From Maritimibacter dapengensis (GTDB lineage: Bacteria; Pseudomonadota; Alphaproteobacteria; Rhodobacterales; Rhodobacteraceae): 64,000 nt of DNA. The stretch spans positions 372,001-436,000 of the forward strand of contig NZ_JAHUZE010000003.1 in assembly GCF_019218265.1 (NCBI RefSeq), in the 5' to 3' direction. Positions 1 through 64,000 of the stretch are shown piece by piece. The translations under genes were made by a program, and so were the position numbers. The notes beneath the pieces are model-generated. The model had not been told where the DNA came from. It did no database searches and saw nothing but the letters and a program-made list of their open reading frames with translations. Position 1 is the first letter of the stretch; each line of letters starts with the position of its first letter.

Positions 1-251
1 CGGATCTTTATCGCCTTACGCATACCGACGAAGTCGAGGAACTTGGCTTGATGGACGCGTTCGACACCGCAATCTGCCTCGTCGAGTGGCCCGACCGGCT
101 TGGCGATCTGGCGCCCTCGAATGCTCTCTCGCTCACCCTCGAACCGGAAGATGTCGACGTTTTTCCGGAAAGGCGCGTTATGACGCTCACATGGCAGGAT
201 CCGAAGTGGACGACAATCCTGGAAGCCGCTCTGAGAAAGGCCCACGCATGA
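1..251 (+). CDS. tsaE: tRNA threonylcarbamoyladenosine biosynthesis ATPase TsaE, C-terminal part (5' end outside window)
   Basis: The frame is open from base 3 and encodes DLYRL, then EELGL and a LVEWPDRLGDLAP segment, which is the typical C-terminal half of TsaE (YjeE). TsaE is the P-loop ATPase that works with TsaB and TsaD to make the t6A modification of ANN-decoding tRNAs. The Walker A part lies upstream of the window. The stop overlaps the next start as ATGA, so the gene is translationally coupled to amgK. The tsaE-amgK-murU-addB-addA order forms one plus-strand unit. Confidence 0.85.
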   Translation, partial: DLYRLTHTDEVEELGLMDAFDTAICLVEWPDRLGDLAPSNALSLTLEPEDVDVFPERRVMTLTWQDPKWTTILEAALRKAHA

Positions 252-1273
252 GCGGCCGGGGCACGATCATCACCGGCTTTCTGGAGCGAATTGGCTGGGG
301 CGACGCGACGCGGCATATGCTGGCCGGTGACGCATCGAACCGAAGATATGAGCGGCTCGATCTGCGTGGCCAACCCGCGGTGTTGATGGATGCCCCGACA
401 GACAAGAACGAGAGTGTAGGGCCATTTGTCGAACTTGCCCGGCATCTTTGCGGCATCGGATTGTCTGCGCCCCGCATTTTTGCAGAGGACCGTAAGAACG
501 GGCTTCTTCTGATCGAGGATCTTGGCGACGATCTTTTCTCATCCGTCCTGCGCCGGGACCCATTGGCAGAGCAGCCACTCTATCTTGCAGCCACCGATGC
601 CTTGATCGCGCTGCATAGCGCAAACCACCCAGAACACGCGCCGAATTATGGGCCCGCTAAGATGGTCGAGACCGCAGGGCTCGCGTCGGACTGGTACGCC
701 TATGGCGCGACCGGGCGGCGCTCTACGGCAGGAAAGGCGGCCATCGCAAATGCGCTCTCGAACGCGTTCGCTTGTCTGGCACCGTGGTCGCCTGTTCTCG
801 TCCTGCGTGACTATCATGCAGAGAACCTCATCTGGCTTCCGGATCGGGAACCTTCTCATGCGAAAGTCGGGCTTCTCGATTTCCAGGATGCGGGTTTGGG
901 ACACCCAGCATATGATCTCATGTCGCTGGCCCATGACGTACGCCGCGAAGTGGCACCGGAGACCCGCGCCGCGATGATCCGTCGATATGCTGAAGCCCGA
1001 AACTTGGACCGTGTCGATTTCGAACAGGCCTGCGCCACGGTTTCGGCCCAGCGCAATCTTCGCATTCTTGGCGTCTTTGCCCGACTATCCATGCATTTCG
1101 GAAAGCCGCGATATGTCGACCTGATCCCGACGGTCTGGTCGAACCTGCTTGGCGATGTGTCGCACGAAAACCTGGCCGACCTGGACCGAACGGTGCGCAT
1201 GCACCTGCCAGAACCCACCGAAGCGATCCTAAACGAATTGAGAGCGAAATGCGCGACCGTCCCGACGCTGTGA
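248..1273 (+). CDS. amgK: Anomeric N-acetylmuramate/N-acetylglucosamine kinase AmgK (aminoglycoside phosphotransferase fold)
   Basis: The 341-residue product has the APH/choline-kinase fold. Visible are LIEDLGDDLF near residue 90, the catalytic-loop motif LRDYHAENLIW near residue 190 and the metal-binding GLLDFQDAG near residue 210. In species lacking the NagK/AnmK-type route, AmgK phosphorylates MurNAc at C1. MurU then makes UDP-MurNAc, which feeds recycled peptidoglycan back into cell-wall synthesis. The murU homologue follows directly and overlaps by 25 bp, which strongly supports this over a generic phosphotransferase. The start is the ATG in ATGA with tsaE; an open frame continues upstream but lies inside tsaE. 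Confidence 0.85.
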   Translation: MSGRGTIITGFLERIGWGDATRHMLAGDASNRRYERLDLRGQPAVLMDAPTDKNESVGPFVELARHLCGIGLSAPRIFAEDRKNGLLLIEDLGDDLFSSVLRRDPLAEQPLYLAATDALIALHSANHPEHAPNYGPAKMVETAGLASDWYAYGATGRRSTAGKAAIANALSNAFACLAPWSPVLVLRDYHAENLIWLPDREPSHAKVGLLDFQDAGLGHPAYDLMSLAHDVRREVAPETRAAMIRRYAEARNLDRVDFEQACATVSAQRNLRILGVFARLSMHFGKPRYVDLIPTVWSNLLGDVSHENLADLDRTVRMHLPEPTEAILNELRAKCATVPTL

Positions 1274-1944
1274 TGATTTTCGCCGCCGGTTTCGGAACGC
1301 GGATGGGGAGCCTGACGCAAGACCGGCCCAAACCGATGCTCGAGGTCGGCGGGCAACCGTTGATCGACCATGCGCTCGACCTCATCCGTGCAGCAGGGAT
1401 TAAGACCGTCGTAGCCAATCTCCACTTTAAACCCGATGTCCTTGCTGCGCACCTTGCCCCCAAGGGCGTGGCGCTGTCACTCGAACCCGAACGCATCCTT
1501 GAAACTGGCGGTGGCCTGCGGCAGGCAAGAACCCTTCTTGGCTCGGATCCGGTCTTCACCCTGAATTCCGACGCGGTCTGGACAGGCCAGAATCCACTGA
1601 CCCGTTTGGCGCAGGCCTGGAACCCACAAGAGATGGATGCGCTTCTCATGCTGCTCGAGCCGCAGGATGCGAATGGCCACACCGGGCCGGGGGATTTCCT
1701 GCGTGACGGCGACGGTCGCCTGTCGCGGGGACCCGGGCTTATCTATTCCGGTGCGCAGATCATCAAGACGGACGGGTTGGACGCGATCCGAGAGGACGTC
1801 TTCTCCCTGAACCTCTTGTGGGACCAGATGCTCACGCACGACCGCCTGTTCGGAATCGTGCATAAGGGTGGCTGGTGCGACGTCGGTCGACCGGAAGGGA
1901 TTGCGCTGGCAGAATCGCTCCTTCAATCTGCCGGAGATGTTTGA
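1249..1944 (+). CDS. murU: N-acetylmuramate alpha-1-phosphate uridylyltransferase MurU (nucleotidyltransferase)
   Basis: The 231-residue protein begins with the sugar-nucleotidyltransferase signature: FAAGFGTRMG at residues 10-19, then RPKPMLEVGG. It also carries NSDAVW near residue 105 and a C-terminal GGWCDVGRPEG. The family couples sugar 1-phosphates to UTP; beside amgK the expected substrate is MurNAc-1-phosphate. An alternative ATG lies at 1273, which would remove the overlap with amgK. The stop overlaps the addB start by 8 bp. Specificity is inferred from context. Confidence 0.83.
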   Translation: MRDRPDAVMIFAAGFGTRMGSLTQDRPKPMLEVGGQPLIDHALDLIRAAGIKTVVANLHFKPDVLAAHLAPKGVALSLEPERILETGGGLRQARTLLGSDPVFTLNSDAVWTGQNPLTRLAQAWNPQEMDALLMLLEPQDANGHTGPGDFLRDGDGRLSRGPGLIYSGAQIIKTDGLDAIREDVFSLNLLWDQMLTHDRLFGIVHKGGWCDVGRPEGIALAESLLQSAGDV

Positions 1945-4891
1945 CCCCAGCCCGATCCCCCGCGTGTTCGCTCAAGCACCCGGCGTTGACTTTCCCAAAG
2001 CTGTCGTCGATGGCCTGCGCAAGCGACTGTCGGATCAACCACCCGAAGCGATGTCCCGCGTCACGCTGTTTGTGAACACGACGCGGATGGCACGGCGTAT
2101 GGCTGCCCTCTTCGATGAGGGCGAAGCGAGTTTGTTGCCCCGGATCCGGCTCATAACGGATCTTGGTCAGGATGCGTCCATGGCCGACCTGCCGCCCGCA
2201 GTCTCACCGCTCAGACGTCGACTTGAAATTTCGGCGCTTGTCTCGCGGCTGCTCGAAAGTCAGCCCGACCTTGCCCCGCGCGCAGCGATCTATCCTCTGG
2301 CCGACAGCCTTGCGCGGCTCATGGACGAAATGCAGGGCGAGGGCGTCCACCCGTCGGATTTGAGAGAGCTCGACGTTTCGGGACATGCCGACCATTGGAG
2401 ACGGAGTCTGGCGTTCGTTCAGGTCGTCGAGCGCTTCTTCGGTGCGGACGGCGATGAGCCGCCGGATCTGGAGGCACGTCAGCGAATGGTGATCCAGCGG
2501 CTGGTCGACAATTGGGGCGAGACGCCGCCGACCAACCCGGTCATTGTTGCAGGTTCGACCGGATCCCGTGGCGCGACTCGCATGTTCATGGAGGCGGTCG
2601 CCATGCTGCCGCAGGGTGCTTTGATCCTGCCCGGCTTCGATTTCGATTTGCCGCGATCTGTCTGGAATTCGATGAAGACCACGCTTACCGCGTCCGATCA
2701 TCCGCAATTTCGTTACCGGTCGTTGATGGACGCGATCGGTCTGACACACAGCGACATTCGAACGTGGCATTCCGTCGACGCACCCGCGCCGCGTCGCAAC
2801 GCATTGGTGTCACTTGCCCTGCGCCCCGCACCGGTCACGGACCAATGGCAAGAGGAAGGGCCGGCATTCGAAGGCGTCGAACAGGCAACGAAGGGACTGA
2901 CCCTTATCGAGGCGCCATCGCCGCGTGCCGAAGCTGCATCCATCGCGCTGATCCTGAGGCAGGCCGCTGATGCAGGTCGGACGGCGGCCCTCATCACGCC
3001 GGATCGCGTTCTCACGCGACAAGTGACGGCCGCGCTCGATCGCTGGGGCATTCGACCCGACGATTCGGCTGGTCGCCCTCTCCCGTTGTCCGCTCCAGGC
3101 AGATTGCTGCGCCACGTTTCTGACATGCGGGGAAGAACCTTGTCAGGTGTCGATCTGCTGACCCTTCTCAAGCACCCCCTGACCCATTCGGGTGCAGACC
3201 GTGGCGATCACCTTCGTCTGACACGCGACCTCGAGCTTGAAGCGTTGCGCAAGAACATGCCCTTTCCAAATGAGCGAAACCTGTTCGATTGGGCAAAGCA
3301 CAAGGAGGATCGTGGGCCTTGGGTCAAATGGATCGTCTCTATTCTAGCTGAACTCGCCGATTCAAGCTCGGATGCCTTGACCGATCACGTCACACACGTG
3401 ATCGACATTGCCGAAAAGATCGCCGCTGGATCCGCGGCCAGTGGCAGCGGTGGATTGTGGGAGAGAGAAGCCGGGAGAGAGGCCGCACACATTTCGGGTG
3501 AATTGATGCGCGAGGCGGAACACGGTGGTGATATGTCGGTCGCGGACTTCCATAGCCTGTTCACCGGCGTTCTGAACCGAGGAGAAGTGCGCGACCCGAA
3601 TGAACCGCACCCTTTGATCCGAATTTGGGGGACACTGGAGGCCCGCGTTCAGGGGCTAGATCTCGCGATCCTCGCCAGCCTGAACGAAGGTGTCTGGCCC
3701 GAGAAACCTGGCGCAGACCCTTGGATGAACCGCGACATGAGGGACAAAGTCGGGCTCTTGCTCCCGGACCGGGAGATCGGCCTTTCCGCGCATGACTTCC
3801 AACAGGCCATCGGTGCGCCGGAAGTCGTCCTGACACGGGCGACCCGTGACGATGAAGCCGAAACCGTTCCGTCACGTTGGATGAATCGGATCACTTACCT
3901 TTTGCAGGGCATGTCGAACGAAGGCATGGCTGCGTTGCAGGGGATGCGTGATCGCGGAAACGCCTGGCTCACGCTCGCGCGGCGTCTGGATGCGCCGCAG
4001 GAACATGTGCATCGCAAGCCGCAAGCGAAGAGACCTGCACCAAGACCGCCTGTGGCTGATCGCCCGCCCGATCTGAGCTTCACCGAAGTCGCGAAGTTGA
4101 TCCGCGATCCATATGCGGTTTATGCAAGCCGGATTCTTTGTCTCAGGCCGCTTGACCCGTTGCATCAGGAGCCTGATGCCGCCCTGCGCGGAACTGCAAT
4201 TCACGATGCGCTGGAACGGTTCGTAAACGAACGGGTCGAAGGTGAAACGCCCGTCGAGCAGCGTTCGCGCCTATTGCAGACCGCGCGCGACGTATTCGAG
4301 GAAAAGGCACCCTGGCCTGCTGCGCGATTGATGTGGCTAGCGAAGCTCGAAAGGGCGGCCGACGCATTTCTGGCTGATGAGGCGACCCGCATGAACGCGG
4401 CGAGAACAATCTTCACGGAGCAGAAAGGGCGAGCACAGATCGGCCCGAACGGGTTCATCCTGCACGGGCGCGCGGACAGGATCGACCGGCTGAACGATGG
4501 AAGCCTTGCCATTTACGATTACAAGACCGGTTCGGTGCCGACAAAAAAGCAGCAGCTGGCCTACGACAAGCAGCTTCTGCTGGAAGCGATGGTCGCGCGG
4601 CACGGTGGTTTCGAAAACGTCGGTCGCGCCGCGACGTCCATGGTCGCCTATATCGGTCTGGGTTCTGACGCGAAAACCACCGAAGTTCCGGTCGACATTG
4701 ATACGCTGGATCGCATTGAAGAGGAATTTGTCTCTATCATTGCCGAATTTGGTGTTCGGAGCCGCGGATACGAGTCCCGCCGTGTCGTTTTCCGAAGCAG
4801 CGCCCAGTTCGCTGGCGACTTCGACCATCTCGCCAGGTTCGGGGAATGGGACCACAGCGACGCGGCGCACGCGGAGGATGTCGGGGGATGA
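1937..4891 (+). CDS. addB: Double-strand break repair protein AddB (helicase-nuclease subunit)
   Basis: The 984-residue protein matches the alphaproteobacterial AddB family: an inactive UvrD-like fold ending in a RecB-type nuclease domain. The nuclease motif is near the C-terminus as GRADRIDRL and IYDYKTG, which carry the metal-binding Asp and Lys. Together with AddA it resects double-strand breaks, as RecBCD does in enterobacteria. I start at the ATG at 1937 (MFDPSPIPRVF) because it overlaps the murU stop and begins the conserved region; the frame is also open upstream inside murU. It ends in an ATGA overlap with addA. Confidence 0.92.
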   Translation: MFDPSPIPRVFAQAPGVDFPKAVVDGLRKRLSDQPPEAMSRVTLFVNTTRMARRMAALFDEGEASLLPRIRLITDLGQDASMADLPPAVSPLRRRLEISALVSRLLESQPDLAPRAAIYPLADSLARLMDEMQGEGVHPSDLRELDVSGHADHWRRSLAFVQVVERFFGADGDEPPDLEARQRMVIQRLVDNWGETPPTNPVIVAGSTGSRGATRMFMEAVAMLPQGALILPGFDFDLPRSVWNSMKTTLTASDHPQFRYRSLMDAIGLTHSDIRTWHSVDAPAPRRNALVSLALRPAPVTDQWQEEGPAFEGVEQATKGLTLIEAPSPRAEAASIALILRQAADAGRTAALITPDRVLTRQVTAALDRWGIRPDDSAGRPLPLSAPGRLLRHVSDMRGRTLSGVDLLTLLKHPLTHSGADRGDHLRLTRDLELEALRKNMPFPNERNLFDWAKHKEDRGPWVKWIVSILAELADSSSDALTDHVTHVIDIAEKIAAGSAASGSGGLWEREAGREAAHISGELMREAEHGGDMSVADFHSLFTGVLNRGEVRDPNEPHPLIRIWGTLEARVQGLDLAILASLNEGVWPEKPGADPWMNRDMRDKVGLLLPDREIGLSAHDFQQAIGAPEVVLTRATRDDEAETVPSRWMNRITYLLQGMSNEGMAALQGMRDRGNAWLTLARRLDAPQEHVHRKPQAKRPAPRPPVADRPPDLSFTEVAKLIRDPYAVYASRILCLRPLDPLHQEPDAALRGTAIHDALERFVNERVEGETPVEQRSRLLQTARDVFEEKAPWPAARLMWLAKLERAADAFLADEATRMNAARTIFTEQKGRAQIGPNGFILHGRADRIDRLNDGSLAIYDYKTGSVPTKKQQLAYDKQLLLEAMVARHGGFENVGRAATSMVAYIGLGSDAKTTEVPVDIDTLDRIEEEFVSIIAEFGVRSRGYESRRVVFRSSAQFAGDFDHLARFGEWDHSDAAHAEDVGG

Positions 4892-7800
4892 AATTCGACG
4901 ATGCAACGCAGGCCCAGATTGACGCCGCGGATCCTGACACCAACACCTGGCTCTCGGCGAATGCAGGCTCGGGCAAGACCAAGGTATTGACCGACAGGGT
5001 CGCCCGGCTCCTCCTCTCAGGCGTCGTGCCACAAAATGTGCTCTGTCTCACCTACACCAAGGCTGCGGCCAGCGAGATGCAGAACAGATTGTTCAAACGC
5101 CTTGGCGAATGGGCGATGCTCGAAGATACGCGCCTCAGGACACAGTTGGCCGCGCTCGGTGTTTCCGGCGAACCGGACCTGAAGGAAGCACGACGCCTTT
5201 TTGCCAGAGCGGTCGAGACGCCCGGTGGGCTGAAAATCCAGACCATCCACGCTTTCTGTGCGTCGATCCTTCGCAGGTTTCCGATGGAAGCAGGGGTTAG
5301 CCCGGATTTCCAAGAGATGGACGAACGATCGGGCGTTCTTCTTCGAAACGAAGTGGTCGAAGAGATGGCGCTCGGTGGAGATCGTGAACGTGTCGAAGCG
5401 TTCTTGCGGCACTTTACGGGAGCGGAGCTGGATGCCTCCCTCGCCGAAGTCTCCTCAAACCGGCTCGCATTCGTTGATGAGGTTTCATACGAAACCGTGG
5501 CGGGATGGTTCGGGCTTGGCCCCAGGGACACGCAAGCCGAGTTGATCGCAGGCGTTTTCACGTCGGACGTAAAAACCCTGTTCGAACGCGCCGTGCCAAT
5601 TCTTTCAGGCTTGTCTTCGACCATGCAGTCACAGGCGGCGCTGCTTGCCGAGATCGACCTCGACGAGCCCGGTATCTCTGACTTGCAGTTACTGTTCGAC
5701 GCCGTGCTCATCAAGTCCGGCACACCTAAGAAGACGCTCCTCACCAAGGACGCGATTGCCAAGATGGGGGACGACGCGGAGCGCTACCGCGACCTTGCAG
5801 AAGATGCTGCCGACGCGTTCGACCGCTTGAAAACGTTGGGCGCAGCCGAGCGCACATTGGCGCTTCATCGATTCGCGCGTCGTTTCGTCCAGCTTGTGGA
5901 AAGCCGAAAGGCAGAACGCGGATGGCTCGACTTCGACGACCTCATTCAATTCACCGCGCGCCTGCTGACGCATTCCGACCTGGCCCAATGGGTGCTCTTC
6001 CGGTTGGACGGCGGCATCGACCACATTCTTGTCGACGAAAGTCAGGACACAAGCCCGGCCCAATGGCAAGTCATCGCACGCCTTGCCGAGGAATTCATGT
6101 CCGGTGAAGGCAGCCATGCGGGAAGGACCTGGTCGCTCTTCGTCGTGGGCGACCCGAAGCAATCCATCTACTCGTTCCAAGGCGCGGACCCGGCAGAGTT
6201 CCTGCGGATGAGGGACTGGTTCCGCGAAAAGCTTCTGGCAGTTCAAAGCCCGCTGAAGGAACTCCCCCTAAAGCATTCCTTCCGTTCATCGCCGGCGATC
6301 CTTTCCTTGGTGGATACGGCCTTGGAAGCGACGCCCGGGTTGGGTGACGCAAAACCGGATCATCTTGCCTTTTTTGGCGACAAGGCCGGGCGGGTCGACC
6401 TGTGGCCGTTCTTGGAGAAGACCGAAGAGCCGGAAGCGAAGCCGTGGCACGAACCGGTAGACGAGGCCGCCCCGACCGACCACAACGTCGTGCTGGCGAA
6501 AGCGGTGGCGGATGAAATCAGCCGGATGCTCGAGTTCGAACAGGTCCCCAAGGAAATCGGCTTTGCGCCAGTCACTCCCGGCGACATCATCGTTCTGGTG
6601 CAGCGCAGGTCGGAGCTGTTCCATCACATCATTCGAGCGTGCAAATCCCGGGGTATCGCTGTCGCCGGTGCAGACAGGTTGAAAATCGGTGGCGAGTTGG
6701 CCGTCAAGGATCTGACCGCGCTGTTGAATGTGCTTGCCACGCCGGAGGACGATCTTTCGCTCGCCGCGGTCTTGCGTTCGCCCCTGATAGGCTGGTCCGA
6801 AAACGAATTGTATCGACTTGCACGCGGTCGCAAGAGGTACCTTTTCCGGGCATTGCGGGACGCCGGGCCCTCGGCCGCCCTGAATATGCTCTCCGACCTG
6901 AGGGACAACGCGGATTATCTGCGACCCTATGACCTGATCGACCGGGTTCTGACGCGTCATGACGGTCGTCGGCTGCTTACGGGACGGCTTGGCGCGGAAG
7001 CGGAGGACGGGATAGACGCACTGCTGGCGCAGGCACTTGCCTACGAGCGAATGGAAGTGCCCTCATTGACTGGGTTTCTGACGTGGCTTGCGGCCGATGA
7101 CGTAGAGATCAAGAGACAGATGGACACGGATGCCAAAGAAGTTCGTGTCATGACAGTGCACGGTTCCAAGGGTTTGGAAGCGCCCGTCGTAATCCTGCCA
7201 GATACCGCCAAGCGCGATATTCGTGGCCGGGGCGAGATTTTTGACTTCGATGGGCATGCAGTCTGGAAGCCGAAGGCAGACGAAACGCCCCAGATCCTGT
7301 TGCCGGGACTGGATGCCGCCAAGGACCGCGAGCGCGAAGAGAGAGCGCGTCTGCTTTATGTCGCGATGACCCGTGCAGAAAGCTGGCTCATCGTGGCCGG
7401 GGCGGGAGACAATGGGAAAGAGGCCGAAGATTCCTGGCACGGCATTATCGGATCAGGGTTTGGAAAGCTGGAGCCAGAGGCGACCGAAACACCTTTGGGC
7501 ACCGGCCAACGATACAGCAGAGGGTCGTGGCCTGCACCGGAGCGCCACGACATTGTAGCGGATGCGGACCTCGTGACGGCCTTGCCCGATTGGCTGGAAC
7601 TGCCAGAGCAGGGACGGGCCAAACAGCCGAAGCCTCTGATCCCGTCACAACTGGGTGGTGACAAGGTCATTACAGGCGCTGGAGCGACTTTGGACGGTGA
7701 CGCCGCCATGAGACGAGGACGGCAGTTGCACAGATTGCTCGAGTTTCTGCCAAGCTACCCCACAAGCGAATGGGACCATCATGCATCCGCTTTGCTCGCT

Positions 7801-8232
7801 TTCGGCGAAGATGCGGCGCGGGAGGACGAGTTGGAAGATCTTATCCTCGAGGCGCGTTCCGTGCTGGAAGCCGAGCACCTATCACATCTGTTTGAGGACC
7901 GGACCTTGGCCGAAGTCGGAATTTCGGCGCCGGTCGATATTGCCGGACACACCCGCATGCATGGCGTGATTGACCGGCTGGTCATCGAGTCAGATCGCGT
8001 CATCGCCATAGATTTCAAGTCGAATCCGAACGTTCCCGAAAGAGCTGAAGACATCCCGGAGGGCATATTGCGACAACTCGGCGCTTACGAAGTTGCATTG
8101 GCGGCCTTGTATCCGGACCACGAAATCGTCTCGGCCGTCCTTTGGACAAAGACCGCGACGCTGATGCAGGTGCCCGAAGGGTTGGCCCTGCGCGCATTTG
8201 GTCGCCTTGACGCGGATGATGTCGCTACCTAG
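4888..8232 (+). CDS. addA: ATP-dependent helicase-nuclease AddA
   Basis: The 1114-residue UvrD/RecB-type superfamily 1 helicase has Walker A ANAGSGKT at residues 24-31, motif Ia YTKAAASEM, motif [14 protein letters not shown] near 375, [13 protein letters not shown] near 425, [15 protein letters not shown] near 755 and [10 protein letters not shown] near 825. A RecB-family nuclease domain ends the protein, with [10 protein letters not shown] and IDFKSNPN. The start is the ATG of ATGA with add[11 protein letters not shown] is a normal family N-terminus. It is the last member of the tsaE-addA unit, with trxA 35 bp downstream. Confidence 0.95.
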
Positions 8233-8267
8233 TTTCCTCATCAGCTATCATTCAAGGAGAACTCCTC

Positions 8268-8588
8268 ATGTCGACCGTCGCTGTCACCGACGACACTTTC
8301 GAAGCGGAAGTGCTTAAATCCGATGTCCCCGTCGTGGTGGACTTCTGGGCAGAGTGGTGCGGCCCGTGTAAGATGATCGGACCCGCTCTGGAAGAACTGT
8401 CTGCCGAATACGGTGACAAGGTGAAGATCGCCAAGGTCAACGTGGACGAGAACCCGAATTCGCCGGCGCAGCTTGGCGTTCGTGGCATCCCGGCGCTGTT
8501 CATGTTCAAGGACGGTCAGCCGATCTCGAACAAGGTGGGCGCGGCCCCGAAAGCGGCGCTGCAAAGCTGGATCGACGAATCGATCTGA
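8268..8588 (+). CDS. trxA: Thioredoxin TrxA
   Basis: The 106-residue protein has the thioredoxin fold with active site WCGPCK (Cys31 and Cys34), the FWAEW lead-in and the conserved cis-Pro in GIPALF. It is a cytoplasmic dithiol reductant for ribonucleotide reductase, PAPS reductase and others. An AAGGAG Shine-Dalgarno precedes the ATG at a normal distance. It lies 35 bp after addA and is followed by a strong intrinsic terminator, so it may be cotranscribed with addA or have its own promoter. Confidence 0.97.
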
Positions 8589-8611
8589 CGCTTATCCTGC
8601 AGGATCAACTT

Positions 8612-8646
8612 GAACGCCCGGACCGATTGGCCCGGGCGTTTTTCTT
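8612..8646 (+). terminator. Intrinsic terminator after trxA
   Basis: A G+C-rich hairpin with AACGCCCGG and CCGGGCGTT arms around an 8-10 base loop is followed by a T-rich tract. It lies 24 bp after the trxA stop. Confidence 0.85.
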
Positions 8647-8664
8647 TGCGTCATTCTGATGCGC

Positions 8665-8694
8665 AAAAAGAAACCCCGGCCGATTGGCCGGGGT
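8665..8694 (-). terminator. Intrinsic terminator of the first microprotein gene
   Basis: The arms ACCCCGGCC and GGCCGGGGT enclose a 4-base loop. On the minus strand the hairpin is followed by a run of T (AAAAAGAAA on the plus strand). It lies 35 bp past the stop of the 68-residue gene and faces the trxA terminator. Confidence 0.85.
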
Positions 8695-8729
8695 CTCCGA
8701 TCGAACCGGGGTGGCCCCGGAAGCGATCC

Positions 8730-8936
8730 TTAGCAGATGGTGGTGTTCACCGCGCAGAACACGCCCACGCCCACGAGAGCGAGGAAGATCAGCGGAACGA
8801 TGATGCCGGCGTTCGACGACGACGACGACTGTTCCACGATGATTTCCGGCTCGACGATCGGGTCGACGAGTGCACCAGCCTGAGCGGCAGTGGCGGCGAG
8901 AGCTGCAACGGCAGCAACGATCATGACTTTTTTCAT
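8730..8936 (-). CDS. Secreted/membrane-anchored microprotein, tandem copy 1 (function unknown)
   Basis: The 68-residue product begins MKKVMIVAA and has a clear Sec signal peptide ending near AAQA. A short acidic, proline-containing stretch (DPIVEPEIIVEQ), a run of five serines and a hydrophobic segment IIVPLIFLALVGVGVF follow, and the tail is CAVNTTIC with two cysteines. A small protein anchored by a C-terminal helix is the simplest reading. Copy 2 at 9093-9299 differs at a single residue (Ile6/Leu6). It has its own Shine-Dalgarno-like GAGAACC and its own terminator. I do not recognise a function. Confidence 0.8.
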   Translation of the reverse strand: MKKVMIVAAVAALAATAAQAGALVDPIVEPEIIVEQSSSSSNAGIIVPLIFLALVGVGVFCAVNTTIC

Positions 8937-9025
8937 TTCGGTTCTCCAATGTCCCCCCGGATTATCCGGGAATGTTTCGGTTGCGCTTGGATAAGACCGA
9001 GAAAATCAGGAATTTTAGGGATTTG

Positions 9026-9057
9026 CAAAAGAAAAGACCCCGCCTGACGGCGGGGTC
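9026..9057 (-). terminator. Intrinsic terminator of the second microprotein gene
   Basis: A perfect 9-bp stem (GACCCCGCC with GGCGGGGTC) and 4-base loop are followed on the minus strand by TTTTCTTTT. It separates the two tandem copies, so each is probably transcribed as its own short mRNA. Confidence 0.88.
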
Positions 9058-9092
9058 CCGGAATTTTTCGGAACTGTGTCCGAAAAGAAACC

Positions 9093-9299
9093 TTAGCAGA
9101 TGGTGGTGTTCACTGCGCAGAACACGCCCACGCCCACGAGGGCGAGGAAGATCAGCGGAACGATGATGCCGGCGTTCGAGGACGACGACGACTGTTCCAC
9201 GATGATTTCCGGCTCGACGATCGGGTCGACCAGGGCACCGGCTTGAGCGGCGGTAGCGGCGAGAGCTGCAACGGCAGCAACCAGCATGACTTTTTTCAT
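9093..9299 (-). CDS. Secreted/membrane-anchored microprotein, tandem copy 2 (function unknown)
   Basis: The 68-residue product matches copy 1 except for Leu6. It has the same signal peptide, serine run, C-terminal hydrophobic helix and CAVNTTIC tail. I start at the MKKVM methionine; a second in-frame ATG lies 12 bp upstream (MEIE), but the GGAGATT Shine-Dalgarno fits the inner start and copy 1 lacks the extension. Roughly a dozen base differences separate the copies, nearly all synonymous, so both appear to be under protein-level selection. Confidence 0.8.
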   Translation of the reverse strand: MKKVMLVAAVAALAATAAQAGALVDPIVEPEIIVEQSSSSSNAGIIVPLIFLALVGVGVFCAVNTTIC

Positions 9300-9426
9300 T
9301 TCAATCTCCAATTGTCCTTCCGACGCCTACACGCCGGAACAAGGGTAGTTCTGTACCTCGTAGTTTCGCAGAAAACAGGAACACCGAAAAAATGCAACTG
9401 GTTTAGGGCGAAACAGGTCCGGGGTG

Positions 9427-10029
9427 TCAGATAAGCAACACCTGTGTTCCCACATTCGCGAGGGCAAAAAGCTGTGAGATATGCTCGTTGTAAAGGCCGA
9501 TACAGCCGTTCGACGAACGCCGCCCGATCTTGCGGGTGTCGTGGGTGCCGTGGATGCGATAATACGTCCAGCTGAGATAAAGTGCGTGCGAACCCAAGGG
9601 GTTATCCGGGCCAGGGCCGATGAACTCTGGCCATTCGGGATTGCGCTTGCGCATCGCCGGGGTCGGACGCCAGGACGGGCCTTCGACTTTTTGCACGACG
9701 CTGGTACGCCCCTTGCGGGTCAAATCCTCGGTCAGCGGGACCGAAGTCGGGTACAGCTTGTAGACCCCGTCATTGTTCCAATAGTGCAAGGCGCGCGAGG
9801 TGATATCGACCAGGATCGCGCCGTTGTCGAGATTGGAGAAATAGGGCCGCCAGTCGAGCGACCGGAAGCTGGAGATATTGCGCCGCACAACTTCGGACAG
9901 ATCGCGCTCGACCTCGGTCGAGTTTTCGGTCTGCGCGAGGGCCGGAGCGGCCGACGCCGTGCCGAGAGCGGCCACGCTGGATGCGAGAAACCCCCGGCGG
10001 CTGAATTTGTAGTCGAATGAGCCTGTCAT
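9427..10029 (-). CDS. L,D-transpeptidase (YkuD domain) with Tat signal
   Basis: The 200-residue protein has a twin-arginine signal (SRRGFLASSVAALG, residues 10-23) and a YkuD domain in the C-terminal half. The catalytic motif is IHGTHD, then RRSSNGCIGL with the nucleophilic Cys near residue 178. Such enzymes form 3-3 crosslinks in peptidoglycan or attach proteins to it in the periplasm. It is minus strand with 171 bp of noncoding DNA before the divergent CAP-domain gene. A second YkuD-type protein lies 0.8 kb away. Confidence 0.9.
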   Translation of the reverse strand: MTGSFDYKFSRRGFLASSVAALGTASAAPALAQTENSTEVERDLSEVVRRNISSFRSLDWRPYFSNLDNGAILVDITSRALHYWNNDGVYKLYPTSVPLTEDLTRKGRTSVVQKVEGPSWRPTPAMRKRNPEWPEFIGPGPDNPLGSHALYLSWTYYRIHGTHDTRKIGRRSSNGCIGLYNEHISQLFALANVGTQVLLI

Positions 10030-10200
10030 TGCTCGAGACCTCAGGTTTTCTGGAATTCACGGCTTCGTATATGGCGGAGCACCGCCGATCGCAAATCAAT
10101 CCAATGTCAACGCGCCGATTTTTGCGCATCCGAAATTGAATGTCGGGATGAGAACGGCTAGGACGACCCCGTCATCAGGATCACTGCCGGACGAACGAAC

Positions 10201-10713
10201 ATGATCACCCGAAGCGCACTTCTCGTCACCCTCATGCTGGCCCTCGTGGCTTGCAGCTCGACCCAGCCGATGCGCATGGGCGCTGACGGTCGGCCCATGC
10301 CGACGGTGAATCGCATCTCGGCTAGCGACGAGAGCCGCATTCCTTATCGCGTCCTCGATTCCGTCAATGAACTTCGCCGGGCGGCCGGGGTCGCCCCGGT
10401 GCAGTTGAACAGCCAGTTGACCGCCGCCGCCGCCACCCATGCGCGGGACATGTCGGTGCAGAACCGTCCCTGGCACTTCGGTTCGGACGGTTCGTCGCCA
10501 ATCGACCGGGTCCGTCGCGCGGGTTACGGCGGGATGATGATCGGCGAAACGATTTCCGAAACCTTCGAGACCGATCTCGAGACCCTCTCGGCCTGGATGA
10601 GCCAGCCCGACACCCGTGCCATCATTCTGGATCGCCGCGCGACCAACATGGGTCTCGCCTGGTATCAGGAAGAAAACGGCAAGATCTGGTGGACGCTGCT
10701 CATGGGTGGTTGA
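10201..10713 (+). CDS. CAP-domain (SCP-like) lipoprotein
   Basis: The 170-residue protein has a lipoprotein signal with the lipobox LVAC (Cys at 18). A compact CAP domain follows: LDSVNELRRAAGVAPV, the His of THARDMS, the WHFGSDG and GEx segment (IGETIS), and a C-terminal MGLAWYQEENGKIWWTLLMG strand. Bacterial CAP proteins are extracytoplasmic and little characterised. It lies between two L,D-transpeptidase-type genes, which suggests a cell-wall role by inference only. A strong terminator follows. Confidence 0.85.
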   Translation: MITRSALLVTLMLALVACSSTQPMRMGADGRPMPTVNRISASDESRIPYRVLDSVNELRRAAGVAPVQLNSQLTAAAATHARDMSVQNRPWHFGSDGSSPIDRVRRAGYGGMMIGETISETFETDLETLSAWMSQPDTRAIILDRRATNMGLAWYQEENGKIWWTLLMGG

Positions 10714-10740
10714 GCCTGCGAACTGGTCGAACCGAAATTC

Positions 10741-10772
10741 AAAAAGGGGCGCCGGGCGCCCCTTTGTCTTTT
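10741..10772. terminator. Bidirectional intrinsic terminator
   Basis: A GGGGCGC/GCGCCCC hairpin with a 2-4 base loop is flanked by A5 on the left and a T-rich tract (TTTGTCTTTT) on the right. It can therefore end both the CAP gene (+) and the converging YkuD lipoprotein gene (-). Confidence 0.85.
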
Positions 10773-10790
10773 CCGCCGATCCAAATGCGG

Positions 10791-11543
10791 TCACTCGACG
10801 GGCTCGCCCTCACCGATCAGGTCGACGTCTTCTCCGATAACGACCGTGCCGGTTGCAGAGCCGGCCTCTGCCGCCAGAACATCGTCTATCGAAGGAAGTT
10901 CGTCCGTGACGATCGCGGACTCGCCCGTCGCCGGAACCGGAGCCAGTGTGCCTTCGACTTCTGGTGCCATTCCCGCAACCAAAACGGTGGATTCGCCACC
11001 TTCCATCACGGGAATCGGGGTCGAGGAAGGAATGATGTGGATTGGCGTGCCATTCCGCACCATCGCATAGATATCCTCGATCTCCTTGTTGGTGACGGCG
11101 ATGCATCCCGCCGTCCAATCCTTTTTGTTTCGGTCCGACGACTTGGTTGGCCCACCATGAATGAAGATATCACCGCCGGGGCTGACACCCGCCTCTTTCG
11201 CCCGTTCCCGATCTTCGGTGTTGGGATAATTGATGCCCACCGACAGATGATAGGCGGAATCGGGATTGCGGCGGTCGATGTAATACGTGCCTTCGGGCGT
11301 CCGGCCATCGCCCTTCTGTTCCTTGTGACCATCCGGGGCGAAGCCAAGGTCGATATCATACGTGGCCAGCGCCCTGTCATGGTGCATCAAGTACATCTTG
11401 CGCGTACCCTTGAAGACGAAGATTTCGGTTACTTCCGGCCCGTTGTATGTCTTGAACTTCGACGAACAGGCCGCAAGCCCGAATGCCGTCACCACAGCCA
11501 AGACTGCCATAATTCCGCGGGTCATCATATGTCCCATTCTCAT
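10791..11543 (-). CDS. L,D-transpeptidase family lipoprotein (YafK/YkuD type)
   Basis: The protein has a lipoprotein signal ending in FGLAAC, then a YkuD-type catalytic domain. HGG within IFIHGGPTK and the active-site Cys of WTAGCIAVTN are visible, as is the early strand IFVFKGTRKMYLM. The last 80 residues are a proline/threonine/alanine- and acid-rich tail without obvious fold. Three starts are possible: an in-frame start at 11561, ATG at 11543 behind an AGGC Shine-Dalgarno, or ATG at 11528 just before the hydrophobic stretch. I chose 11543. It probably acts in the periplasm, anchored to a membrane. Confidence 0.85.
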   Translation of the reverse strand: MRMGHMMTRGIMAVLAVVTAFGLAACSSKFKTYNGPEVTEIFVFKGTRKMYLMHHDRALATYDIDLGFAPDGHKEQKGDGRTPEGTYYIDRRNPDSAYHLSVGINYPNTEDRERAKEAGVSPGGDIFIHGGPTKSSDRNKKDWTAGCIAVTNKEIEDIYAMVRNGTPIHIIPSSTPIPVMEGGESTVLVAGMAPEVEGTLAPVPATGESAIVTDELPSIDDVLAAEAGSATGTVVIGEDVDLIGEGEPVE

Positions 11544-11592
11544 TGAACTGCCTGCTTCCATTTACTCTATTTTCCACAGGCTGAGAAGGCTT

Positions 11593-12801
11593 TCAGCGCG
11601 TGAACGTCGCCGCCAACTCGACATGCGCAGACCAGCGGAATTGGTCCACCACGACCAACCACGACAGATCGTATCCGGCAGTCGTTAATATTTCTGCGTC
11701 GCGCGCGAAAGTCACGGGATTGCACGACACGGCCGCGATGCGCGGAACACCGCTCTTCGCGATTTCACGTACCTGGGCCTCGGCACCTGCGCGAGGTGGG
11801 TCTATGACCACGGCGTCGGCGGAAAGCTCGTCGGAGAGGAGCGGGCGTCGGAACAGATCCCGGGTCTCGGTCGTGACGCTATGGAGACCGCTCGAATGAC
11901 GCCATCCGGCATCCAGCGCGGCAAGCATCGCCGCGTCGCCCTCGACCGCATGCACCTCGGCCGCTGCGGCGAGTGGGAGGGTGAACGTCCCCGCGCCTGC
12001 AAAAAGGTCTATCACCCGTTTTGCATCGCCGACCGCTTCGCGCACGGCGGCAAGTAACGCGGCTTCACCTTCACGGGTCGCCTGTAGAAACGCGCCGGGT
12101 GGCACCGTGACGGGCGCAGTGCCGAACTTTTGCGCTGGCGCTCCCGTCATCGCAATGACCTCGCCGTTCCAAGTGAGGCGCGCAAGTCCATGCTCCCCGA
12201 CGATCTGCGCAAGAGCGGTCTCCAACGTCAGGTCGAGCGGCTTGCCCCCGGTGACCGCGATATCAAGTCCCGCGACGGATTCCGTTAACGTCAGCCGCAA
12301 TTCGCCCTTCCGCGACCCTCCGGCGATGGTGAGTGCCCGCGCGGTTTCGATCCCGGCAAGCAAGGCCGGGGAAAGCAAATGGCAATCGGGGATCTCAGTC
12401 AGGACATCTGACCGCGGGGCGTGAAACCCGACCAGCGCACCTTTCTTGGTCCGGCGTGCCGTGAGAGTCGCGCGCCGTCGACTCTGTGGCGGCGATGTCG
12501 CTATGCCCCGGACGTCGGTCGCGAGCCCTCGCGCCGCCAGCGCCGCCTCGACCACAGACACCTTCCAATTCGCCACGAATTCGTCGCTGGCGTGTTGCAA
12601 CGCACATCCGCCGCAGGATTTGTAGTGGCGACAGGGCGCTTTCACCCTATCCGGAGAAGGAGTGAGCACTTTCGGCTCGGCAATACGGCCGTCATGCACG
12701 CTGCCGTCGACTTCCTCGCCCGGCAGGGTGCGTGGCACGAAGACCGGACCTGCCGCGATCCCGTCGCCCTGATGCCCGAGTCTCTCGACGAAGATGCTCA
12801 T
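11593..12801 (-). CDS. 23S rRNA (uracil-C5) methyltransferase, RlmD/RumA family
   Basis: The 402-residue protein has an N-terminal TRAM-like domain and an iron-sulfur cluster motif (Cys57, Cys63, Cys66 of CRHYKSCGGC, plus a Cys near 137). A Rossmann methyltransferase domain follows with VIDLFAGAGTF, VIDPPRAG and the catalytic-Cys motif SCNP. The family makes m5U in rRNA or tRNA; RlmC, RlmD or TrmA specificity cannot be told from sequence. The start is the ATG in ATGA with the cca stop. It is the last gene of the hslO-nudix-cca-rlmD unit. Confidence 0.9.
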   Translation of the reverse strand: MSIFVERLGHQGDGIAAGPVFVPRTLPGEEVDGSVHDGRIAEPKVLTPSPDRVKAPCRHYKSCGGCALQHASDEFVANWKVSVVEAALAARGLATDVRGIATSPPQSRRRATLTARRTKKGALVGFHAPRSDVLTEIPDCHLLSPALLAGIETARALTIAGGSRKGELRLTLTESVAGLDIAVTGGKPLDLTLETALAQIVGEHGLARLTWNGEVIAMTGAPAQKFGTAPVTVPPGAFLQATREGEAALLAAVREAVGDAKRVIDLFAGAGTFTLPLAAAAEVHAVEGDAAMLAALDAGWRHSSGLHSVTTETRDLFRRPLLSDELSADAVVIDPPRAGAEAQVREIAKSGVPRIAAVSCNPVTFARDAEILTTAGYDLSWLVVVDQFRWSAHVELAATFTR

Positions 12802-13964
12802 GCCCGATCCATCAGAGATTGCCGATCCAACGCGAAATCTGACGCGATCCAATCGGCCTCCAGCCGTTTGAGCGTTGCGCCCAGCGCGGCGCCTTCATGG
12901 CGCGGCATGAGGTCGGCGGCGGAAAGCGGAAATCGCGCTTCGGCCCCCCGCGCGATCTCGGCGGTGAGGTTGGGCGGCAGTGGGGATTCCAGTAGGGCCG
13001 CGTTCAACAAAACCACGTCGAGCGCCGTATCACGGCCCAGACGGTAGCCCAGCGCGGCCGGAGGTTGGGGATCACCACGGTGGGCAAGCAAGAGCCCGAG
13101 TTGTCGGTCGTCCACCTTGGACAGGCGCAACGCTTCCCGGTGGTCTGTGCCGCCCAGAACCGCGAGGCGCCGCAGCGCGGCGGGTTTCGCACCTGCCTCC
13201 TCCTCGAAATGCACAAGGGGGGCAAGCGCCACGGTCGTCAAGCCCGTCATTACCTGACCCAGTGCCCCGGTATGTTCCATTGCGGCGACGGCTGGTGCGG
13301 GATCGGGTGCGGCGAGCAACTTGAGCATCTCGGCCCCAATCCGTTCCCGGCTGAGTGTTTTGATCCCCTCGGACAGCTCGGCGATCGCAGCCAGAGCGTC
13401 AGGGTCAAGACCCTCGTCCTCATTGCCATACCAAGCGTGAAACCGAAAAAAACGAAGGATACGAAGGAAATCCTCACGTATTCTTGCATGTGCATCGTCG
13501 ATGAACCGCACGCGCCGGGCCTTGAGGTCCGTGTATCCGCCAAGCGGGTCGACCAGCGTGCCGTCAGGTTCCGCATAGAGCGCGTTCATTGTAAAATCGC
13601 GCCGATGAGCGTCATCTTCCAGACGGTCTGCAAACACCACGACGGCCCTTCGACCATCGGTGTCCACGTCGCGCCGCCACGTAGTGATCTCGAACGGAGT
13701 ATCTTCGGCCACAACCGTGATCGTGCCGTGCTCGATACCCGTCGGGACCGGGTGAAACCCTGCCTTTTCGGCTAGCTTAGTGACCATTTCCGGTCGCGCG
13801 TTCGTTGTGATGTCCAGATCCGTTACCGGCTTGTCCATCAGGGCATTGCGCACACAGCCTCCGACGAAATGTGCCTCATATCCGGCTTCGGTCAGCATCG
13901 CACACACAGCTTGGGAAACCGGCGCCTCGATCCAATCCGCCTCGATTCGCCCGGGCGACATCAT
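12798..13964 (-). CDS. cca: CCA-adding tRNA nucleotidyltransferase
   Basis: The 388-residue protein has the class II nucleotidyltransferase head domain with FVGGCVRNAL, the catalytic DLDI motif (VTDLDITTN), HGTITVV and the RRDFTMNAL motif near residue 128. A neck-domain segment REDFLRILRFFRFHAWYG then follows. It repairs or adds the 3' CCA end of tRNAs. The ATG at 13964 overlaps the upstream nudix stop as ATGA; a longer open frame reaches into the nudix gene but lacks family similarity. Confidence 0.93.
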   Translation of the reverse strand: MMSPGRIEADWIEAPVSQAVCAMLTEAGYEAHFVGGCVRNALMDKPVTDLDITTNARPEMVTKLAEKAGFHPVPTGIEHGTITVVAEDTPFEITTWRRDVDTDGRRAVVVFADRLEDDAHRRDFTMNALYAEPDGTLVDPLGGYTDLKARRVRFIDDAHARIREDFLRILRFFRFHAWYGNEDEGLDPDALAAIAELSEGIKTLSRERIGAEMLKLLAAPDPAPAVAAMEHTGALGQVMTGLTTVALAPLVHFEEEAGAKPAALRRLAVLGGTDHREALRLSKVDDRQLGLLLAHRGDPQPPAALGYRLGRDTALDVVLLNAALLESPLPPNLTAEIARGAEARFPLSAADLMPRHEGAALGATLKRLEADWIASDFALDRQSLMDRA

Positions 13965-14584
13965 GACGCCACCCGATCGGCCAAGACCCTGAGCATCCGG
14001 GCCGTCGCGCCCCAAATGTAATATGGTCCCCACGGCACGGTGAAATAGTGGCGCTTCACGCCCCGGTAGTATCGACCTTCAACGACATACCTTTCGGGGT
14101 TCATGACGTGGTCGAACGGGACAGAGAAGATCTCGGCCACTTCGCCGCGCTCGGGACGCCAAACAAATGGCTCTCGAACCAGACCAACGACCGGCGTCAC
14201 GTTGAACGCCGTGATCGTTTCATGAGGCGGCAAAGTACCTATGATTTCAACGTTGTCCGGCGCAAGTCCGATCTCTTCATCAGCCTCTCGCATTGCGGCG
14301 GCGATCTCATCGGTATCGACCGGGTCGACCTTGCCCCCTGGAAAAGCGATCTGACCTGGATGATGCTTCAGCGCCGAGGACCGCTGGGTCAGGATAAGCG
14401 ACAGACCGCCCCGCGTATCCCGATAGAACGGGACGAGCACGCCCGCTGGCCGAAGCGTCTGTACCTTTGGACGGAACTGGGGATTAAGGTCGAAATCGGA
14501 CGACCCGCTTCCCCGGCCACCCCGCACCGCGCGTTCGAGCGCGGCCTGTGCCTTGTCCGCGTCAGTCACCGCCACCCGGTGCAT
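13961..14584 (-). CDS. CoA pyrophosphatase-type nudix hydrolase (NudL-like)
   Basis: The 207-residue nudix protein has the NudL/YeaB signature: LTQRSSALKHHPGQIAFPGGK, then the nudix box helix with MREADEEIGL near residue 105. The region before the box is typical of CoA diphosphatases, which split CoA or oxidised CoA into 3',5'-ADP and acyl-phosphopantetheine. The ATG overlaps the end of hslO by 23 bp; internal GTG codons at 14575 and 14569 are alternative starts. It sits in the minus-strand operon before cca. Confidence 0.88.
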   Translation of the reverse strand: MHRVAVTDADKAQAALERAVRGGRGSGSSDFDLNPQFRPKVQTLRPAGVLVPFYRDTRGGLSLILTQRSSALKHHPGQIAFPGGKVDPVDTDEIAAAMREADEEIGLAPDNVEIIGTLPPHETITAFNVTPVVGLVREPFVWRPERGEVAEIFSVPFDHVMNPERYVVEGRYYRGVKRHYFTVPWGPYYIWGATARMLRVLADRVAS

Positions 14585-15539
14585 CCTTACCCAGAACCTT
14601 TGGATCGAATTCGTAATGCGCGCCGCAGAACTGGCAATCCGCCGTTACGATTCCTTCATCCGTGGTCATCGTCGCGATGTCTTTTTCCGAATAGATCGAC
14701 AAGCTCTGGATCACCTTTTCGGATGAACAGGTGCAGCCGAATTCCACGGATTGAGGATCGAACACGCGCGGTCGCTCCTCATGGAACAGGCGCACGAGCA
14801 GTTCGGTCGGCTGAACTTCGGGACCAATCATTTCGTCCTGTTCCACGCTGTCGAGAAGGATGTTCGCGCGGCTCCAATTCTCACGCTCATTGTCGTCCGA
14901 GAATATGTCTTCGGCGGTCAGTAGCCCCTCTTCACCCGATCCGCCGTCTTTCATCAGGGGCGACGCCTTGGGCATATGCTGGAGCATTACGCCGCCAGCG
15001 CGCCACATGCCGGATTCCTTGAGAAACGACAGGATGAACCGTGTCGGCAATTGCTCGGACTGGGCGAAATAACTCTGAGCGCAATCGGACAGGCTTTGCC
15101 CGGCAATGGGCGTGAGCCCGGAATAGGGCGTCGTGCCTTTGCCCTGGTCAATCAGGATGGCGAAATACCCGCGTCCGATCTGCGCGAACGGTGCACCCTC
15201 AGGGTCGAGCCGCTCCTCATCGAAGCTTGCGTAGGCCCGCACGCGTCCGGGCTCACCTGCGCGCTCGGGTGCGTAGTAATCCGTTGCGATCAGACGCGCG
15301 GGCCCATCGCCGCGCACCTGAAGTGACAGCTTCCAACGCAGCTTGATCGTCTGGCCGATCAGCGCGGTCAGGAGCGTCGCCTCGGCCACTAGTGCCTCGA
15401 CTGCTGGCGGGTAGTTGTGCTGCACAAGCACTTCGTCGAGCACGCCATCAAGACGTGCGACGCGACCGCGGACATCGCTTGCATCGAGTTGAAAGGGAAG
15501 GATCGTGTCATCCCATGCGATTTGAGAGCCTAGGCTCAT
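14562..15539 (-). CDS. hslO: Redox-regulated chaperone Hsp33
   Basis: The 325-residue protein has the Hsp33 fold and the C-terminal zinc switch made of CTC (within FGCTCSS) and CQFC, about 30 residues apart. On oxidation the zinc is released and the protein becomes a holdase chaperone. I start at the methionine of MSLGSQIAWDD; the frame continues 13 codons upstream but that extension is not family-like. It is the first gene of a four-gene minus-strand operon, with a 73-bp divergent gap to a plus-strand nudix gene. Confidence 0.95.
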   Translation of the reverse strand: MSLGSQIAWDDTILPFQLDASDVRGRVARLDGVLDEVLVQHNYPPAVEALVAEATLLTALIGQTIKLRWKLSLQVRGDGPARLIATDYYAPERAGEPGRVRAYASFDEERLDPEGAPFAQIGRGYFAILIDQGKGTTPYSGLTPIAGQSLSDCAQSYFAQSEQLPTRFILSFLKESGMWRAGGVMLQHMPKASPLMKDGGSGEEGLLTAEDIFSDDNERENWSRANILLDSVEQDEMIGPEVQPTELLVRLFHEERPRVFDPQSVEFGCTCSSEKVIQSLSIYSEKDIATMTTDEGIVTADCQFCGAHYEFDPKVLGKDAPGGGD

Positions 15540-15612
15540 GGTCGGTTTTCCTTGCTGTTCTGGCGTGGCATACCGCACCGATATAGGGGGGGCAACAGAG
15601 CGAGGTCGAGCC

Positions 15613-16062
15613 GTGCGCCGATTTGGTGAACCGATCGTGAAGGGTCAAAGCTACCGCCCAAGACCGGGTGCCTATGCAATCCTGCCGCGACGCGGCCGGC
15701 TGCTATTGACCCATCAGGCAGAACCGACCCCGGAATTCCAGCTTCCGGGTGGCGGCATAGACCCCGGAGAATCCGTCCTCGCGGCACTGCACCGCGAAGT
15801 GCTTGAAGAGACCGGATGGCGCATTGCGCAACCTCGTCGGCTCGGCTTTTTCCGCCGTTTTACCTATATGCCGGAATACGAACTTTGGGCCGAAAAGGTC
15901 TGCCATATCTATATTGCGGATCCCGTCCGACAACTGCACGAGCCCACCGAACCGCTTCATGAGGCCGTATGGATGGATGCCGACCTCGCGCTTGTGCAGC
16001 TTGGGAACGATGGAGACGCCCAGTTCGTCGCCAATCACGTTCTGGCGTCTGGTTCGCGATAG
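15613..16062 (+). CDS. Nudix hydrolase (MutT-like), substrate unknown
   Basis: The 149-residue protein has a clear nudix box: GGGIDPGE, then HREVLEETGW around residues 49-71. Substrate cannot be inferred. I chose the GTG at 15613 (VRRFGEPIV) because it has an upstream GAGG at good spacing. The frame is open 75 bp further, but that part overlaps the divergent hslO start. The 3' end overlaps the convergent response-regulator gene by 28 bp. Confidence 0.8.
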   Translation: MRRFGEPIVKGQSYRPRPGAYAILPRRGRLLLTHQAEPTPEFQLPGGGIDPGESVLAALHREVLEETGWRIAQPRRLGFFRRFTYMPEYELWAEKVCHIYIADPVRQLHEPTEPLHEAVWMDADLALVQLGNDGDAQFVANHVLASGSR

Positions 16063-17318
16063 GTCACGACGGCGCAAGACAGATCGTCCATCAAACCATC
16101 CCCTCCCGCGAAACTGTCGAGATCCCAGACCATCGCCTCGATCATCTCTTGCGCAGGCAAAGCTGCGCTTTTCGCGACGATGGCCGCGAACCCGGTTTCT
16201 TCGAGTTCCTGTCCAGACCTGTCAGGGCATTCCGTGAAACCATCGGAGTAAAGGATCAAACGATCCTGTGGCTCCAAGACCAGCGAGAAACTCTCATAGG
16301 AAGCATCGGTTACGAGCCCGATTGGGAGCCCGCCATTCCCATGGAAACTGACCGATTCATCTGCGTGAAGCACGACTGGGTTCGGATGCCCGCACTGCGT
16401 GATTTCGGTTTCGCCTGTCGATAGACACACATAGGCGAGCGTCATTGTGAAATAGAGATCCGATTTCATGTCAGAGAGCATGATTTTGTTCAGCATGTCG
16501 GCGACTTCCGCTGTCGGTCTGACGCGAAACCCGCCCTCTGGCTGTTGGATAAGGGCGACGTTCTGCGCCGGGGCCGCGTCCGACAGGTAGCCGGCAATCC
16601 GCGCGGACAGCAAAGCAGATGCAATGCCATGCCCGGAGACGTCGATGGCGAATATGCCGATCCGATTGTCTGGAAGTTCGAACGCGCCGACCAAATCGCC
16701 GCCAACATGCCCCGATGGTTTCAGGAGAAGCGCAACCTCGGCGGTGCCGAAGGTCCGAAGCCTGTCGCGCACGAGTGACTGCTGCATCTTGCGAGCTTCT
16801 ATCAGGTCACGATTCAGTGCATCGTAGAGTAATGAAATCTCCTCCAACGTTGCGACGACCAGCCGGTTCTTTTCGTTCAACTCCCGCTCCATCCTGAGGA
16901 TGCGTTCGCCCGCGGCGATTCTCGCCCTGAGTTCTTCGGAATTGATTGGTTTGGTCAGAAAGTCGTCTGCTCCGATGTCGAGCCCCTGCGCCACTGCACC
17001 CTTTTCGTTCTTGGACGTCAGCAGGATGAAGTATCCATAAGTCTCACGCGGTAAAGCGCGGAACTTTTGGCACAGCGTCAGCCCATCCATACCCGGCATC
17101 ATCCAATCGGAAATAACCAGCTCGATTTCGGTGCTTCGGGCAATGGCCAAGGCTGCTTCGCCGCTCTCGGCCTCGATCACGTCGAAGCCTAGCTTCGTCA
17201 ACGTCGCGACAAGAAGGCGGCGCTGGGCGCGGCTATCATCGACCACAAGCACGCGTCGGATCACGTTGCCGGAGGGGCCCGCATCATCAGGTTTGATGTT
17301 CTTCGAAAGCAGCGGCAC
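16035..17318 (-). CDS. Response regulator with PP2C-type serine phosphatase output (RsbU/RbaY-like)
   Basis: The 427-residue protein has an N-terminal receiver domain (VLVVDDSRAQRR; phospho-acceptor Asp in VISDWMMPGMDG; Lys in FLTKPIN) and a short coiled linker (RMERELNEKNR). A SpoIIE/PP2C domain follows with metal-binding AIDVSGHG, LILYSDGFTE and DDLSCAV. Such proteins dephosphorylate anti-anti-sigma factors in partner-switching pathways; in Rhodobacter, RbaY is the comparable type. A divergent HPt gene lies 151 bp away. No STAS or anti-sigma kinase gene is in the window, so the target is unknown. Confidence 0.9.
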   Translation of the reverse strand: MPLLSKNIKPDDAGPSGNVIRRVLVVDDSRAQRRLLVATLTKLGFDVIEAESGEAALAIARSTEIELVISDWMMPGMDGLTLCQKFRALPRETYGYFILLTSKNEKGAVAQGLDIGADDFLTKPINSEELRARIAAGERILRMERELNEKNRLVVATLEEISLLYDALNRDLIEARKMQQSLVRDRLRTFGTAEVALLLKPSGHVGGDLVGAFELPDNRIGIFAIDVSGHGIASALLSARIAGYLSDAAPAQNVALIQQPEGGFRVRPTAEVADMLNKIMLSDMKSDLYFTMTLAYVCLSTGETEITQCGHPNPVVLHADESVSFHGNGGLPIGLVTDASYESFSLVLEPQDRLILYSDGFTECPDRSGQELEETGFAAIVAKSAALPAQEMIEAMVWDLDSFAGGDGLMDDLSCAVVTYREPDART

Positions 17319-17469
17319 GAACGCCCCCCGTCTTGCTCGGGACCAACCGCCCGTGCGCTACTTGTGACAGTCGCCGATTAATGCCGGTTTAAACGTAAAA
17401 CTTGAGCTTTCCGGGAGTAGGTAACCGAGTTTTAAGCCCGTGCCGCCAACATGAGCGAAGGAGGTGCCT

Positions 17470-17784
17470 ATGATCGACTGGTCCCGCGTCAACGAGCTCA
17501 AATCGGAAATTGGGGAGAATGATTTCACAGAGGTCGCCGAGATGTTTTTGGAAGAGGTCGAGGAGGTGATCGACAGACTACGCACCGCTTCGGTCGCATC
17601 CGAACTGGAAAAAGATCTGCATTCCCTGAAATCCTCGGCGCTCAATCTGGGGTTCAGTAGGTTTGCGACCCTGTGCGCCGAGGGTGAAAGCATCGCGGCA
17701 GCCGGCAAAGACGTAACGCTTGGTCCGATAATCGACTGCTACATTGCGTCCAAGGCGGATTTCGCGACCGGTGCGCCAGCTTAG
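17470..17784 (+). CDS. HPt-domain phosphotransfer protein
   Basis: The 104-residue, stand-alone HPt protein carries the phosphorylatable His within LHSLKSSALNLGF near residue 53; its helical content fits the four-helix bundle. It should relay phosphate between a histidine kinase and a receiver. The neighbouring divergent receiver/PP2C protein is the obvious candidate partner, by inference. The ATG at 17470 has an excellent AAGGAGG Shine-Dalgarno; a GTG two codons upstream lies within that sequence and is rejected. Confidence 0.85.
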   Translation: MIDWSRVNELKSEIGENDFTEVAEMFLEEVEEVIDRLRTASVASELEKDLHSLKSSALNLGFSRFATLCAEGESIAAAGKDVTLGPIIDCYIASKADFATGAPA

Positions 17785-17867
17785 GCGGGGCTTTTCGGGC
17801 TCCCGCTCTTGCCCAGCTTCGCACCTGCCGATAAACCGCGCCGGACAGTGAACGAACGGAGTTTTCC

Positions 17868-19091
17868 ATGTCCGCGCCGAAAAAAGTCGTGCTCGCCTAT
17901 TCCGGTGGCCTCGATACCTCGATCATTCTGAAATGGTTGCAGACCGAATACGGCTGCGAGGTCGTGACTTTCACCGCAGATCTCGGACAGGGCGAAGAGC
18001 TCGAGCCGGCGCGCGAAAAGGCGATCATGCTTGGCATCAAGCCTGAAAACATCTTCATCGAGGACCTGCGTGAGGAATTCGTGCGCGATTACGTCAACCC
18101 GATGTTCCGTGCCAATACCGTTTACGAAGGTCAGTACCTGCTCGGCACTTCCATCGCCCGTCCGCTGATTTCCAAGCGGCTGGTCGAGATTGCCGAGGCG
18201 ACCGGGGCCGATGCCGTGGCGCATGGTGCGACCGGCAAGGGGAACGATCAGGTTCGATTCGAGCTGGCCTGCTATGCGCTCAATCCCGAGATCAAGGTGA
18301 TCGCACCGTGGCGGGAATGGGACCTGACGTCGCGCACCAAGCTCATCGACTTTGCGGAAAAGAACCAGATTCCGATTGCCAGGGACAAACGCGGCGAAGC
18401 ACCGTTCTCGGTCGACGCGAACCTCTTGCACACCTCATCCGAAGGCAAAGTGCTGGAAGACCCGGCAGAAATGGCGCCCGACTATGTGTTCCAGCGCACC
18501 GACAACCCGGTGACCGCGCCGGATGAGCCGGAATACATCGAAGTTACCTTTGACAAGGGCGACGCGGTGGCGATTGACGGGAAAGCCGTGACGCCTGCCG
18601 AGATGCTCACCAAGCTGAATGAGCTTGGTAAGAAACATGGGATCGGGCGGCTCGACTTCGTGGAAAACCGCTTCGTCGGCATGAAATCCCGCGGGATCTA
18701 TGAAACGCCCGGCGGCACGATCCTGCTGGAAGCGCATCGCGGAATCGAACAGATCACGCTCGACAGCGGCGCGGGACACCTGAAAGACAGCCTGATGCCG
18801 CGCTACGCGGAAATTATTTACAACGGTTTCTGGTTCTCGCCCGAGCGTGAGATGCTTCAGGCCCTGATCGACAAGAGCCAGGAGCACGTGACCGGCACCG
18901 TTCGCCTACAGCTGTTCAAGGGTTCGGTGTTCTGCGTGGGACGCTGGTCGGATCATTCGCTTTACTCCGAAGCGCATGTCACGTTCGAAGACGACGCGGG
19001 CGCGTATGACCAGAAGGACGCGGCGGGGTTCATCCAGCTCAACGCACTTCGGCTCAAACTCCTTGCGACGCGGAACCGCCGATTGAAATGA
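17868..19091 (+). CDS. argG: Argininosuccinate synthase
   Basis: The 407-residue protein begins with the ATP pyrophosphatase P-loop AYSGGLDTS (residues 10-18). It also has [22 protein letters not shown] and the aspartate/citrulline-site region typical of ArgG. It joins citrulline and aspartate in arginine synthesis. A CGGAG Shine-Dalgarno precedes the ATG. It stands alone as argG does in many alphaproteobacteria; a broken GNAT gene follows within 4 bp overlap. Confidence 0.97.
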
Positions 19092-19533
19092 TCGAACGCC
19101 GCCCGATCCACCGCGACCACCTGCGCGACCTGTTCGCGCTCAAGGTGGCGGAGGATCAGCAGCGCTTCGTGGCCCCGAATGAGATCACGCTCGCGCAACA
19201 GGCATACGAGTCTGGAGCCTTTGGGCTGGGGACACGCTCGTCGGCCTGATCGCGATGGTCCATCCCGGCGAGTATCCCGACAACGAACCAGGCGACGATC
19301 TTGGCGCGGCCTTTATCTGGCGGCTGATGATTGGCGAGGCCTATCAGGGCCGTGGATATGGCCGGCAAGCCATCGAAATCGCGCGCACAGTCGCCCGCGA
19401 GTGGGGTCTTCCTCGCGTGAACCTGTCTTTCGTTGACGCGCCCGGCAGCGCAGAAGGATTCTATTCTGCCTGTGGTTTTCGCCGCACGGGGCGCATGATG
19501 GACGGCGAAGTCGAGATGGTTCGTGACGCCTGA
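19088..19533 (+). pseudogene. GNAT family N-acetyltransferase, interrupted by a frameshift
   Basis: A reading frame starts with the ATG at 19088, overlapping the argG stop, and encodes [12 protein letters not shown], then VAPNEITLAQQAY. It stops at 19247-19249. The family continues one frame over: WSLWAGDTLVGLIAMVHP from about 19213, then acetyl-CoA-site GEAYQGRGYGRQAIEIA and a normal C-terminus ending at 19533. Joining the two frames near 19205-19215 gives one complete GNAT of about 148 residues. The shift corresponds to a one-base loss (or two-base gain). It may be a real pseudogene or a sequencing error; I cannot tell. Substrate unknown. Confidence 0.75.
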
Positions 19534-19592
19534 GCCGATTGGTTGCGGTCAGATTTGGCTCGCCTAAACTTGGGCCAAATGCAGGAGGCGAA

Positions 19593-20012
19593 ATGGACCC
19601 CGACGAAGCGGAAATGTTCATCGAAGCGCAGGACGGTGTATGGTCAGACGTGATCGCAGAGCTCAAGGCCGGGCGAAAAACGACCCACTGGATGTGGTTC
19701 ATCTTTCCCCAACTCGCGAGCCTTGGCCAATCCAACATGTCGCAACTCTTCGGTCTGCACGATCTGGGTGAAGCCAAGGATTACCTCGAAGAACCCACGC
19801 TTGGCCCGCGGTTGGTCGAGGTATCAACGCTCATGCTGGATCATGTCGGAAAGCGCGCTGAAGATGTGCTTGGCAATGTCGATGCAAAGAAACTCCGCTC
19901 GTCCATGACTCTGTTCGCAGAGGTGCCCGGTGCGCACGAGGTTTTCGGGAATGTGCTCAACGCGTTCTACGGTGGCGAACGCTGCCCTCAAACGCTGGAC
20001 GAAATCGCATAA
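19593..20012 (+). CDS. DUF1810 family protein
   Basis: The 139-residue protein matches DUF1810: FIEAQDGVW near the start, RKTTHWMWFIFPQL near residue 35, and repeated YL..P.LGPRL and FYGGxxCPQTLDEI elements. The family is widespread and its function is unknown. The ATG at 19593 has AGGAGG at good spacing; the frame is open 54 bp further upstream but that part is not conserved in my reading. The stop abuts a hairpin shared with the convergent secreted-protein gene. Confidence 0.85.
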   Translation: MDPDEAEMFIEAQDGVWSDVIAELKAGRKTTHWMWFIFPQLASLGQSNMSQLFGLHDLGEAKDYLEEPTLGPRLVEVSTLMLDHVGKRAEDVLGNVDAKKLRSSMTLFAEVPGAHEVFGNVLNAFYGGERCPQTLDEIA

Positions 20013-20036
20013 AAAAGGGCGGCCTCGCGGCCGCCC
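20011..20036 (-). terminator. Intrinsic terminator of the secreted-protein gene
   Basis: An 8-bp stem (GGGCGGCC/GGCCGCCC) with a 4-base loop is followed by T6 on the minus strand. It begins inside the stop codon of the DUF1810 gene; on the plus strand it lacks a T-run. Confidence 0.8.
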
Positions 20037-20060
20037 CGTTCACTCGTTACCAGCACAACT

Positions 20061-20474
20061 TTATTGTGCAGTGATCGTCGTCATCACCAACTCGCCGTCA
20101 GGCTTGATCGGGCCGTCTTCGGTCGCGCCCAGTGTATATTCGAACACGCCCGTGGCAGTGCCGCCTTCTTCCGAGTGGATCATCAGCATCAGCATGTCAC
20201 CGGCCGCGACTTCTTCTTGCAGGATCGCAGCGACGTCGGTGTTTTCGCCCATGCGCAGCGGCGCATAGCCGACGACCGGCCCAGGTGCCATTTCCGCGTC
20301 TGTGCGGTGTACGACCAACCAGCCGTTTGCAGGCGCGTTGACCATATCTGCGGATACAACGCCGTTCTCGACGGATTGATCCGAGGCTTCCACGGCGGGC
20401 GCCATGGAGTGGCTCGCCGCAAAGGCGGTCGTGGCGACGGCGGTAGCTGCGATAGTTGCGAATGCGAATTTCAT
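20061..20474 (-). CDS. Secreted protein with a DUF7282-like domain
   Basis: The 137-residue protein has a Sec signal peptide (MKFAFATIAATAVATTAFA). The mature part holds a single beta-rich domain with DQSVENGVVSADMV, GWLVVHRTD and GDMLMLMIHSEEG, and is rich in acidic residues. It resembles a domain seen in halophilic archaeal and bacterial surface proteins (DUF7282), a tentative match from memory. The ATG at 20474 has a GGAG Shine-Dalgarno. Function unknown; likely periplasmic or extracellular. Confidence 0.72.
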   Translation of the reverse strand: MKFAFATIAATAVATTAFAASHSMAPAVEASDQSVENGVVSADMVNAPANGWLVVHRTDAEMAPGPVVGYAPLRMGENTDVAAILQEEVAAGDMLMLMIHSEEGGTATGVFEYTLGATEDGPIKPDGELVMTTITAQ

Positions 20475-20596
20475 TTCCAAACTCCTTCTGTTGCAAACTG
20501 CGTCTTGTCCCGCGCAGTCGAAAGAAGGCACGTAAATGCTGATGAGAAAGTTTTTCCCGGCGCCTTCACGGTTGATCACAGCGGCGTGAGTATCTG

Positions 20597-21310
20597 CTAA
20601 GTCACTAATCGGTGGTCAAAAAGTCGCTCATAATATGGAAGCGCTTGCGCCACAAGGTCCGCCTGTCGCCCGGCGAGGACCGGCAGATTTCCTTCTGGTC
20701 CTGCAAACCCAGTGGACTTGTGGGCGCTGTCGTACCAATGCGACGCCCAAACGCCGTCGACGGACTTTGGTCCCGGTTCCCATTGGAGCATGGCGGAGTC
20801 CCAACTGAGGCAAAAAGCCTCGCAGATGCGGCGGAGCATAGCTTCGGGATTCCGACGCAGGTCGACGCTGTCCACGACCAACGGTTCGTGTCCGTCATCG
20901 GTCAATTGCTGGAACAGCTCCGCTTGTTGCGTGAATCCTATGTCTGCGAGCGTTGGATCGTCGAACTTCGCCGAAAAGCTTGCGACCACTCGGGCGGGGT
21001 GTCGGATCAGAATGAGGTGGCGGAAGCCGTCGAACCAGTCACGAGGCACCTGCGGGATCATATGTTGCGCCATGTGCTTGTGGTAAACATGCGGCGACGC
21101 GTCCGGCGCTTTGAGATTGGCGATCACTTGCGCCGGATCTTGCGGTTGGCTCGCCAATATCGCGTCCCGCATCGGGTGCTCGAGTCCGGTTGCGTCAAGG
21201 TAGGCGGCGTAGAACGGCTCGTCCACTCCCGTGCAATCGCGCCGATTGGAAAACGCATACATCATCGCAGTCGAGATGTTGCGCGGTCCTGACCAAGCAG
21301 CGATTTTCAC
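20597..21310 (-). CDS. Sulfotransferase-like P-loop protein
   Basis: The 237-residue protein begins KIAAWSGPRNISTAMMYAF, the PAPS-loop-like segment of a sulfotransferase-fold family. It also has HLILIRHPARVVASF, the region of the 3'-phosphate-binding Arg/Ser. The true acceptor, or even sulfotransfer, is not established for this family. The start is a GTG overlapping the stop of the upstream aminotransferase as GTGA, so the two are translationally coupled. It is last in the maeB-ribokinase-aminotransferase-sulfotransferase unit. Confidence 0.75.
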   Translation of the reverse strand: MKIAAWSGPRNISTAMMYAFSNRRDCTGVDEPFYAAYLDATGLEHPMRDAILASQPQDPAQVIANLKAPDASPHVYHKHMAQHMIPQVPRDWFDGFRHLILIRHPARVVASFSAKFDDPTLADIGFTQQAELFQQLTDDGHEPLVVDSVDLRRNPEAMLRRICEAFCLSWDSAMLQWEPGPKSVDGVWASHWYDSAHKSTGFAGPEGNLPVLAGRQADLVAQALPYYERLFDHRLVT

Positions 21311-22215
21311 AGCGTATTCCGCTGGATTAGAGACTTATAGAGGCTTCGGATATGTTCGGTCATCGGTCCGATCTCGCCCGTCCCGATTTTGCGCCCGTCA
21401 ATCTCGCTGACCGGTGTCTGCGCGCCGAATGTGCCGGTCAGGAACGCTTCGTCCGCGCCGTAAGTCTCGACCAAGGAGAAGTTCTTCTCGAACACCGGGA
21501 TGCCGTTCTCCCGGCAAAGCGAAATGACCTTGGCCCGCGTGATCCCGTTCATGCAGTAGTCGCCGGTCGAGGTCCAAACCTCACCTCCGCGCACTATGAA
21601 AAAATTGCAGGCGTTGGTGGTGTTCACGAAGCCATGGACATCGAGCATGAGCGCCTCATCGGCCCCGGCTTTGTCCGCCGCGATACAGGCGAGGATGCAA
21701 TTCAACTTGGAATGGCTGTTGAGCTTGGGGTCCTGCGACATCGGCAGCCCGCGAATGTGCGGCACAGTGGCCAGTCGGATGGGACGGCCCAGCGCGGGGA
21801 CTGAATGTTCCATGATGATTGCCACGGTCGGCCCCGAGCGTGAGAGCGACGGATGCTGAAAGGGCCGCGATTTGCGTCCGCGCGTGACCATCAGGCGAGC
21901 ATGGGCGTCGGTTTCCATGCCGTTCGCCATTCGGGTGTCTTCGAGCGCTGCGAGGATTTCGGCGCGCGTCATGCCGACATCGAGGTCGATCGCCTTGGCC
22001 GCCTCGAACAGCCGGTCGAGATGTTCATCCACGAATGCCCAGCGCCCATCGTACAGCCGGAGTCCTTCCCAGACACCGTCACCGAGCATAAAGCCGCTGT
22101 CATAGATCGAAACGACCGCCTCATCGTCGCCAACGATCCGTCCATTCAGCCAGAATTTAAGGTTATCGTTGCGTGGGTCATGTTCGGCGTCGTGGGTGGT
22201 CTGTTCTTCGGTCAT
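21307..22215 (-). CDS. Class IV aminotransferase (D-amino acid / branched-chain type)
   Basis: The 302-residue PLP enzyme of fold type IV shows YDSGFMLGDGVWEGLR, the catalytic Lys segment LNSHSKLNCILA, then EALMLDVHGFVNTTNACNFF and GITRAKVISLC. These fit the D-alanine/branched-chain aminotransferase class; the substrate cannot be fixed. The ATG at 22215 follows AAAGGAG at 8 bases, so I dropped seven upstream codons. It is translationally coupled to a sulfotransferase-like gene, an unusual pairing that may point to a sulfur-containing or sulfated amino substrate (inference). Confidence 0.85.
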   Translation of the reverse strand: MTEEQTTHDAEHDPRNDNLKFWLNGRIVGDDEAVVSIYDSGFMLGDGVWEGLRLYDGRWAFVDEHLDRLFEAAKAIDLDVGMTRAEILAALEDTRMANGMETDAHARLMVTRGRKSRPFQHPSLSRSGPTVAIIMEHSVPALGRPIRLATVPHIRGLPMSQDPKLNSHSKLNCILACIAADKAGADEALMLDVHGFVNTTNACNFFIVRGGEVWTSTGDYCMNGITRAKVISLCRENGIPVFEKNFSLVETYGADEAFLTGTFGAQTPVSEIDGRKIGTGEIGPMTEHIRSLYKSLIQRNTL

Positions 22216-22237
22216 AGGGCGCTCCTTTGGCGCCACG

Positions 22238-23104
22238 CTACGACCCCGACAGAAAAGCGTCTACCTCGGCCCGCGTCGGAATCGCATCCGCCGTGCCGGG
22301 GCGCGTGACCTGGATGGCGGACGCGGCAGCGCCGAGCCGCAACGCATCCGCAATCGTCAGATCCTGGTCCAGCCCCGACGCCACGGCTCCGATAAAGCAA
22401 TCCCCTGCGCCGGTTGTGTCGACCGGATCGACCGGAAAAGCCGGTTGTTCGTATCGCTCGGTTCCTCGCCATTCCGCGCCCTTCGCGCCGCGGGTGATGA
22501 GGATGTTGGGCACGTCCATCTCTTCGATCGAGACTCCCAGATGCCCGGCGATCTGATCGGCCTCGATCTGGTTCACGACGAGCAGGTCGACAAGCGGCAG
22601 CATCGCTTCGGCCTTTTCGGCTTTGAACGGCGCGGCGGAATAGATCAAGAAACATCCGGCCTCGCGCGCCAGCCTTGCTGCGTCAGCCGTCAGATTTGCC
22701 TCGTTCTGAAGCAGGAACAAATCTCCTTCGCTGGCCTCGAGCAAAGCCGTTTTCAGTAGAGTTAGAGACTGTTGATGGTTCGCGCCGGGCATGACGACGA
22801 TCTGGTTCTCGCCCGCGTCGTCGACATAGATATTGGCATGACCCGTGACACTGCCATCAGTCCCGGTGAACCGGACATTGACACCGAACCGCTCCAACGC
22901 GTCGCGCCCTGCACCGTCCGGCCCGACCATGCCGATGTGCACGACTTCGGACCCCATGCGCCGCGCTGCGACGGATTGGTTCGCCCCCTTACCGCCCAAA
23001 CCACTGGTTAGCGAAGTGGCAGTGAGCGTTTCCCCAGCCACGGGCAAATGCGGCACGCGGTAGACGTGATCCACATTGATTGACCCGAAGTTATAGATCG
23101 TCAT
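22238..23104 (-). CDS. Ribokinase/PfkB family sugar kinase
   Basis: The 288-residue protein has the two PfkB signatures: GGKGANQSVAARRMG near residue 38 and the anion-hole/catalytic DTTGAGDCFIGA near residue 235. NFGSINVDHVYRV at the start is ribokinase-like. A ribose or other furanose substrate is likely but no sugar transporter is nearby. The ATG overlaps the maeB stop as TGATG; an in-frame GTG lies one codon upstream. Co-directional with maeB and the aminotransferase. Confidence 0.85.
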   Translation of the reverse strand: MTIYNFGSINVDHVYRVPHLPVAGETLTATSLTSGLGGKGANQSVAARRMGSEVVHIGMVGPDGAGRDALERFGVNVRFTGTDGSVTGHANIYVDDAGENQIVVMPGANHQQSLTLLKTALLEASEGDLFLLQNEANLTADAARLAREAGCFLIYSAAPFKAEKAEAMLPLVDLLVVNQIEADQIAGHLGVSIEEMDVPNILITRGAKGAEWRGTERYEQPAFPVDPVDTTGAGDCFIGAVASGLDQDLTIADALRLGAAASAIQVTRPGTADAIPTRAEVDAFLSGS

Positions 23105-25362
23105 CACTTCACCTTGCAGGCCGCCAGAACCGCCATGTTCAGTATGTCGTTCGCGGTCGAGGTGGTAGAGGCGATCTGGATCGGCTTGTCCACACCCGTC
23201 AGGATCGGGCCGATCACCGTTGCTCCGGCCAGTTCCTGCATCATCTTGACGCTGATCGAGGCCGAGTGACGGGCGGGCACAACAAGGATATTTGCCGGGG
23301 CGGACAGGCGACAGAACGGGTATTGTGCCAATACGTCAGGGTTCAGCGCCACATCTGCGGCCATTTCACCGTCGAATTCGAAGTCCACGCCGCGCGCTTC
23401 CAAGATCGCGGGCGCCAGGTGCATTTTCTCCGCGCGCTCTGATCGCGGGTATCCGAAGGTCGAGAACGACACGAACGCCACGCGCGGCTCGAGCCCGAGA
23501 TCCCTCGCGACCGCCGCCGCGCCCTGCGCGATATTCGCGAGGTCTTCGGTCTCGGGCCACTCGTGCACCAGTGTATCGGCGACAAGCACGATCCGCCCTT
23601 TGTGCAGGAGCGCCGTAACCCCGGCAGCACCATGTTCCGGCCCCGCGTCGAAGACGTGGTTGATCAACTCCATCACATGCGCAGATTTTCGGGTCGCCCC
23701 TGTGACAAGGGCATCGCCATGCCCATGCGCCAACATCAGGGACGCGAAGACGTGGCGGTCACGGGCCGCGAGCCGATGAATGTCGTGGCGATCGAAGCCG
23801 CTTCGCTGAAGCCGTTCGTAGAGAAACGTCTTGTAGCTGGCGAGGTGATGGGTGTTGGCGGCGTTGATCACCTCCAACTCCGTCACCGCATCGCCCAAAC
23901 CGGCCCCTTCGAGCTTTTCTTTCACATCCGACTCGCGGCCAACGACCAATGCCTTGCCGAACCCGTTGCGCTGATACGCCACGGCAGCGCGCAGGACGTG
24001 GGGATCGTCGCCTTCCGCGAAAATCATGGTTGCCTGCGCAGCTCGTGCGCGGGCGTTGAGCGACCGGATGATCGAGGCAGTCGGGTCCATCCGGGCCTTG
24101 AGCGTATTCTCGTAACCCGGCATGTCGATGATCGGCCGACGCGCGACCCCGCTGTCCGCCCCCGCCTTTGCCACCGCTGGCGGAATGGTGTGGATCAGGC
24201 GCGGGTCGAACGGCGTCGGGATGATGTAATCCCGCCCAAATGTCAGTTTCTTGCCATAGGCAATGGCGACTTCATCGGGCACATCCTCACGCGCGAGTGC
24301 TGCAAGCGCCTCGGCGCAGGCAATTTTCATCTCGTCGTTGATGGCACGAGCGTGGATATCGAGCGCCCCGCGAAAGAGATAAGGGAAGCCGAGGACGTTG
24401 TTCACCTGGTTCGGGTAATCCGAGCGCCCAGTCGCAACGATCACGTCCTCGCGGACCTCGTGCACCTCTTCCGGCGTGATTTCCGGGTCCGGGTTCGCCA
24501 TGGCGAAGATCACGGCATCCGGCCCCATCGACTTGACCATCTCCTGTGTCACGGCGCCTTTGACGGAAACGCCAAGGAACACATCTGCGCCGTCCATCGC
24601 CTCTTCGAGTGTGCGCAGATCGGTGTTGGCGGCATGCGCCGATTTCCACTGGTTCATGCCCTCCTTGCGGCCTTGATAGATCACACCCTTGGTGTCGCAG
24701 ACGATACAGTTGTCGTGCTTCGCCCCCATCGCCTTGAGCAGTTCGATACAGGCGATCCCGGCGGCCCCGGCACCGTTCAGAACGATGCGGCAATCCTCGA
24801 TCTTCTTGCCCGAGATATGGAGTGCATTGATCAACCCGGCAGCACAGATGACCGCGGTCCCGTGCTGGTCGTCGTGAAATACGGGAATGTCCATCTCTTC
24901 CTTGAGCCGCTGCTCGATGATGAAACATTCCGGCGCCTTGATGTCTTCGAGGTTGATCCCCCCGAAGGTCGGCCCCATCAGCCGCACCGCATTGATGATC
25001 TCGTCCGGGTCCTCCGTGTCGAGCTCGATGTCGATCGAGTTGACGTCGGCGAAGCGTTTGAACAGAACCGCCTTTCCCTCCATCACCGGCTTTGACGCCA
25101 GCGCCCCGAGATTGCCGAGACCCAGCACTGCGGTGCCGTTCGACACAACGGCGACGAGATTGCCCTTGTTCGTGTAGTCATAGGCGGTTTCCGGGTTCTC
25201 GTGGATCGCCTCACACGGAACCGCCACGCCGGGGGAATAGGCCAACGACAAATCGCGCTGTGTGGTCATCGGGACGCTTGGCGAAACGTCGAATTTACCC
25301 GGTCGGGGCTCGATGTGGAACGCCAACGCCTCTTCGCGCGTGATCCGGGGTTTGCCTGCCAT
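23104..25362 (-). CDS. maeB: NADP-dependent malic enzyme with phosphotransacetylase-like C-terminal domain
   Basis: The 752-residue protein is of the long MaeB type. The N-terminal malic-enzyme part has YSPGVAVPCEAI, VFHDDQHGTAV near residue 165 and the NAD(P)-binding NGAGAAGIACIELL. A C-terminal phosphate-acetyl/butyryltransferase-like domain follows from about residue 430 (FAEGDDPHVLRAA, LVTGATRKSAHVM, GPILTGVDKPI). It decarboxylates malate to pyruvate, supplying NADPH; the C-terminal domain is usually regulatory. A GGAGG Shine-Dalgarno precedes the ATG. It diverges from galE. Confidence 0.95.
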   Translation of the reverse strand: MAGKPRITREEALAFHIEPRPGKFDVSPSVPMTTQRDLSLAYSPGVAVPCEAIHENPETAYDYTNKGNLVAVVSNGTAVLGLGNLGALASKPVMEGKAVLFKRFADVNSIDIELDTEDPDEIINAVRLMGPTFGGINLEDIKAPECFIIEQRLKEEMDIPVFHDDQHGTAVICAAGLINALHISGKKIEDCRIVLNGAGAAGIACIELLKAMGAKHDNCIVCDTKGVIYQGRKEGMNQWKSAHAANTDLRTLEEAMDGADVFLGVSVKGAVTQEMVKSMGPDAVIFAMANPDPEITPEEVHEVREDVIVATGRSDYPNQVNNVLGFPYLFRGALDIHARAINDEMKIACAEALAALAREDVPDEVAIAYGKKLTFGRDYIIPTPFDPRLIHTIPPAVAKAGADSGVARRPIIDMPGYENTLKARMDPTASIIRSLNARARAAQATMIFAEGDDPHVLRAAVAYQRNGFGKALVVGRESDVKEKLEGAGLGDAVTELEVINAANTHHLASYKTFLYERLQRSGFDRHDIHRLAARDRHVFASLMLAHGHGDALVTGATRKSAHVMELINHVFDAGPEHGAAGVTALLHKGRIVLVADTLVHEWPETEDLANIAQGAAAVARDLGLEPRVAFVSFSTFGYPRSERAEKMHLAPAILEARGVDFEFDGEMAADVALNPDVLAQYPFCRLSAPANILVVPARHSASISVKMMQELAGATVIGPILTGVDKPIQIASTTSTANDILNMAVLAACKVK

Positions 25363-25588
25363 GTCCTGTCCTCCGTGGTCTCGGCGTCCTTAACTTTGCA
25401 GCATTGATCACACAACCACGTTGCTGCGTCTGGCTTGCGCAATGCCAAGGCTCGGAGCAACATCCCTAAAGTTTTGAGTTAGAATGAGCAATATCATTTC
25501 ACAGCAGTTCTCGGTCGTGAACAGCATTCCCGGGGTGAATCCGACGCCACATCGCCATACATTGCTGACGAATCATTCGGGGAACGAG

Positions 25589-26599
25589 ATGGCGAAGACG
25601 ATCCTTCTGACCGGGGGCGCGGGTTATATCGGCTCACACACCTATGTGGAGCTGAAAGCGGCCGGCTATGACGTCGTCATCATCGACAACTTCTCGAACT
25701 CTCGCCGGGACGTTGCGGACCGACTCGCGCAGATCACCGACGGGCCTGTGAAAATCCACGAAGGCGACGTTCTGGACAAGTCATTCCTGGCGAGCGTCTT
25801 CGCGCAGCAGGAATTCGACGCCGTGATCCATTTCGCGGCCAAGAAAGCTGTGGGCGAAAGCGTCGAGAAACCGCTGGATTACTTCGAGACGAACTGCACC
25901 GGCTTTTCAAACCTCCTGATGGCAATGAGAGACGCGGGCGTTTTCAGGGTGGTCTTCTCATCCACCGCGACCGTCTACGGTGAACCGCAATCGCTTCCCT
26001 ATACCGAAGATCACCGCCTTGCGCCGGTTTCACCGTACGCGCAATCGAAAGTGACCTGCGAAACCTTGCTCCGCCAACTGAAGGAGTCGGACGATCGTTG
26101 GAGCTATGGCGTTCTTCGGTATTTCAATCCGGCGGGCGCTCACGACTCCGCGCTTATCGGCGAAGACCCCAATGACATTCCCAACAACCTGATGCCTTAC
26201 ATTGCGAAGGTCGCAACGGGTGAACTTCCGCACCTCAATGTATTCGGGGACGATTACGACACGCCGGATGGAACGGGCGTGCGTGATTACATCCATGTCG
26301 TCGACCTCGCCCGAGGTCACGTTCAATCCGTCGCCAAGCTGATCGACGAGGACGCTACGCATGTTCTGAATCTCGGGACAGGCACGGGGTATTCCGTGTT
26401 CGATATGCTTCGATCATACGAGAAAGCATGCGGCGAGACGCTACCCTTCAAGATCGCACCGCGCCGTCCGGGCGATATTGATTGCTTTTATGCCGATCCT
26501 GCATCCGCGCGCGACTACCTTGGGTTCGAGGCCCAGCGTGGGCTGGACGACATGTGCCAAACATCATGGAACTGGGTCAGCCGACTGCGGAATTCCTAG
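25589..26599 (+). CDS. galE: UDP-glucose 4-epimerase
   Basis: The 336-residue extended short-chain dehydrogenase has the NAD-binding TGGAGYIGSH at residues 8-17, IIDNFSNS, the catalytic SSTATVYG and the YAQSK Tyr-Lys pair near 150. RYFNPAGAH and GTGVRDYIHVVDLA are typical of GalE. It interconverts UDP-glucose and UDP-galactose for surface polysaccharide. I start at MAKTILLTGG; the frame is open for 35 more codons upstream, but that part has no family resemblance and lies in the 226-bp maeB-galE intergenic region. Confidence 0.93.
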   Translation: MAKTILLTGGAGYIGSHTYVELKAAGYDVVIIDNFSNSRRDVADRLAQITDGPVKIHEGDVLDKSFLASVFAQQEFDAVIHFAAKKAVGESVEKPLDYFETNCTGFSNLLMAMRDAGVFRVVFSSTATVYGEPQSLPYTEDHRLAPVSPYAQSKVTCETLLRQLKESDDRWSYGVLRYFNPAGAHDSALIGEDPNDIPNNLMPYIAKVATGELPHLNVFGDDYDTPDGTGVRDYIHVVDLARGHVQSVAKLIDEDATHVLNLGTGTGYSVFDMLRSYEKACGETLPFKIAPRRPGDIDCFYADPASARDYLGFEAQRGLDDMCQTSWNWVSRLRNS

Positions 26600-26653
26600 T
26601 TTAACCCCGGCTCGTCCACCGTTAGATTCGGTGAAAATCGCCTGGGGGCATTC

Positions 26654-29305
26654 GTGAACAAACCGAACACCGTCACGCCGATGATGGCGCAATATACGGA
26701 GATCAAATCCGGGTACCCGGATGCGCTCCTGTTCTATCGGATGGGCGATTTCTATGAGCTGTTCTTCGATGACGCTGTGGCGGCGGCACAAGCGCTCGAC
26801 ATCGCGCTGACCAAAAGGGGCAAGCACCTTGGCGAAGACATTCCAATGTGTGGCGTCCCGGTTCATGCCGCCGAAGGCTACCTTCTGACCCTGATCCGCA
26901 AGGGGTTTCGCGTCGCTGTTTGCGAACAAATGGAAGATCCGGCAGAAGCGAAAAAACGCGGCTCGAAATCGGTCGTCAAACGTGACGTGGTGCGGCTCGT
27001 TACACCCGGGACGCTCACCGAGGATTCGTTGCTTGATGCGCGGCGGCACAATTTTCTCGCCGCTTATGCCGAGGTCCGTGACGAAGGCGCGCTGGCCTGG
27101 GTTGATATCTCGACCGGCGCGTTTCGCGTCATGGCCTGCTCGCGCGCCAGGTTTGGTCCAGAGCTTGCGCGCATTGCCCCGCGCGAGGTGGTGGTGAGCG
27201 ATGCGGAGGAAGCGAGTTTAGCCGAAATAGTCTCTGATATGGGCGCTTCGATTACCCCCTTGGGCCGAGCGGCCTTTGACAGCACGTCCGCCGAGAAGCG
27301 CCTATGTGAATTGTTCGAGGTCGGCACGCTCGAGGCCTTCGGCAGTTTCGGGCGCGCTCCGTTGGGTGCCATGGGTGCAATCGTCGAGTACCTCAATATC
27401 ACGCAAAAAGGAAACCTGCCGCTCTTGCGTCCTCCGGTTCAGGAAAAGCCGGGCGGAACTATGCAGATCGACGCTGCAACCCGCCGAAACCTTGAGATTA
27501 CCCATGCACTCGCTGGCGGGCGCGACGGATCGTTGCTGTCGACCATCGACCGCACCGTGACGGCCGGCGGCGGACGGCTTCTCGAGCGTCGACTCTCAAG
27601 CCCCTCCTGTGATCTCGCGACGATCATCGCACGGCACGACGCGGTGACCTACCTCGTCGAAGACACGAGGTTTCGGACCGACCTGCGCGACGCCCTTCGG
27701 AAAGTGCCAGACATAGACCGTGCCCTATCGCGCCTCGCGCTTGACCGCGGCGGTCCTCGAGACCTGACTGCGATCCGCGATGGGCTCGGCGCTGCTCAGG
27801 AAATCGCCGACCGGTTCCGTGAGCAGGAAGCGCCGGAGGTGTTGACCCGCTCCGCGGCCAGTTTGAGCGGACACGACGCGCTGCTGGACCTTTTGGACCG
27901 TGCATTGATTGCCGAACCGCCATTGCTTGCCCGAGACGGTGGGTACATTGCCGAAGGTCACGACGACGAGCTGGACGAAGCGCGCAAGCTGCGGGACCAG
28001 GGGCGCGGCGTTATCGCTGGGATGCAATCGGATTATGCTGCGCAAACCGGGATCAGTTCGCTGAAGATCAAGCACAACAACGTGCTGGGCTATTTCATCG
28101 AAACCACCGCGACCCACGCAGAAAAAATGCTCTCGGCCCCGCTTTCGGAAACCTTCATTCATCGGCAGACCACAGCCAGTGCGGTACGGTTCACGACCGT
28201 GGAATTGTCGGAGATGGAGACCAAGATCTTGAATGCTGGAAACCGGGCGCTCGAGATCGAGAAACGTCTCTATAACAGCCTGAAAGGCGCCATTCTTGAC
28301 CGCGCAGGACCATTGGGGGAAGCCGCGCGATCGTTGGCTGAGCTCGATCTCAACGTGGGGTTTGCCGATCTTGCCGTGACCGAGAACTGGGTGCGACCGA
28401 AGGTCGAGGACAGCCGTGCATTCGAGATCACGGGCGGGCGTCATCCAGTCGTGGAACGCGCCCTTCGCAGCCAAGGCGGCGAGCCGTTCATCGCCAACGA
28501 CTGCACTTTGTCCGATGGTTCTGACGGTGCCGATATCTGGCTGCTGACCGGACCGAACATGGCGGGTAAATCTACATTCCTCCGCCAGAACGCGTTGATC
28601 GCACTTCTCACGCAATCCGGGAGCTTCGTGCCCGCGACGGAGGCCCGTATCGGGATTGTCAGTCAGTTATTCTCACGCGTGGGCGCGTCCGACGATCTCG
28701 CGCGTGGCCGTTCCACGTTTATGGTCGAGATGGTGGAGACCGCGGCCATCCTGAACCAGGCAGACGACCGTGCTTTGGTTATCCTCGATGAGATCGGGCG
28801 CGGCACCGCGACGTATGACGGTCTGTCCATCGCTTGGGCAACGCTCGAGCACCTGCACGAAACCAACGTTTGTCGCGCGCTCTTCGCCACCCATTACCAC
28901 GAACTGACCCAACTTGCCGACAAGCTTTCCGGTGTCGACAATGCGACGATTGCGGTCAAGGAATGGAACGGCGAGGTGATCTTCCTGCACGAAGTCATCA
29001 AGGGCGCAGCGGATCGGTCCTATGGAGTGCAAGTCGCCAAACTCGCCGGCCTACCCGAAAGCGTGATCGCCCGCGCGCGAGTCGTGCTTGACGCATTGGA
29101 AAAGGGTGAGCGAGAAGGCGGCACCGCGCAAAAGGCGCTCATCGACGATTTGCCTCTCTTCTCGGCGGTCACACCCCAGCAAGCCCCTGCACCCGCCGGG
29201 CCCTCACCGCTCAAGGAAAAGCTCGCCGAGGTTCACCCCGACGAGCTTACGCCTCGCGAGGCGCTCGATCTGATCTACCAGTTGAAGGATCTCAGCCGGG
29301 ATTAG
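26654..29305 (+). CDS. mutS: DNA mismatch repair protein MutS
   Basis: The 883-residue protein has the mismatch-binding [11 protein letters not shown] near residue 33. The ATPase domain carries Walker [10 protein letters not shown] near 633-641, Walker [11 protein letters not shown] near 710 and ATHYHEL near 745. The start is GTG ([14 protein letters not shown]); the ATG-coded methionine in MMAQY is a possible later start. It is full length for the family. The 3' end overlaps the convergent grpE by 14 bp. Confidence 0.97.
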
Positions 29306-29906
29306 ACGAAACGCCGACCTGCGCCGGTCGCAACAAGCGGTCGTGCAAAAGGAAGCCTTCGGCCATCACCTGAATAATGTGGCCTTTGGTGGTGTTCGGG
29401 ACCGGAGCCTCGAACATGGCTTCGTGGTGTTCCGGGTCGAATTTGTCGCCGACTTCCGGGGTCAGAATGGTGATCCCGTGCTTCGAGAAAATGTCGAGAA
29501 GTGACCGCATGGTCAGTTCGATGCCCTCGGTCAGGCCAGTCGCCTTTTCGCGCAGTTCGTCGTCAATCGCATCCAGCGCCCGTTTCATGTTGTCATAGAC
29601 AGGGAGCATGTCGCGCGCGAGTTTGGAGCCGCCATAGTTCTCGGCTTCGCGACGGTCGCGGTCGGCCCGTTTGCGCACGTTCTCGGCATCCGCCAGCGCG
29701 CGCATGAACTTGTCGCGTAACTCATCGCGCTCGGTTCTGAGCGCGGCGATTTCTTCAGCATCGGCCGCGTCGTGATCGACTTCTTCCTCGGCCATTTCAT
29801 CCAGGCTCTGGAGCTTTTCGTCGCTATCGCCCTGTCCCTGGTCGCCCATGATTTCCTCGATTGCCGCTTCGATATCGTCAATCGGCTCTTTCTTCGGATC
29901 TGCCAT
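29292..29906 (-). CDS. grpE: Nucleotide exchange factor GrpE
   Basis: The 204-residue protein has an acidic N-terminus, a long coiled coil (residues about 50-100, [25 protein letters not shown]) and the C-terminal beta domain with EHHEAMFE and [21 protein letters not shown]. It promotes ADP release from DnaK. It follows hrcA by 11 bp on the same strand, the common hrcA-grpE arrangement. A GAGG Shine-Dalgarno precedes the ATG. dnaK and dnaJ are not in the window. Confidence 0.96.
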
Positions 29907-29917
29907 TATCGTCCTCT

Positions 29918-30982
29918 TCAGCCCCGGTCCGAGATCAGTTTCCCGACCAGTTGCGCCGTGTAATCCACAATCGGCACGATCCGCCCATAGTTGAGCCGCG
30001 TGGGGCCAATCACCCCGACCGCACCGACGATCTTTCGGTCAGCGTTCATATATGGAGAAACCACCAGAGAGGAACCCGAAAGTGAGAAAAGTTTGTTCTC
30101 GGACCCGATAAAAATGCGCACACCCTCGCCATCTTCGGCGAGTTCGAGGAATTCGGCGATGTCCTGCTTACGTTCGAGGTCGTCGAACAGCCTTTTGATG
30201 CGCTCAAGCTCGGCCTCGTCCGCCGGGTCGGTGAGCAGATTCGAACGACCCCGTACGATCAACCGGTCCGGACCGGACCCCTCGGTATCCCAGAGCGCCA
30301 ATCCGCTTTCGACAAGGTCACGTGCAAGCGTGTCGATCTGCTGACGCCGTGCCGCAATCTCGCGTTTCATCACGTCGCGGAGTTCGGAAAGCGTTCGTCC
30401 CTCGGCCAGCGCATTGAGGAAATTCGCGGCCTCGCGCATCGAACTGGGTGTCTGCCCCGGTGGAGGCGTAAACACCCGGTTCTCGACGTGCCCATCCGCA
30501 AAGACCAATACCACGAGCGCCCGGTCGGGTGCCAGGTTGACGAATTCGATATGCTTGATCGGCGCTTCATGCTTGGGCGTCAGAACGAGGCTCGCCCCGG
30601 AGGTGATCCCCGACAAGGCTTTGCCGACGGAGTTCAACAGACCCGGCACGTCTGCGGCATTGGACCCAAGCGTTTCTTCAATCTTTCCCCGGTCGTCCTG
30701 CGTCAGGTTTCCTACCTCGAGGAACCCATCTACGAACATTCGCAGCCCCAATTCGGTCGGGATACGCCCCGCAGATACGTGCGGGCTGTCCAGAAGCCCC
30801 ATGTATTCGAGATCCTGCATCACGTTCCGGATCGTAGCCGCCGAGACCTTTTCGTTCATGCCACGGGTCAAGGTCCGCGACCCTACGGGGTCGCCGGTTT
30901 CCAGATACGCCTCAACCAGCTTGCGAAAGACTTCCCGCGAGCGATCGTTCAGCGCGTCCATTTGCGGTGAGCCACCAGTCAT
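29918..30982 (-). CDS. hrcA: Heat-inducible transcription repressor HrcA
   Basis: The 354-residue protein has an N-terminal winged helix ([30 protein letters not shown]) and the HrcA effector domain ([17 protein letters not shown]-like strand; [18 protein letters not shown] at the end). HrcA represses heat-shock genes by binding CIRCE. I start at the ATG at 30982 ([11 protein letters not shown]) with an AGGGAG Shine-Dalgarno; the open frame continues almost 300 bp upstream through the divergent rph gene and is spurious there. No CIRCE element is visible in the 73-bp gap to rph. Confidence 0.93.
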
Positions 30983-30995
30983 CCATTCTCCCTGC

Positions 30996-31043
30996 CCTTG
31001 CTTTTTCGCACGTCGCATGAGACGCAAAGCGCGAAAAACAAGG
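30996..31043 (-). promoter_or_regulatory. Inverted repeat and possible heat-shock promoter in the hrcA/rph divergent gap
   Basis: Imperfect arms CCTTGCTTTTTCGC (30996-31009) and GCGAAAAACAAGG (31031-31043) face each other across 21 bp; one base is bulged. On the minus strand CTTG at 31042-31039 is followed after 17 bases by CTCATG, close to the alphaproteobacterial sigma-32 pattern CTTG-N17-CYTAT. It could drive hrcA-grpE or serve as an operator for both genes. This is a weak match. Confidence 0.3.
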
Positions 31044-31055
31044 AAGGACACGTCC

Positions 31056-31769
31056 ATGCGCCCCTCTGGGAGAAATGTAGATGAAATGCGGTCGGTTTCA
31101 ATCGAAACGGATGTGACCAAACACGCCGAAGGATCATGTTTGATCAAGATGGGCGACACGCATGTACTCTGCACCGCCTCGCTCGAGGAACGCGTCCCGC
31201 CGTGGCTGCGCAACGCAGGCCAAGGCTGGGTGACAGCGGAATACGGGATGCTTCCCCGCTCAACATCGTCGCGCATGCGCCGTGAAGCTACTGCTGGTAA
31301 GCAGGGCGGAAGAACGGTTGAAATTCAACGGCTTATTGGTCGTTCGCTACGAGCGGGCGTGGACCGGCAGGCTCTTGGCGAACGCCAGATCACCGTGGAT
31401 TGCGACGTGATTCAGGCTGACGGCGGCACGCGTTGCGCGTCGATCACCGGCGGCTGGGTCGCGCTTCGGCTCGCGGTGAACAAGCTGATGAAGGCGGGCG
31501 ACATCGTTTCTGACCCGCTGCTTGATCCTGTGTCTGCCGTGTCTTGCGGCATTTACGCCGGTCAACCGGTGCTGGATCTCGACTATCCAGAGGATAGCGA
31601 AGCAGGCGTTGACGGGAATTTCGTGATGACCGGCACGGGCCGTTTGATCGAGGTGCAAATGAGTGCTGAAGGCTCGACCTTTTCCCGTGCACAAATGGAC
31701 GAGCTTATGGGACTGGCCGAAAAAGGCGTGGCCGAGCTTGTCGCCGCACAAAGGGCCGCCTGCGCATGA
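31056..31769 (+). CDS. rph: Ribonuclease PH
   Basis: The 237-residue protein of the RNase PH fold has [17 protein letters not shown] at the start, [26 protein letters not shown] and the phosphate-site region near [15 protein letters not shown], then [12 protein letters not shown]. It trims tRNA 3' ends phosphorolytically. The ATG at 31056 has AAGGA upstream; the much longer open frame upstream runs antisense through hrcA and is rejected. It ends in ATGA with rdgB. Confidence 0.96.
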
Positions 31770-32380
31770 CCCGAAAGTTCGACGCCGAAACACTGGTGAT
31801 CGCCAGCCACAACGCAGGCAAGCTGCGTGAAATCTCGGCGCTCGTGGCGCCCTTCGGCGTGACCTGCAGATCGGCGGGCGAATATGGATTGGCAGAACCG
31901 GACGAAACCGAAGACACCTTTGCCGGGAACGCACGGATCAAGGCACATTTCGCGGCGAGGGAAACCGGTCTCCCTGCCCTTTCTGATGACAGTGGAATCA
32001 TGGTCGATGCGCTCGACGGCGCACCCGGTGTCTATACCGCTGATTGGGCCGAGACCCCGAATGGCCGTGATTTTCCGATGGCGATGCAGAAGACATGGGA
32101 CTTGCTCGACCAACGCGGCGCACCAGAGCCGCGCACAGCATCATTCAACTGCACCCTATGCATTGCATGGCCTGACGGGCACGACGAAATTTTCGAGGGC
32201 CGCGTTTCTGGTCGTCTGACCTGGCCGATGCGGGGCAATCAGGGGTTCGGCTATGATCCGATTTTCATTCCCGATGGACACGACATCACCTTCGGCGAAA
32301 TGGACCCGTCCGAGAAACACGCGATGAGCCATCGGGCCGTGGCCTTTGCCAAATTGGTCGAGGGCTGTTTTGACCGCTGA
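31766..32380 (+). CDS. rdgB: dITP/XTP pyrophosphatase (RdgB/HAM1)
   Basis: The 204-residue Ham1 family protein has [14 protein letters not shown] at residues 10-23, [27 protein letters not shown] and [15 protein letters not shown]. It hydrolyses ITP, dITP and XTP to cleanse the nucleotide pool. The ATG overlaps the rph stop (ATGA). Its own end overlaps the hemW start, giving a coupled rph-rdgB-hemW unit. Confidence 0.96.
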
Positions 32381-33548
32381 ATGGCGGCTCGGGGGCTTCG
32401 GGCTATATGTCCACTGGCCATTCTGCGCTGCCAAATGCCCATATTGCGACTTCAACAGCCATGTTTCGTCATCGATCGACCAAGACAGCTGGCTTGCCGC
32501 TTACTTGGCTGAAATCGACCGCGTCGCGGCCGAAACACCCGACCGGGTGCTGAACAGTGTCTATTTCGGAGGAGGCACGCCGTCTTTGATGGAGCCTCGG
32601 TTGGTTGAGGCGATCATTGACCGTGCTGTTTCCCACTGGACCGCCGCCAATGACATTGAAATCACGCTCGAGGCGAATCCTTCGTCGATCGAAGCCGATC
32701 GTTTTGCAGGATACCGCGCCAGCGGCGTGAATCGTGTGTCGATGGGGTTCCAAGCTCTCAACGATCGCGATCTTAAGGCGCTCGGGCGACTCCATGACGT
32801 GGAAACTGCATTACGCGCGCTCGATGTCGCACGCCAGAACTTCGATCGCATCAATTTTGACTTGATCTATGCACGGCAGAACCAGACGCTCGCGGATTGG
32901 AAAGGCGAGTTGGAGCGTGCGTTGTCGTTCGACCCGGACCACTTGTCGCTCTACCAACTCACCATCGAAGATGGCACGGCATTTGGAGATCGCTTCGCGC
33001 GTGGTCGTCTGAAGGGTCTGCCTGACGATGATCTGGGCGCGGACATGTTTTTTCTGACGCAGGATCTGACCGAAGCTGCTGGCCTGCCGGCTTACGAGGT
33101 TTCGAACCACGCACGCCCAGGCGAAGAAAGCCGGCACAACTTCATTTACTGGTCCGCAGGCGATTACGCCGGAATTGGCCCCGGCGCGCACGGCCGACTT
33201 ACGTTGGATGACATTCGATATGCCACCTGGACCGAGCTGTCCCCGAACAAATGGCTTGCCGACATCACCGCAGGCCGAGGCGAAGCGGGTCGAAGCCGCC
33301 TCAGTCGTCAAGATCAGGCAGCGGAATACCTGATGATGGGGCTAAGGACGACGAGAGGGCTTGACCTGGAACGCTACTCTATCATCGCGGGCCTGCCAAT
33401 TGATGATAATAAAATCAAAGACTTAACTGAAATTGGGTTGTTAAGATCGGACAGAGACCACCTTATCGCCACCCGAGACGGAAGAGCGGTGCTGAACGCA
33501 GTCATTTCCGATCTATTGCCGGATCAAACATCCGCTCCCAGCCGCTGA
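32370..33548 (+). CDS. hemW: Radical SAM heme chaperone HemW
   Basis: The 392-residue HemN-like radical SAM protein has the cluster motif Cys19, Cys23, Cys26 (CAAKCPYC), then VYFGGGTPS and [17 protein letters not shown]. It lacks the N-terminal features of true coproporphyrinogen III dehydrogenase and fits HemW, which delivers heme to target proteins. I start at TTG 32370 with GAGGG six bases upstream; another TTG lies at 32346. Its 3' end overlaps the convergent parB by 25 bp. Confidence 0.9.
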
Positions 33549-34432
33549 CAGATATCGTCCAGCTCATCGAAATTGCCGTATCGCACTGTCACAGCCCCGG
33601 CCTCCCCGCCAGCTTTGTGATCGATCGAAACCTTCATGCCGAGCGCCGCCGACAATGTTCGCTCCAATGCCACCGTGTCAGCATCCTTCTCGGACTTCTT
33701 TGAGTTTTTGGACGAGTTAGAGCCTGATCCACCGGGAACCCCGGTCTTCACCAGCCTTTCTATTTCGCGCACAGAAAGGTTCTGACCAACCGCGTATTTG
33801 GCAAGTTTCTTCGGATCATCCGCTGTGATAAGCGCCCGCGCTGCGCCCGCCGATAGCTGTCCTTCGCGCACGTATTCAAGAACTTCCCTCGGCAAGTTCA
33901 GAAGCCGCATCATGTTGGCGATGTGGGATCTCGATTTCCCCAGGGCCTCGGCCAGCTTTTCCTGTGTGTGGCCGAACTTCTCCATGAGCTCTTTGTATCC
34001 AGCTGCCTCTTCCACCGCGTTCAGATCTGCACGCTGGATATTTTCGATGATGGCGACCTCGTAGGCTTCTGTATCATCGTATTCGCGCACCAGCGCTGGC
34101 ACTTCGTGCAGCCGCGCCTGCTGCGCCGCCCTCCACCGACGCTCGCCCGCAACGATCTCGTAACTATCTGTTTTTTCGGGGTGAGGCCTTACGATCAGCG
34201 GCTGAATTATACCCTTTTCCTTGATCGAATCCGCGAGTTCATTCAGCGCGTCCTGAGAGAACCTCCGCCGCGGCTGATCCGGATTCGCACTGACCCTTTC
34301 AATTGGGATCATCATGTCCGGCTTGCGTGGTGCACCCGTTTCAGCGCTCTGTCCCGGCTCGGTCTGAACATCCGCCATCAGCGCGGACAGGCCGCGCCCA
34401 AGGCCCCGATTCGGTTTTTTTGCTTCAGCCAT
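33524..34432 (-). CDS. parB: Chromosome partitioning protein ParB
   Basis: The 302-residue protein starts KPNRGLGRGLSALMA, the ParA-contacting N-terminus. The CTP-binding ParB/Srx domain has GERRWRAAQQA and ENIQRADLNAVEEA; a central helix-turn-helix (TQEKLAEALGKSRSHIANMMRLL) follows, then a C-terminal dimerisation domain. It loads onto parS and forms the centromere complex. Two exact parS palindromes lie within 3.3 kb. A GGAGG Shine-Dalgarno precedes the ATG; parA ends 9 bp upstream. Confidence 0.96.
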   Translation of the reverse strand: MAEAKKPNRGLGRGLSALMADVQTEPGQSAETGAPRKPDMMIPIERVSANPDQPRRRFSQDALNELADSIKEKGIIQPLIVRPHPEKTDSYEIVAGERRWRAAQQARLHEVPALVREYDDTEAYEVAIIENIQRADLNAVEEAAGYKELMEKFGHTQEKLAEALGKSRSHIANMMRLLNLPREVLEYVREGQLSAGAARALITADDPKKLAKYAVGQNLSVREIERLVKTGVPGGSGSNSSKNSKKSEKDADTVALERTLSAALGMKVSIDHKAGGEAGAVTVRYGNFDELDDICQRLGADV

Positions 34433-34441
34433 TCTGCCTCC

Positions 34442-35221
34442 TCATCCCGCCTTCGCGGTCAATTCCTGTGCCAACGCAACATAAGCCTGGCTGCCTTTCG
34501 ATGTCGGGTCATAAGATATCACCGGCAGCGCGAAAGACGGGGCTTCGCTGACCCGTACATTGCGCGGCACGACCGTCTTGAACACCAGTTCGCCCAAGGT
34601 TTCCCGCGCGTCCGCTTCTACCTGCTGGGCAAGGTTGTTCCTGCTGTCGTGCATGGTCAGCACCACACCCTCGATCCGCAAACGCGGATTGGCCGCTTCG
34701 CGAACTTCGCGGATCGTCAACATGAGTTGACTCAAACCCTCGAGCGCAAAAAACTCGGATTGGAGCGGGATCAATACCGAGTGGCTGGCCACCAATGCGT
34801 TGACCGTCAAGAGGTTCAGCGACGGCGGGCAGTCTATCAGAACATAATCGAACGAAAGCGCCTGCGCATCGACCGCTCGAAGGGAATCATGGAGCAGATG
34901 CGACCGCTTCTCATTGGCCACCAGTTCGATGTCGGCAGAGGAGAGATCGGTGGTCGCTGGCGCAATCATCAAGCCTTCGATGCCTGTTTCTCGAACTACA
35001 TCTTGTAGAGGTGCCTCTTCCAGCAGCAAATCATAGGTCGTCATCAGCCGGTCCTGCGGCTCGATGCCGAGCCCGGTCGACGCGTTTCCCTGCGGATCGA
35101 GGTCGACGATCAAGACCTTCTGACCGGCCATCGCCAGAGCCGCAGCAAGGTTGATGGCCGTGGTCGTCTTGCCGACACCGCCCTTTTGATTGGTAACAGC
35201 GATGATCTTGGGATCAGGCAC
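34442..35221 (-). CDS. parA: Chromosome partitioning ATPase ParA
   Basis: The deviant Walker A motif NQKGGVGKTTTAINLA lies near the N-terminus, with VDLDPQGNASTGLG and IDCPPSLNLLT after it. ParA ATPase moves ParB-parS complexes to separate origins. I place the start at the GTG at 35221 ([11 protein letters not shown]), which has GGAG eight bases upstream and gives the family's usual short lead. A TTG five codons earlier at 35236 is the alternative. Both overlap the end of rsmG. Confidence 0.95.
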   Translation of the reverse strand: MPDPKIIAVTNQKGGVGKTTTAINLAAALAMAGQKVLIVDLDPQGNASTGLGIEPQDRLMTTYDLLLEEAPLQDVVRETGIEGLMIAPATTDLSSADIELVANEKRSHLLHDSLRAVDAQALSFDYVLIDCPPSLNLLTVNALVASHSVLIPLQSEFFALEGLSQLMLTIREVREAANPRLRIEGVVLTMHDSRNNLAQQVEADARETLGELVFKTVVPRNVRVSEAPSFALPVISYDPTSKGSQAYVALAQELTAKAG

Positions 35222-35834
35222 GCTCGATCTCTCCAACTCTCAAAATGACGGCTTCTGAATTCGTCCGGCTCGGTATCTTATCGACCTGAAAACGCCACGT
35301 TTCAAGCGCATCCTGGAACTCTTTCTCGTAGCCCTCACCTTTAGAAAACAGGGCTGTCCCATTCTCGGCAAGATGTCTGTCCGCAAAATCCAACAACCTG
35401 GGTAATGGAGCGAGTGCCCGTGCGCTGACGACATCGGCAGCGAGTGGCTCGACCGCCTCAATCCGTTTGTTCAGGACCGTCGCCGAAACGCCGGTTTCTC
35501 TGAGAACCGTGCGCAGAAACGTCGCCTTTCGCGAGTCGCTTTCGACGCAAGTCACTCGCAAGTCGGGTCTCACATCTGCCGCCATGATCGCAACGATAAG
35601 GCCAGGAAATCCGCCCCCTGTCCCAAGATCAGCCCACGTCGAAGCGTTTAGCGGCGCGGCATCAAAGACCTGCGCGGAATCGAGGAAATGACGGTTCCAG
35701 AGATCGTCCAGGGTTCTGCGCGACACCAGATTAATTTTCGGATTCCACCGCTCGATAAGTCGCGCGTAGATCTCGAGCCGCTCCAGTGTTTCACGTGAAA
35801 CATCGACCTGGTCCGCAAAAAATTCCGCTGTCAT
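35214..35834 (-). CDS. rsmG: 16S rRNA (guanine-N7) methyltransferase RsmG
   Basis: The 206-residue Rossmann methyltransferase has motif [14 protein letters not shown] near residue 68, [15 protein letters not shown] and [14 protein letters not shown]. It methylates G527 of 16S rRNA (E. coli numbering). The DVSRETL segment at residues 11-17 is encoded across an exact parS palindrome, so this peptide is constrained by DNA-level selection too. The ATG overlaps the mnmG stop as ATGA. Confidence 0.95.
35787..35802. promoter_or_regulatory. parS centromere site 1 (inside rsmG)
   Basis: The exact 16-bp palindrome TGTTTCACGTGAAACA is the consensus ParB-binding site. It lies in the 5' part of rsmG, 1.4 kb from parB and about 4.5-5 kb from the proposed origin. 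Confidence 0.95.
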
Positions 35835-37705
35835 GCGCTCTTGGCGCGTTGCGCCTGACGAACTTTTGCAAGGATCAAGGTCAATGCCGCGGGCGTCATC
35901 CCCTCGATCCTGCCTGCCTGTGCCAAAGTTTCGGGCCGGGTTTGCGCTAGCTTGCCTGCCAGCTCCTTTGTCAGTCCATCCAGCGAACTATAGTCAAATG
36001 ACTCGGGAATGGCTTGGCCTTCGTCGCGTTGCATGGCTTCGACTTCGCGTTTCTGCCGTTCGATATACTTCGCGTATAAAGCATCTTTCGCTACTTGAGC
36101 CCGCGTTCCCGCTTGGATCGTCGCAAAGGAGTCGTCCAACTTTTCAATGTGATCGAAAGTCAGCCCCGGAATAGACAAGAGGTCGTATGCCGAGCGACGC
36201 GTCCCATCTTCACGCACATTCCCCCCGACTGCATTCACCTGCTGCGGCGTAAAGGTTTGAGCGGTCAAGGCATGTGTTGCGGCCGAAAGCCGTTCCATTT
36301 TCCGATTGAAAGCTTCCTGGCGTTTCGCGGAGATCGCGCCAAGCTCTATGGCAAGCGGGGTCAGCCGTTGGTCCGCATTGTCAGCCCGCAAGGCAAGGCG
36401 AAACTCGGCGCGAGACGTAAACATACGGTAGGGCTCGGTCACACCCCGCGTCACGAGATCGTCGATCATGACACCGATGTACGATGTCGCCCGCGAGAAG
36501 ATTACGGGCTCCCGCCCGAGTGCTGCCCTAGCTGCATTCAGACCAGAAACCAGACCTTGCGCCGCCGCTTCCTCATATCCCGTGGTCCCGTTGATCTGAC
36601 CCGCTAGATATAGGCCCGGCACGTTGCGAAGTTCGAAAGTTTGCCGCAGCGCTCGAGGATCGACGTAGTCGTACTCAATCGCGTACCCTGGTTGGAGAAT
36701 TTTTACATCCTCCAATCCAAATATCGAGCGTACATAGGCCTCCTGCACGTCGACAGGCAACGACGTCGAAATCCCGTTGGGATACACCGTGTGATCGTCC
36801 AATCCTTCGGGCTCGAGGAAGACCTGGTGGGATTCCTTCTCGGCAAAGCGAACCACTTTGTCTTCGATCGACGGACAGTACCGCGGACCGACACCATCGA
36901 TGTGCCCGCCATACATGGCGGACTTGGTTAAATTGGCCGAGATGATGTCATGGGTCCGGGTATTCGTGTGGGTGATACCGCAAGCGATCTGGCGGACAAA
37001 CGGCCTTTTGTTCAAGAACGAGAACATCTCCGGCTCTTCATCCGCCGGCTGCAAGTCAAGCGCATCCCATCGAATCGTGCGACCATCAAGCCTTGGTGGC
37101 GTTCCTGTCTTGAGCCGGCCAAGCGGCAATTGGAACGAATCGATTTGCTCCGCCAAGCGTATCGACGGTCGGTCACCCATACGTCCGCCTTCACGCCTTT
37201 CTTCACCGATGTGAATAATGCCGCGTAGAAATGTGCCAGTCGTGAGCACCACAGCACGCGCGATCAGCTCCGATCCATCCCCTAGGCGAAGCCCGGTGAC
37301 CTGATCACCATGCATTACGAGTTCTGTCGCTTCGCCTTCGACGATCTCGAGGTTCTCGGTCGATGCGACGATTTCTGCCATCGCTGCACGGTATAGCTTG
37401 CGGTCTGCCTGCGCACGTGGACCCTGCACGGCTGGTCCCTTGGACCGATTGAGCAGGCGGAACTGAATTCCCGCCCGATCTGCCGCCTGCCCCATTGCGC
37501 CGTCAAGCGCGTCGACCTCGCGCACCAAATGACCTTTGCCCAGCCCACCGATTGCAGGGTTGCAAGACATCACGCCAAGGTCGCTGCGCCGAAGAGTCAC
37601 AAGCGCGGTCTGCGCTCCACTCCGCGCTGACGCCAGGGCGGCTTCTGCACCGGCGTGACCTCCACCGACGACAATGACATCGTATGAATGTTTCACGTGA
37701 AACAC
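35831..37705 (-). CDS. mnmG: tRNA uridine-5-carboxymethylaminomethyl modification enzyme MnmG (GidA)
   Basis: The 624-residue FAD protein has dinucleotide-binding [12 protein letters not shown] near residues 11-22, [34 protein letters not shown] and the GidA-specific C-terminal helical domain. With MnmE it modifies wobble U34 of tRNAs. I start at GTG 37705 ([10 protein letters not shown]) because AAAGG stands six bases upstream; the TTG at 37711 directly abuts that Shine-Dalgarno. Codons 1-6 overlap a parS site. Confidence 0.95.
37689..37704. promoter_or_regulatory. parS centromere site 2 (at the mnmG start)
   Basis: A second exact TGTTTCACGTGAAACA palindrome covers the first codons of mnmG and encodes the FHVKH peptide. 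It lies about 2.6-3.1 kb from the proposed origin and 1.9 kb from parS site 1. Confidence 0.95.
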
Positions 37706-37719
37706 TCCCAACCTTTCGC

Positions 37720-38991
37720 CTATTTCCCTAAGCAGAAACTGGCGAATATTTCATCCAAGACGTTCTCGACATCGACCCGCCCGACCAGCGAATCCAACGC
37801 GCGTATCGCGGACCACAATTCTTCGGCCGCAATCTCCGAGCGATCAGAGCCGCTCTCTACCTCGATTCGGGCTTTTTCCAAAGCCTCTCGCGCATGTATT
37901 ATCGCGTGGCGATGCCTTGCGCGGATTGCTGTACCGGACCCAGCAGCCCTCTCGGACAAGATCTTGGTTACCTGGCTCACAAGGAAGTCGATACCCTCCC
38001 CTGTCTTTCCAGATACACCACGGCCCGTAATATCCGCCTTACCTTCAACCAGGATGTCATCGTCAAGCGGCTCGAGATCCAGAGGCTCACCGGACAAAAG
38101 AAAGATCCTGAGGTCGGCGCCAAGCGCGCGTTCCTTGGCACGCTCTACGCCCAGGCGCTCGATCTTGTCCGTGCTGTCGCGAAGTCCTGCCGTGTCCAGC
38201 ATCGTAACCGGCAAGCCCTCAAGGTCCATCCGCACCTCTATCACATCGCGCGTCGTGCCGGCGATGTCTGACGTGATCGCTGCCTCGCGCCCTGCCAGCG
38301 CATTCAGCAGCGTTGACTTGCCAGCATTGGGTGCTCCGACAATGGCGACTTCGAACCCCTCGCGGATGCGTTCGGAAATCTTGGCGCCTTCAACCTCGGA
38401 TTCTAGGCTCGAACGAGTCCGGTCGATCAGGTCGAACACGTCCGGCGAAACATCGACCGGCACCTCTTCATCGGCGAAGTCGATGGTCGCCTCGAGCAGA
38501 GCCGCAGCCCGGATCAAATCGGTGCGCCAGGATTCAGCTTTTTGTCCCAATGCCCCGGATAACACGCGCAGCGCCTGGCGACGTTGAGCCTCTGTCTCGG
38601 AGTCGATCAGATCGGCAAGGCCTTCGACCTGTGCCAGGTCAAGGCGCTCATTCTCCAACGCTCGTCGGGTGAACTCTCCTGGCTCCGCGTGGCGCAATCC
38701 GTCGATCCGCCCCAATGTGTCGAGAAGGGTATTCACCACGGCCGTCGAGCCATGAACCTGAAATTCCACCACGTCTTCACCGGTGAAGCTATGAGGGGCA
38801 GAAAAAGTCAGGATCAACGCTTCGTCGATCGGGCCGTCTTCACCTTCCAACGTCCGCACTGCGGATACGCGCGGTGATGGCAAAGACCCCGCGATCCGAC
38901 GACCCGCAATCAGTGCGTCTGGACCGGATACCCGGATGACGGCAACGCCGGACTTGCCACGTGATGTAGCGAGTGCAAAAATCGTATCCAT
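37720..38991 (-). CDS. mnmE: tRNA modification GTPase MnmE (TrmE)
   Basis: The 423-residue protein has an N-terminal tetrahydrofolate-binding domain ([22 protein letters not shown]), then a Ras-like G domain with [13 protein letters not shown] near residue 220, DIAGTTRD and DTAGLRD. It ends in CLGK, which carries the conserved C-terminal cysteine. It pairs with MnmG, encoded 14 bp downstream, to modify wobble uridine. It lies 27 bp after rho on the same strand. Confidence 0.96.
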
Positions 38992-39018
38992 GTTTAACCT
39001 GTTGTTTTAAAACAGGGA

Positions 39019-40287
<1,269 letters not shown>

Positions 40288-40626
40288 TGGTATCACCAGA
40301 AATCGGCGTCAAAGCGCCTTGTCTATATTGTTCGTGGAAAGACTTCGGTCGGACGACCGCTTGGCGCAACGATATAGGGCGCAGTCTTTCACAAGTCAAT
40401 CTGGCCCTTCTTAGCAAGGCGTTCTTGGATACGCGCTGATCCTCACAAAAAATAAAAATGATATTTAGAAAAGGTTTTTGAAGATTGTAGGGCTTGTGGA
40501 TTGTGGGGATTACCGAGTTGTTCCCTGAGCTGTCCACACACTTCCAGAGGCTGGGAAAGGCGGGCGATAAATCCAGATAGTATCTAAATTTCCTATCAAA
40601 ATCAAATATTTAACAGAAATGAAGTG

Positions 40627-40635
40627 TGTGGATTA
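40627..40635 (-). other. DnaA-box-like 9-mer
   Basis: TGTGGATTA on the plus strand is TAATCCACA on the minus strand, eight of nine matches to TTATCCACA. It lies at the edge of the A+T-rich block of the proposed origin. Confidence 0.5.
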
Positions 40636-40800
40636 TGCAATGCAACTTTTTGGGCACAAAGAGAACTGTCCACGACCCACATGATTCAGAGTTCACATGT
40701 GGCGTCGGTGAGGGATGAAATGTCGGAAAGCTGCGAACGGGCTGGGATTCACTTTTTCTCCCATCGGGTGCACAATCGCGCACGCCGGAACAAACAGAGA

Positions 40801-40809
40801 TTTTCCACA
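40801..40809 (+). other. DnaA-box-like 9-mer next to maf
   Basis: TTTTCCACA matches the relaxed box TTWTNCACA fully and TTATCCACA at eight of nine positions. It lies 12 bp before the maf start. Confidence 0.5.
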
Positions 40810-40820
40810 AGGTTGCCAAC

Positions 40821-41420
40821 ATGCCTGCAGACCTGATCCTTGCCTCCGGGTCCGAAATTCGTGCCACGCTTCTTCGGAATGCAGGGCTTACGTTCTCGGT
40901 CGTGCCCGCGCGAGTCGATGAAGAGTCGATTCGGGCGGGGATGGAGGCAGAAGGCGCAAGTCCGCGGGACATGGCCGACACCCTCGCGGAATACAAGGCG
41001 CGCAAAGGCGGAACGAAGAACCCTGAGTCGCTGGTATTGGGGTGTGATCAGGTCGCAGCGCTTGGAAAGAACGTGCTGGCGAAACCTGCGACCCCCGACG
41101 AAGCATGCGATCAGCTTTCTCGGTTATCAGGAGAGACTCATCAGCTTTTGTCAGCTGCGGTGATCTATCACCAGAACGAGCCATTGTGGCGACATGTCGG
41201 CGTCGTACGCATGACGATGCGCGCTTTGAGCCAGTCCTACATCGAGGATTACGTGTCACGAAACTGGGATTCCATTCGGCATTCGGTCGGTGCCTACAAA
41301 CTCGAGGAAGAGGGTGTGCGGCTTTTCGCCCAAGTTTCGGGGTCTTACTTTGATGTACTTGGCTTACCGCTCATTGAACTGTTGTCCTATCTCATCGCAA
41401 GAGAAGAGGTGGCGATATGA
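40821..41420 (+). CDS. maf: Maf-family nucleoside triphosphate pyrophosphatase
   Basis: The 199-residue Maf/Ham1-fold protein has LILASGSEIRATLL at residues 5-18, VLGCDQV near residue 72 and WDSIRHSVGAYKLEEEG near 155. These fit the alphaproteobacterial Maf branch, whose signature differs from the SPRR motif of the classical Maf. It probably hydrolyses non-canonical nucleotides. It is the first gene of the maf-aroE-coaE-dnaQ run leaving the proposed origin and is coupled to aroE by ATGA. Confidence 0.9.
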   Translation: MPADLILASGSEIRATLLRNAGLTFSVVPARVDEESIRAGMEAEGASPRDMADTLAEYKARKGGTKNPESLVLGCDQVAALGKNVLAKPATPDEACDQLSRLSGETHQLLSAAVIYHQNEPLWRHVGVVRMTMRALSQSYIEDYVSRNWDSIRHSVGAYKLEEEGVRLFAQVSGSYFDVLGLPLIELLSYLIAREEVAI

Positions 41421-42250
41421 ACGAAGCAGGCAGGCCACTTGCGGCCGTGCTGGTTCCGCCGGGCGAAACCAGCGTGTTGCCGAGCGTATTCCGGGCCTGG
41501 TTCACTGCGACCGGAGTGCACGGACGTTACCTGCTTCTCGAAGTGATGCCCGAAGACTTGGAGCAGGTCATCGCGGCCTTGCCGAAAGCCGGTTTCATGG
41601 GGCTGCATGTCGCGCCCGCCTATCAGCATCAGATCATGGACGTTGTCGACATCATCACCGACCGCGCTGCGCTCATGTCGGGCGTCAACACCATCATTTT
41701 TCGTAAGGACGGAAAGTTTCACGGCGACAATACTGATGGGTACGGCTTCATCGAGAATCTGCGTCAATCGGTACCGGACTGGAATCCCAAGGCGGGCCCC
41801 GCTGCAATCTATGGCGCCGGTCGTGCTGCGCGGGTCGTGGTCACGGCTTTGATGGAGGTCGGGGTCGAAGAGATCAGGATAGCGTCGCGGAACCGACCGA
41901 AAGCTGAAATGCTCCGGCATGAATTCGGGTCCAGGATCAAGGTGTTCGATTGGTTGAAAGCAGGCAATCTTGCGGATGGTGCCGGGCTTGTCGTCAACGC
42001 AACTCCTTTGGGGCGTGAGGGAATGTCCGAATTCCGCGTGCCAATGGACGGGCTCGCTCCGGGGGCGGTCGCTTGTGACCTGACCATCAATCCTCCTGAC
42101 ACCCGGTTCTTGCGCCAATCGGCGGCGTATGGCTGTCGCGTGGCCGATGGGGTCGGAATGCTCCTCTATCAGGCGGCTCCAAGTTTCGAGCGCTGGTTCG
42201 GGCAACGTCCACCCGTCGATGACAATATCCGGCAGGCGTTGATGACATGA
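41417..42250 (+). CDS. aroE: Shikimate dehydrogenase-like protein AroE with a substituted active site
   Basis: The 277-residue protein keeps AroE length and fold: NTII near residue 86, DNTDGYGFIENL, a GAGRAARVVV cofactor loop, VVNATPLG and GVGMLLYQAAPSFERWF. At catalytic positions it departs from the family. The usual NVT.PHK segment reads HVAPAYQ (64-70), so the catalytic Lys is Gln70; the SxSP substrate loop reads SVLP (19-22); the Tyr of VYxP is Ile. Shikimate dehydrogenase activity is therefore doubtful. The locus, between maf and coaE with ATGA overlaps on both sides, is the normal aroE position. Confidence 0.8.
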   Translation: MNEAGRPLAAVLVPPGETSVLPSVFRAWFTATGVHGRYLLLEVMPEDLEQVIAALPKAGFMGLHVAPAYQHQIMDVVDIITDRAALMSGVNTIIFRKDGKFHGDNTDGYGFIENLRQSVPDWNPKAGPAAIYGAGRAARVVVTALMEVGVEEIRIASRNRPKAEMLRHEFGSRIKVFDWLKAGNLADGAGLVVNATPLGREGMSEFRVPMDGLAPGAVACDLTINPPDTRFLRQSAAYGCRVADGVGMLLYQAAPSFERWFGQRPPVDDNIRQALMT

Positions 42251-42837
42251 CCTTCATTCTCGGCCTGACCGGCTCCATCGGCATGGGTAAATCCACCACA
42301 GCGCAGATGTTCGCGGAAGAAGGTGTACCGGTCTGGGATGCTGACGCTGCGGTGCATCGGCTATATGCACGCGGCGGCGCGGCGGTCGCACCGATCCGTG
42401 AACTCTGCCCCGAGGCGGTCGTGGATGGAGCCGTAAATCGGCAGGCGTTGAAGGACTGGATCGCACGGGATAGCGCTGCTCTCGCCCAGATCGAAGCCGT
42501 GGTTCACCCACTTGTTGCACAGGATCGTCAGGCGTTCTTGACCGAAACCGACGCAGACATCGTGCTATTGGACATTCCGTTGCTTTTCGAAGGCGGCGGC
42601 GCGGCGGGTATGAATGCAGTCGTCGTTGTCACAGCGCCGTCTGACGTACAGCGCGCGCGCGTGCTCGACCGTGGCACTATGGACGAGGCGACGTTCGAAA
42701 CCATCTTGTCCAAACAAATGCCGGACGCCGAGAAACGCGATCGCGCAGATTACGTGATCGAGACGGTGACACTTGAGAAAGCCCGGGATGCCGTGCGATC
42801 AGTGCTCGAGGATATTCGAGGTAAATTGAATGCGTGA
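42247..42837 (+). CDS. coaE: Dephospho-CoA kinase
   Basis: The 196-residue P-loop kinase starts [19 protein letters not shown] (Walker A at residues 8-15). It then has [21 protein letters not shown] and [11 protein letters not shown]. It carries out the last step of coenzyme A synthesis. It starts in the ATGA of aroE and overlaps dnaQ by 8 bp. Confidence 0.96.
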
Positions 42838-43522
42838 AATCGTGATGGATACGGAAACCACGGGTTTCGATCCAATGACAGGCGACCGTATGGTGGAAAT
42901 CGGCTGTGTCGAGTTGATGAACCACATGCCGACCGGTCGCACGTATCACCAATACATAAACCCGAAACGTGACATGCCCGATGGCGCGTTTCAGGTTCAC
43001 GGGCTGTCCGAAGAGTTTCTACGGGACTTTCCGGTGTTCGAAGAGATCGCCGACGCGTTTCTCGAATTCATCGGAACGTCGAAGCTGGTCATTCACAACG
43101 CGAAATTTGATGTGCCGTTTCTCAATGCCGAACTCGGGTGGTGCAAACGACGTTTGATACCCGACGATCAGGCGATCGACACACTCATGATTGCGCGAAA
43201 GAAGTTTCCCGGAGCGGGCAATTCTCTCGACGCGCTGTGTCGCCGTTTCGGGATAGACAATTCGCACCGTGAGTTGCACGGGGCGTTGCTTGACAGCGAG
43301 ATCCTCGCAGAAGTGTACCTGGAGTTGATCGGCGGGCGTCAGCCTGATCTTGTGCTCGGTGGTGGCGTTGAACGGTCAGCCACGTCTGGCGTGGCTGACA
43401 GCAATTGGCGCCCGCGCCCTAGGCCAGATGCCCTTCCGCCTCGGCTTACCGAAACCGAAACGTCAGCTCACGAGGCTTTCGTCGAGAAGCTGGGGGAAAA
43501 CGCCCTTTGGAAAAGGGCGTGA
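42830..43522 (+). CDS. dnaQ: DNA polymerase III epsilon subunit (3'-5' exonuclease)
   Basis: The 230-residue DEDDh exonuclease has Exo[11 protein letters not shown] at residues 6-15, Exo[13 protein letters not shown] near residue 85 and Exo[18 protein letters not shown] near residue 145. An additional C-terminal segment with a LWKRA end may contact the polymerase alpha subunit. It proofreads replication. It is the last gene of the maf-aroE-coaE-dnaQ run and overlaps coaE. Its final codons form the hairpin of the convergent secB terminator. Confidence 0.96.
43496..43519 (-). terminator. Intrinsic terminator of secB inside the end of dnaQ
   Basis: The arms CGCCCTTT and AAAGGGCG around a 3-base loop are followed by T4 on the minus strand (GGGGGAAAA on the plus strand). 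It begins 17 bp past the secB stop and lies in the last dnaQ codons. Confidence 0.7.
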
Positions 43523-43535
43523 TCCTGGAAAAAGG

Positions 43536-44027
43536 TCAATTCGTCGGCGTTGCTTCAGCCTGCTGCCGACGCGCGAGCTCCTGACGGTAGAGGGCCACGA
43601 AGTCGACGTTGTCGAGATTGACCGGGGGAAAGCCGCCATCCCGGGTCACGTCCGATACGATACGGCGCGCGAAGGGGAAAAGCTGACGCGGACATTCAAT
43701 GAGCAGGAATGGGTGAAGCTGATCGTCCGGCACATTCTCGATAAGAAACAAGCCGGCGTATTCCAGCTCGAGAATGAAGAGTTGCGCACCACCGTCTTTG
43801 TTCGTCGATGTAACCTTGTATTTCGTCAGCACTTCATACTGATTTTCAGCCGTGCGTTTCTTGGCATCCATTGCGACTTCAACCTTCAGCTCTGGCTGAA
43901 CTTCGCCCGTGACACCCTTTTGAACGAGGATGTTCTCGAAGGACATATCGCGAATATACTGACCGAGGATCTTCATCCCGATCTGGGGTTGTTGCTGTGC
44001 GGCGCCCGCGCCGTTTTCGTCCGCCAT
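43536..44027 (-). CDS. secB: Protein-export chaperone SecB
   Basis: The 163-residue protein has the SecB core: QIGMKILGQYIRDMSFENIL, LEYAGLFLIENVPDDQLHPFLLIECPRQLFPFARRIVSDVTRDGGFPP split over two strands, then DFVALYRQ. As a tetramer it keeps preproteins unfolded for SecA. Convergent with dnaQ, as at the same locus in other alphaproteobacteria. It starts at the ATG after GGAGG (44034-44039). Confidence 0.96.
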   Translation of the reverse strand: MADENGAGAAQQQPQIGMKILGQYIRDMSFENILVQKGVTGEVQPELKVEVAMDAKKRTAENQYEVLTKYKVTSTNKDGGAQLFILELEYAGLFLIENVPDDQLHPFLLIECPRQLFPFARRIVSDVTRDGGFPPVNLDNVDFVALYRQELARRQQAEATPTN

Positions 44028-44129
44028 TTCCGGCCTCCTGAATGAAATCTCGCGACTTTCTATCAGCTAGGCTGACGGGCCTCAACGCCCACCCTTTCCT
44101 CGCCGATCGTCGCAGGCTATCAGCGAAGA

Positions 44130-44651
44130 ATGAAAGACATGATACCCGCCTGGATCGACGGCGAACTGAGGCCGGTCGAAAAAATTGCTGCTCACCTCAA
44201 TGGGCTGCGCCACAGGGCGGTGTCGGTGTTTCTGGTTCACGACGACGAGATCCTGATACAGCAGCGTGCGGCCGGAAAATATCATACGCCGGGCCTCTGG
44301 GCGAACACCTGTTGCACCCACCCATCATGGAACGAAACGCCTGAAGACTGCGCGGTGCGGCGATTGGCCGAAGAACTTGGAATCTCGGGAGTCTCACCGA
44401 TCTGGAGAGATCAGATCGAATACCGAGCCGAGGTCGGCGGAGGGATGATTGAACACGAGGTCGTGGACCTGTTTCTGGTTCAGACCGACAAACGCCCGGC
44501 GCTGACACTAAACCCTGATGAGGTTGATGGCGTGCGCTGGATCGAGCTGGCGGAACTTGAGCGAGAAGTTGCAACGCATCCGGAACGCTTTACGCCCTGG
44601 CTGCGCATTTACCTCGCAGACCACAAGTTGTCAGTGTTTGGTCCAGCCTGA
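44130..44651 (+). CDS. idi: Isopentenyl-diphosphate delta-isomerase, type 1
   Basis: The 173-residue nudix-fold isomerase has the type 1 signature Cys in NTCCTHP, the nudix-like VRRLAEELGI and the EHEVVDLF segment with the catalytic Glu. It interconverts IPP and DMAPP for quinone and carotenoid precursors. The first methionine is used, though MIPAWIDG three codons later is possible. It overlaps the convergent fxsA by 21 bp. Confidence 0.95.
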   Translation: MKDMIPAWIDGELRPVEKIAAHLNGLRHRAVSVFLVHDDEILIQQRAAGKYHTPGLWANTCCTHPSWNETPEDCAVRRLAEELGISGVSPIWRDQIEYRAEVGGGMIEHEVVDLFLVQTDKRPALTLNPDEVDGVRWIELAELEREVATHPERFTPWLRIYLADHKLSVFGPA

Positions 44652-45128
44652 CGGGCCCTGGACCGGCGTATGTGTCGGCTTTTTGTCGGGCGTCACATCT
44701 TCGAACTCACCGTCAATCACATCCTCGCCAGGTCGATGCGGGCGATGGGTCTCGTGAACCGTGAAACTGGAATAGCTCTGCACTTTGATCCGCTTCTTGA
44801 TTTCGCGAAACGCGAAGGCGCGGAAAGCCGGTATCAAAAGCAAGAACCCGACGGTGTCGGTGAAAAAGCCGGGAGTAAGCAGGAGTGCGCCTGAAAAAAG
44901 GATCATTGCGCCATGCGCTAACGGCTCGGACGGATCGGAAAGCTGGTTGAAGCTGTCACGCACCTGACCCAAAGCCAACGCACCCTGTTGACGAACCATC
45001 CAGGAACCGATGATCGCCGTAACCAGAACGATCAGCAGTGTCGGCCACAGGCCGAGCCAACCACCGACCTGAATGAACAGGCCGATTTCAATGAGCGGAA
45101 CCGCGATGAACGCAAACAGAAGCCACAT
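44631..45128 (-). CDS. fxsA: FxsA family membrane protein
   Basis: The 165-residue protein has three or four hydrophobic segments near the N-terminus (LLFAFIAVPLIEIGLFI; LWPTLLIVLVTAIIG; GALLLTPGFFTDTVGFLLLIPAF). The last contains the diagnostic PGFFTDxxG motif. FxsA was first noted for easing F-plasmid exclusion of phage T7; the general role is unclear. I start at MWLLFAF with GAGGA upstream. The C-terminal 50 residues are hydrophilic and acidic. Confidence 0.9.
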   Translation of the reverse strand: MWLLFAFIAVPLIEIGLFIQVGGWLGLWPTLLIVLVTAIIGSWMVRQQGALALGQVRDSFNQLSDPSEPLAHGAMILFSGALLLTPGFFTDTVGFLLLIPAFRAFAFREIKKRIKVQSYSSFTVHETHRPHRPGEDVIDGEFEDVTPDKKPTHTPVQGPSGWTKH

Positions 45129-45233
45129 GGCATCCTCATTCAAGTATTGCGGGCCAGTGGACTTGGCCCGAGCCAATGCCTACATATGGCTCAACGGCGC
45201 CCGTTTCAAACCGCGTCCCGAAAAGAGGTAAGA

Positions 45234-45896
45234 ATGTCAACTCCCGTCATCCAACTGATCGTCCTCGCCGCGATCGCAATTTTCCTGATCCTGCGCCTGC
45301 GTGACGTGCTGGGAACGCGCGAAGGGTTCGAAAAACCCGTGGTGACACGCGACGAAGCGACGCGCATCAAGAACCGCGACCGGTTCGAGGTGATTGAAGG
45401 TGGCCCGGATACCGACATCACAGACCACGTTGAAGACGGAAGCGACAATGCCGAGGCGTTGGCTCAGATGAAATCCGCCGAGCCGAGTTTCTCGGTCAGC
45501 GAGTTTCTGGGGGGCGCACGTGGCGCATACGAGATGATCCTGATGAAATTCGAAGCCGGCGAGATGGCTGCGATCCAGCCCTTCCTGTCGACCGAAGTCT
45601 ATGAAAGCTTCGCGACAGTGGTCGAAGAGCGCGAGAAACAGGGGCTGACTATTGATGCGAATTTTGTCGGCGTCCGCGAGATGAAGCTCGTAGAGGCCGA
45701 GTTCGATCCGGAAACCAGTGAAGGCGAAATCACCGTCAAATTCGTGGGAGAACTGACCTCGGTCGTGCGTGACAAGAGCGGCGAGATTGTCGAGGGAAGC
45801 CCGAACGAGGTGAAGAAGCAGAAAGACATCTGGACTTTCGCCCGTATCATGGGATCGGACAACCCGAACTGGCAACTGGTCGCAACGGGCGGTTGA
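45234..45896 (+). CDS. Tim44/TimA-domain membrane-anchored protein
   Basis: The 220-residue protein has an N-terminal membrane helix (IQLIVLAAIAIFLILRL). A Tim44-like domain starts around residue 85 (FLGGARGAYEMILMKFEAGEMAAIQPFLSTEVYESF), with VRDKSGEIVEGSPNEVKKQKDIWTF at the end. The family is bacterial kin of the mitochondrial import factor Tim44; in alphaproteobacteria it acts at the inner membrane. The ATG at 45234 follows AAGAGGT. One base separates it from mltA. Confidence 0.88.
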   Translation: MSTPVIQLIVLAAIAIFLILRLRDVLGTREGFEKPVVTRDEATRIKNRDRFEVIEGGPDTDITDHVEDGSDNAEALAQMKSAEPSFSVSEFLGGARGAYEMILMKFEAGEMAAIQPFLSTEVYESFATVVEEREKQGLTIDANFVGVREMKLVEAEFDPETSEGEITVKFVGELTSVVRDKSGEIVEGSPNEVKKQKDIWTFARIMGSDNPNWQLVATGG

Positions 45897-45897
45897 G

Positions 45898-46938
45898 ATG
45901 CGCGCGGTCGCGTGTCTCGTCGCCGCGGTCATCGCGTTCGCAGGGCCCGCCCGCGCCGAATTGGACGAAGCCGAGATCGCAATTCTCCCGTTCGAAGACC
46001 TGAACGGTTGGCAACAAGACGACCACCATGCCGCGCTCGAGGCTTTTCTGCACACCTGCGAATTGTTGGACGATCCTCAATGGCGGCCAGTCTGTGCGCT
46101 GGGCTTTGGGTTCCAGGGACCTCCGAAGAATTTTTTTGAACTTTTCTTTCGTCCGGTCCTGATCGAGGACGGACAGCAACCCCTTTTCACCGCATATTAC
46201 GAGCCGGAAATCCCTGGCTCGCTTTCGCGAAGCTACCGGTTCAACGTCCCAGTCTACCGTATGCCACGCGAGGTCGCGTCGGGGGCGCGGAACTATACCC
46301 GTCAGCAGATCGAAGAGGATGGAATCCTTGCCGGACGTGGGCTGGAAATTGCCTGGGTCGAAGACCCGGTCGATCTCCAATTTCTGCAAATTCAGGGTTC
46401 AGGGCGGATCAGGCTGCCTGATGGATCGTCGCTGCGTCTGGGCTTCGGTGGGCACAATGGCCACACGTTCAAATCGCTCGGCGATGAACTTGTGCGCCGT
46501 GGCGTATATGACAAGCACCAGGTCTCGGCGGCGGTCATCAAGAATTGGGTGCGGCGCAATCCGACGGAAGGCCGCGGTCTCCTGTCGCACAACCCCTCCT
46601 ACGTCTTCTTCGTGAAACGCGAGCATTTGCAGCCCGAAAGTGGCCCGGTCGGCGCGATGAACCGGGCAATCACTGCGCATCGGACGCTCGCCGTTGATCC
46701 AGCGTTCACCCCTTTGGGCGCACCGGTTTGGATCGAAAAAGAAGGTGCACAACCATTCTCCCGCCTCATGGTCGCGCAGGACACAGGATCGCGGATCAAA
46801 GGGGCGCAGCGCGCTGATATTTTCTGGGGCACGGGTGACCTGGCTGGAAAGGAAGCCGGGCGGATCAAAGACGCCGGACGAATGGTCGTACTGCTCCCGA
46901 TACAACGTGCGTATGCGATCGCACCGGAGGAGGACTAG
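45898..46938 (+). CDS. mltA: Membrane-bound lytic murein transglycosylase A (MltA)
   Basis: The 346-residue protein has a Sec signal (VACLVAAVIAFAGPARA), the MltA domain (FTAYYEPEIPGS, EIAWVEDPVDLQFLQIQGSGRI, LGFGGHNGHTFKSLG) and a C-terminal 3D domain with three aspartates in QDTGSRIKGAQRADIFWG. It cleaves peptidoglycan glycan strands to 1,6-anhydro-MurNAc products, whose recovery the AmgK/MurU pair at 0.2-1.9 kb could serve. Coupled to the Tim44-domain gene upstream and smr downstream. Confidence 0.95.
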   Translation: MRAVACLVAAVIAFAGPARAELDEAEIAILPFEDLNGWQQDDHHAALEAFLHTCELLDDPQWRPVCALGFGFQGPPKNFFELFFRPVLIEDGQQPLFTAYYEPEIPGSLSRSYRFNVPVYRMPREVASGARNYTRQQIEEDGILAGRGLEIAWVEDPVDLQFLQIQGSGRIRLPDGSSLRLGFGGHNGHTFKSLGDELVRRGVYDKHQVSAAVIKNWVRRNPTEGRGLLSHNPSYVFFVKREHLQPESGPVGAMNRAITAHRTLAVDPAFTPLGAPVWIEKEGAQPFSRLMVAQDTGSRIKGAQRADIFWGTGDLAGKEAGRIKDAGRMVVLLPIQRAYAIAPEED

Positions 46939-46939
46939 T

Positions 46940-47527
46940 TTGGCCCGTCGAACGCCTCGTAATTTGAGTGATGAGGAGCGGGCCTTGTGGGAGAAGGTCG
47001 TGCAAGACGCAACACCGCTTCATCCAACGCAGCCCGCGACGGAAAGTGCAGAAAAGGCTCTTATCCAGCCTATAACGGTTACGAGTTCACCACGTTTCAG
47101 AATCGGGCAGAAGGCCAAGGTTGCTCCTCCCGCGCATGACACCGCGGCCCCGATCAACGAGCAGGTCGCCGCCCAACCGGTGGTGATGGATCGAAAACGG
47201 TTCCAAAGAATGAAGCGTGGGCAGATGAAGCCGGAGGCGAGGATCGACCTGCACGGCATGACGTTGGCGCAGGCGCACCCGGCGCTGATCGGTTTCATCC
47301 TCGAGGCAGTAGCGGATGGTCGGCGGTTCGTCCTGGTCATCACCGGAAAGGGCAAACCGCGCCACGACACTGGACCAATCCCCGAACGCCACGGCGCGTT
47401 ACGTCATCAGGTCCCCCACTGGCTGAGAACCCCGCCTCTCAGGCCACATGTGCTGCAATATACGGAAGCGCATGCGAAACACGGTGGCATGGGTGCGTAC
47501 TACGTTTACTTGAGGCGGCAGCGCTGA
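46940..47527 (+). CDS. Smr-domain protein
   Basis: The 195-residue protein has a low-complexity N-terminal half and a C-terminal Smr domain with DLHGMTLAQAHPAL near residue 105 and VLVITGKGK near 135. It ends GGMGAYYVYLRR, the usual family ending. Smr domains are linked to nucleic-acid nicking or RNA cleavage in MutS2 and related proteins. The start is a TTG with GGAGGAGG seven bases before it; no ATG occurs nearby in the frame. mltA ends directly before it. Confidence 0.9.
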   Translation: MARRTPRNLSDEERALWEKVVQDATPLHPTQPATESAEKALIQPITVTSSPRFRIGQKAKVAPPAHDTAAPINEQVAAQPVVMDRKRFQRMKRGQMKPEARIDLHGMTLAQAHPALIGFILEAVADGRRFVLVITGKGKPRHDTGPIPERHGALRHQVPHWLRTPPLRPHVLQYTEAHAKHGGMGAYYVYLRRQR

Positions 47528-47572
47528 AACGTACGGGACGGGGGCCTAAGCGCGACTTTCTCCTTAGGCAGG

Positions 47573-48883
47573 TCAAAGCATGTAGCGGCTGACATCCGCG
47601 CTTTGCATCAACTCGCCGAGATTCGCCTCGACAAAACCTGCGTCTACAGTGATTTCCTCGCCCGCCTTGTCGGGGGCGTTGAAGCTGAGTTCCTCGAAGA
47701 CTCTTTCCATGACGGTGTACAGCCTCCGAGCGCCGATGTTCTCGACCGACGTGTTCACCTCGGCAGCGATCCGGGCGAGCGCCTTGATCCCGTCTTCAGT
47801 GAACGTCACGGTCACTTCTTCGGTCCCCATGAGCGCGGAATACTGGCGGGTCAGCGCGTTGTCGGTTTCTGTCAGAATCGCAACAAAGTCGTCTTCGGTC
47901 AGCGCGCGCAACTCGACCCTGATCGGTAACCGGCCTTGAAGTTCCGGCAAGAGGTCCGAGGGCTTGGCGATGTGAAAAGCGCCAGAGGCGATGAACAATA
48001 TGTGGTCGGTCTTGACCGGACCATGCTTCGTCGAGACCGTCGTGCCCTCGATCAAAGGGAGCAGGTCGCGCTGAACGCCTTCGCGACTTACATCACCACC
48101 ACGCGCATCGGAGCGCGCACACACCTTGTCGATTTCATCGAGAAATACGATGCCGTTCTGTTCGACACTTTCCAACGCCGCCTTGTTCACGCTCTCGTCG
48201 TCCAAAAGCTTGTCGGCTTCTTCACCCATAAGAATGTCGTAGCTTTCCGCCACGCTCATCTTCTTCCGCACGGTTCGACCACCGAAGGCTTTTCCGAAAA
48301 TGTCGCCCAGATTCATCGCGCCCATCGACATTCCGGGCTGGCCGGGAATGTCCATCATCGGCAGACCGCCGCCCGATTGATCCTGAACGTCAAGCTCGAT
48401 CATGGTGTCATCGAGCTCGCCACTTCGAAGCTTCTTTCGGAACATCTCGCGCGTCCCGTCGCGAGCACCGTCGCCTGCCAGAGCCGAGATCACGCGTTCC
48501 TCGGCATTGTGCTCGGCCGCGGATTTGACCTCGTCCCGCATATATTCGCGCGTCTGGATGATCGCACTATCCACCAGATCTCGGACGATCTGCTCGACAT
48601 CGCGTCCAACGTAACCCACCTCGGTGAATTTGGTGGCTTCAACTTTAATGAACGGAGCGCGGGCGAGTTTGGCAAGTCGCCGGGAAATCTCGGTCTTGCC
48701 GACGCCCGTCGGCCCGATCATCAGAATATTCTTCGGGTAGACTTCGTCGCGCAGATCGTCGGACAGCTGCTTGCGCCGCCATCGGTTGCGCAGCGCCACG
48801 GCGACCGCGCGTTTTGCGTCACGTTGGCCGATGATGAAACGGTCGAGCTCACTCACGATCTCGCGGGGGGTCAGGTCGGTCAT
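47573..48883 (-). CDS. hslU: ATP-dependent protease ATPase subunit HslU
   Basis: The 436-residue AAA+ protein has the N-terminal [17 protein letters not shown], Walker [17 protein letters not shown] near residue 55 and the GYVGRDV pore loop. An I-domain insert (residues about 110-240), Walker [12 protein letters not shown] near 250 and the C-terminal [15 protein letters not shown] follow, the end that docks into HslV. It unfolds substrates for HslV, encoded 9 bp upstream. Confidence 0.97.
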
Positions 48884-48892
48884 ATCCGCCTC

Positions 48893-49450
48893 TTATTTGG
48901 AGATTTTTTCAACGGTCAGGTTGCCGTTGGTGTAAACGCAAATGTCAGAGGCAATCGCCATCGCTTCGCGAGCGATCGTCTCGGCGTTCTTGTCGGTGTC
49001 GATCATGGCGCGCGCCGCGGCGAGGGCATAGTTCCCGCCCGATCCGATCGCGGCCACGTCATGTTCCGGCTCGAGCACGTCGCCTGCACCGGTCACGACG
49101 AACAGATCCGTTCCATCCGTCACGATCAGCATGGCCTCGAGTTTCTGAAGGTATTTGTCGGTGCGCCAATCCTTGGCCAGTTCGACACAGGCACGAGCCA
49201 GCTGGCCAGGCGTTTGCTCAAGCTTGGTTTCAAGCCGTTCAAGCAAGGTGAAGGCATCGGCCGTCGAACCTGCGAAACCTGAGACAATGTCGTACCCGCC
49301 CGGCGAAAGTCTACGGACCTTACGGGCCGAACCTTTGATTACGGTGTCGCCCAGGCTTACCTGCCCGTCGCCTGCAATCACCACTTCACCACCCTTGCGC
49401 ACGCCGCAAATCGTGGTGCCGTGCCAACCCGGGAATTCGTTCTCGGCCAT
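48893..49450 (-). CDS. hslV: ATP-dependent protease proteolytic subunit HslV
   Basis: The 185-residue Ntn-hydrolase has the propeptide [11 protein letters not shown], then the catalytic Thr12 of TTICGVRKG after autoprocessing. [11 protein letters not shown] and the conserved [15 protein letters not shown] follow. It forms the core of the HslVU protease. I start at the ATG with AAAGGAGG upstream; the open frame runs on for 250 codons but only as antisense to the divergent neighbour. First gene of hslV-hslU. Confidence 0.97.
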
Positions 49451-49546
49451 GATGCCTCCTTTGGCTTTTCGCTTATATGGACCCCCGGTGATGCCGCGAC
49501 AACCACCGCGCTTGACCCGGCGCGGCGCACGGCTAGGGTCCGGCGC

Positions 49547-50467
49547 ATGAGCGAGGCGAAAATCCTGCGGATCTATCTGGACGAAACGATGCTCTGGCAG
49601 GCGCGCCAGGGGACATTCGGCTTCTGCGCGAGGGTCAGCAAAGCGTTCAAGGAGGCCGGATATCGCGTCGAACTGCGCCGAAATTCGTTTGAAGAGCGGA
49701 TGAAATCGGGAGCGCGGAACGGCTACTCGCTTTTTCTGATGGATGACCCGTTCCACTCCAAGGCGCTGACCATGCGCAAAGCCTATTATTTTCCATTCTG
49801 GAGGATCGAGAAGACCGCCAAGAGGTGGGAGTTCGAGGTCGCCCGAAAACCTTTTGATCCGGGCGGAATAGACACGGTTGTCGCGCAACAATGGTTCGAG
49901 AAGTGGCGACGCTGGCTCTTCAAGCGTGGCCCGGAAATCGCGGAACAGAGCGGCATGGTTTACGTCGCACTGCAAGGTAGGCTTGCGGACCATCGCTCGT
50001 TTCAGACCATGTCGCCGCTCGACATGGTCCGCGACGTGCAAGAGCGCGCGGGGGACCTGCGTATTCTTCTGGGGCTTCACCCCGGCGAAACGTATTCCAA
50101 GGCTGAACGAAAAGCGCTTGAGGAGACTGCCGCCGCCGACTCTCGTGTAAAAATCCAGACCGGTGGGATGGATGACGCGCTTCGATCCTGCGATCTGGTG
50201 GTGACGCAAAACTCGGCCGCAGCATTGTCAGGGTTCTTCTTCCAAAAACCAGCAGTCCTTTACGGCGAGAGTGATTTCCATCACCAAATGCAGCGCGTCG
50301 CGAAACTCGGGGCATCGGAGGCGTGGCGCAGGGCACAAGAGGTGACGCCGGACTACGCCAGGTACCTTTTTTGGTTCCTCCAACTCAATTCGATCAAGGC
50401 GGATGTCGAGGGTGAAGCCGAGGCGAAGATCCTCGCCACGTGTCGTGACCATGGTTGGATGGTTTAG
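49547..50467 (+). CDS. Capsule-polysaccharide-type glycosyltransferase-like protein (tentative)
   Basis: The 306-residue protein has a C-terminal half that resembles the KpsS/LipB-type capsule biosynthesis fold. It shows [30 protein letters not shown] and then [25 protein letters not shown], the pattern of a sugar-nucleotide-binding GT-B domain. The N-terminal half is basic and unfamiliar. No other polysaccharide genes adjoin it. The ATG at 49547 diverges from hslV by 96 bp. Confidence 0.6.
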
Positions 50468-50470
50468 TCT

Positions 50471-51511
50471 CTAATCCAGCCAACCGTTGAGGTTTTCTGT
50501 CACCACGCTGGTCAATGCCGTAATATGCGCGTCATCATCGTTGAGGCAGGGAATGTAAGTGAAACTCTCGCCCCCCGCCTCTTCGAACGCCTCGCAGATC
50601 TCGCCCTGAATTTCTTCTAGCGTTTCGATGCAATCGGCCGAGAATGCAGGCGCCATGACCGCGATGCGCTTCACGCCTTCTTCCTTGGCGAGGCGCGCGA
50701 CTTCTTCGACCGTGTAGGGTTTCAGCCATTCTTCGGGTCCGAACACCGATTGGAACGTAGTCTGGATGCGGCTTGCCGACCAACCCAGTCGCTCGGTCAA
50801 TAGCCGTGTCGTTTTCTGGCATTGGCAATGATAGGGGTCGCCCTCCATCAGGTAGCGCTCCGGCATCCCGTGATAGGAGCAGATCAGGCGTTCGGGCGCG
50901 TCGACTTCGCTCGGATAGACACGCTCGACCGATTTTGCGAGCGCGTCGATATAGTCGGCGCGGTCGAAATACTCGGGCGCGGTTCGCACTGCGGGTTGCC
51001 GGGTTTGCGCCATCAACGCTCGGAAAAACTGGTCGTTCGCGGTGCCCGAGGTTGTAGCGGAATAATGCGGGTAGAGCGGGAAGAACAGGATGCGGGTACA
51101 GCCGGCTGCCACCATCGCATCTACCTTGGAGCGGGTTGATGGGTTGCCATACCGCATGCAGAAATCGACCATGACCTGTTCGCCGAAGCGTTCGGTGAGG
51201 ACGGCGTCGAGCTTTGCCACCTGGTTTCGGGTGATCGTCATCAGCGGGCTCTCGCCCTTGTCGTGGTTCCAGATCGTCTTGTAGTTCGCGCCGGAACGGA
51301 ACGGGCGGATCGTCAGGATCGGGCCTTGCAGGATCGGCTGCCACTTCCACGCCGGATAGTCGATGACGCGCTTGTCCGACAGGAACTCGTTCAGGTAACG
51401 GCGCATCGACCAGTAGTCGTAATTGTCGGGCGTCCCGAGGTTGGAGAACAGTACGCCGGTCTTCGGCATCGGGACCTGCGGATGGTCTTCGGGCATGTGA
51501 TCAGTTTTCAT
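50471..51511 (-). CDS. hemH: Ferrochelatase
   Basis: The 346-residue protein has FSNLGTPDNYDYWSMRRYLNEFLSD, the FPLYPHYSATT segment, the active-site His in CSYHGMPERY near residue 220 and VMAPAFSADCIETLEEI with the conserved Glu. DPYHCQCQKTTRLL adds a cysteine pair. It inserts ferrous iron into protoporphyrin IX. The N-terminal 14 residues are variable, so a later methionine (MPKTG) may be the start. Confidence 0.96.
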   Translation of the reverse strand: MKTDHMPEDHPQVPMPKTGVLFSNLGTPDNYDYWSMRRYLNEFLSDKRVIDYPAWKWQPILQGPILTIRPFRSGANYKTIWNHDKGESPLMTITRNQVAKLDAVLTERFGEQVMVDFCMRYGNPSTRSKVDAMVAAGCTRILFFPLYPHYSATTSGTANDQFFRALMAQTRQPAVRTAPEYFDRADYIDALAKSVERVYPSEVDAPERLICSYHGMPERYLMEGDPYHCQCQKTTRLLTERLGWSASRIQTTFQSVFGPEEWLKPYTVEEVARLAKEEGVKRIAVMAPAFSADCIETLEEIQGEICEAFEEAGGESFTYIPCLNDDDAHITALTSVVTENLNGWLD

Positions 51512-51538
51512 TCTCTGTCCCTGGCTTGGCTTCGCCTG

Positions 51539-52354
51539 TTACGGCCCGTCTTTCAACTTGGTTTCATCGACCCGTAGCGCATCGGCAAGCCGGGCCTTGG
51601 CAGACCCGGGTCGAAGCGGTTTCTGCTGGCTTTCATGCGGAGCCCAACCTGCGAGAAATACAAGGTCGAATGTCGCAGGTATCCGCCCTTCCGCGTCCTG
51701 AAACGCTTCGGCGTATCGCGCGGCTGCGGCTGGAAACAGAGCGCGTGGGGTTCGGCTCGAGCGGGTGGCGAGCGCGTTGCCTTCGCCCATTTTCCGAAGA
51801 TCGTGAAGCAGCGCCAGTGCATCTGAATATGTGACGGTTCGTTTGGAATTGTCGGCCACCGGTTGCGCGAAGCCCGCTCTTTGGAGGAGCGCACCCAAGT
51901 CGCGCAATTCGCCCATTGGCAAGAGCCGGGGCGACAGTCCGCCGGAAAGCGCGATTTCGGTCTCGGCCAGCACGGCACGCAGTTCGGAAAGCGTTTCTCC
52001 CCCGAACATCACGCCCAGAAAGAACCCGTCCGGTTCCAGCGCCCGGAAACACTGGATGAGTTGTCCCACGGGATCGTTCGCCCAATGGAGCGACAGACCA
52101 TGGATGACCAGGTCATGCGCACCCGGAGTCAAATCGAGCGTCTCGGTGTCCGCCACAATCCGCGCCCCACTGAAAAAGCGCCTCCAGATTTCTGGAAAAG
52201 CCGTCACGACGGCCGGTCTTGTAAACCGTTTGTTAACCTCAGCTAAGCGATCCTGAGCCTCGAATGCCGCTTCTTCCTGCAGGAACATGCCGTCCTCCGT
52301 GGCACGGGCGCGGGTCAGGGAAAGTCGGTCAGGGTCGGTCAGGCGCTGGGTCAT
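51539..52354 (-). CDS. SAM methyltransferase-like protein (BioC/NDUFAF5 type) lacking motif I
   Basis: The 271-residue protein shows the later parts of the family: AHDLVIHGLSLHWANDPVGQLIQCFRALEPDGFFLGVMFGG, LPMGELRDLGALLQRAGF and the C-terminal GWAPHESQQKPLRPGSAKARLADAL. The glycine-rich SAM motif I expected between EVNKRF and the SGARIVAD segment is absent, so cofactor binding is doubtful. I start at MTQRLTDP; the upstream open frame overlaps comF. Minus strand, 27 bp after hemH; the two may be cotranscribed. Confidence 0.75.
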   Translation of the reverse strand: MTQRLTDPDRLSLTRARATEDGMFLQEEAAFEAQDRLAEVNKRFTRPAVVTAFPEIWRRFFSGARIVADTETLDLTPGAHDLVIHGLSLHWANDPVGQLIQCFRALEPDGFFLGVMFGGETLSELRAVLAETEIALSGGLSPRLLPMGELRDLGALLQRAGFAQPVADNSKRTVTYSDALALLHDLRKMGEGNALATRSSRTPRALFPAAAARYAEAFQDAEGRIPATFDLVFLAGWAPHESQQKPLRPGSAKARLADALRVDETKLKDGP

Positions 52355-52384
52355 GGCGCGTGACCATAAGAGGAGGCGCGTGAA

Positions 52385-53101
52385 ATGCAATCGCTCGTCC
52401 GGGCCATCTACCCGGCTCAATGCGCCAGTTGCGGAGAGATCGTTGAAGGCGACGGCGGGTTGTGCGGCCCGTGCTGGCGTGAAACGCAATTCGTGCTTGG
52501 GCATGTCTGCGACAAATGTGGGGTGTCGTTGCCCGGCGAAACTGACGGGGAAGTGGACTATTGCGATGACTGTATCGCCATTGCACGACCGTGGTCGAAG
52601 GGCCGAACGGCGCTTGTTTATAGCGGGAAGGGCCGGAAACTCGTACTCGCTCTGAAACACGCAGACAGGCTCGACATCGTTCCCGCCGCAGCAGAGTGGA
52701 TGGCCCGAGCGGCCGAGCCCTTGATCGCGTCCTCTTCGGTTGTCGTCCCGGTTCCCTCACATTGGACGAGGATGTTTCGCCGCAAATACAATCAGGCTGC
52801 AGAACTCGGTCGTGCGATAGCGCGATCGAAAGGCCTTACCTTTGCGCCAAACGCCTTGGTCAGGGTCAAAAGCGGTGAAACACAGGAAGGAAAGGATCTG
52901 GATTCCCGGTTCGCGAACATGCAGGAAGCGTTTCGTCCCCATCCCAGCAAGAGCCTCGTGCTAGACGGCAAAAACGTTCTGATCGTTGACGACGTCATGA
53001 CATCGGGCGCAACATTGGCGTCCGCAACGGAGGCAGCACGATCTGCCGGAGCATCGGAAGTCAATATTGTGACACTGGCGCGCGTTGCGAAGGATACCTA
53101 G
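52385..53101 (+). CDS. comF: ComF family protein (phosphoribosyltransferase fold)
   Basis: The 238-residue protein has an N-terminal zinc-finger-like region with CxxC pairs (CASC, CGPC, CDKC, CDDC). A PRTase domain follows with KYNQAAELGRAIA and the PRPP loop VLIVDDVMTSGATL near residue 202. ComF is needed for DNA uptake in competent bacteria; here the role is not proven. It is divergent from the methyltransferase-like gene by 30 bp and followed by the glutaredoxin gene. Confidence 0.9.
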   Translation: MQSLVRAIYPAQCASCGEIVEGDGGLCGPCWRETQFVLGHVCDKCGVSLPGETDGEVDYCDDCIAIARPWSKGRTALVYSGKGRKLVLALKHADRLDIVPAAAEWMARAAEPLIASSSVVVPVPSHWTRMFRRKYNQAAELGRAIARSKGLTFAPNALVRVKSGETQEGKDLDSRFANMQEAFRPHPSKSLVLDGKNVLIVDDVMTSGATLASATEAARSAGASEVNIVTLARVAKDT

Positions 53102-53140
53102 ATGTCCCACAACGGGCGTATCGCCCAGCGAGGATATCTT

Positions 53141-53395
53141 ATGACAACAGTTACGATCTATACCACGCAGTTCTGCGGGTTTTGTGCGGCCGCGAAACGT
53201 CTGCTCAAGGCCAAAGAGGTCGAGTTCGATGAAATTGATGTGGGTCGCGATTCAGCGTTGCGGCAGGAAATGATGCACAAGTCCGGCCGCCACACGGTGC
53301 CCCAGATCTGGATTGGTGAGACCCACATTGGCGGCTGCGACGAGCTCTATGAACTCGACCGTGCCGGGAAACTCGACTCCATGCTCGTGCCCTGA
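53141..53395 (+). CDS. grxC: Glutaredoxin 3 (GrxC type)
   Basis: The 84-residue glutaredoxin has a dithiol active site CGFC at residues 11-14, TVPQIWIGETHIGGCDEL (cis-Pro and GG-D glutathione site) and a normal C-terminus. It reduces glutathione mixed disulfides and ribonucleotide reductase. I start at MTTVTIY with AGGATA upstream; the frame is open to 53102 but the extension is not family-like. Its TGA overlaps the next ATG. Confidence 0.95.
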   Translation: MTTVTIYTTQFCGFCAAAKRLLKAKEVEFDEIDVGRDSALRQEMMHKSGRHTVPQIWIGETHIGGCDELYELDRAGKLDSMLVP

Positions 53396-54216
53396 TGCGC
53401 GTAGGTGTCGTACAGCTTTGTTCAGGTGATGATCCTGCAAAGAACCTTCCTGCAACGGTGGGACTCGTTCGACAGGCCGCTTCCGCGGGCGCAACATTCG
53501 TGCTTACTCCAGAAGTAACCAACTGCGTGTCCACCAGCGGCATCCGGCAGCACGAAGTGCTCAGGACCGAAGCTCACGACGAGACGTTGGAATGCTTGCG
53601 GACCGAAGCAGAAAAGGCGGGCATATGGCTTTTGATCGGCTCACTCGCCTTGAAGCCGGACGACACGCGCGGGAGGTTCGTAAACAGATCCTTGCTTATC
53701 GACCCGCTTGGTAACGTGGCGGCGCGATACGACAAGATTCATATGTTCGACGTCGATGTCTCCGAAACCGAAAGCTACCGTGAGAGCGCGGGCTATCGTC
53801 CGGGATCCAAGTCCGTCCTAGCAAAGGTCGACGGAACCGACGTTGGCCTGAGTATCTGTTACGATATCCGTTTCCCGCATTTGTATCGAGCGCTTGCCAA
53901 GGCGGGTGCGCGCTTTCTGACCGTCCCCTCAGCATTCTCGCCTGTAACGGGCCGATCACACTGGGAGGTGTTGCTCCGGGCCCGTGCAATCGAAAACGGC
54001 TGTTTCGTTATTGCGCCGGCCCAATCCGGGCAGAATACGCCGAAGCGGGCGACGTACGGTCATTCTCTCGTTGTTTCACCCTGGGGCGAAGTCATTGCGG
54101 ATGGCGGAACCGATCCTGGAATAACTTTGGTTGATCTTGACCTTGCAGACGTGGAAAGGTCGCGCCAACGCATTCCCTCCCTTGCACATGACCGGGAGTT
54201 CGACGGTCCCGCATGA
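53395..54216 (+). CDS. Carbon-nitrogen hydrolase (Nit1-type amidase)
   Basis: The 273-residue nitrilase-superfamily protein has the Glu-Lys-Cys triad: Glu in LTPEVTN near residue 40, Lys in YDKIHMFD near 115 and Cys in LSICYDIRFP near 163. These motifs are those of the Nit1/deaminated-glutathione amidase branch, which repairs deaminated glutathione. The grxC neighbour fits a glutathione theme. It starts in the TGATG of grxC and ends in ATGA with the MarR gene. Confidence 0.88.
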   Translation: MRVGVVQLCSGDDPAKNLPATVGLVRQAASAGATFVLTPEVTNCVSTSGIRQHEVLRTEAHDETLECLRTEAEKAGIWLLIGSLALKPDDTRGRFVNRSLLIDPLGNVAARYDKIHMFDVDVSETESYRESAGYRPGSKSVLAKVDGTDVGLSICYDIRFPHLYRALAKAGARFLTVPSAFSPVTGRSHWEVLLRARAIENGCFVIAPAQSGQNTPKRATYGHSLVVSPWGEVIADGGTDPGITLVDLDLADVERSRQRIPSLAHDREFDGPA

Positions 54217-54659
54217 ACGACAATCCAAAAGACAGCCTGCCGGTGGCCTTGTTCTCAGAGATGTTCATGGCCGACCAATTGGCCCGCACGGCGCTGTCGA
54301 AAGCGTTGCCTAAGGGTATGGAGTTGAGCCATTTTTCGGTCCTCAACCATCTGGCACGAGCCGGAGAGCCTCGGTCGCCGGCACAACTGGCCAAATCGTT
54401 CCACGTCACAAGAGGCGCGATGACCAATACATTGAACAAACTCGAATGGGCCGGCCATGTTCACATTCACCCGGATTGGGATGATGCGAGGCGCAAACAA
54501 GTCACTATTTCACCGGCTGGACGCAAGGCGCGTGATGCGGCGCTTGCCGCGATTACTCCAATCATAGGAGATGTGGTGGAGCAGATCGGTTCCGAAAAGG
54601 TGCGTTCGGTTCTCCCGGTGCTACGCGAAGTGCGCACGAAGTTCGACGAGTTGGGCTAG
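54213..54659 (+). CDS. MarR family transcriptional regulator
   Basis: The 148-residue winged-helix protein has SHFSVLNHLARAG, AQLAKSFHVTRGAMTNTLNKLEWAGHV (recognition helix) and the wing DWDDARRKQVTISPAGRKARD. The effector and targets are unknown; it is coupled by ATGA to the amidase gene, so it may respond to a thiol or oxidative signal, by inference. It is convergent and overlapping (4 bp) with topoisomerase IB. Confidence 0.88.
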   Translation: MNDNPKDSLPVALFSEMFMADQLARTALSKALPKGMELSHFSVLNHLARAGEPRSPAQLAKSFHVTRGAMTNTLNKLEWAGHVHIHPDWDDARRKQVTISPAGRKARDAALAAITPIIGDVVEQIGSEKVRSVLPVLREVRTKFDELG

Positions 54660-55621
54660 CGTTCGAGAAACGCAAGGAGCGCGCCTTCGCCTGCGACCAG
54701 ACCCGGTAGACGTGCCGGTTTCGGCAGTTTGGGCGCCTCCACGCCCGCAAGGTCAATCACATCCGGGTGGATGTAGCTATTGCGCGCGACGGTGACGGTG
54801 TTGTTCAACCGTTCCGCCGCTGCTTCTGACATGGACTTTATGGTGTTTGCTTCGCCTGCTTCGACCAGTCGAAAAGCAGCCAAGGTCCCCGCCCAGGTGC
54901 GAAAGGTCTTGGCTGTGACCCCGTCGCACATTGACGCCTCAGAAAGATAGGCGTTGAGGGCATGAGACGAGACGCCGTGCGCAACGCCGTCATCGTCGAG
55001 CCACGTCAAAAGGTCAGCACCGGGCAAGTCGCGGCACGCTTCGAGAGCTTTCATGAGACGTTTATCGTCCACCTTTTCGCGGACCTTTTGTCCGCCCTTC
55101 GCGGTGAAGCTAAGCGATATGCCGTCTTTGGTCGCGCGTACATGACGTCTTTGGAGCGTGGTTGCGCCATACGATCCGTTTTCAGTGGCATAGCTCTTGT
55201 CGCCCACCCGGATCGCCAGTTTGTCGACGAGCGCGACGCAGGCGGCGAGGGCAAAATCACGTTCCCCCGCGTCGTCAGCCAAGTCACGCGCAACCCGACG
55301 GCGGATCGCGGGCAGGCAGCGACCGAACGATGCGAGATCGTCGAACTTGGTGCGCGACCGGGCTTCCGTCCATTCAGGGTGATAACGGTACTGTTTGCGC
55401 TCTCGGGCGTCATAACCAGTGGCGAGGAGATGTCCATTCTTGCGAGGTGACATCCATACGCGTTCGTAGGCAGGAGGGACCGCCATCGCTTCGAGACGTT
55501 TGCGTTCCGGGCCGCGTGCGATGGTCGTGCCGTCCGGCCCGCGATAAGTAAAGCCGCGACCGTGTCGATGGCGTGAGATGCCAGGCCGGGAATCGGGATA
55601 GTAAATAAGCCCGTCGATCAT
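54656..55621 (-). CDS. DNA topoisomerase IB (poxvirus type)
   Basis: The 321-residue protein has an N-terminal domain with RGFTYRGPDG and IPPAYERVW-like AVPPAYERVWMSP, then the catalytic tyrosine recombinase-type core (LALAACVALVDKLAIRVGD-like helix, YGATTLQRRHV, FRTWAGTLAAF). The nucleophile Tyr near residue 286 is in ARNSYIHP. It relaxes supercoils of both signs by single-strand nicking. It overlaps the DUF2945 gene start as ATGA, so the two are coupled. Confidence 0.92.
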   Translation of the reverse strand: MIDGLIYYPDSRPGISRHRHGRGFTYRGPDGTTIARGPERKRLEAMAVPPAYERVWMSPRKNGHLLATGYDARERKQYRYHPEWTEARSRTKFDDLASFGRCLPAIRRRVARDLADDAGERDFALAACVALVDKLAIRVGDKSYATENGSYGATTLQRRHVRATKDGISLSFTAKGGQKVREKVDDKRLMKALEACRDLPGADLLTWLDDDGVAHGVSSHALNAYLSEASMCDGVTAKTFRTWAGTLAAFRLVEAGEANTIKSMSEAAAERLNNTVTVARNSYIHPDVIDLAGVEAPKLPKPARLPGLVAGEGALLAFLER

Positions 55622-55830
55622 GTGCGGCGCACCTCGGATGCGAGCTTCAAGACGCCGTCCCCGTCATCCTGTTCGATATAGAGCGCCGGGTTATCATCAG
55701 AACCCTCACGCGTCAATTCCGAGCCTTTCAGTTTCCGGGTGATCTTTTTCGTGTATGTACTCCGGACTGTGCCGCACGCGGTGCCGTTGCCCCAATCCCA
55801 TTCTACTTTATCGCCGGTCTTAACGCTCAT
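55618..55830 (-). CDS. DUF2945 (HVA1/Tudor-like) small protein
   Basis: The 70-residue protein starts KTGDKVEWDWGNG and has GTVRSTYTKKITRKLKG, then DDNPALYIEQDDGD and VLKLASEVRR, the single-domain DUF2945 family of unknown function. It precedes the topoisomerase IB gene on the same strand, overlapping by 4 bp; a role in DNA handling is only suggested by this. Confidence 0.85.
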   Translation of the reverse strand: MSVKTGDKVEWDWGNGTACGTVRSTYTKKITRKLKGSELTREGSDDNPALYIEQDDGDGVLKLASEVRRT

Positions 55831-55970
55831 TTCTTATCCTCCCGGCGTGAAACGTCGAATGCTGCGTCGGGGTTCCTGCCGTTCGGAAGAAGCCCCAAAC
55901 AAGCTCGTGACTTGGGATACCTCCGATTCGCTCTTATCTATTTGTGAACAGACAGCTGAGAGGGCTCGAT

Positions 55971-57263
55971 TTGACCAAGCAAGAGGACCGTGCGCCGGGA
56001 CGTGAGCGCGAGGGGGTGGTTTATGCCAGAGAGCTGGGACGCCACCTGACGTGGTTGGACAGCTTCACCGGCCTAGCGCTAGGAGTCCTGGCGGCGGCTT
56101 CGGGAATTTATACCTACTTGGGCGTCAGATCGCTTCTCGATGACATCGGTGCCTGGACGACCTTTGCCGCACTTTCCTATTCGCTCGCCGTCTCTGTGGG
56201 TATCTTCGTGTTCTGGTCATACATGCTGCGCCTCTTGCCGGCGATGCGGTCCGCCGCGTCGCGGATCGGTCTGATGCTGTCGATGGCGCTGGGATCTGTT
56301 GCAATTGTCGCCATGTCGTCTTGGCTGAACGCTGCCGCCCTCGCTGGGGCCGCGGCGGTCGAGCAGCATCTGGCACATACCACGCAATCTTATCAAACGG
56401 CTCTGGAACGCGCCCATTCCAAGACCATCGCCGGTCAGTCGCTCGAACGCGACGTGGCACGGGCGCGCGAAACCTTTCAAGACCTGTCGGCACAAGAGGC
56501 GACTGGCGATCTTTCGGGACTTGCCGGTCGCGGCGCGGTGTTCCGCGTGCTTACCCAGAAATCCGACGAATTGGCTGGTCTAGAGACGCAAATCGCCGAG
56601 CAGGACAGTGCTGTGAACGACGCGTTTTCCCAAGGCAACGCGATCTTGTCGAGGATGCGCGCGCTGACGGTCGAACCGGGTGCGGTCGAAGACCGTTCGG
56701 TTCGTTTCGCGGAAGAAGCAGTTCGTTTGCAGGGCATCATCTCAGAGCTCAGACAGCTCAATGTCGCACCTTTGGTTTCGCGAGCTGCGGCTGACTTGCG
56801 AGACTCGGTCGTGCTGCCCGATCTCGACGCAAGCTCAGATACTGGACGTGCCGCGCAACAATCGACAATCGATTCGGTGATGGGCCTTCTGGCTGACCGC
56901 GCGAGCACGCTTGAAGCGGCGGCGAACGAGGTGCAGGCGTTGCCTGACAGCGAGGAGATCGAATACACGCCTTTGTCTGCCGCCGATGCAGTCATCCGCT
57001 ATGCTGGCAATTTTGTTCCGTCTTGGGCTGGAGCGATCGCGATCGACCTGTTGCCCGCCGTTCTGGTCTTTGTGCTCATGGTCACTCAGGCGGCGATCCG
57101 GCAGGGCATGGGCGCACAATCCATAGAGGATCGCATGACGGTGTCCGAGATGCGGGCAGCACTGGAGGCAGCGCGACGGCTCGACTTGACCGACCATCAT
57201 CCTGATCCGACACCGCCGGACGATGGTGAAAAAGAAGACCGCGTGCTCAGGGCGGCGGAATAG
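55971..57263 (+). CDS. Coiled-coil integral membrane protein (unknown function)
   Basis: The roughly 430-residue protein has three hydrophobic segments in the first 135 residues (FTGLALGVLAAASGIYTYL; FAALSYSLAVSVGIFVFW; IGLMLSMALGSVAIVAMSSWL). A long helical, probably coiled-coil region of about 220 residues follows. A fourth hydrophobic segment near the end (AIAIDLLPAVLVFVLMV) precedes a short acidic cytosolic tail. I place the start at TTG 55971 with AGAGGG upstream; a GTG at 55944 lacks a Shine-Dalgarno. Two bases separate it from a ClpP-like gene, so they form one unit. Confidence 0.75.
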   Translation: MTKQEDRAPGREREGVVYARELGRHLTWLDSFTGLALGVLAAASGIYTYLGVRSLLDDIGAWTTFAALSYSLAVSVGIFVFWSYMLRLLPAMRSAASRIGLMLSMALGSVAIVAMSSWLNAAALAGAAAVEQHLAHTTQSYQTALERAHSKTIAGQSLERDVARARETFQDLSAQEATGDLSGLAGRGAVFRVLTQKSDELAGLETQIAEQDSAVNDAFSQGNAILSRMRALTVEPGAVEDRSVRFAEEAVRLQGIISELRQLNVAPLVSRAAADLRDSVVLPDLDASSDTGRAAQQSTIDSVMGLLADRASTLEAAANEVQALPDSEEIEYTPLSAADAVIRYAGNFVPSWAGAIAIDLLPAVLVFVLMVTQAAIRQGMGAQSIEDRMTVSEMRAALEAARRLDLTDHHPDPTPPDDGEKEDRVLRAAE

Positions 57264-57265
57264 TC

Positions 57266-58006
57266 ATGGACACGACTGATGCGCAACCAACCGGTATCAA
57301 GCGTGCGATACTGGGAATCGTCGGGGCACAGGTTGCCATCGCCGCCGCTTTGATCGTGATCGACCTCGCCGACGCAATGCCGCGGATCGACCCGCTTACC
57401 CGTCAGGTGCCGTCCGGCCCCGCCACACGGCCCTATTCACCGGACCGCGCCCCGACCACGTCGCCCGATGGGGCACCGTCCAATGCGCCGATGCCGGAAC
57501 GGTTGGAAATCAGCGGTGAAGGCACGACCGTAACCCTGACCGGACAAATCGCGGTTGGGGACGGCGATCGGATTACCGGGGAGCTGGCCACCCGCGCCAA
57601 TGCGGGCCAGCGGGTCGAGACGATACGGCTCAACAGCACTGGCGGGTCCGTTTCTGATGCGCTCGAGATCGGAGACGTGATCCGCGCCTCTGGAATGTCC
57701 ACCACTTTGGAGGAAAGCGCCGTCTGCCTTTCAGCCTGTCCCTACATCTTTGCTGGCGGTGTTGCACGAACGGTCGCGCAAACCGCGAAACTCGGCGTGC
57801 ATCAGCATTATTTCGGGGAAAGTGCGATCCTGCCCGCGTTCATGGCGGTCGAAGACGTGCAGCGCGGTCAGGCCGAAGTCATGGCGCACCTCGCGCGCAT
57901 GGGGATCGGGTTGGGCGTGATGGAACATGCTTTGCGCACACCTCCGGAACAGATCTACATGCTCTCGCGTGAGGAACTGACGGAGTATTCTTTCGTCACG
58001 GAATAA
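57266..58006 (+). CDS. Membrane-anchored ClpP-fold serine protease-like protein (unknown substrate)
   Basis: The 246-residue protein has an N-terminal membrane helix (ILGIVGAQVAIAAALIVI), a proline-rich linker and a ClpP/crotonase-like domain: IRLNSTGGSVSDALEIG, then a candidate nucleophile Ser156 in CLSACPYIFAGG and His179 in LGVHQHYF. That is the arrangement of Ser and His in ClpP-like and SppA-like proteases; an acidic third member is not identified. The paired upstream gene encodes a coiled-coil membrane protein; together they resemble a membrane protease with a partner. Convergent with ubiG, 3 bp apart. Confidence 0.75.
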   Translation: MDTTDAQPTGIKRAILGIVGAQVAIAAALIVIDLADAMPRIDPLTRQVPSGPATRPYSPDRAPTTSPDGAPSNAPMPERLEISGEGTTVTLTGQIAVGDGDRITGELATRANAGQRVETIRLNSTGGSVSDALEIGDVIRASGMSTTLEESAVCLSACPYIFAGGVARTVAQTAKLGVHQHYFGESAILPAFMAVEDVQRGQAEVMAHLARMGIGLGVMEHALRTPPEQIYMLSREELTEYSFVTE

Positions 58007-58009
58007 AGT

Positions 58010-58756
58010 CTATTTCGGCTTCACGCTTGCGGTCACGTAGTTCACCGACAGGTCTCGGGACGAAATCGACCAACTCCACAAGATCGGATTGAAAACAAAA
58101 CCTTTGCGATCGACCATCCGAAGCCCTGCGCGGGTGGCGAGGTCTTCCAACTCGTCCGGCGTTATGAACTTGTCCCACTCATGCGTGCCCTTTGGCAGCC
58201 AGCGCATCACATGCTCGGCGCCTACAATAGCGACCATAAAACTCTTGGGGTTCCGGTTGATCGTCGAGGCGACCATCAGTCCGCCCGGTTTCAGAAGTTC
58301 CTGGCAGGCGGTGAGATAGGACTGGGGATCGGCCACATGTTCGACCACCTCCATGTTCAGGACCACGTCGAATTGCTCTCCGTCCGCCGCGAGTACTTCG
58401 GCGGTGGTGTGGCGGTAGTCGATGGCCAGTCCCGATTGCTCCGCATGGACCTGCGCGACAGGTATGTTGCCCGCTGCCGCATCCGCACCAACGACGTCGG
58501 CCCCAAGCCGCGTCATAGGTTCAGACAAAAGTCCACCGCCGCATCCGATGTCGAGCAGCCTGAGACCGGCGAAGGGTTTGTCGTCGGACAGATCACGGCC
58601 AAACTCCGCTGCGATCTGCGACGTGATGTAGTCCAGCCGGACGGGATTCATCATGTGCAGGGGCTTGAATTTCCCGGTTGGGTCCCACCATTCTGCTGCC
58701 ATCGCTTCGAACTTTGCGACTTCGCTGGGATCGACTGTCGTTTCTGCGGTGGTCAT
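58010..58756 (-). CDS. ubiG: Ubiquinone biosynthesis O-methyltransferase UbiG
   Basis: The 248-residue class I methyltransferase has [19 protein letters not shown], motif [16 protein letters not shown] near residue 70, [12 protein letters not shown] and [10 protein letters not shown], the combination typical of UbiG. It does two O-methylations in ubiquinone synthesis. AAAGAGGAA precedes the ATG. Divergent from pip. Confidence 0.95.
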
Positions 58757-58810
58757 GGTATTCCTCTTTCATTCTGGCAAGCCTGTGCCTGCCCCCTATA
58801 TTAGGTCTAG

Positions 58811-59800
58811 ATGGAACACGCCGCAGGAAAAAACAGCGCAGGGGCCAAGCTCTATCCTCCGATAGAACCTTGGGACCGCAGGATGCTCGATGTCGGAGAT
58901 GGTCACTCCGTCTATGTCGAACAATGCGGTGCCGAAGACGGTATTCCCGTCATTGTGTTCCACGGCGGACCTGGCGGAGGTTGTTCCCCTGCCATGCGCC
59001 GGTTCTTCAACCCGCAACGTTACCGTATCATTTTGTTTGACCAGCGCGGCTGCGGTCGTTCGCGCCCTCATGCCAGTGTCACGTACAATACGACGTGGCA
59101 TTTGATCGAGGACATCGAGCTTATTCGCACTACGCTGGGGATTGATCGTTGGATCGTATTCGGCGGTAGCTGGGGTGCCACTCTTGCCCTCATATACGCT
59201 CAGACCCATCCGGGTCGGGCTGCATGGCTGGTGCTCAGGGGCGTATTCCTTGCAACCGAACGCGAATTCGACTGGTTCTATGGTGGTGGCGCGGGGCAGT
59301 TCTGGCCGGACCTATGGGCGCGTTTCAAGGAACCGATCCCAGAAAACGAGCACGGCAACCTCATCGAAGCCTATCATCAGCGATTGTTTTCAGGAAACCG
59401 CGCCGAAGAGTTGAAACACGCCCGGATTTGGGCTGCGTGGGAAAACGCTCTGGCAAGTATCGAAAACGACGGCGCGATGATCGACAGCCCGGCCGATTAC
59501 GCCCTCGCCTTTGCGCGGCTCGAAAACCACTATTTCCAAAACCGGGCGTTCCTGAGCGATGAACAGCAGATCCTGTCCAACATGGGCCGGATCGCGCATA
59601 TCCCAAGCACAATCGTTCAAGGTCGCCACGACATGATCTGTCCGCCGCAATCGGCCTGGGCGCTGCATCAGGCCTGGCCGACCTCGGAGTTCCGTATGAT
59701 TCCGCGCGCGGGCCACGCGGTAAGTGAACCCGGGATTGCGGCCGAACTGGTTCGCACCACCGACAAGCTGTCACGCCAACGCGCGACTTTGGGCCTGTGA
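58811..59800 (+). CDS. pip: Proline iminopeptidase
   Basis: The 329-residue alpha/beta hydrolase has VFHGGPGGGCSPAM, FDQRGCGRSRPHA, the nucleophile Ser in GGSWGATLALIYA near residue 119, an acid in GRHDMICPP and the His in RAGHAVSEP. It is the proline iminopeptidase branch (cleaving N-terminal Pro from peptides). GTGA couples it to the methyltransferase gene downstream. Confidence 0.92.
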   Translation: MEHAAGKNSAGAKLYPPIEPWDRRMLDVGDGHSVYVEQCGAEDGIPVIVFHGGPGGGCSPAMRRFFNPQRYRIILFDQRGCGRSRPHASVTYNTTWHLIEDIELIRTTLGIDRWIVFGGSWGATLALIYAQTHPGRAAWLVLRGVFLATEREFDWFYGGGAGQFWPDLWARFKEPIPENEHGNLIEAYHQRLFSGNRAEELKHARIWAAWENALASIENDGAMIDSPADYALAFARLENHYFQNRAFLSDEQQILSNMGRIAHIPSTIVQGRHDMICPPQSAWALHQAWPTSEFRMIPRAGHAVSEPGIAAELVRTTDKLSRQRATLGL

Positions 59801-60411
59801 AGGATCAGGGCGCGATATGGGACAAGTTGTCCAAGCGCTACATTGCCTCGCCGATCGGTGATCCCGACGCTTACGAACATAAGCTCGACCTGACGCGAAA
59901 GTACCTGCGCTCCGACATGGATGTGCTCGAGATCGGCTGCGGGTCGGGTAATACCGGGCGCAAGCACGCGCCCCTGGTCGGCAGTTACACAGCGATGGAC
60001 ATATCGTCCGAGATGATCGAACGCGGACGCGCGCTGGGCGATGTGCCGGCGAACATGCGTTACGTCCATGGCAATTTCGACGAAGTCGAGACGACACCGG
60101 CAAGGTACGATATGGTGCTGGCTTTGTCGGTCCTGCACCTATTGCCCGACCCGGCGGCAACGGTCAAAAAGATCGCCGCGAGCCTTAAGCCGGGTGGATA
60201 TTTCGTGTCCTCCACAGTGCGCACGGGAAACATCGCGATACTCCGGTTGATTGCGCCCGTCGGACAGGCACTTGGACTGGTCCCGCATCTCTCATTCATC
60301 AAAGGTGACGACATCCGCCGCTACATAACCGAAGCCGGGCTTGAGATCGTCGAAGAGTGGGAGAAGAACCCAAGGTCCGCTTTGTTCCTGATTGCGCAGA
60401 AAATGGTGTGA
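59797..60411 (+). CDS. Class I SAM-dependent methyltransferase, substrate unknown
   Basis: The 204-residue protein has motif [19 protein letters not shown] near residue 45, [16 protein letters not shown] and [13 protein letters not shown], then [12 protein letters not shown]. It is a compact small-molecule methyltransferase whose substrate is not apparent. The GTG start overlaps the pip stop. The rimP leader begins directly after it. Confidence 0.88.
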
Positions 60412-60548
60412 CAACATTCTCCTTGCAGACTCACCCACCTTTCCCTATATCCCGCCTCAACAGCGGAGGCGCTGGGGTCCACACCCGACGCTCCACCGGA
60501 AATCACCGACGGGCCGCTGGCCCGTTTTTTTGTGTCCGAAAGGATTTC
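60412..60548 (+). ncRNA. rimP operon leader with candidate attenuator
   Basis: This 137-bp stretch ends in a strong terminator hairpin 18 bp before rimP. It also has an earlier stem (CGCCTC at 60453-60458 with GAGGCG at 60466-60471) and a GGGT/ACCC pair near 60475-60487. A structured leader with a terminator before rimP is a described alphaproteobacterial attenuator class; that this belongs to it is from memory and unchecked. It could also be the terminator of the upstream methyltransferase gene. No initiator tRNA (metY) is present. Confidence 0.5.
60509..60531 (+). terminator. Intrinsic terminator immediately before rimP
   Basis: The ACGGGCC/GGCCCGT hairpin with a 3-base loop is followed by T7 and lies 18 bp before the rimP start. 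The rimP-nusA-ylxR-infB operon must either start after it or be antiterminated. Confidence 0.88.
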
Positions 60549-61136
60549 ATGACCGATCTTGTCGCCCGCACCGCGATCGACCGCCGGCTTGCCGATCTCG
60601 TCCGTCCCGTGATCGAGGATTTGGGCTATGAGCTCGTGCGCTTGCGTCTCATGGCGGGCAAGAGCCAGACCTTGCAGATCATGGCGGAAAAGCCCGATGG
60701 CGGGATCGAGGTTGATGACTTGGCCGAGATCAACACCGCGCTGGGCGCGACGCTGGACGTCGAGGATCCGATCGACGGGGAGTACACGCTCGAAGTGTCG
60801 AGCCCCGGCATCGACCGCCCGCTGACCCGTTTCAAGGATTTCGATACCTGGGAGGGTTGGTCGGCCAAGCTCGAAACCAGCGAGCTGATCGACGGCCGCA
60901 AACGGTTCAAGGGTATTGTTCGCGGAACAGAAGACGGCGAAGTCCTGATCGAGATCGAAGAAGACGGTGCTCTGGTGACAATTGGCCTGACCTTCGACCT
61001 GCTTGCGGATGCCAAGCTCGTCCTCACGGATGATCTGATTGCCGAGATGCTCAAACAGCGCAAAGACGCGGGCATCATCGACGAAACCAAATACGATGAA
61101 ATCGAAACGGACGAAGAAGCGTCCGAGGAGGACTGA
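60549..61136 (+). CDS. rimP: Ribosome maturation factor RimP
   Basis: The 195-residue protein has the N-terminal KH-like region ([22 protein letters not shown]), [37 protein letters not shown] and a C-terminal Sm-like domain ([18 protein letters not shown]). A 25-residue acidic tail follows. It assists 30S assembly. The ATG at 60549 follows AAAGGA; the open frame to the left is inside the leader and upstream gene. First gene of the rimP-nusA-ylxR-infB operon. Confidence 0.96.
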
Positions 61137-61139
61137 TAG

Positions 61140-62828
61140 ATGGCCATTACCTCTGCCAACCAACTCGAACTCCTGCAGACTGCGGAAGCCGTCGCGCGGG
61201 AAAAGATGATCGACCCGAGCCTCGTGATCGAAGCGATGGAAGAAAGCCTCGCCCGTGCGGCGAAGTCGCGTTACGGCGCAGAGATGGACATCCGTGTCGC
61301 CATTGACCGTAAGACCGGGCGCGCGACCTTCACTCGGGTTCGCACTGTCGTGGACGAGGAAGAGCTGGAGAATTACCAAGCCGAGATGACCGTGGCTCAG
61401 GCCAAGCCTTATTTCGAGCCGGCCAAGTCCGGGCGTGAGGAATATTGGTACCGCGAAGGCCAGCTTCTGGACCTGAACGAAGTGAAGGAACCGCAGATCG
61501 GCGACGAGTTCCGCGAAACCGTGCCGCCGGTCGATATGGGTCGGATCGCTGCGCAGTCGGCCAAGCAGGTTATCCTGCAGAAGGTCCGCGAGGCCGAACG
61601 TGATCGCCAGTACGAGGAATTCAAGGATCGTGCGGGCACCATCATCAACGGTGTCGTCAAACGTGAAGAATACGGCAACGTTATCGTCGACGTAGGTGCG
61701 GGCGAAGCGATCCTGCGCCGGAATGAGAAGATCGGCCGTGAAAGCTACCGTCCGAACGACCGCATCCGCTGCTACGTCAAGGACGTGCGTCGCGAGACGC
61801 GTGGACCGCAGATCTTCCTTTCGCGCACCGCACCGGAGTTCATGGCAGAACTGTTCAAGATGGAAGTGCCGGAAATCTACGACGGCATTATCGAGATCAA
61901 GGCCGTGGCCCGTGACCCCGGTTCGCGCGCAAAGATCGCCGTGATTTCCTATGACGGGTCGATTGACCCGGTCGGTGCCTGCGTTGGTATGCGCGGCTCG
62001 CGCGTGCAGGCCGTCGTGAACGAACTGCAAGGCGAGAAGATCGACATTATCCCGTGGAACGAAGACGTGCCGACCTTCCTGGTGAACGCGCTTCAGCCAG
62101 CGGAAGTGTCCAAGGTGGTTCTGGACGAAGACGCCGGTTCGATCGAGGTCGTGGTGCCGGATGAACAGCTTTCGCTCGCCATCGGCCGCCGTGGTCAGAA
62201 CGTGCGTCTTGCATCGCAACTCACCAACCTCGACATCGACATCCTGACCGAAGAAGAAGAAAGCCAGCGCCGCCAGGCCGAGTTCGCCGAACGCACGAAG
62301 CTTTTCATGGAAACGCTCGATCTGGACGAGTTCTTCGCGCAGCTTCTGGTCTCCGAAGGCTTCACCAACCTAGAAGAGGTCGCCTATGTGGAGCTCGACG
62401 AGCTTCTAGTGATCGACGGGGTGGACGAGGACACGGCGAACGAGCTGCAAGCCCGTGCACGCGACTTCATCGAAGAACAGAACCGCAAAGCACTTGAAGC
62501 CGCCCGCGAAATGGGTGTGCAGGACAGCCTTGTGTCGTTCGAAGGCTTGTCACCCCAGATGATTGAAGCGCTGGCCAAAGACGGCGTGTTCACACTGGAG
62601 GATTTCGCGACCTGCGCTGACTGGGAGTTGGCGGGTGGTTGGACCACCGTTGACGGTGAGCGGGTCAAGGACGACGGGGTTCTGGAGCCCTTCGATGTCG
62701 GCCTCGAGGAAGCCCAGAACATGATCATGACCGCGCGCATCCAGCTTGGCTGGGTCGATCCCGCTGATCTCGTCACCGACGAAGAAGAGGGCGAAGACGG
62801 CGAAATTACCGAGGAGGCCGGGGCCTGA
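61140..62828 (+). CDS. nusA: Transcription termination/antitermination factor NusA
   Basis: The 562-residue protein has an N-terminal RNAP-binding domain, an S1 domain ([19 protein letters not shown]), two KH domains ([39 protein letters not shown]) and two acidic helix-hairpin-helix repeats in the C-terminus. It is the alphaproteobacterial long form. An AGGAGG Shine-Dalgarno lies before the ATG; rimP stops 3 bp upstream. Confidence 0.97.
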
Positions 62829-62849
62829 TCCCAGGCCCTGGAGTGGCGC

Positions 62850-63488
62850 GTGACGCGCGGGGGTGCACCCAAGGATCGAGCCGCAGGGCCAGAGCGCCGC
62901 TGCGTCGGGACGGGAGAGGTGCGCCCTGCGGAAGGAATGATCCGGTTCGTCGTCGGCCCTGACGGGTCTGTGGTGCCGGATCTCCTTAACAAGCTGCCCG
63001 GACGGGGGCTGTGGATCACCCCGACCCGCGCCGCGTTCGCGCAAGCTGCCAAGAAAGGCGGCTTCGCCCGCGCAGCCAAGGCGCAGGTTACGGTGAGCGA
63101 TGATTTGGCGGATCGCGTGGAGGCAGGCCTTGCAGATCGCGTAATCCACCTTATCTCTTTAGCCCGTAAAGCGGGCGGAGCTGTGGCCGGATACGAGAAG
63201 GTCAAGGATTGGCTCGCCAAGGACGAGGCGCATGTTCTTTTGCAAGCCTCGGACGGGTCTGAACGCGGAAAATCGAAATTGCGCCCGCCGCGGGGTCAAA
63301 ACAGCCTGTATAGCTGCCTGACCGCAGATGAATTGGGTTTGGCATTCGGTCGCGATCATGTGATACATGCCGCACTCGCGGGTGGCGGACTCACGAAACG
63401 TGTTGTAGAGGAAGCCGCGAAGCTTGCCAGCTTGCGCGACGAAGTGGACGGTGGGAAGGCCCGCCGGAAAGGTACGAAGACTAGATGA
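62850..63488 (+). CDS. YlxR (DUF448) fused to an L7Ae-like RNA-binding domain
   Basis: The 212-residue protein has an N-terminal YlxR domain (ERRCVGTGEVRPAEGMIRFVVGPDG, PGRGLWITPTRAAF). An L7Ae/L30e-like region follows (IHLISLARKAGGAVAGYEKVKDWL, VLLQASDGSERGK). In this operon it is expected to bind RNA. The start is GTG with GGAG upstream. It is coupled to infB by ATGA, the standard order nusA-ylxR-infB. Confidence 0.9.
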   Translation: MTRGGAPKDRAAGPERRCVGTGEVRPAEGMIRFVVGPDGSVVPDLLNKLPGRGLWITPTRAAFAQAAKKGGFARAAKAQVTVSDDLADRVEAGLADRVIHLISLARKAGGAVAGYEKVKDWLAKDEAHVLLQASDGSERGKSKLRPPRGQNSLYSCLTADELGLAFGRDHVIHAALAGGGLTKRVVEEAAKLASLRDEVDGGKARRKGTKTR

Positions 63489-64000
63489 GCGATACGGACG
63501 GCAAAAAGCCTCTTGGGCTGAAAGGGGGCCATTCTGGCTCCGTGAAGCAGAGCTTCAGCCATGGGCGCACCAAGAACGTGGTGGTCGAGACCAAGCGCAA
63601 GCGGGTCGTCAAACCCAAGCCCGGTGCGGGCGCGGGCGGCGGCGCGGGTGCGGGCTCTCCTGCGACGGATCCGTCCAAGCGTCCTGCCGGTATCTCGGAT
63701 GCCGAGCTGGAACGTCGGATGAAGGCGCTGGCAGCGGCCAAGGCGAACGAAGCCGAGGAAGCACAGAAGCGTCAGGAAGAAGAGAAAGCGCGCGAAGAAG
63801 AGCGTGACCGTCGTCGCCGCGAGCAGGAGGAGAAGGAGCGCGAGGAACAAGAGCGCGCCGAAGCCGCCCGTAAGAAGTCCGAAGACGACGAACGCAAAGC
63901 CAAGGAAGCGGCAGCGGCCAAGGCCAAGCCTGCGCCTGAGGCTGACCCCGCCGCTGCGCAGGCTGCCGAAGCCCGCAGCGCCAAGACCCAGGCGCGGAAG
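63485..64000 (+). CDS. infB: Translation initiation factor IF-2, N-terminal part (3' end outside window)
   Basis: The frame starts MSDTDGKKPLGLKGGHSGSV, then KQSFSHGRTKNVVVETKRKR, the alphaproteobacterial IF-2 N-terminus. A long alanine/glutamate/arginine-rich helix (RRMKALAAAKANEAEEAQKRQEEEKAREEE) follows and is open to the window end. The GTPase domain lies beyond. It overlaps the ylxR stop as ATGA, in the rimP-nusA-ylxR-infB order. Confidence 0.93.
   Translation, partial: MSDTDGKKPLGLKGGHSGSVKQSFSHGRTKNVVVETKRKRVVKPKPGAGAGGGAGAGSPATDPSKRPAGISDAELERRMKALAAAKANEAEEAQKRQEEEKAREEERDRRRREQEEKEREEQERAEAARKKSEDDERKAKEAAAAKAKPAPEADPAAAQAAEARSAKTQARK

Follow-up and report, generated by a model that had tools for sequence, protein, structure and literature searches.

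An altered shikimate pocket in the maf-locus AroE of Maritimibacter dapengensis and the probable displacement of this protein by a second AroE

The AroE encoded between maf and coaE in Maritimibacter dapengensis was found to have an altered shikimate pocket. The alteration is a genus-wide, selected change and not a strain defect, and the altered protein is a new variant within the AroE family. This syntenic ortholog very probably does not serve as the shikimate dehydrogenase of the genus. On balance, the home AroE was probably displaced by an acquired copy, aroE2, and then took on a new role, binding a dinucleotide and a ligand that lacks the carboxylate of shikimate. The enzyme AroE is widespread, tightly conserved, and a drug target, and it is annotated by similarity and locus; such annotation, and models built on it, would assign the wrong gene as shikimate dehydrogenase here. 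No report of this altered maf-locus AroE was found in the open-access papers searched.

The window, that is, the whole stretch of DNA analysed, comprised 64,000 nt of M. dapengensis (GCF_019218265.1, contig NZ_JAHUZE010000003.1, positions 372,001–436,000, forward strand). Its aroE started with ATG and had no internal stop codon. The gene boundaries given in the initial annotation, the SVLP and HVAPAYQ segments, and the Ile in place of Tyr were all correct by the sequence and the family alignment (Table 1). The protein scored over the Pfam cut-offs for the AroE fold domains Shikimate_dh_N (PF08501), Shikimate_DH (PF01488), and SDH_C (PF18317). Its scores for the NCBIfam AroE equivalogs were below the cut-offs, at 274.7 vs. 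295 for NF001312 and 169.3 vs. 200.2 for TIGR00507. The intact ortholog of another genus (L012) reached 416.9 and 240.0, respectively. The copy of genus member G003 was also below the NF001312 cut-off (280.8 vs. 295), and the altered copies of genomes G399 and G305, from two other genera, were still over it (297.1 and 312.2). The gene order mnmE-rho-maf-aroE-coaE-dnaQ, which is the ordinary one, was present in all seven genus members with the gene; secB lay outside the compared stretch in three members. A single-sequence AlphaFold model of the window AroE had a mean pLDDT of 42.5, too low for use.

Table 1. Features of the altered aroE and its neighbours, in window coordinates.
Feature	Position	Strand	Basis
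maf; stop overlaps aroE start (ATGA)	40821..41420	+	ORF list, sequence
aroE, altered shikimate pocket, 277 aa, maf-coaE locus	41417..42250	+	ORF, translation, profiles, ortholog alignment
SVLP replacing SxSP (carboxylate clamp); Leu21 at the S16 position, likewise Leu in 7/7 genus members	41471..41482	+	alignment
HVAPAYQ (residues 64-70) replacing NVTxPHK; His64 and Gln70 in 7/7 genus members	41606..41626	+	alignment
Asn91 (N86 equivalent), kept	41687..41689	+	alignment
Asp107 of DNTDG (D102 equivalent), kept	41735..41737	+	alignment
Arg136 in dinucleotide loop GAGRAAR; Gly in 113/113 intact family orthologs	41822..41824	+	alignment
INPP: Ile224 for Tyr of VYxP; Pro227 in 7/7 genus members, also in 7cok	42086..42097	+	alignment
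Gln252 (Q244 equivalent), kept	42170..42172	+	alignment
coaE; start overlaps aroE stop (ATGA)	42247..42837	+	ORF list, sequence

The pocket was described by nine positions, for which we assumed the E. coli AroE numbering S14, S16, N59, T61, K65, N86, D102, Y215, and Q244. In the family ortholog alignment, S14, N86, D102, and Q244 were kept in the window AroE as S19, N91, D107, and Q252, and the other five were replaced (S16 by L21, N59 by H64, T61 by A66, K65 by Q70, and Y215 by I224). The catalytic pair of K65 and D102 was broken in all seven genus members and in G399, with Gln for the Lys and the Asp kept. Among the carboxylate contacts S14, S16, and Y215, the last being the Tyr of VYxP, which we take to be such a contact, only the first was kept in the genus; the second was Leu and the third Ile, Val, or Leu. 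The initial reading that DNTDG is kept was confirmed by the family alignment, Asp107 and also Asn91 being present. The cofactor loop, described there as intact, is not: the family GAGGAAR reads GAGRAAR, with Arg136 for an invariant Gly, Ser157 stands in place of the Asn of NRT, and Arg in place of Met200. Gly133, Gly135, and Arg158 were retained; the Arg of NRT is presumably the contact to the 2'-phosphate of NADP. Within the genus, the loop Gly position was Arg in 6/7 and Gln in 1/7, and NRT appeared as SRN, SRT, or ART in the altered copies. These substitutions make the predicted NADP binding less sure.

The likely effect of the Lys replacement was considered with mutant kinetics reported in PMC2789096. 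There, S14, S16, T60, K64, and N85 of Thermus thermophilus shikimate dehydrogenase hydrogen-bond shikimate. In the Mycobacterium tuberculosis enzyme, K69A lowered kcat 68-fold (0.73 vs. 50 per s), raised the Km for DHS 2.6-fold (76 vs. 29 uM), and raised the Kd about fourfold (134 vs. 32 uM; PMC2789096). By these kinetics, Q70 points to a loss of fast shikimate turnover and not of all binding. The residual kcat of K69A, together with the kept N86, D102, and Q244, would suit a protein that is still a shikimate dehydrogenase of low activity or in a side route. We regard this as improbable, since S16, T61, N59, and the Tyr are replaced as well, the window protein is under both equivalog cut-offs, and aroE2 is the sole AroE in another genome of the family (G391).

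The distribution of the altered protein was investigated in the genus and the family. The window genus was represented by eight genomes, and seven had the altered maf-locus AroE, the six other copies being 67–71% identical to that of the window. The eighth genome, G006, is 81% complete and is without coaE too, so its missing aroE is probably an assembly gap. In all seven copies, Leu21, His64, and Gln70 were found and Ser19, Asn91, Asp107, and Gln252 were retained; position 66 was Ala in two and Ser in five. Among 82 family-conserved positions, 56 were retained in all seven members, 6 were fixed to a new residue, and 20 varied. L21, H64, Q70, V140, A219, and P227 were identical in 7/7, at positions where 73 intact family genomes show at least 95% conservation. 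G399, the nearest other genus sampled (one genome, 61% identity), had Gln70, Val224, and Arg136 and had lost SxSP; it kept Asn64 and Thr66 and had no His64. Lys was thus replaced by Gln in 8/8 copies from two sister genera. Sequencing error and decay in a single strain were ruled out by the seven genus members and G399.

Outside the genus, 113 of 115 family genomes, one per genus, had S, S, N, T, K, N, D, Y, and Q at the nine pocket positions; the exceptions were G399 and G305. The alignment with other genera proposed in the initial annotation therefore showed pocket changes fixed in the genus, a Lys-to-Gln change common to the sister genus, and an intact pocket in the 113 others, which include G362. 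The altered gene of G305 (L115 2395–3228, C34) had TSALP, NVAQPHK, DNTEG (Asp102 to Glu), GAGSTA, and Val for the Tyr, and it retained the Lys, which shows that the loss of this residue is not a general feature. These counts derive from 117 genomes outside the genus among 372 with a match to the window AroE, two of the 372 belonging to the window genus. The 117 were all 50 matches in G008–G060 beyond a fragment (G035, a C-terminal piece only) and 67 others, mostly high-scoring; the low-scoring tail of G101–G439 was left out. L166 (G024, 35% identical, Lys kept) and L167 (G029, gene split between two frames) were set aside, and L055 and L117 of G399 are one gene. L168–L180, consisting of 12 copies of other families and a second G027 copy, were counted apart, and Lys was present in 13/13.

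The selection on the altered aroE was investigated by pairwise dN/dS. The closest pair, G003–G005 (90.5% amino acid identity), had a dN of 0.066, a dS of 0.98, and a dN/dS of 0.067; by domain, dN/dS was 0.043 (substrate) and 0.091 (NADP). The dN/dS of G002–G004 was 0.14. For the 21 genus pairs, a ratio was obtained from 18 (3 were incomputable) and ranged from 0.052 to 0.191; this range is uncertain, as dS was below 1 in one pair only and was 1.1 or more (rounded) in the others, mostly above 1.2 and tending to saturation. In G003–G005 and G002–G004, respectively, the values were 0.095 and 0.127 for maf, 0.11 and 0.15 for coaE, 0.135 and 0.147 for aroE2, 0.058 and 0.127 for dnaQ, and about 0.02 in both for rho. 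The altered aroE is under purifying selection, at a strength similar to that on its working neighbour genes. Neither mark of a pseudogene, a broken frame or neutral codon change, was seen: the frame was open in 7/7, and the closest pair gave the low ratio above.

The rate of change was also compared. As a ratio to the distances of maf, coaE, and dnaQ, the AroE distance was 1.21 within the genus, compared with 0.64 for six intact genera and 1.37 between the two sets, and the stem of the altered aroE was long in two gene trees (0.55 and 0.45). Fast change, a long stem, and a low dN/dS are consistent with rapid change at first and a return of constraint afterwards. Some relaxation is present, given the faster evolution than in intact AroE. 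This faster evolution, the 20 varying positions, and the loss of the home gene in the genus of G391 could be taken as slow, functionless decay of a redundant AroE after the arrival of aroE2. Such decay is unlikely to be the explanation, as the full-length open frame persists in the seven members and G399, the 18 ratios are low, six positions are fixed to a new residue, and the ATGA start with the preceding purine-rich stretch is retained (by eye).

The initial annotation had suggested another shikimate dehydrogenase elsewhere, and the genome search indeed found a canonical, aroQ-linked aroE2 68 kb downstream of the window AroE, as well as a third AroE-like gene. aroE2 was present in 8/8 genus genomes, at 69–77% identity in the seven others, and aroQ was adjacent in 8/8. 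aroQ also adjoined aroE2 in G399 and was about 1.1 kb away in G391; no aroQ was found within the 6.5 kb examined around aroE2 in G305 and G362. The residues S16, N59, T61, K65, N86, D102, Y215, and Q244 were present in 13/13 aroE2 products, and the S14 position was Ser or Thr (Thr in 8/13). aroE2 was over the TIGR00507 cut-off (240.3 vs. 200.2). In G391, aroE2 was the sole PF08501 protein, and in G399 the sole canonical one. Unless these strains are auxotrophic, and provided that aromatic amino acids are synthesised by G391 itself, aroE2 very probably performs the shikimate step.

aroE2 was patchily spread. In a scan of 394 family genomes, it occurred at an identity of at least 57% in only four genera outside the window genus (G399, G391, G305, and G362), and the other matches listed had at most 38% identity and E-values of 2.5e-44 or weaker; up to six first-look candidates were scored per genome, and 144 of the 394 genomes were named. 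This set is presumably that of the window-AroE scan, given its equal size and no new genome handles. In a class-level sample of 385 genomes, one of another family (G751, 52%) had aroE2 at E <= 1e-50. The aroE2 genes formed one deep clade in the tree, separate from the maf-locus AroEs. The patchy spread suggests horizontal arrival.

The third AroE-like gene (L002 1432–2310; G000 C2:1096 kb) is of the PRK12549 type, with K, N, and T of the pocket intact, and is divergent from a neighbouring ORF of TetR-like appearance. It is not favoured as the cause of release of the home AroE, because G399 is without it and G362, whose home AroE is intact, has it. Third copies of this type have the AroE fold and kept K, N, and T in 8/8, unlike the window AroE.

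The fate of the home AroE was associated with aroE2. In the five aroE2-bearing genera, the home AroE was altered or missing in four; in the family genomes examined without aroE2, it was intact in 112/112 (Fisher p 7e-7, ignoring relatedness). It was intact in G362, gone in G391 and its congener G440, altered differently in G305, and altered at full length in the window genus and G399. A neighbour-gene tree grouped the window genus with G399 (100/99) and G391 with G362 (100/99), implying a minimum of two, and probably three, separate origins of the altered or lost states. These genomes form a natural experiment within one family, in which a second AroE is permissive and the old copy is left intact (G362), lost (G391 and G440), or rebuilt and re-fixed (the window genus, G399, and perhaps G305).

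No maf-type AroE was found in G391 or G440. The slot between maf and coaE held a 77-codon ORF in G391 (L114, about 2811–3044), whose C-terminal half matched the AroE profile at 18.3 bits, and a 10-codon ORF in G440 (L230 1527–1559, by eye), too short to show descent. Each of these ORFs shared an ATGA with both neighbours, the maf stop on one side and the coaE start on the other, which looks like retention of the overlap coupling itself. An ATGA start of aroE was present in 15/15 genomes (seven of the genus, G399, G305, G362, and five outgroups) and an ATGA end in 13/15. The initial proposal that overlap with maf and coaE preserves the frame for coupling thus gains from the short ORFs in the genus that has lost the home AroE, and the same ORFs show that a full protein is unneeded for it. 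Retention of the frame solely for translation from maf through to coaE is very improbable as an explanation: 10 codons suffice in G440, and 277 codons under purifying selection at the amino acid level would be left unexplained.

The relation of G305 to the window genus was examined by trees. The first gene tree joined them (SH-aLRT 85). When 24 pocket and near-pocket columns were removed, G305 left the group, and the group was placed with L056, L062, and L074 (96/91). Given this move, a common origin of the two sets of changes was not favoured and convergence is likely, although an AU test does not reject the joint clade (p 0.24). With some hesitation, and against the odds, it may be proposed that, after aroE2 arrived, the home AroE was converted on at least two separate occasions into a new sensor or NADP-linked enzyme, once in the window and sister genera (Lys to Gln) and once in G305 (Lys kept, Asp to Glu). 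The window genus and G305 would then have converged on TSxLP for HSxSP and on loss of T61 and the Tyr, that is, on a carboxylate-free ligand.

For the window genus, we favour the following course of displacement and repurposing, whose order is our reconstruction. The common ancestor of the window and sister genera would have gained a canonical aroE2 beside aroQ, and aroE2 would have taken over the shikimate step. The home AroE may then have lost the catalytic Lys and the carboxylate contacts S16 and Y215, while keeping N86, D102, Q244, the dinucleotide-loop glycines, and the Arg of NRT. It would have been re-fixed under purifying selection as a putative NADP(H)-binding protein. The new ligand would most likely be polyol- or keto-sugar-like, without a carboxylate, and the new role that of an altered reductase, perhaps via His64 and Asp107, or of a non-catalytic sensor. 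The absence of His64 in G399 speaks for a sensor or for a His64-independent step. Of the initial suggestions, a new substrate or a regulatory role seems favoured by genus-wide fixation and purifying selection. The suggestions, tolerated loss included, are compatible: aroE2 made the change permissible, and the constraint that followed is best explained by a new role.

The altered protein was compared with known systems. Same-family AroEs at maf-aroE-coaE (NF001312/TIGR00507) share with it the locus, length, fold, N86, D102, Q244, the GxG loop, and the NRT Arg; the altered genus copies differ by K65 to Q, S16 to L, N59 to H, T61 to A or S, Y215 to I, V, or L, and the loop Gly to Arg or Gln. 5-Ketofructose reductase (PDB 7cok/7col), which belongs to the AroE family and acts on a substrate without a carboxylate, has likewise lost SxSP and the VYxP Tyr and has NPP, and both proteins retain N86, D102, and Q244. 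Its T61 position is Ser, as in 5/7 genus members, whereas the window AroE has Ala; it retains the catalytic Lys (PHK) and Asn59, where the window AroE has Q70 and H64. By sequence, 7cok was no closer to the window AroE than ordinary AroEs were (E 1.2e-28 vs. 5.4e-35 for 2egg), and trees, which did not include 7cok, placed the window protein among the maf-locus AroEs. The loss of the carboxylate contacts and the catalytic Lys, the retention of N86, D102, and Q244, and the 7cok parallel together favour a dinucleotide and a carboxylate-free ligand.

The AroE paralogs YdiB, SdhL, and RifI, with which the PRK12549-type third copies were grouped, have the AroE fold and a shifted substrate. The fungal quinate repressor QUTR/QA-1S is derived from shikimate-pathway enzyme domains and reused for regulation; it is a multi-domain protein, likened to the window AroE here by its general description. 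A catalytically dead regulator or sensor of this kind is possible but rather unlikely, and it overlaps with the favoured repurposing, which leaves catalysis open. Replacement of the Lys in the 8/8 copies, with the fold and part of the pocket kept, would agree with a sensor; the protein has no added domain, the gene order is ordinary in 7/7, and no partner is known.

Relatives were also sought more widely. A scan of viral contigs gave 27 pattern matches and no relatives. A genome-contig scan gave 24 stretches, with one distant relative from Gemmatimonadetes at 35% identity. In G029 (L167, C31:14380–15410), a window-type AroE lay in two pieces in different frames, due to either a frameshift or a misassembly. 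A window-AroE match at E <= 1e-40 was missing from 10 of the 347 near-complete family genomes, for example G235, G271, and G369, and G391 was among the ten. There may thus be further AroE replacements in the family.
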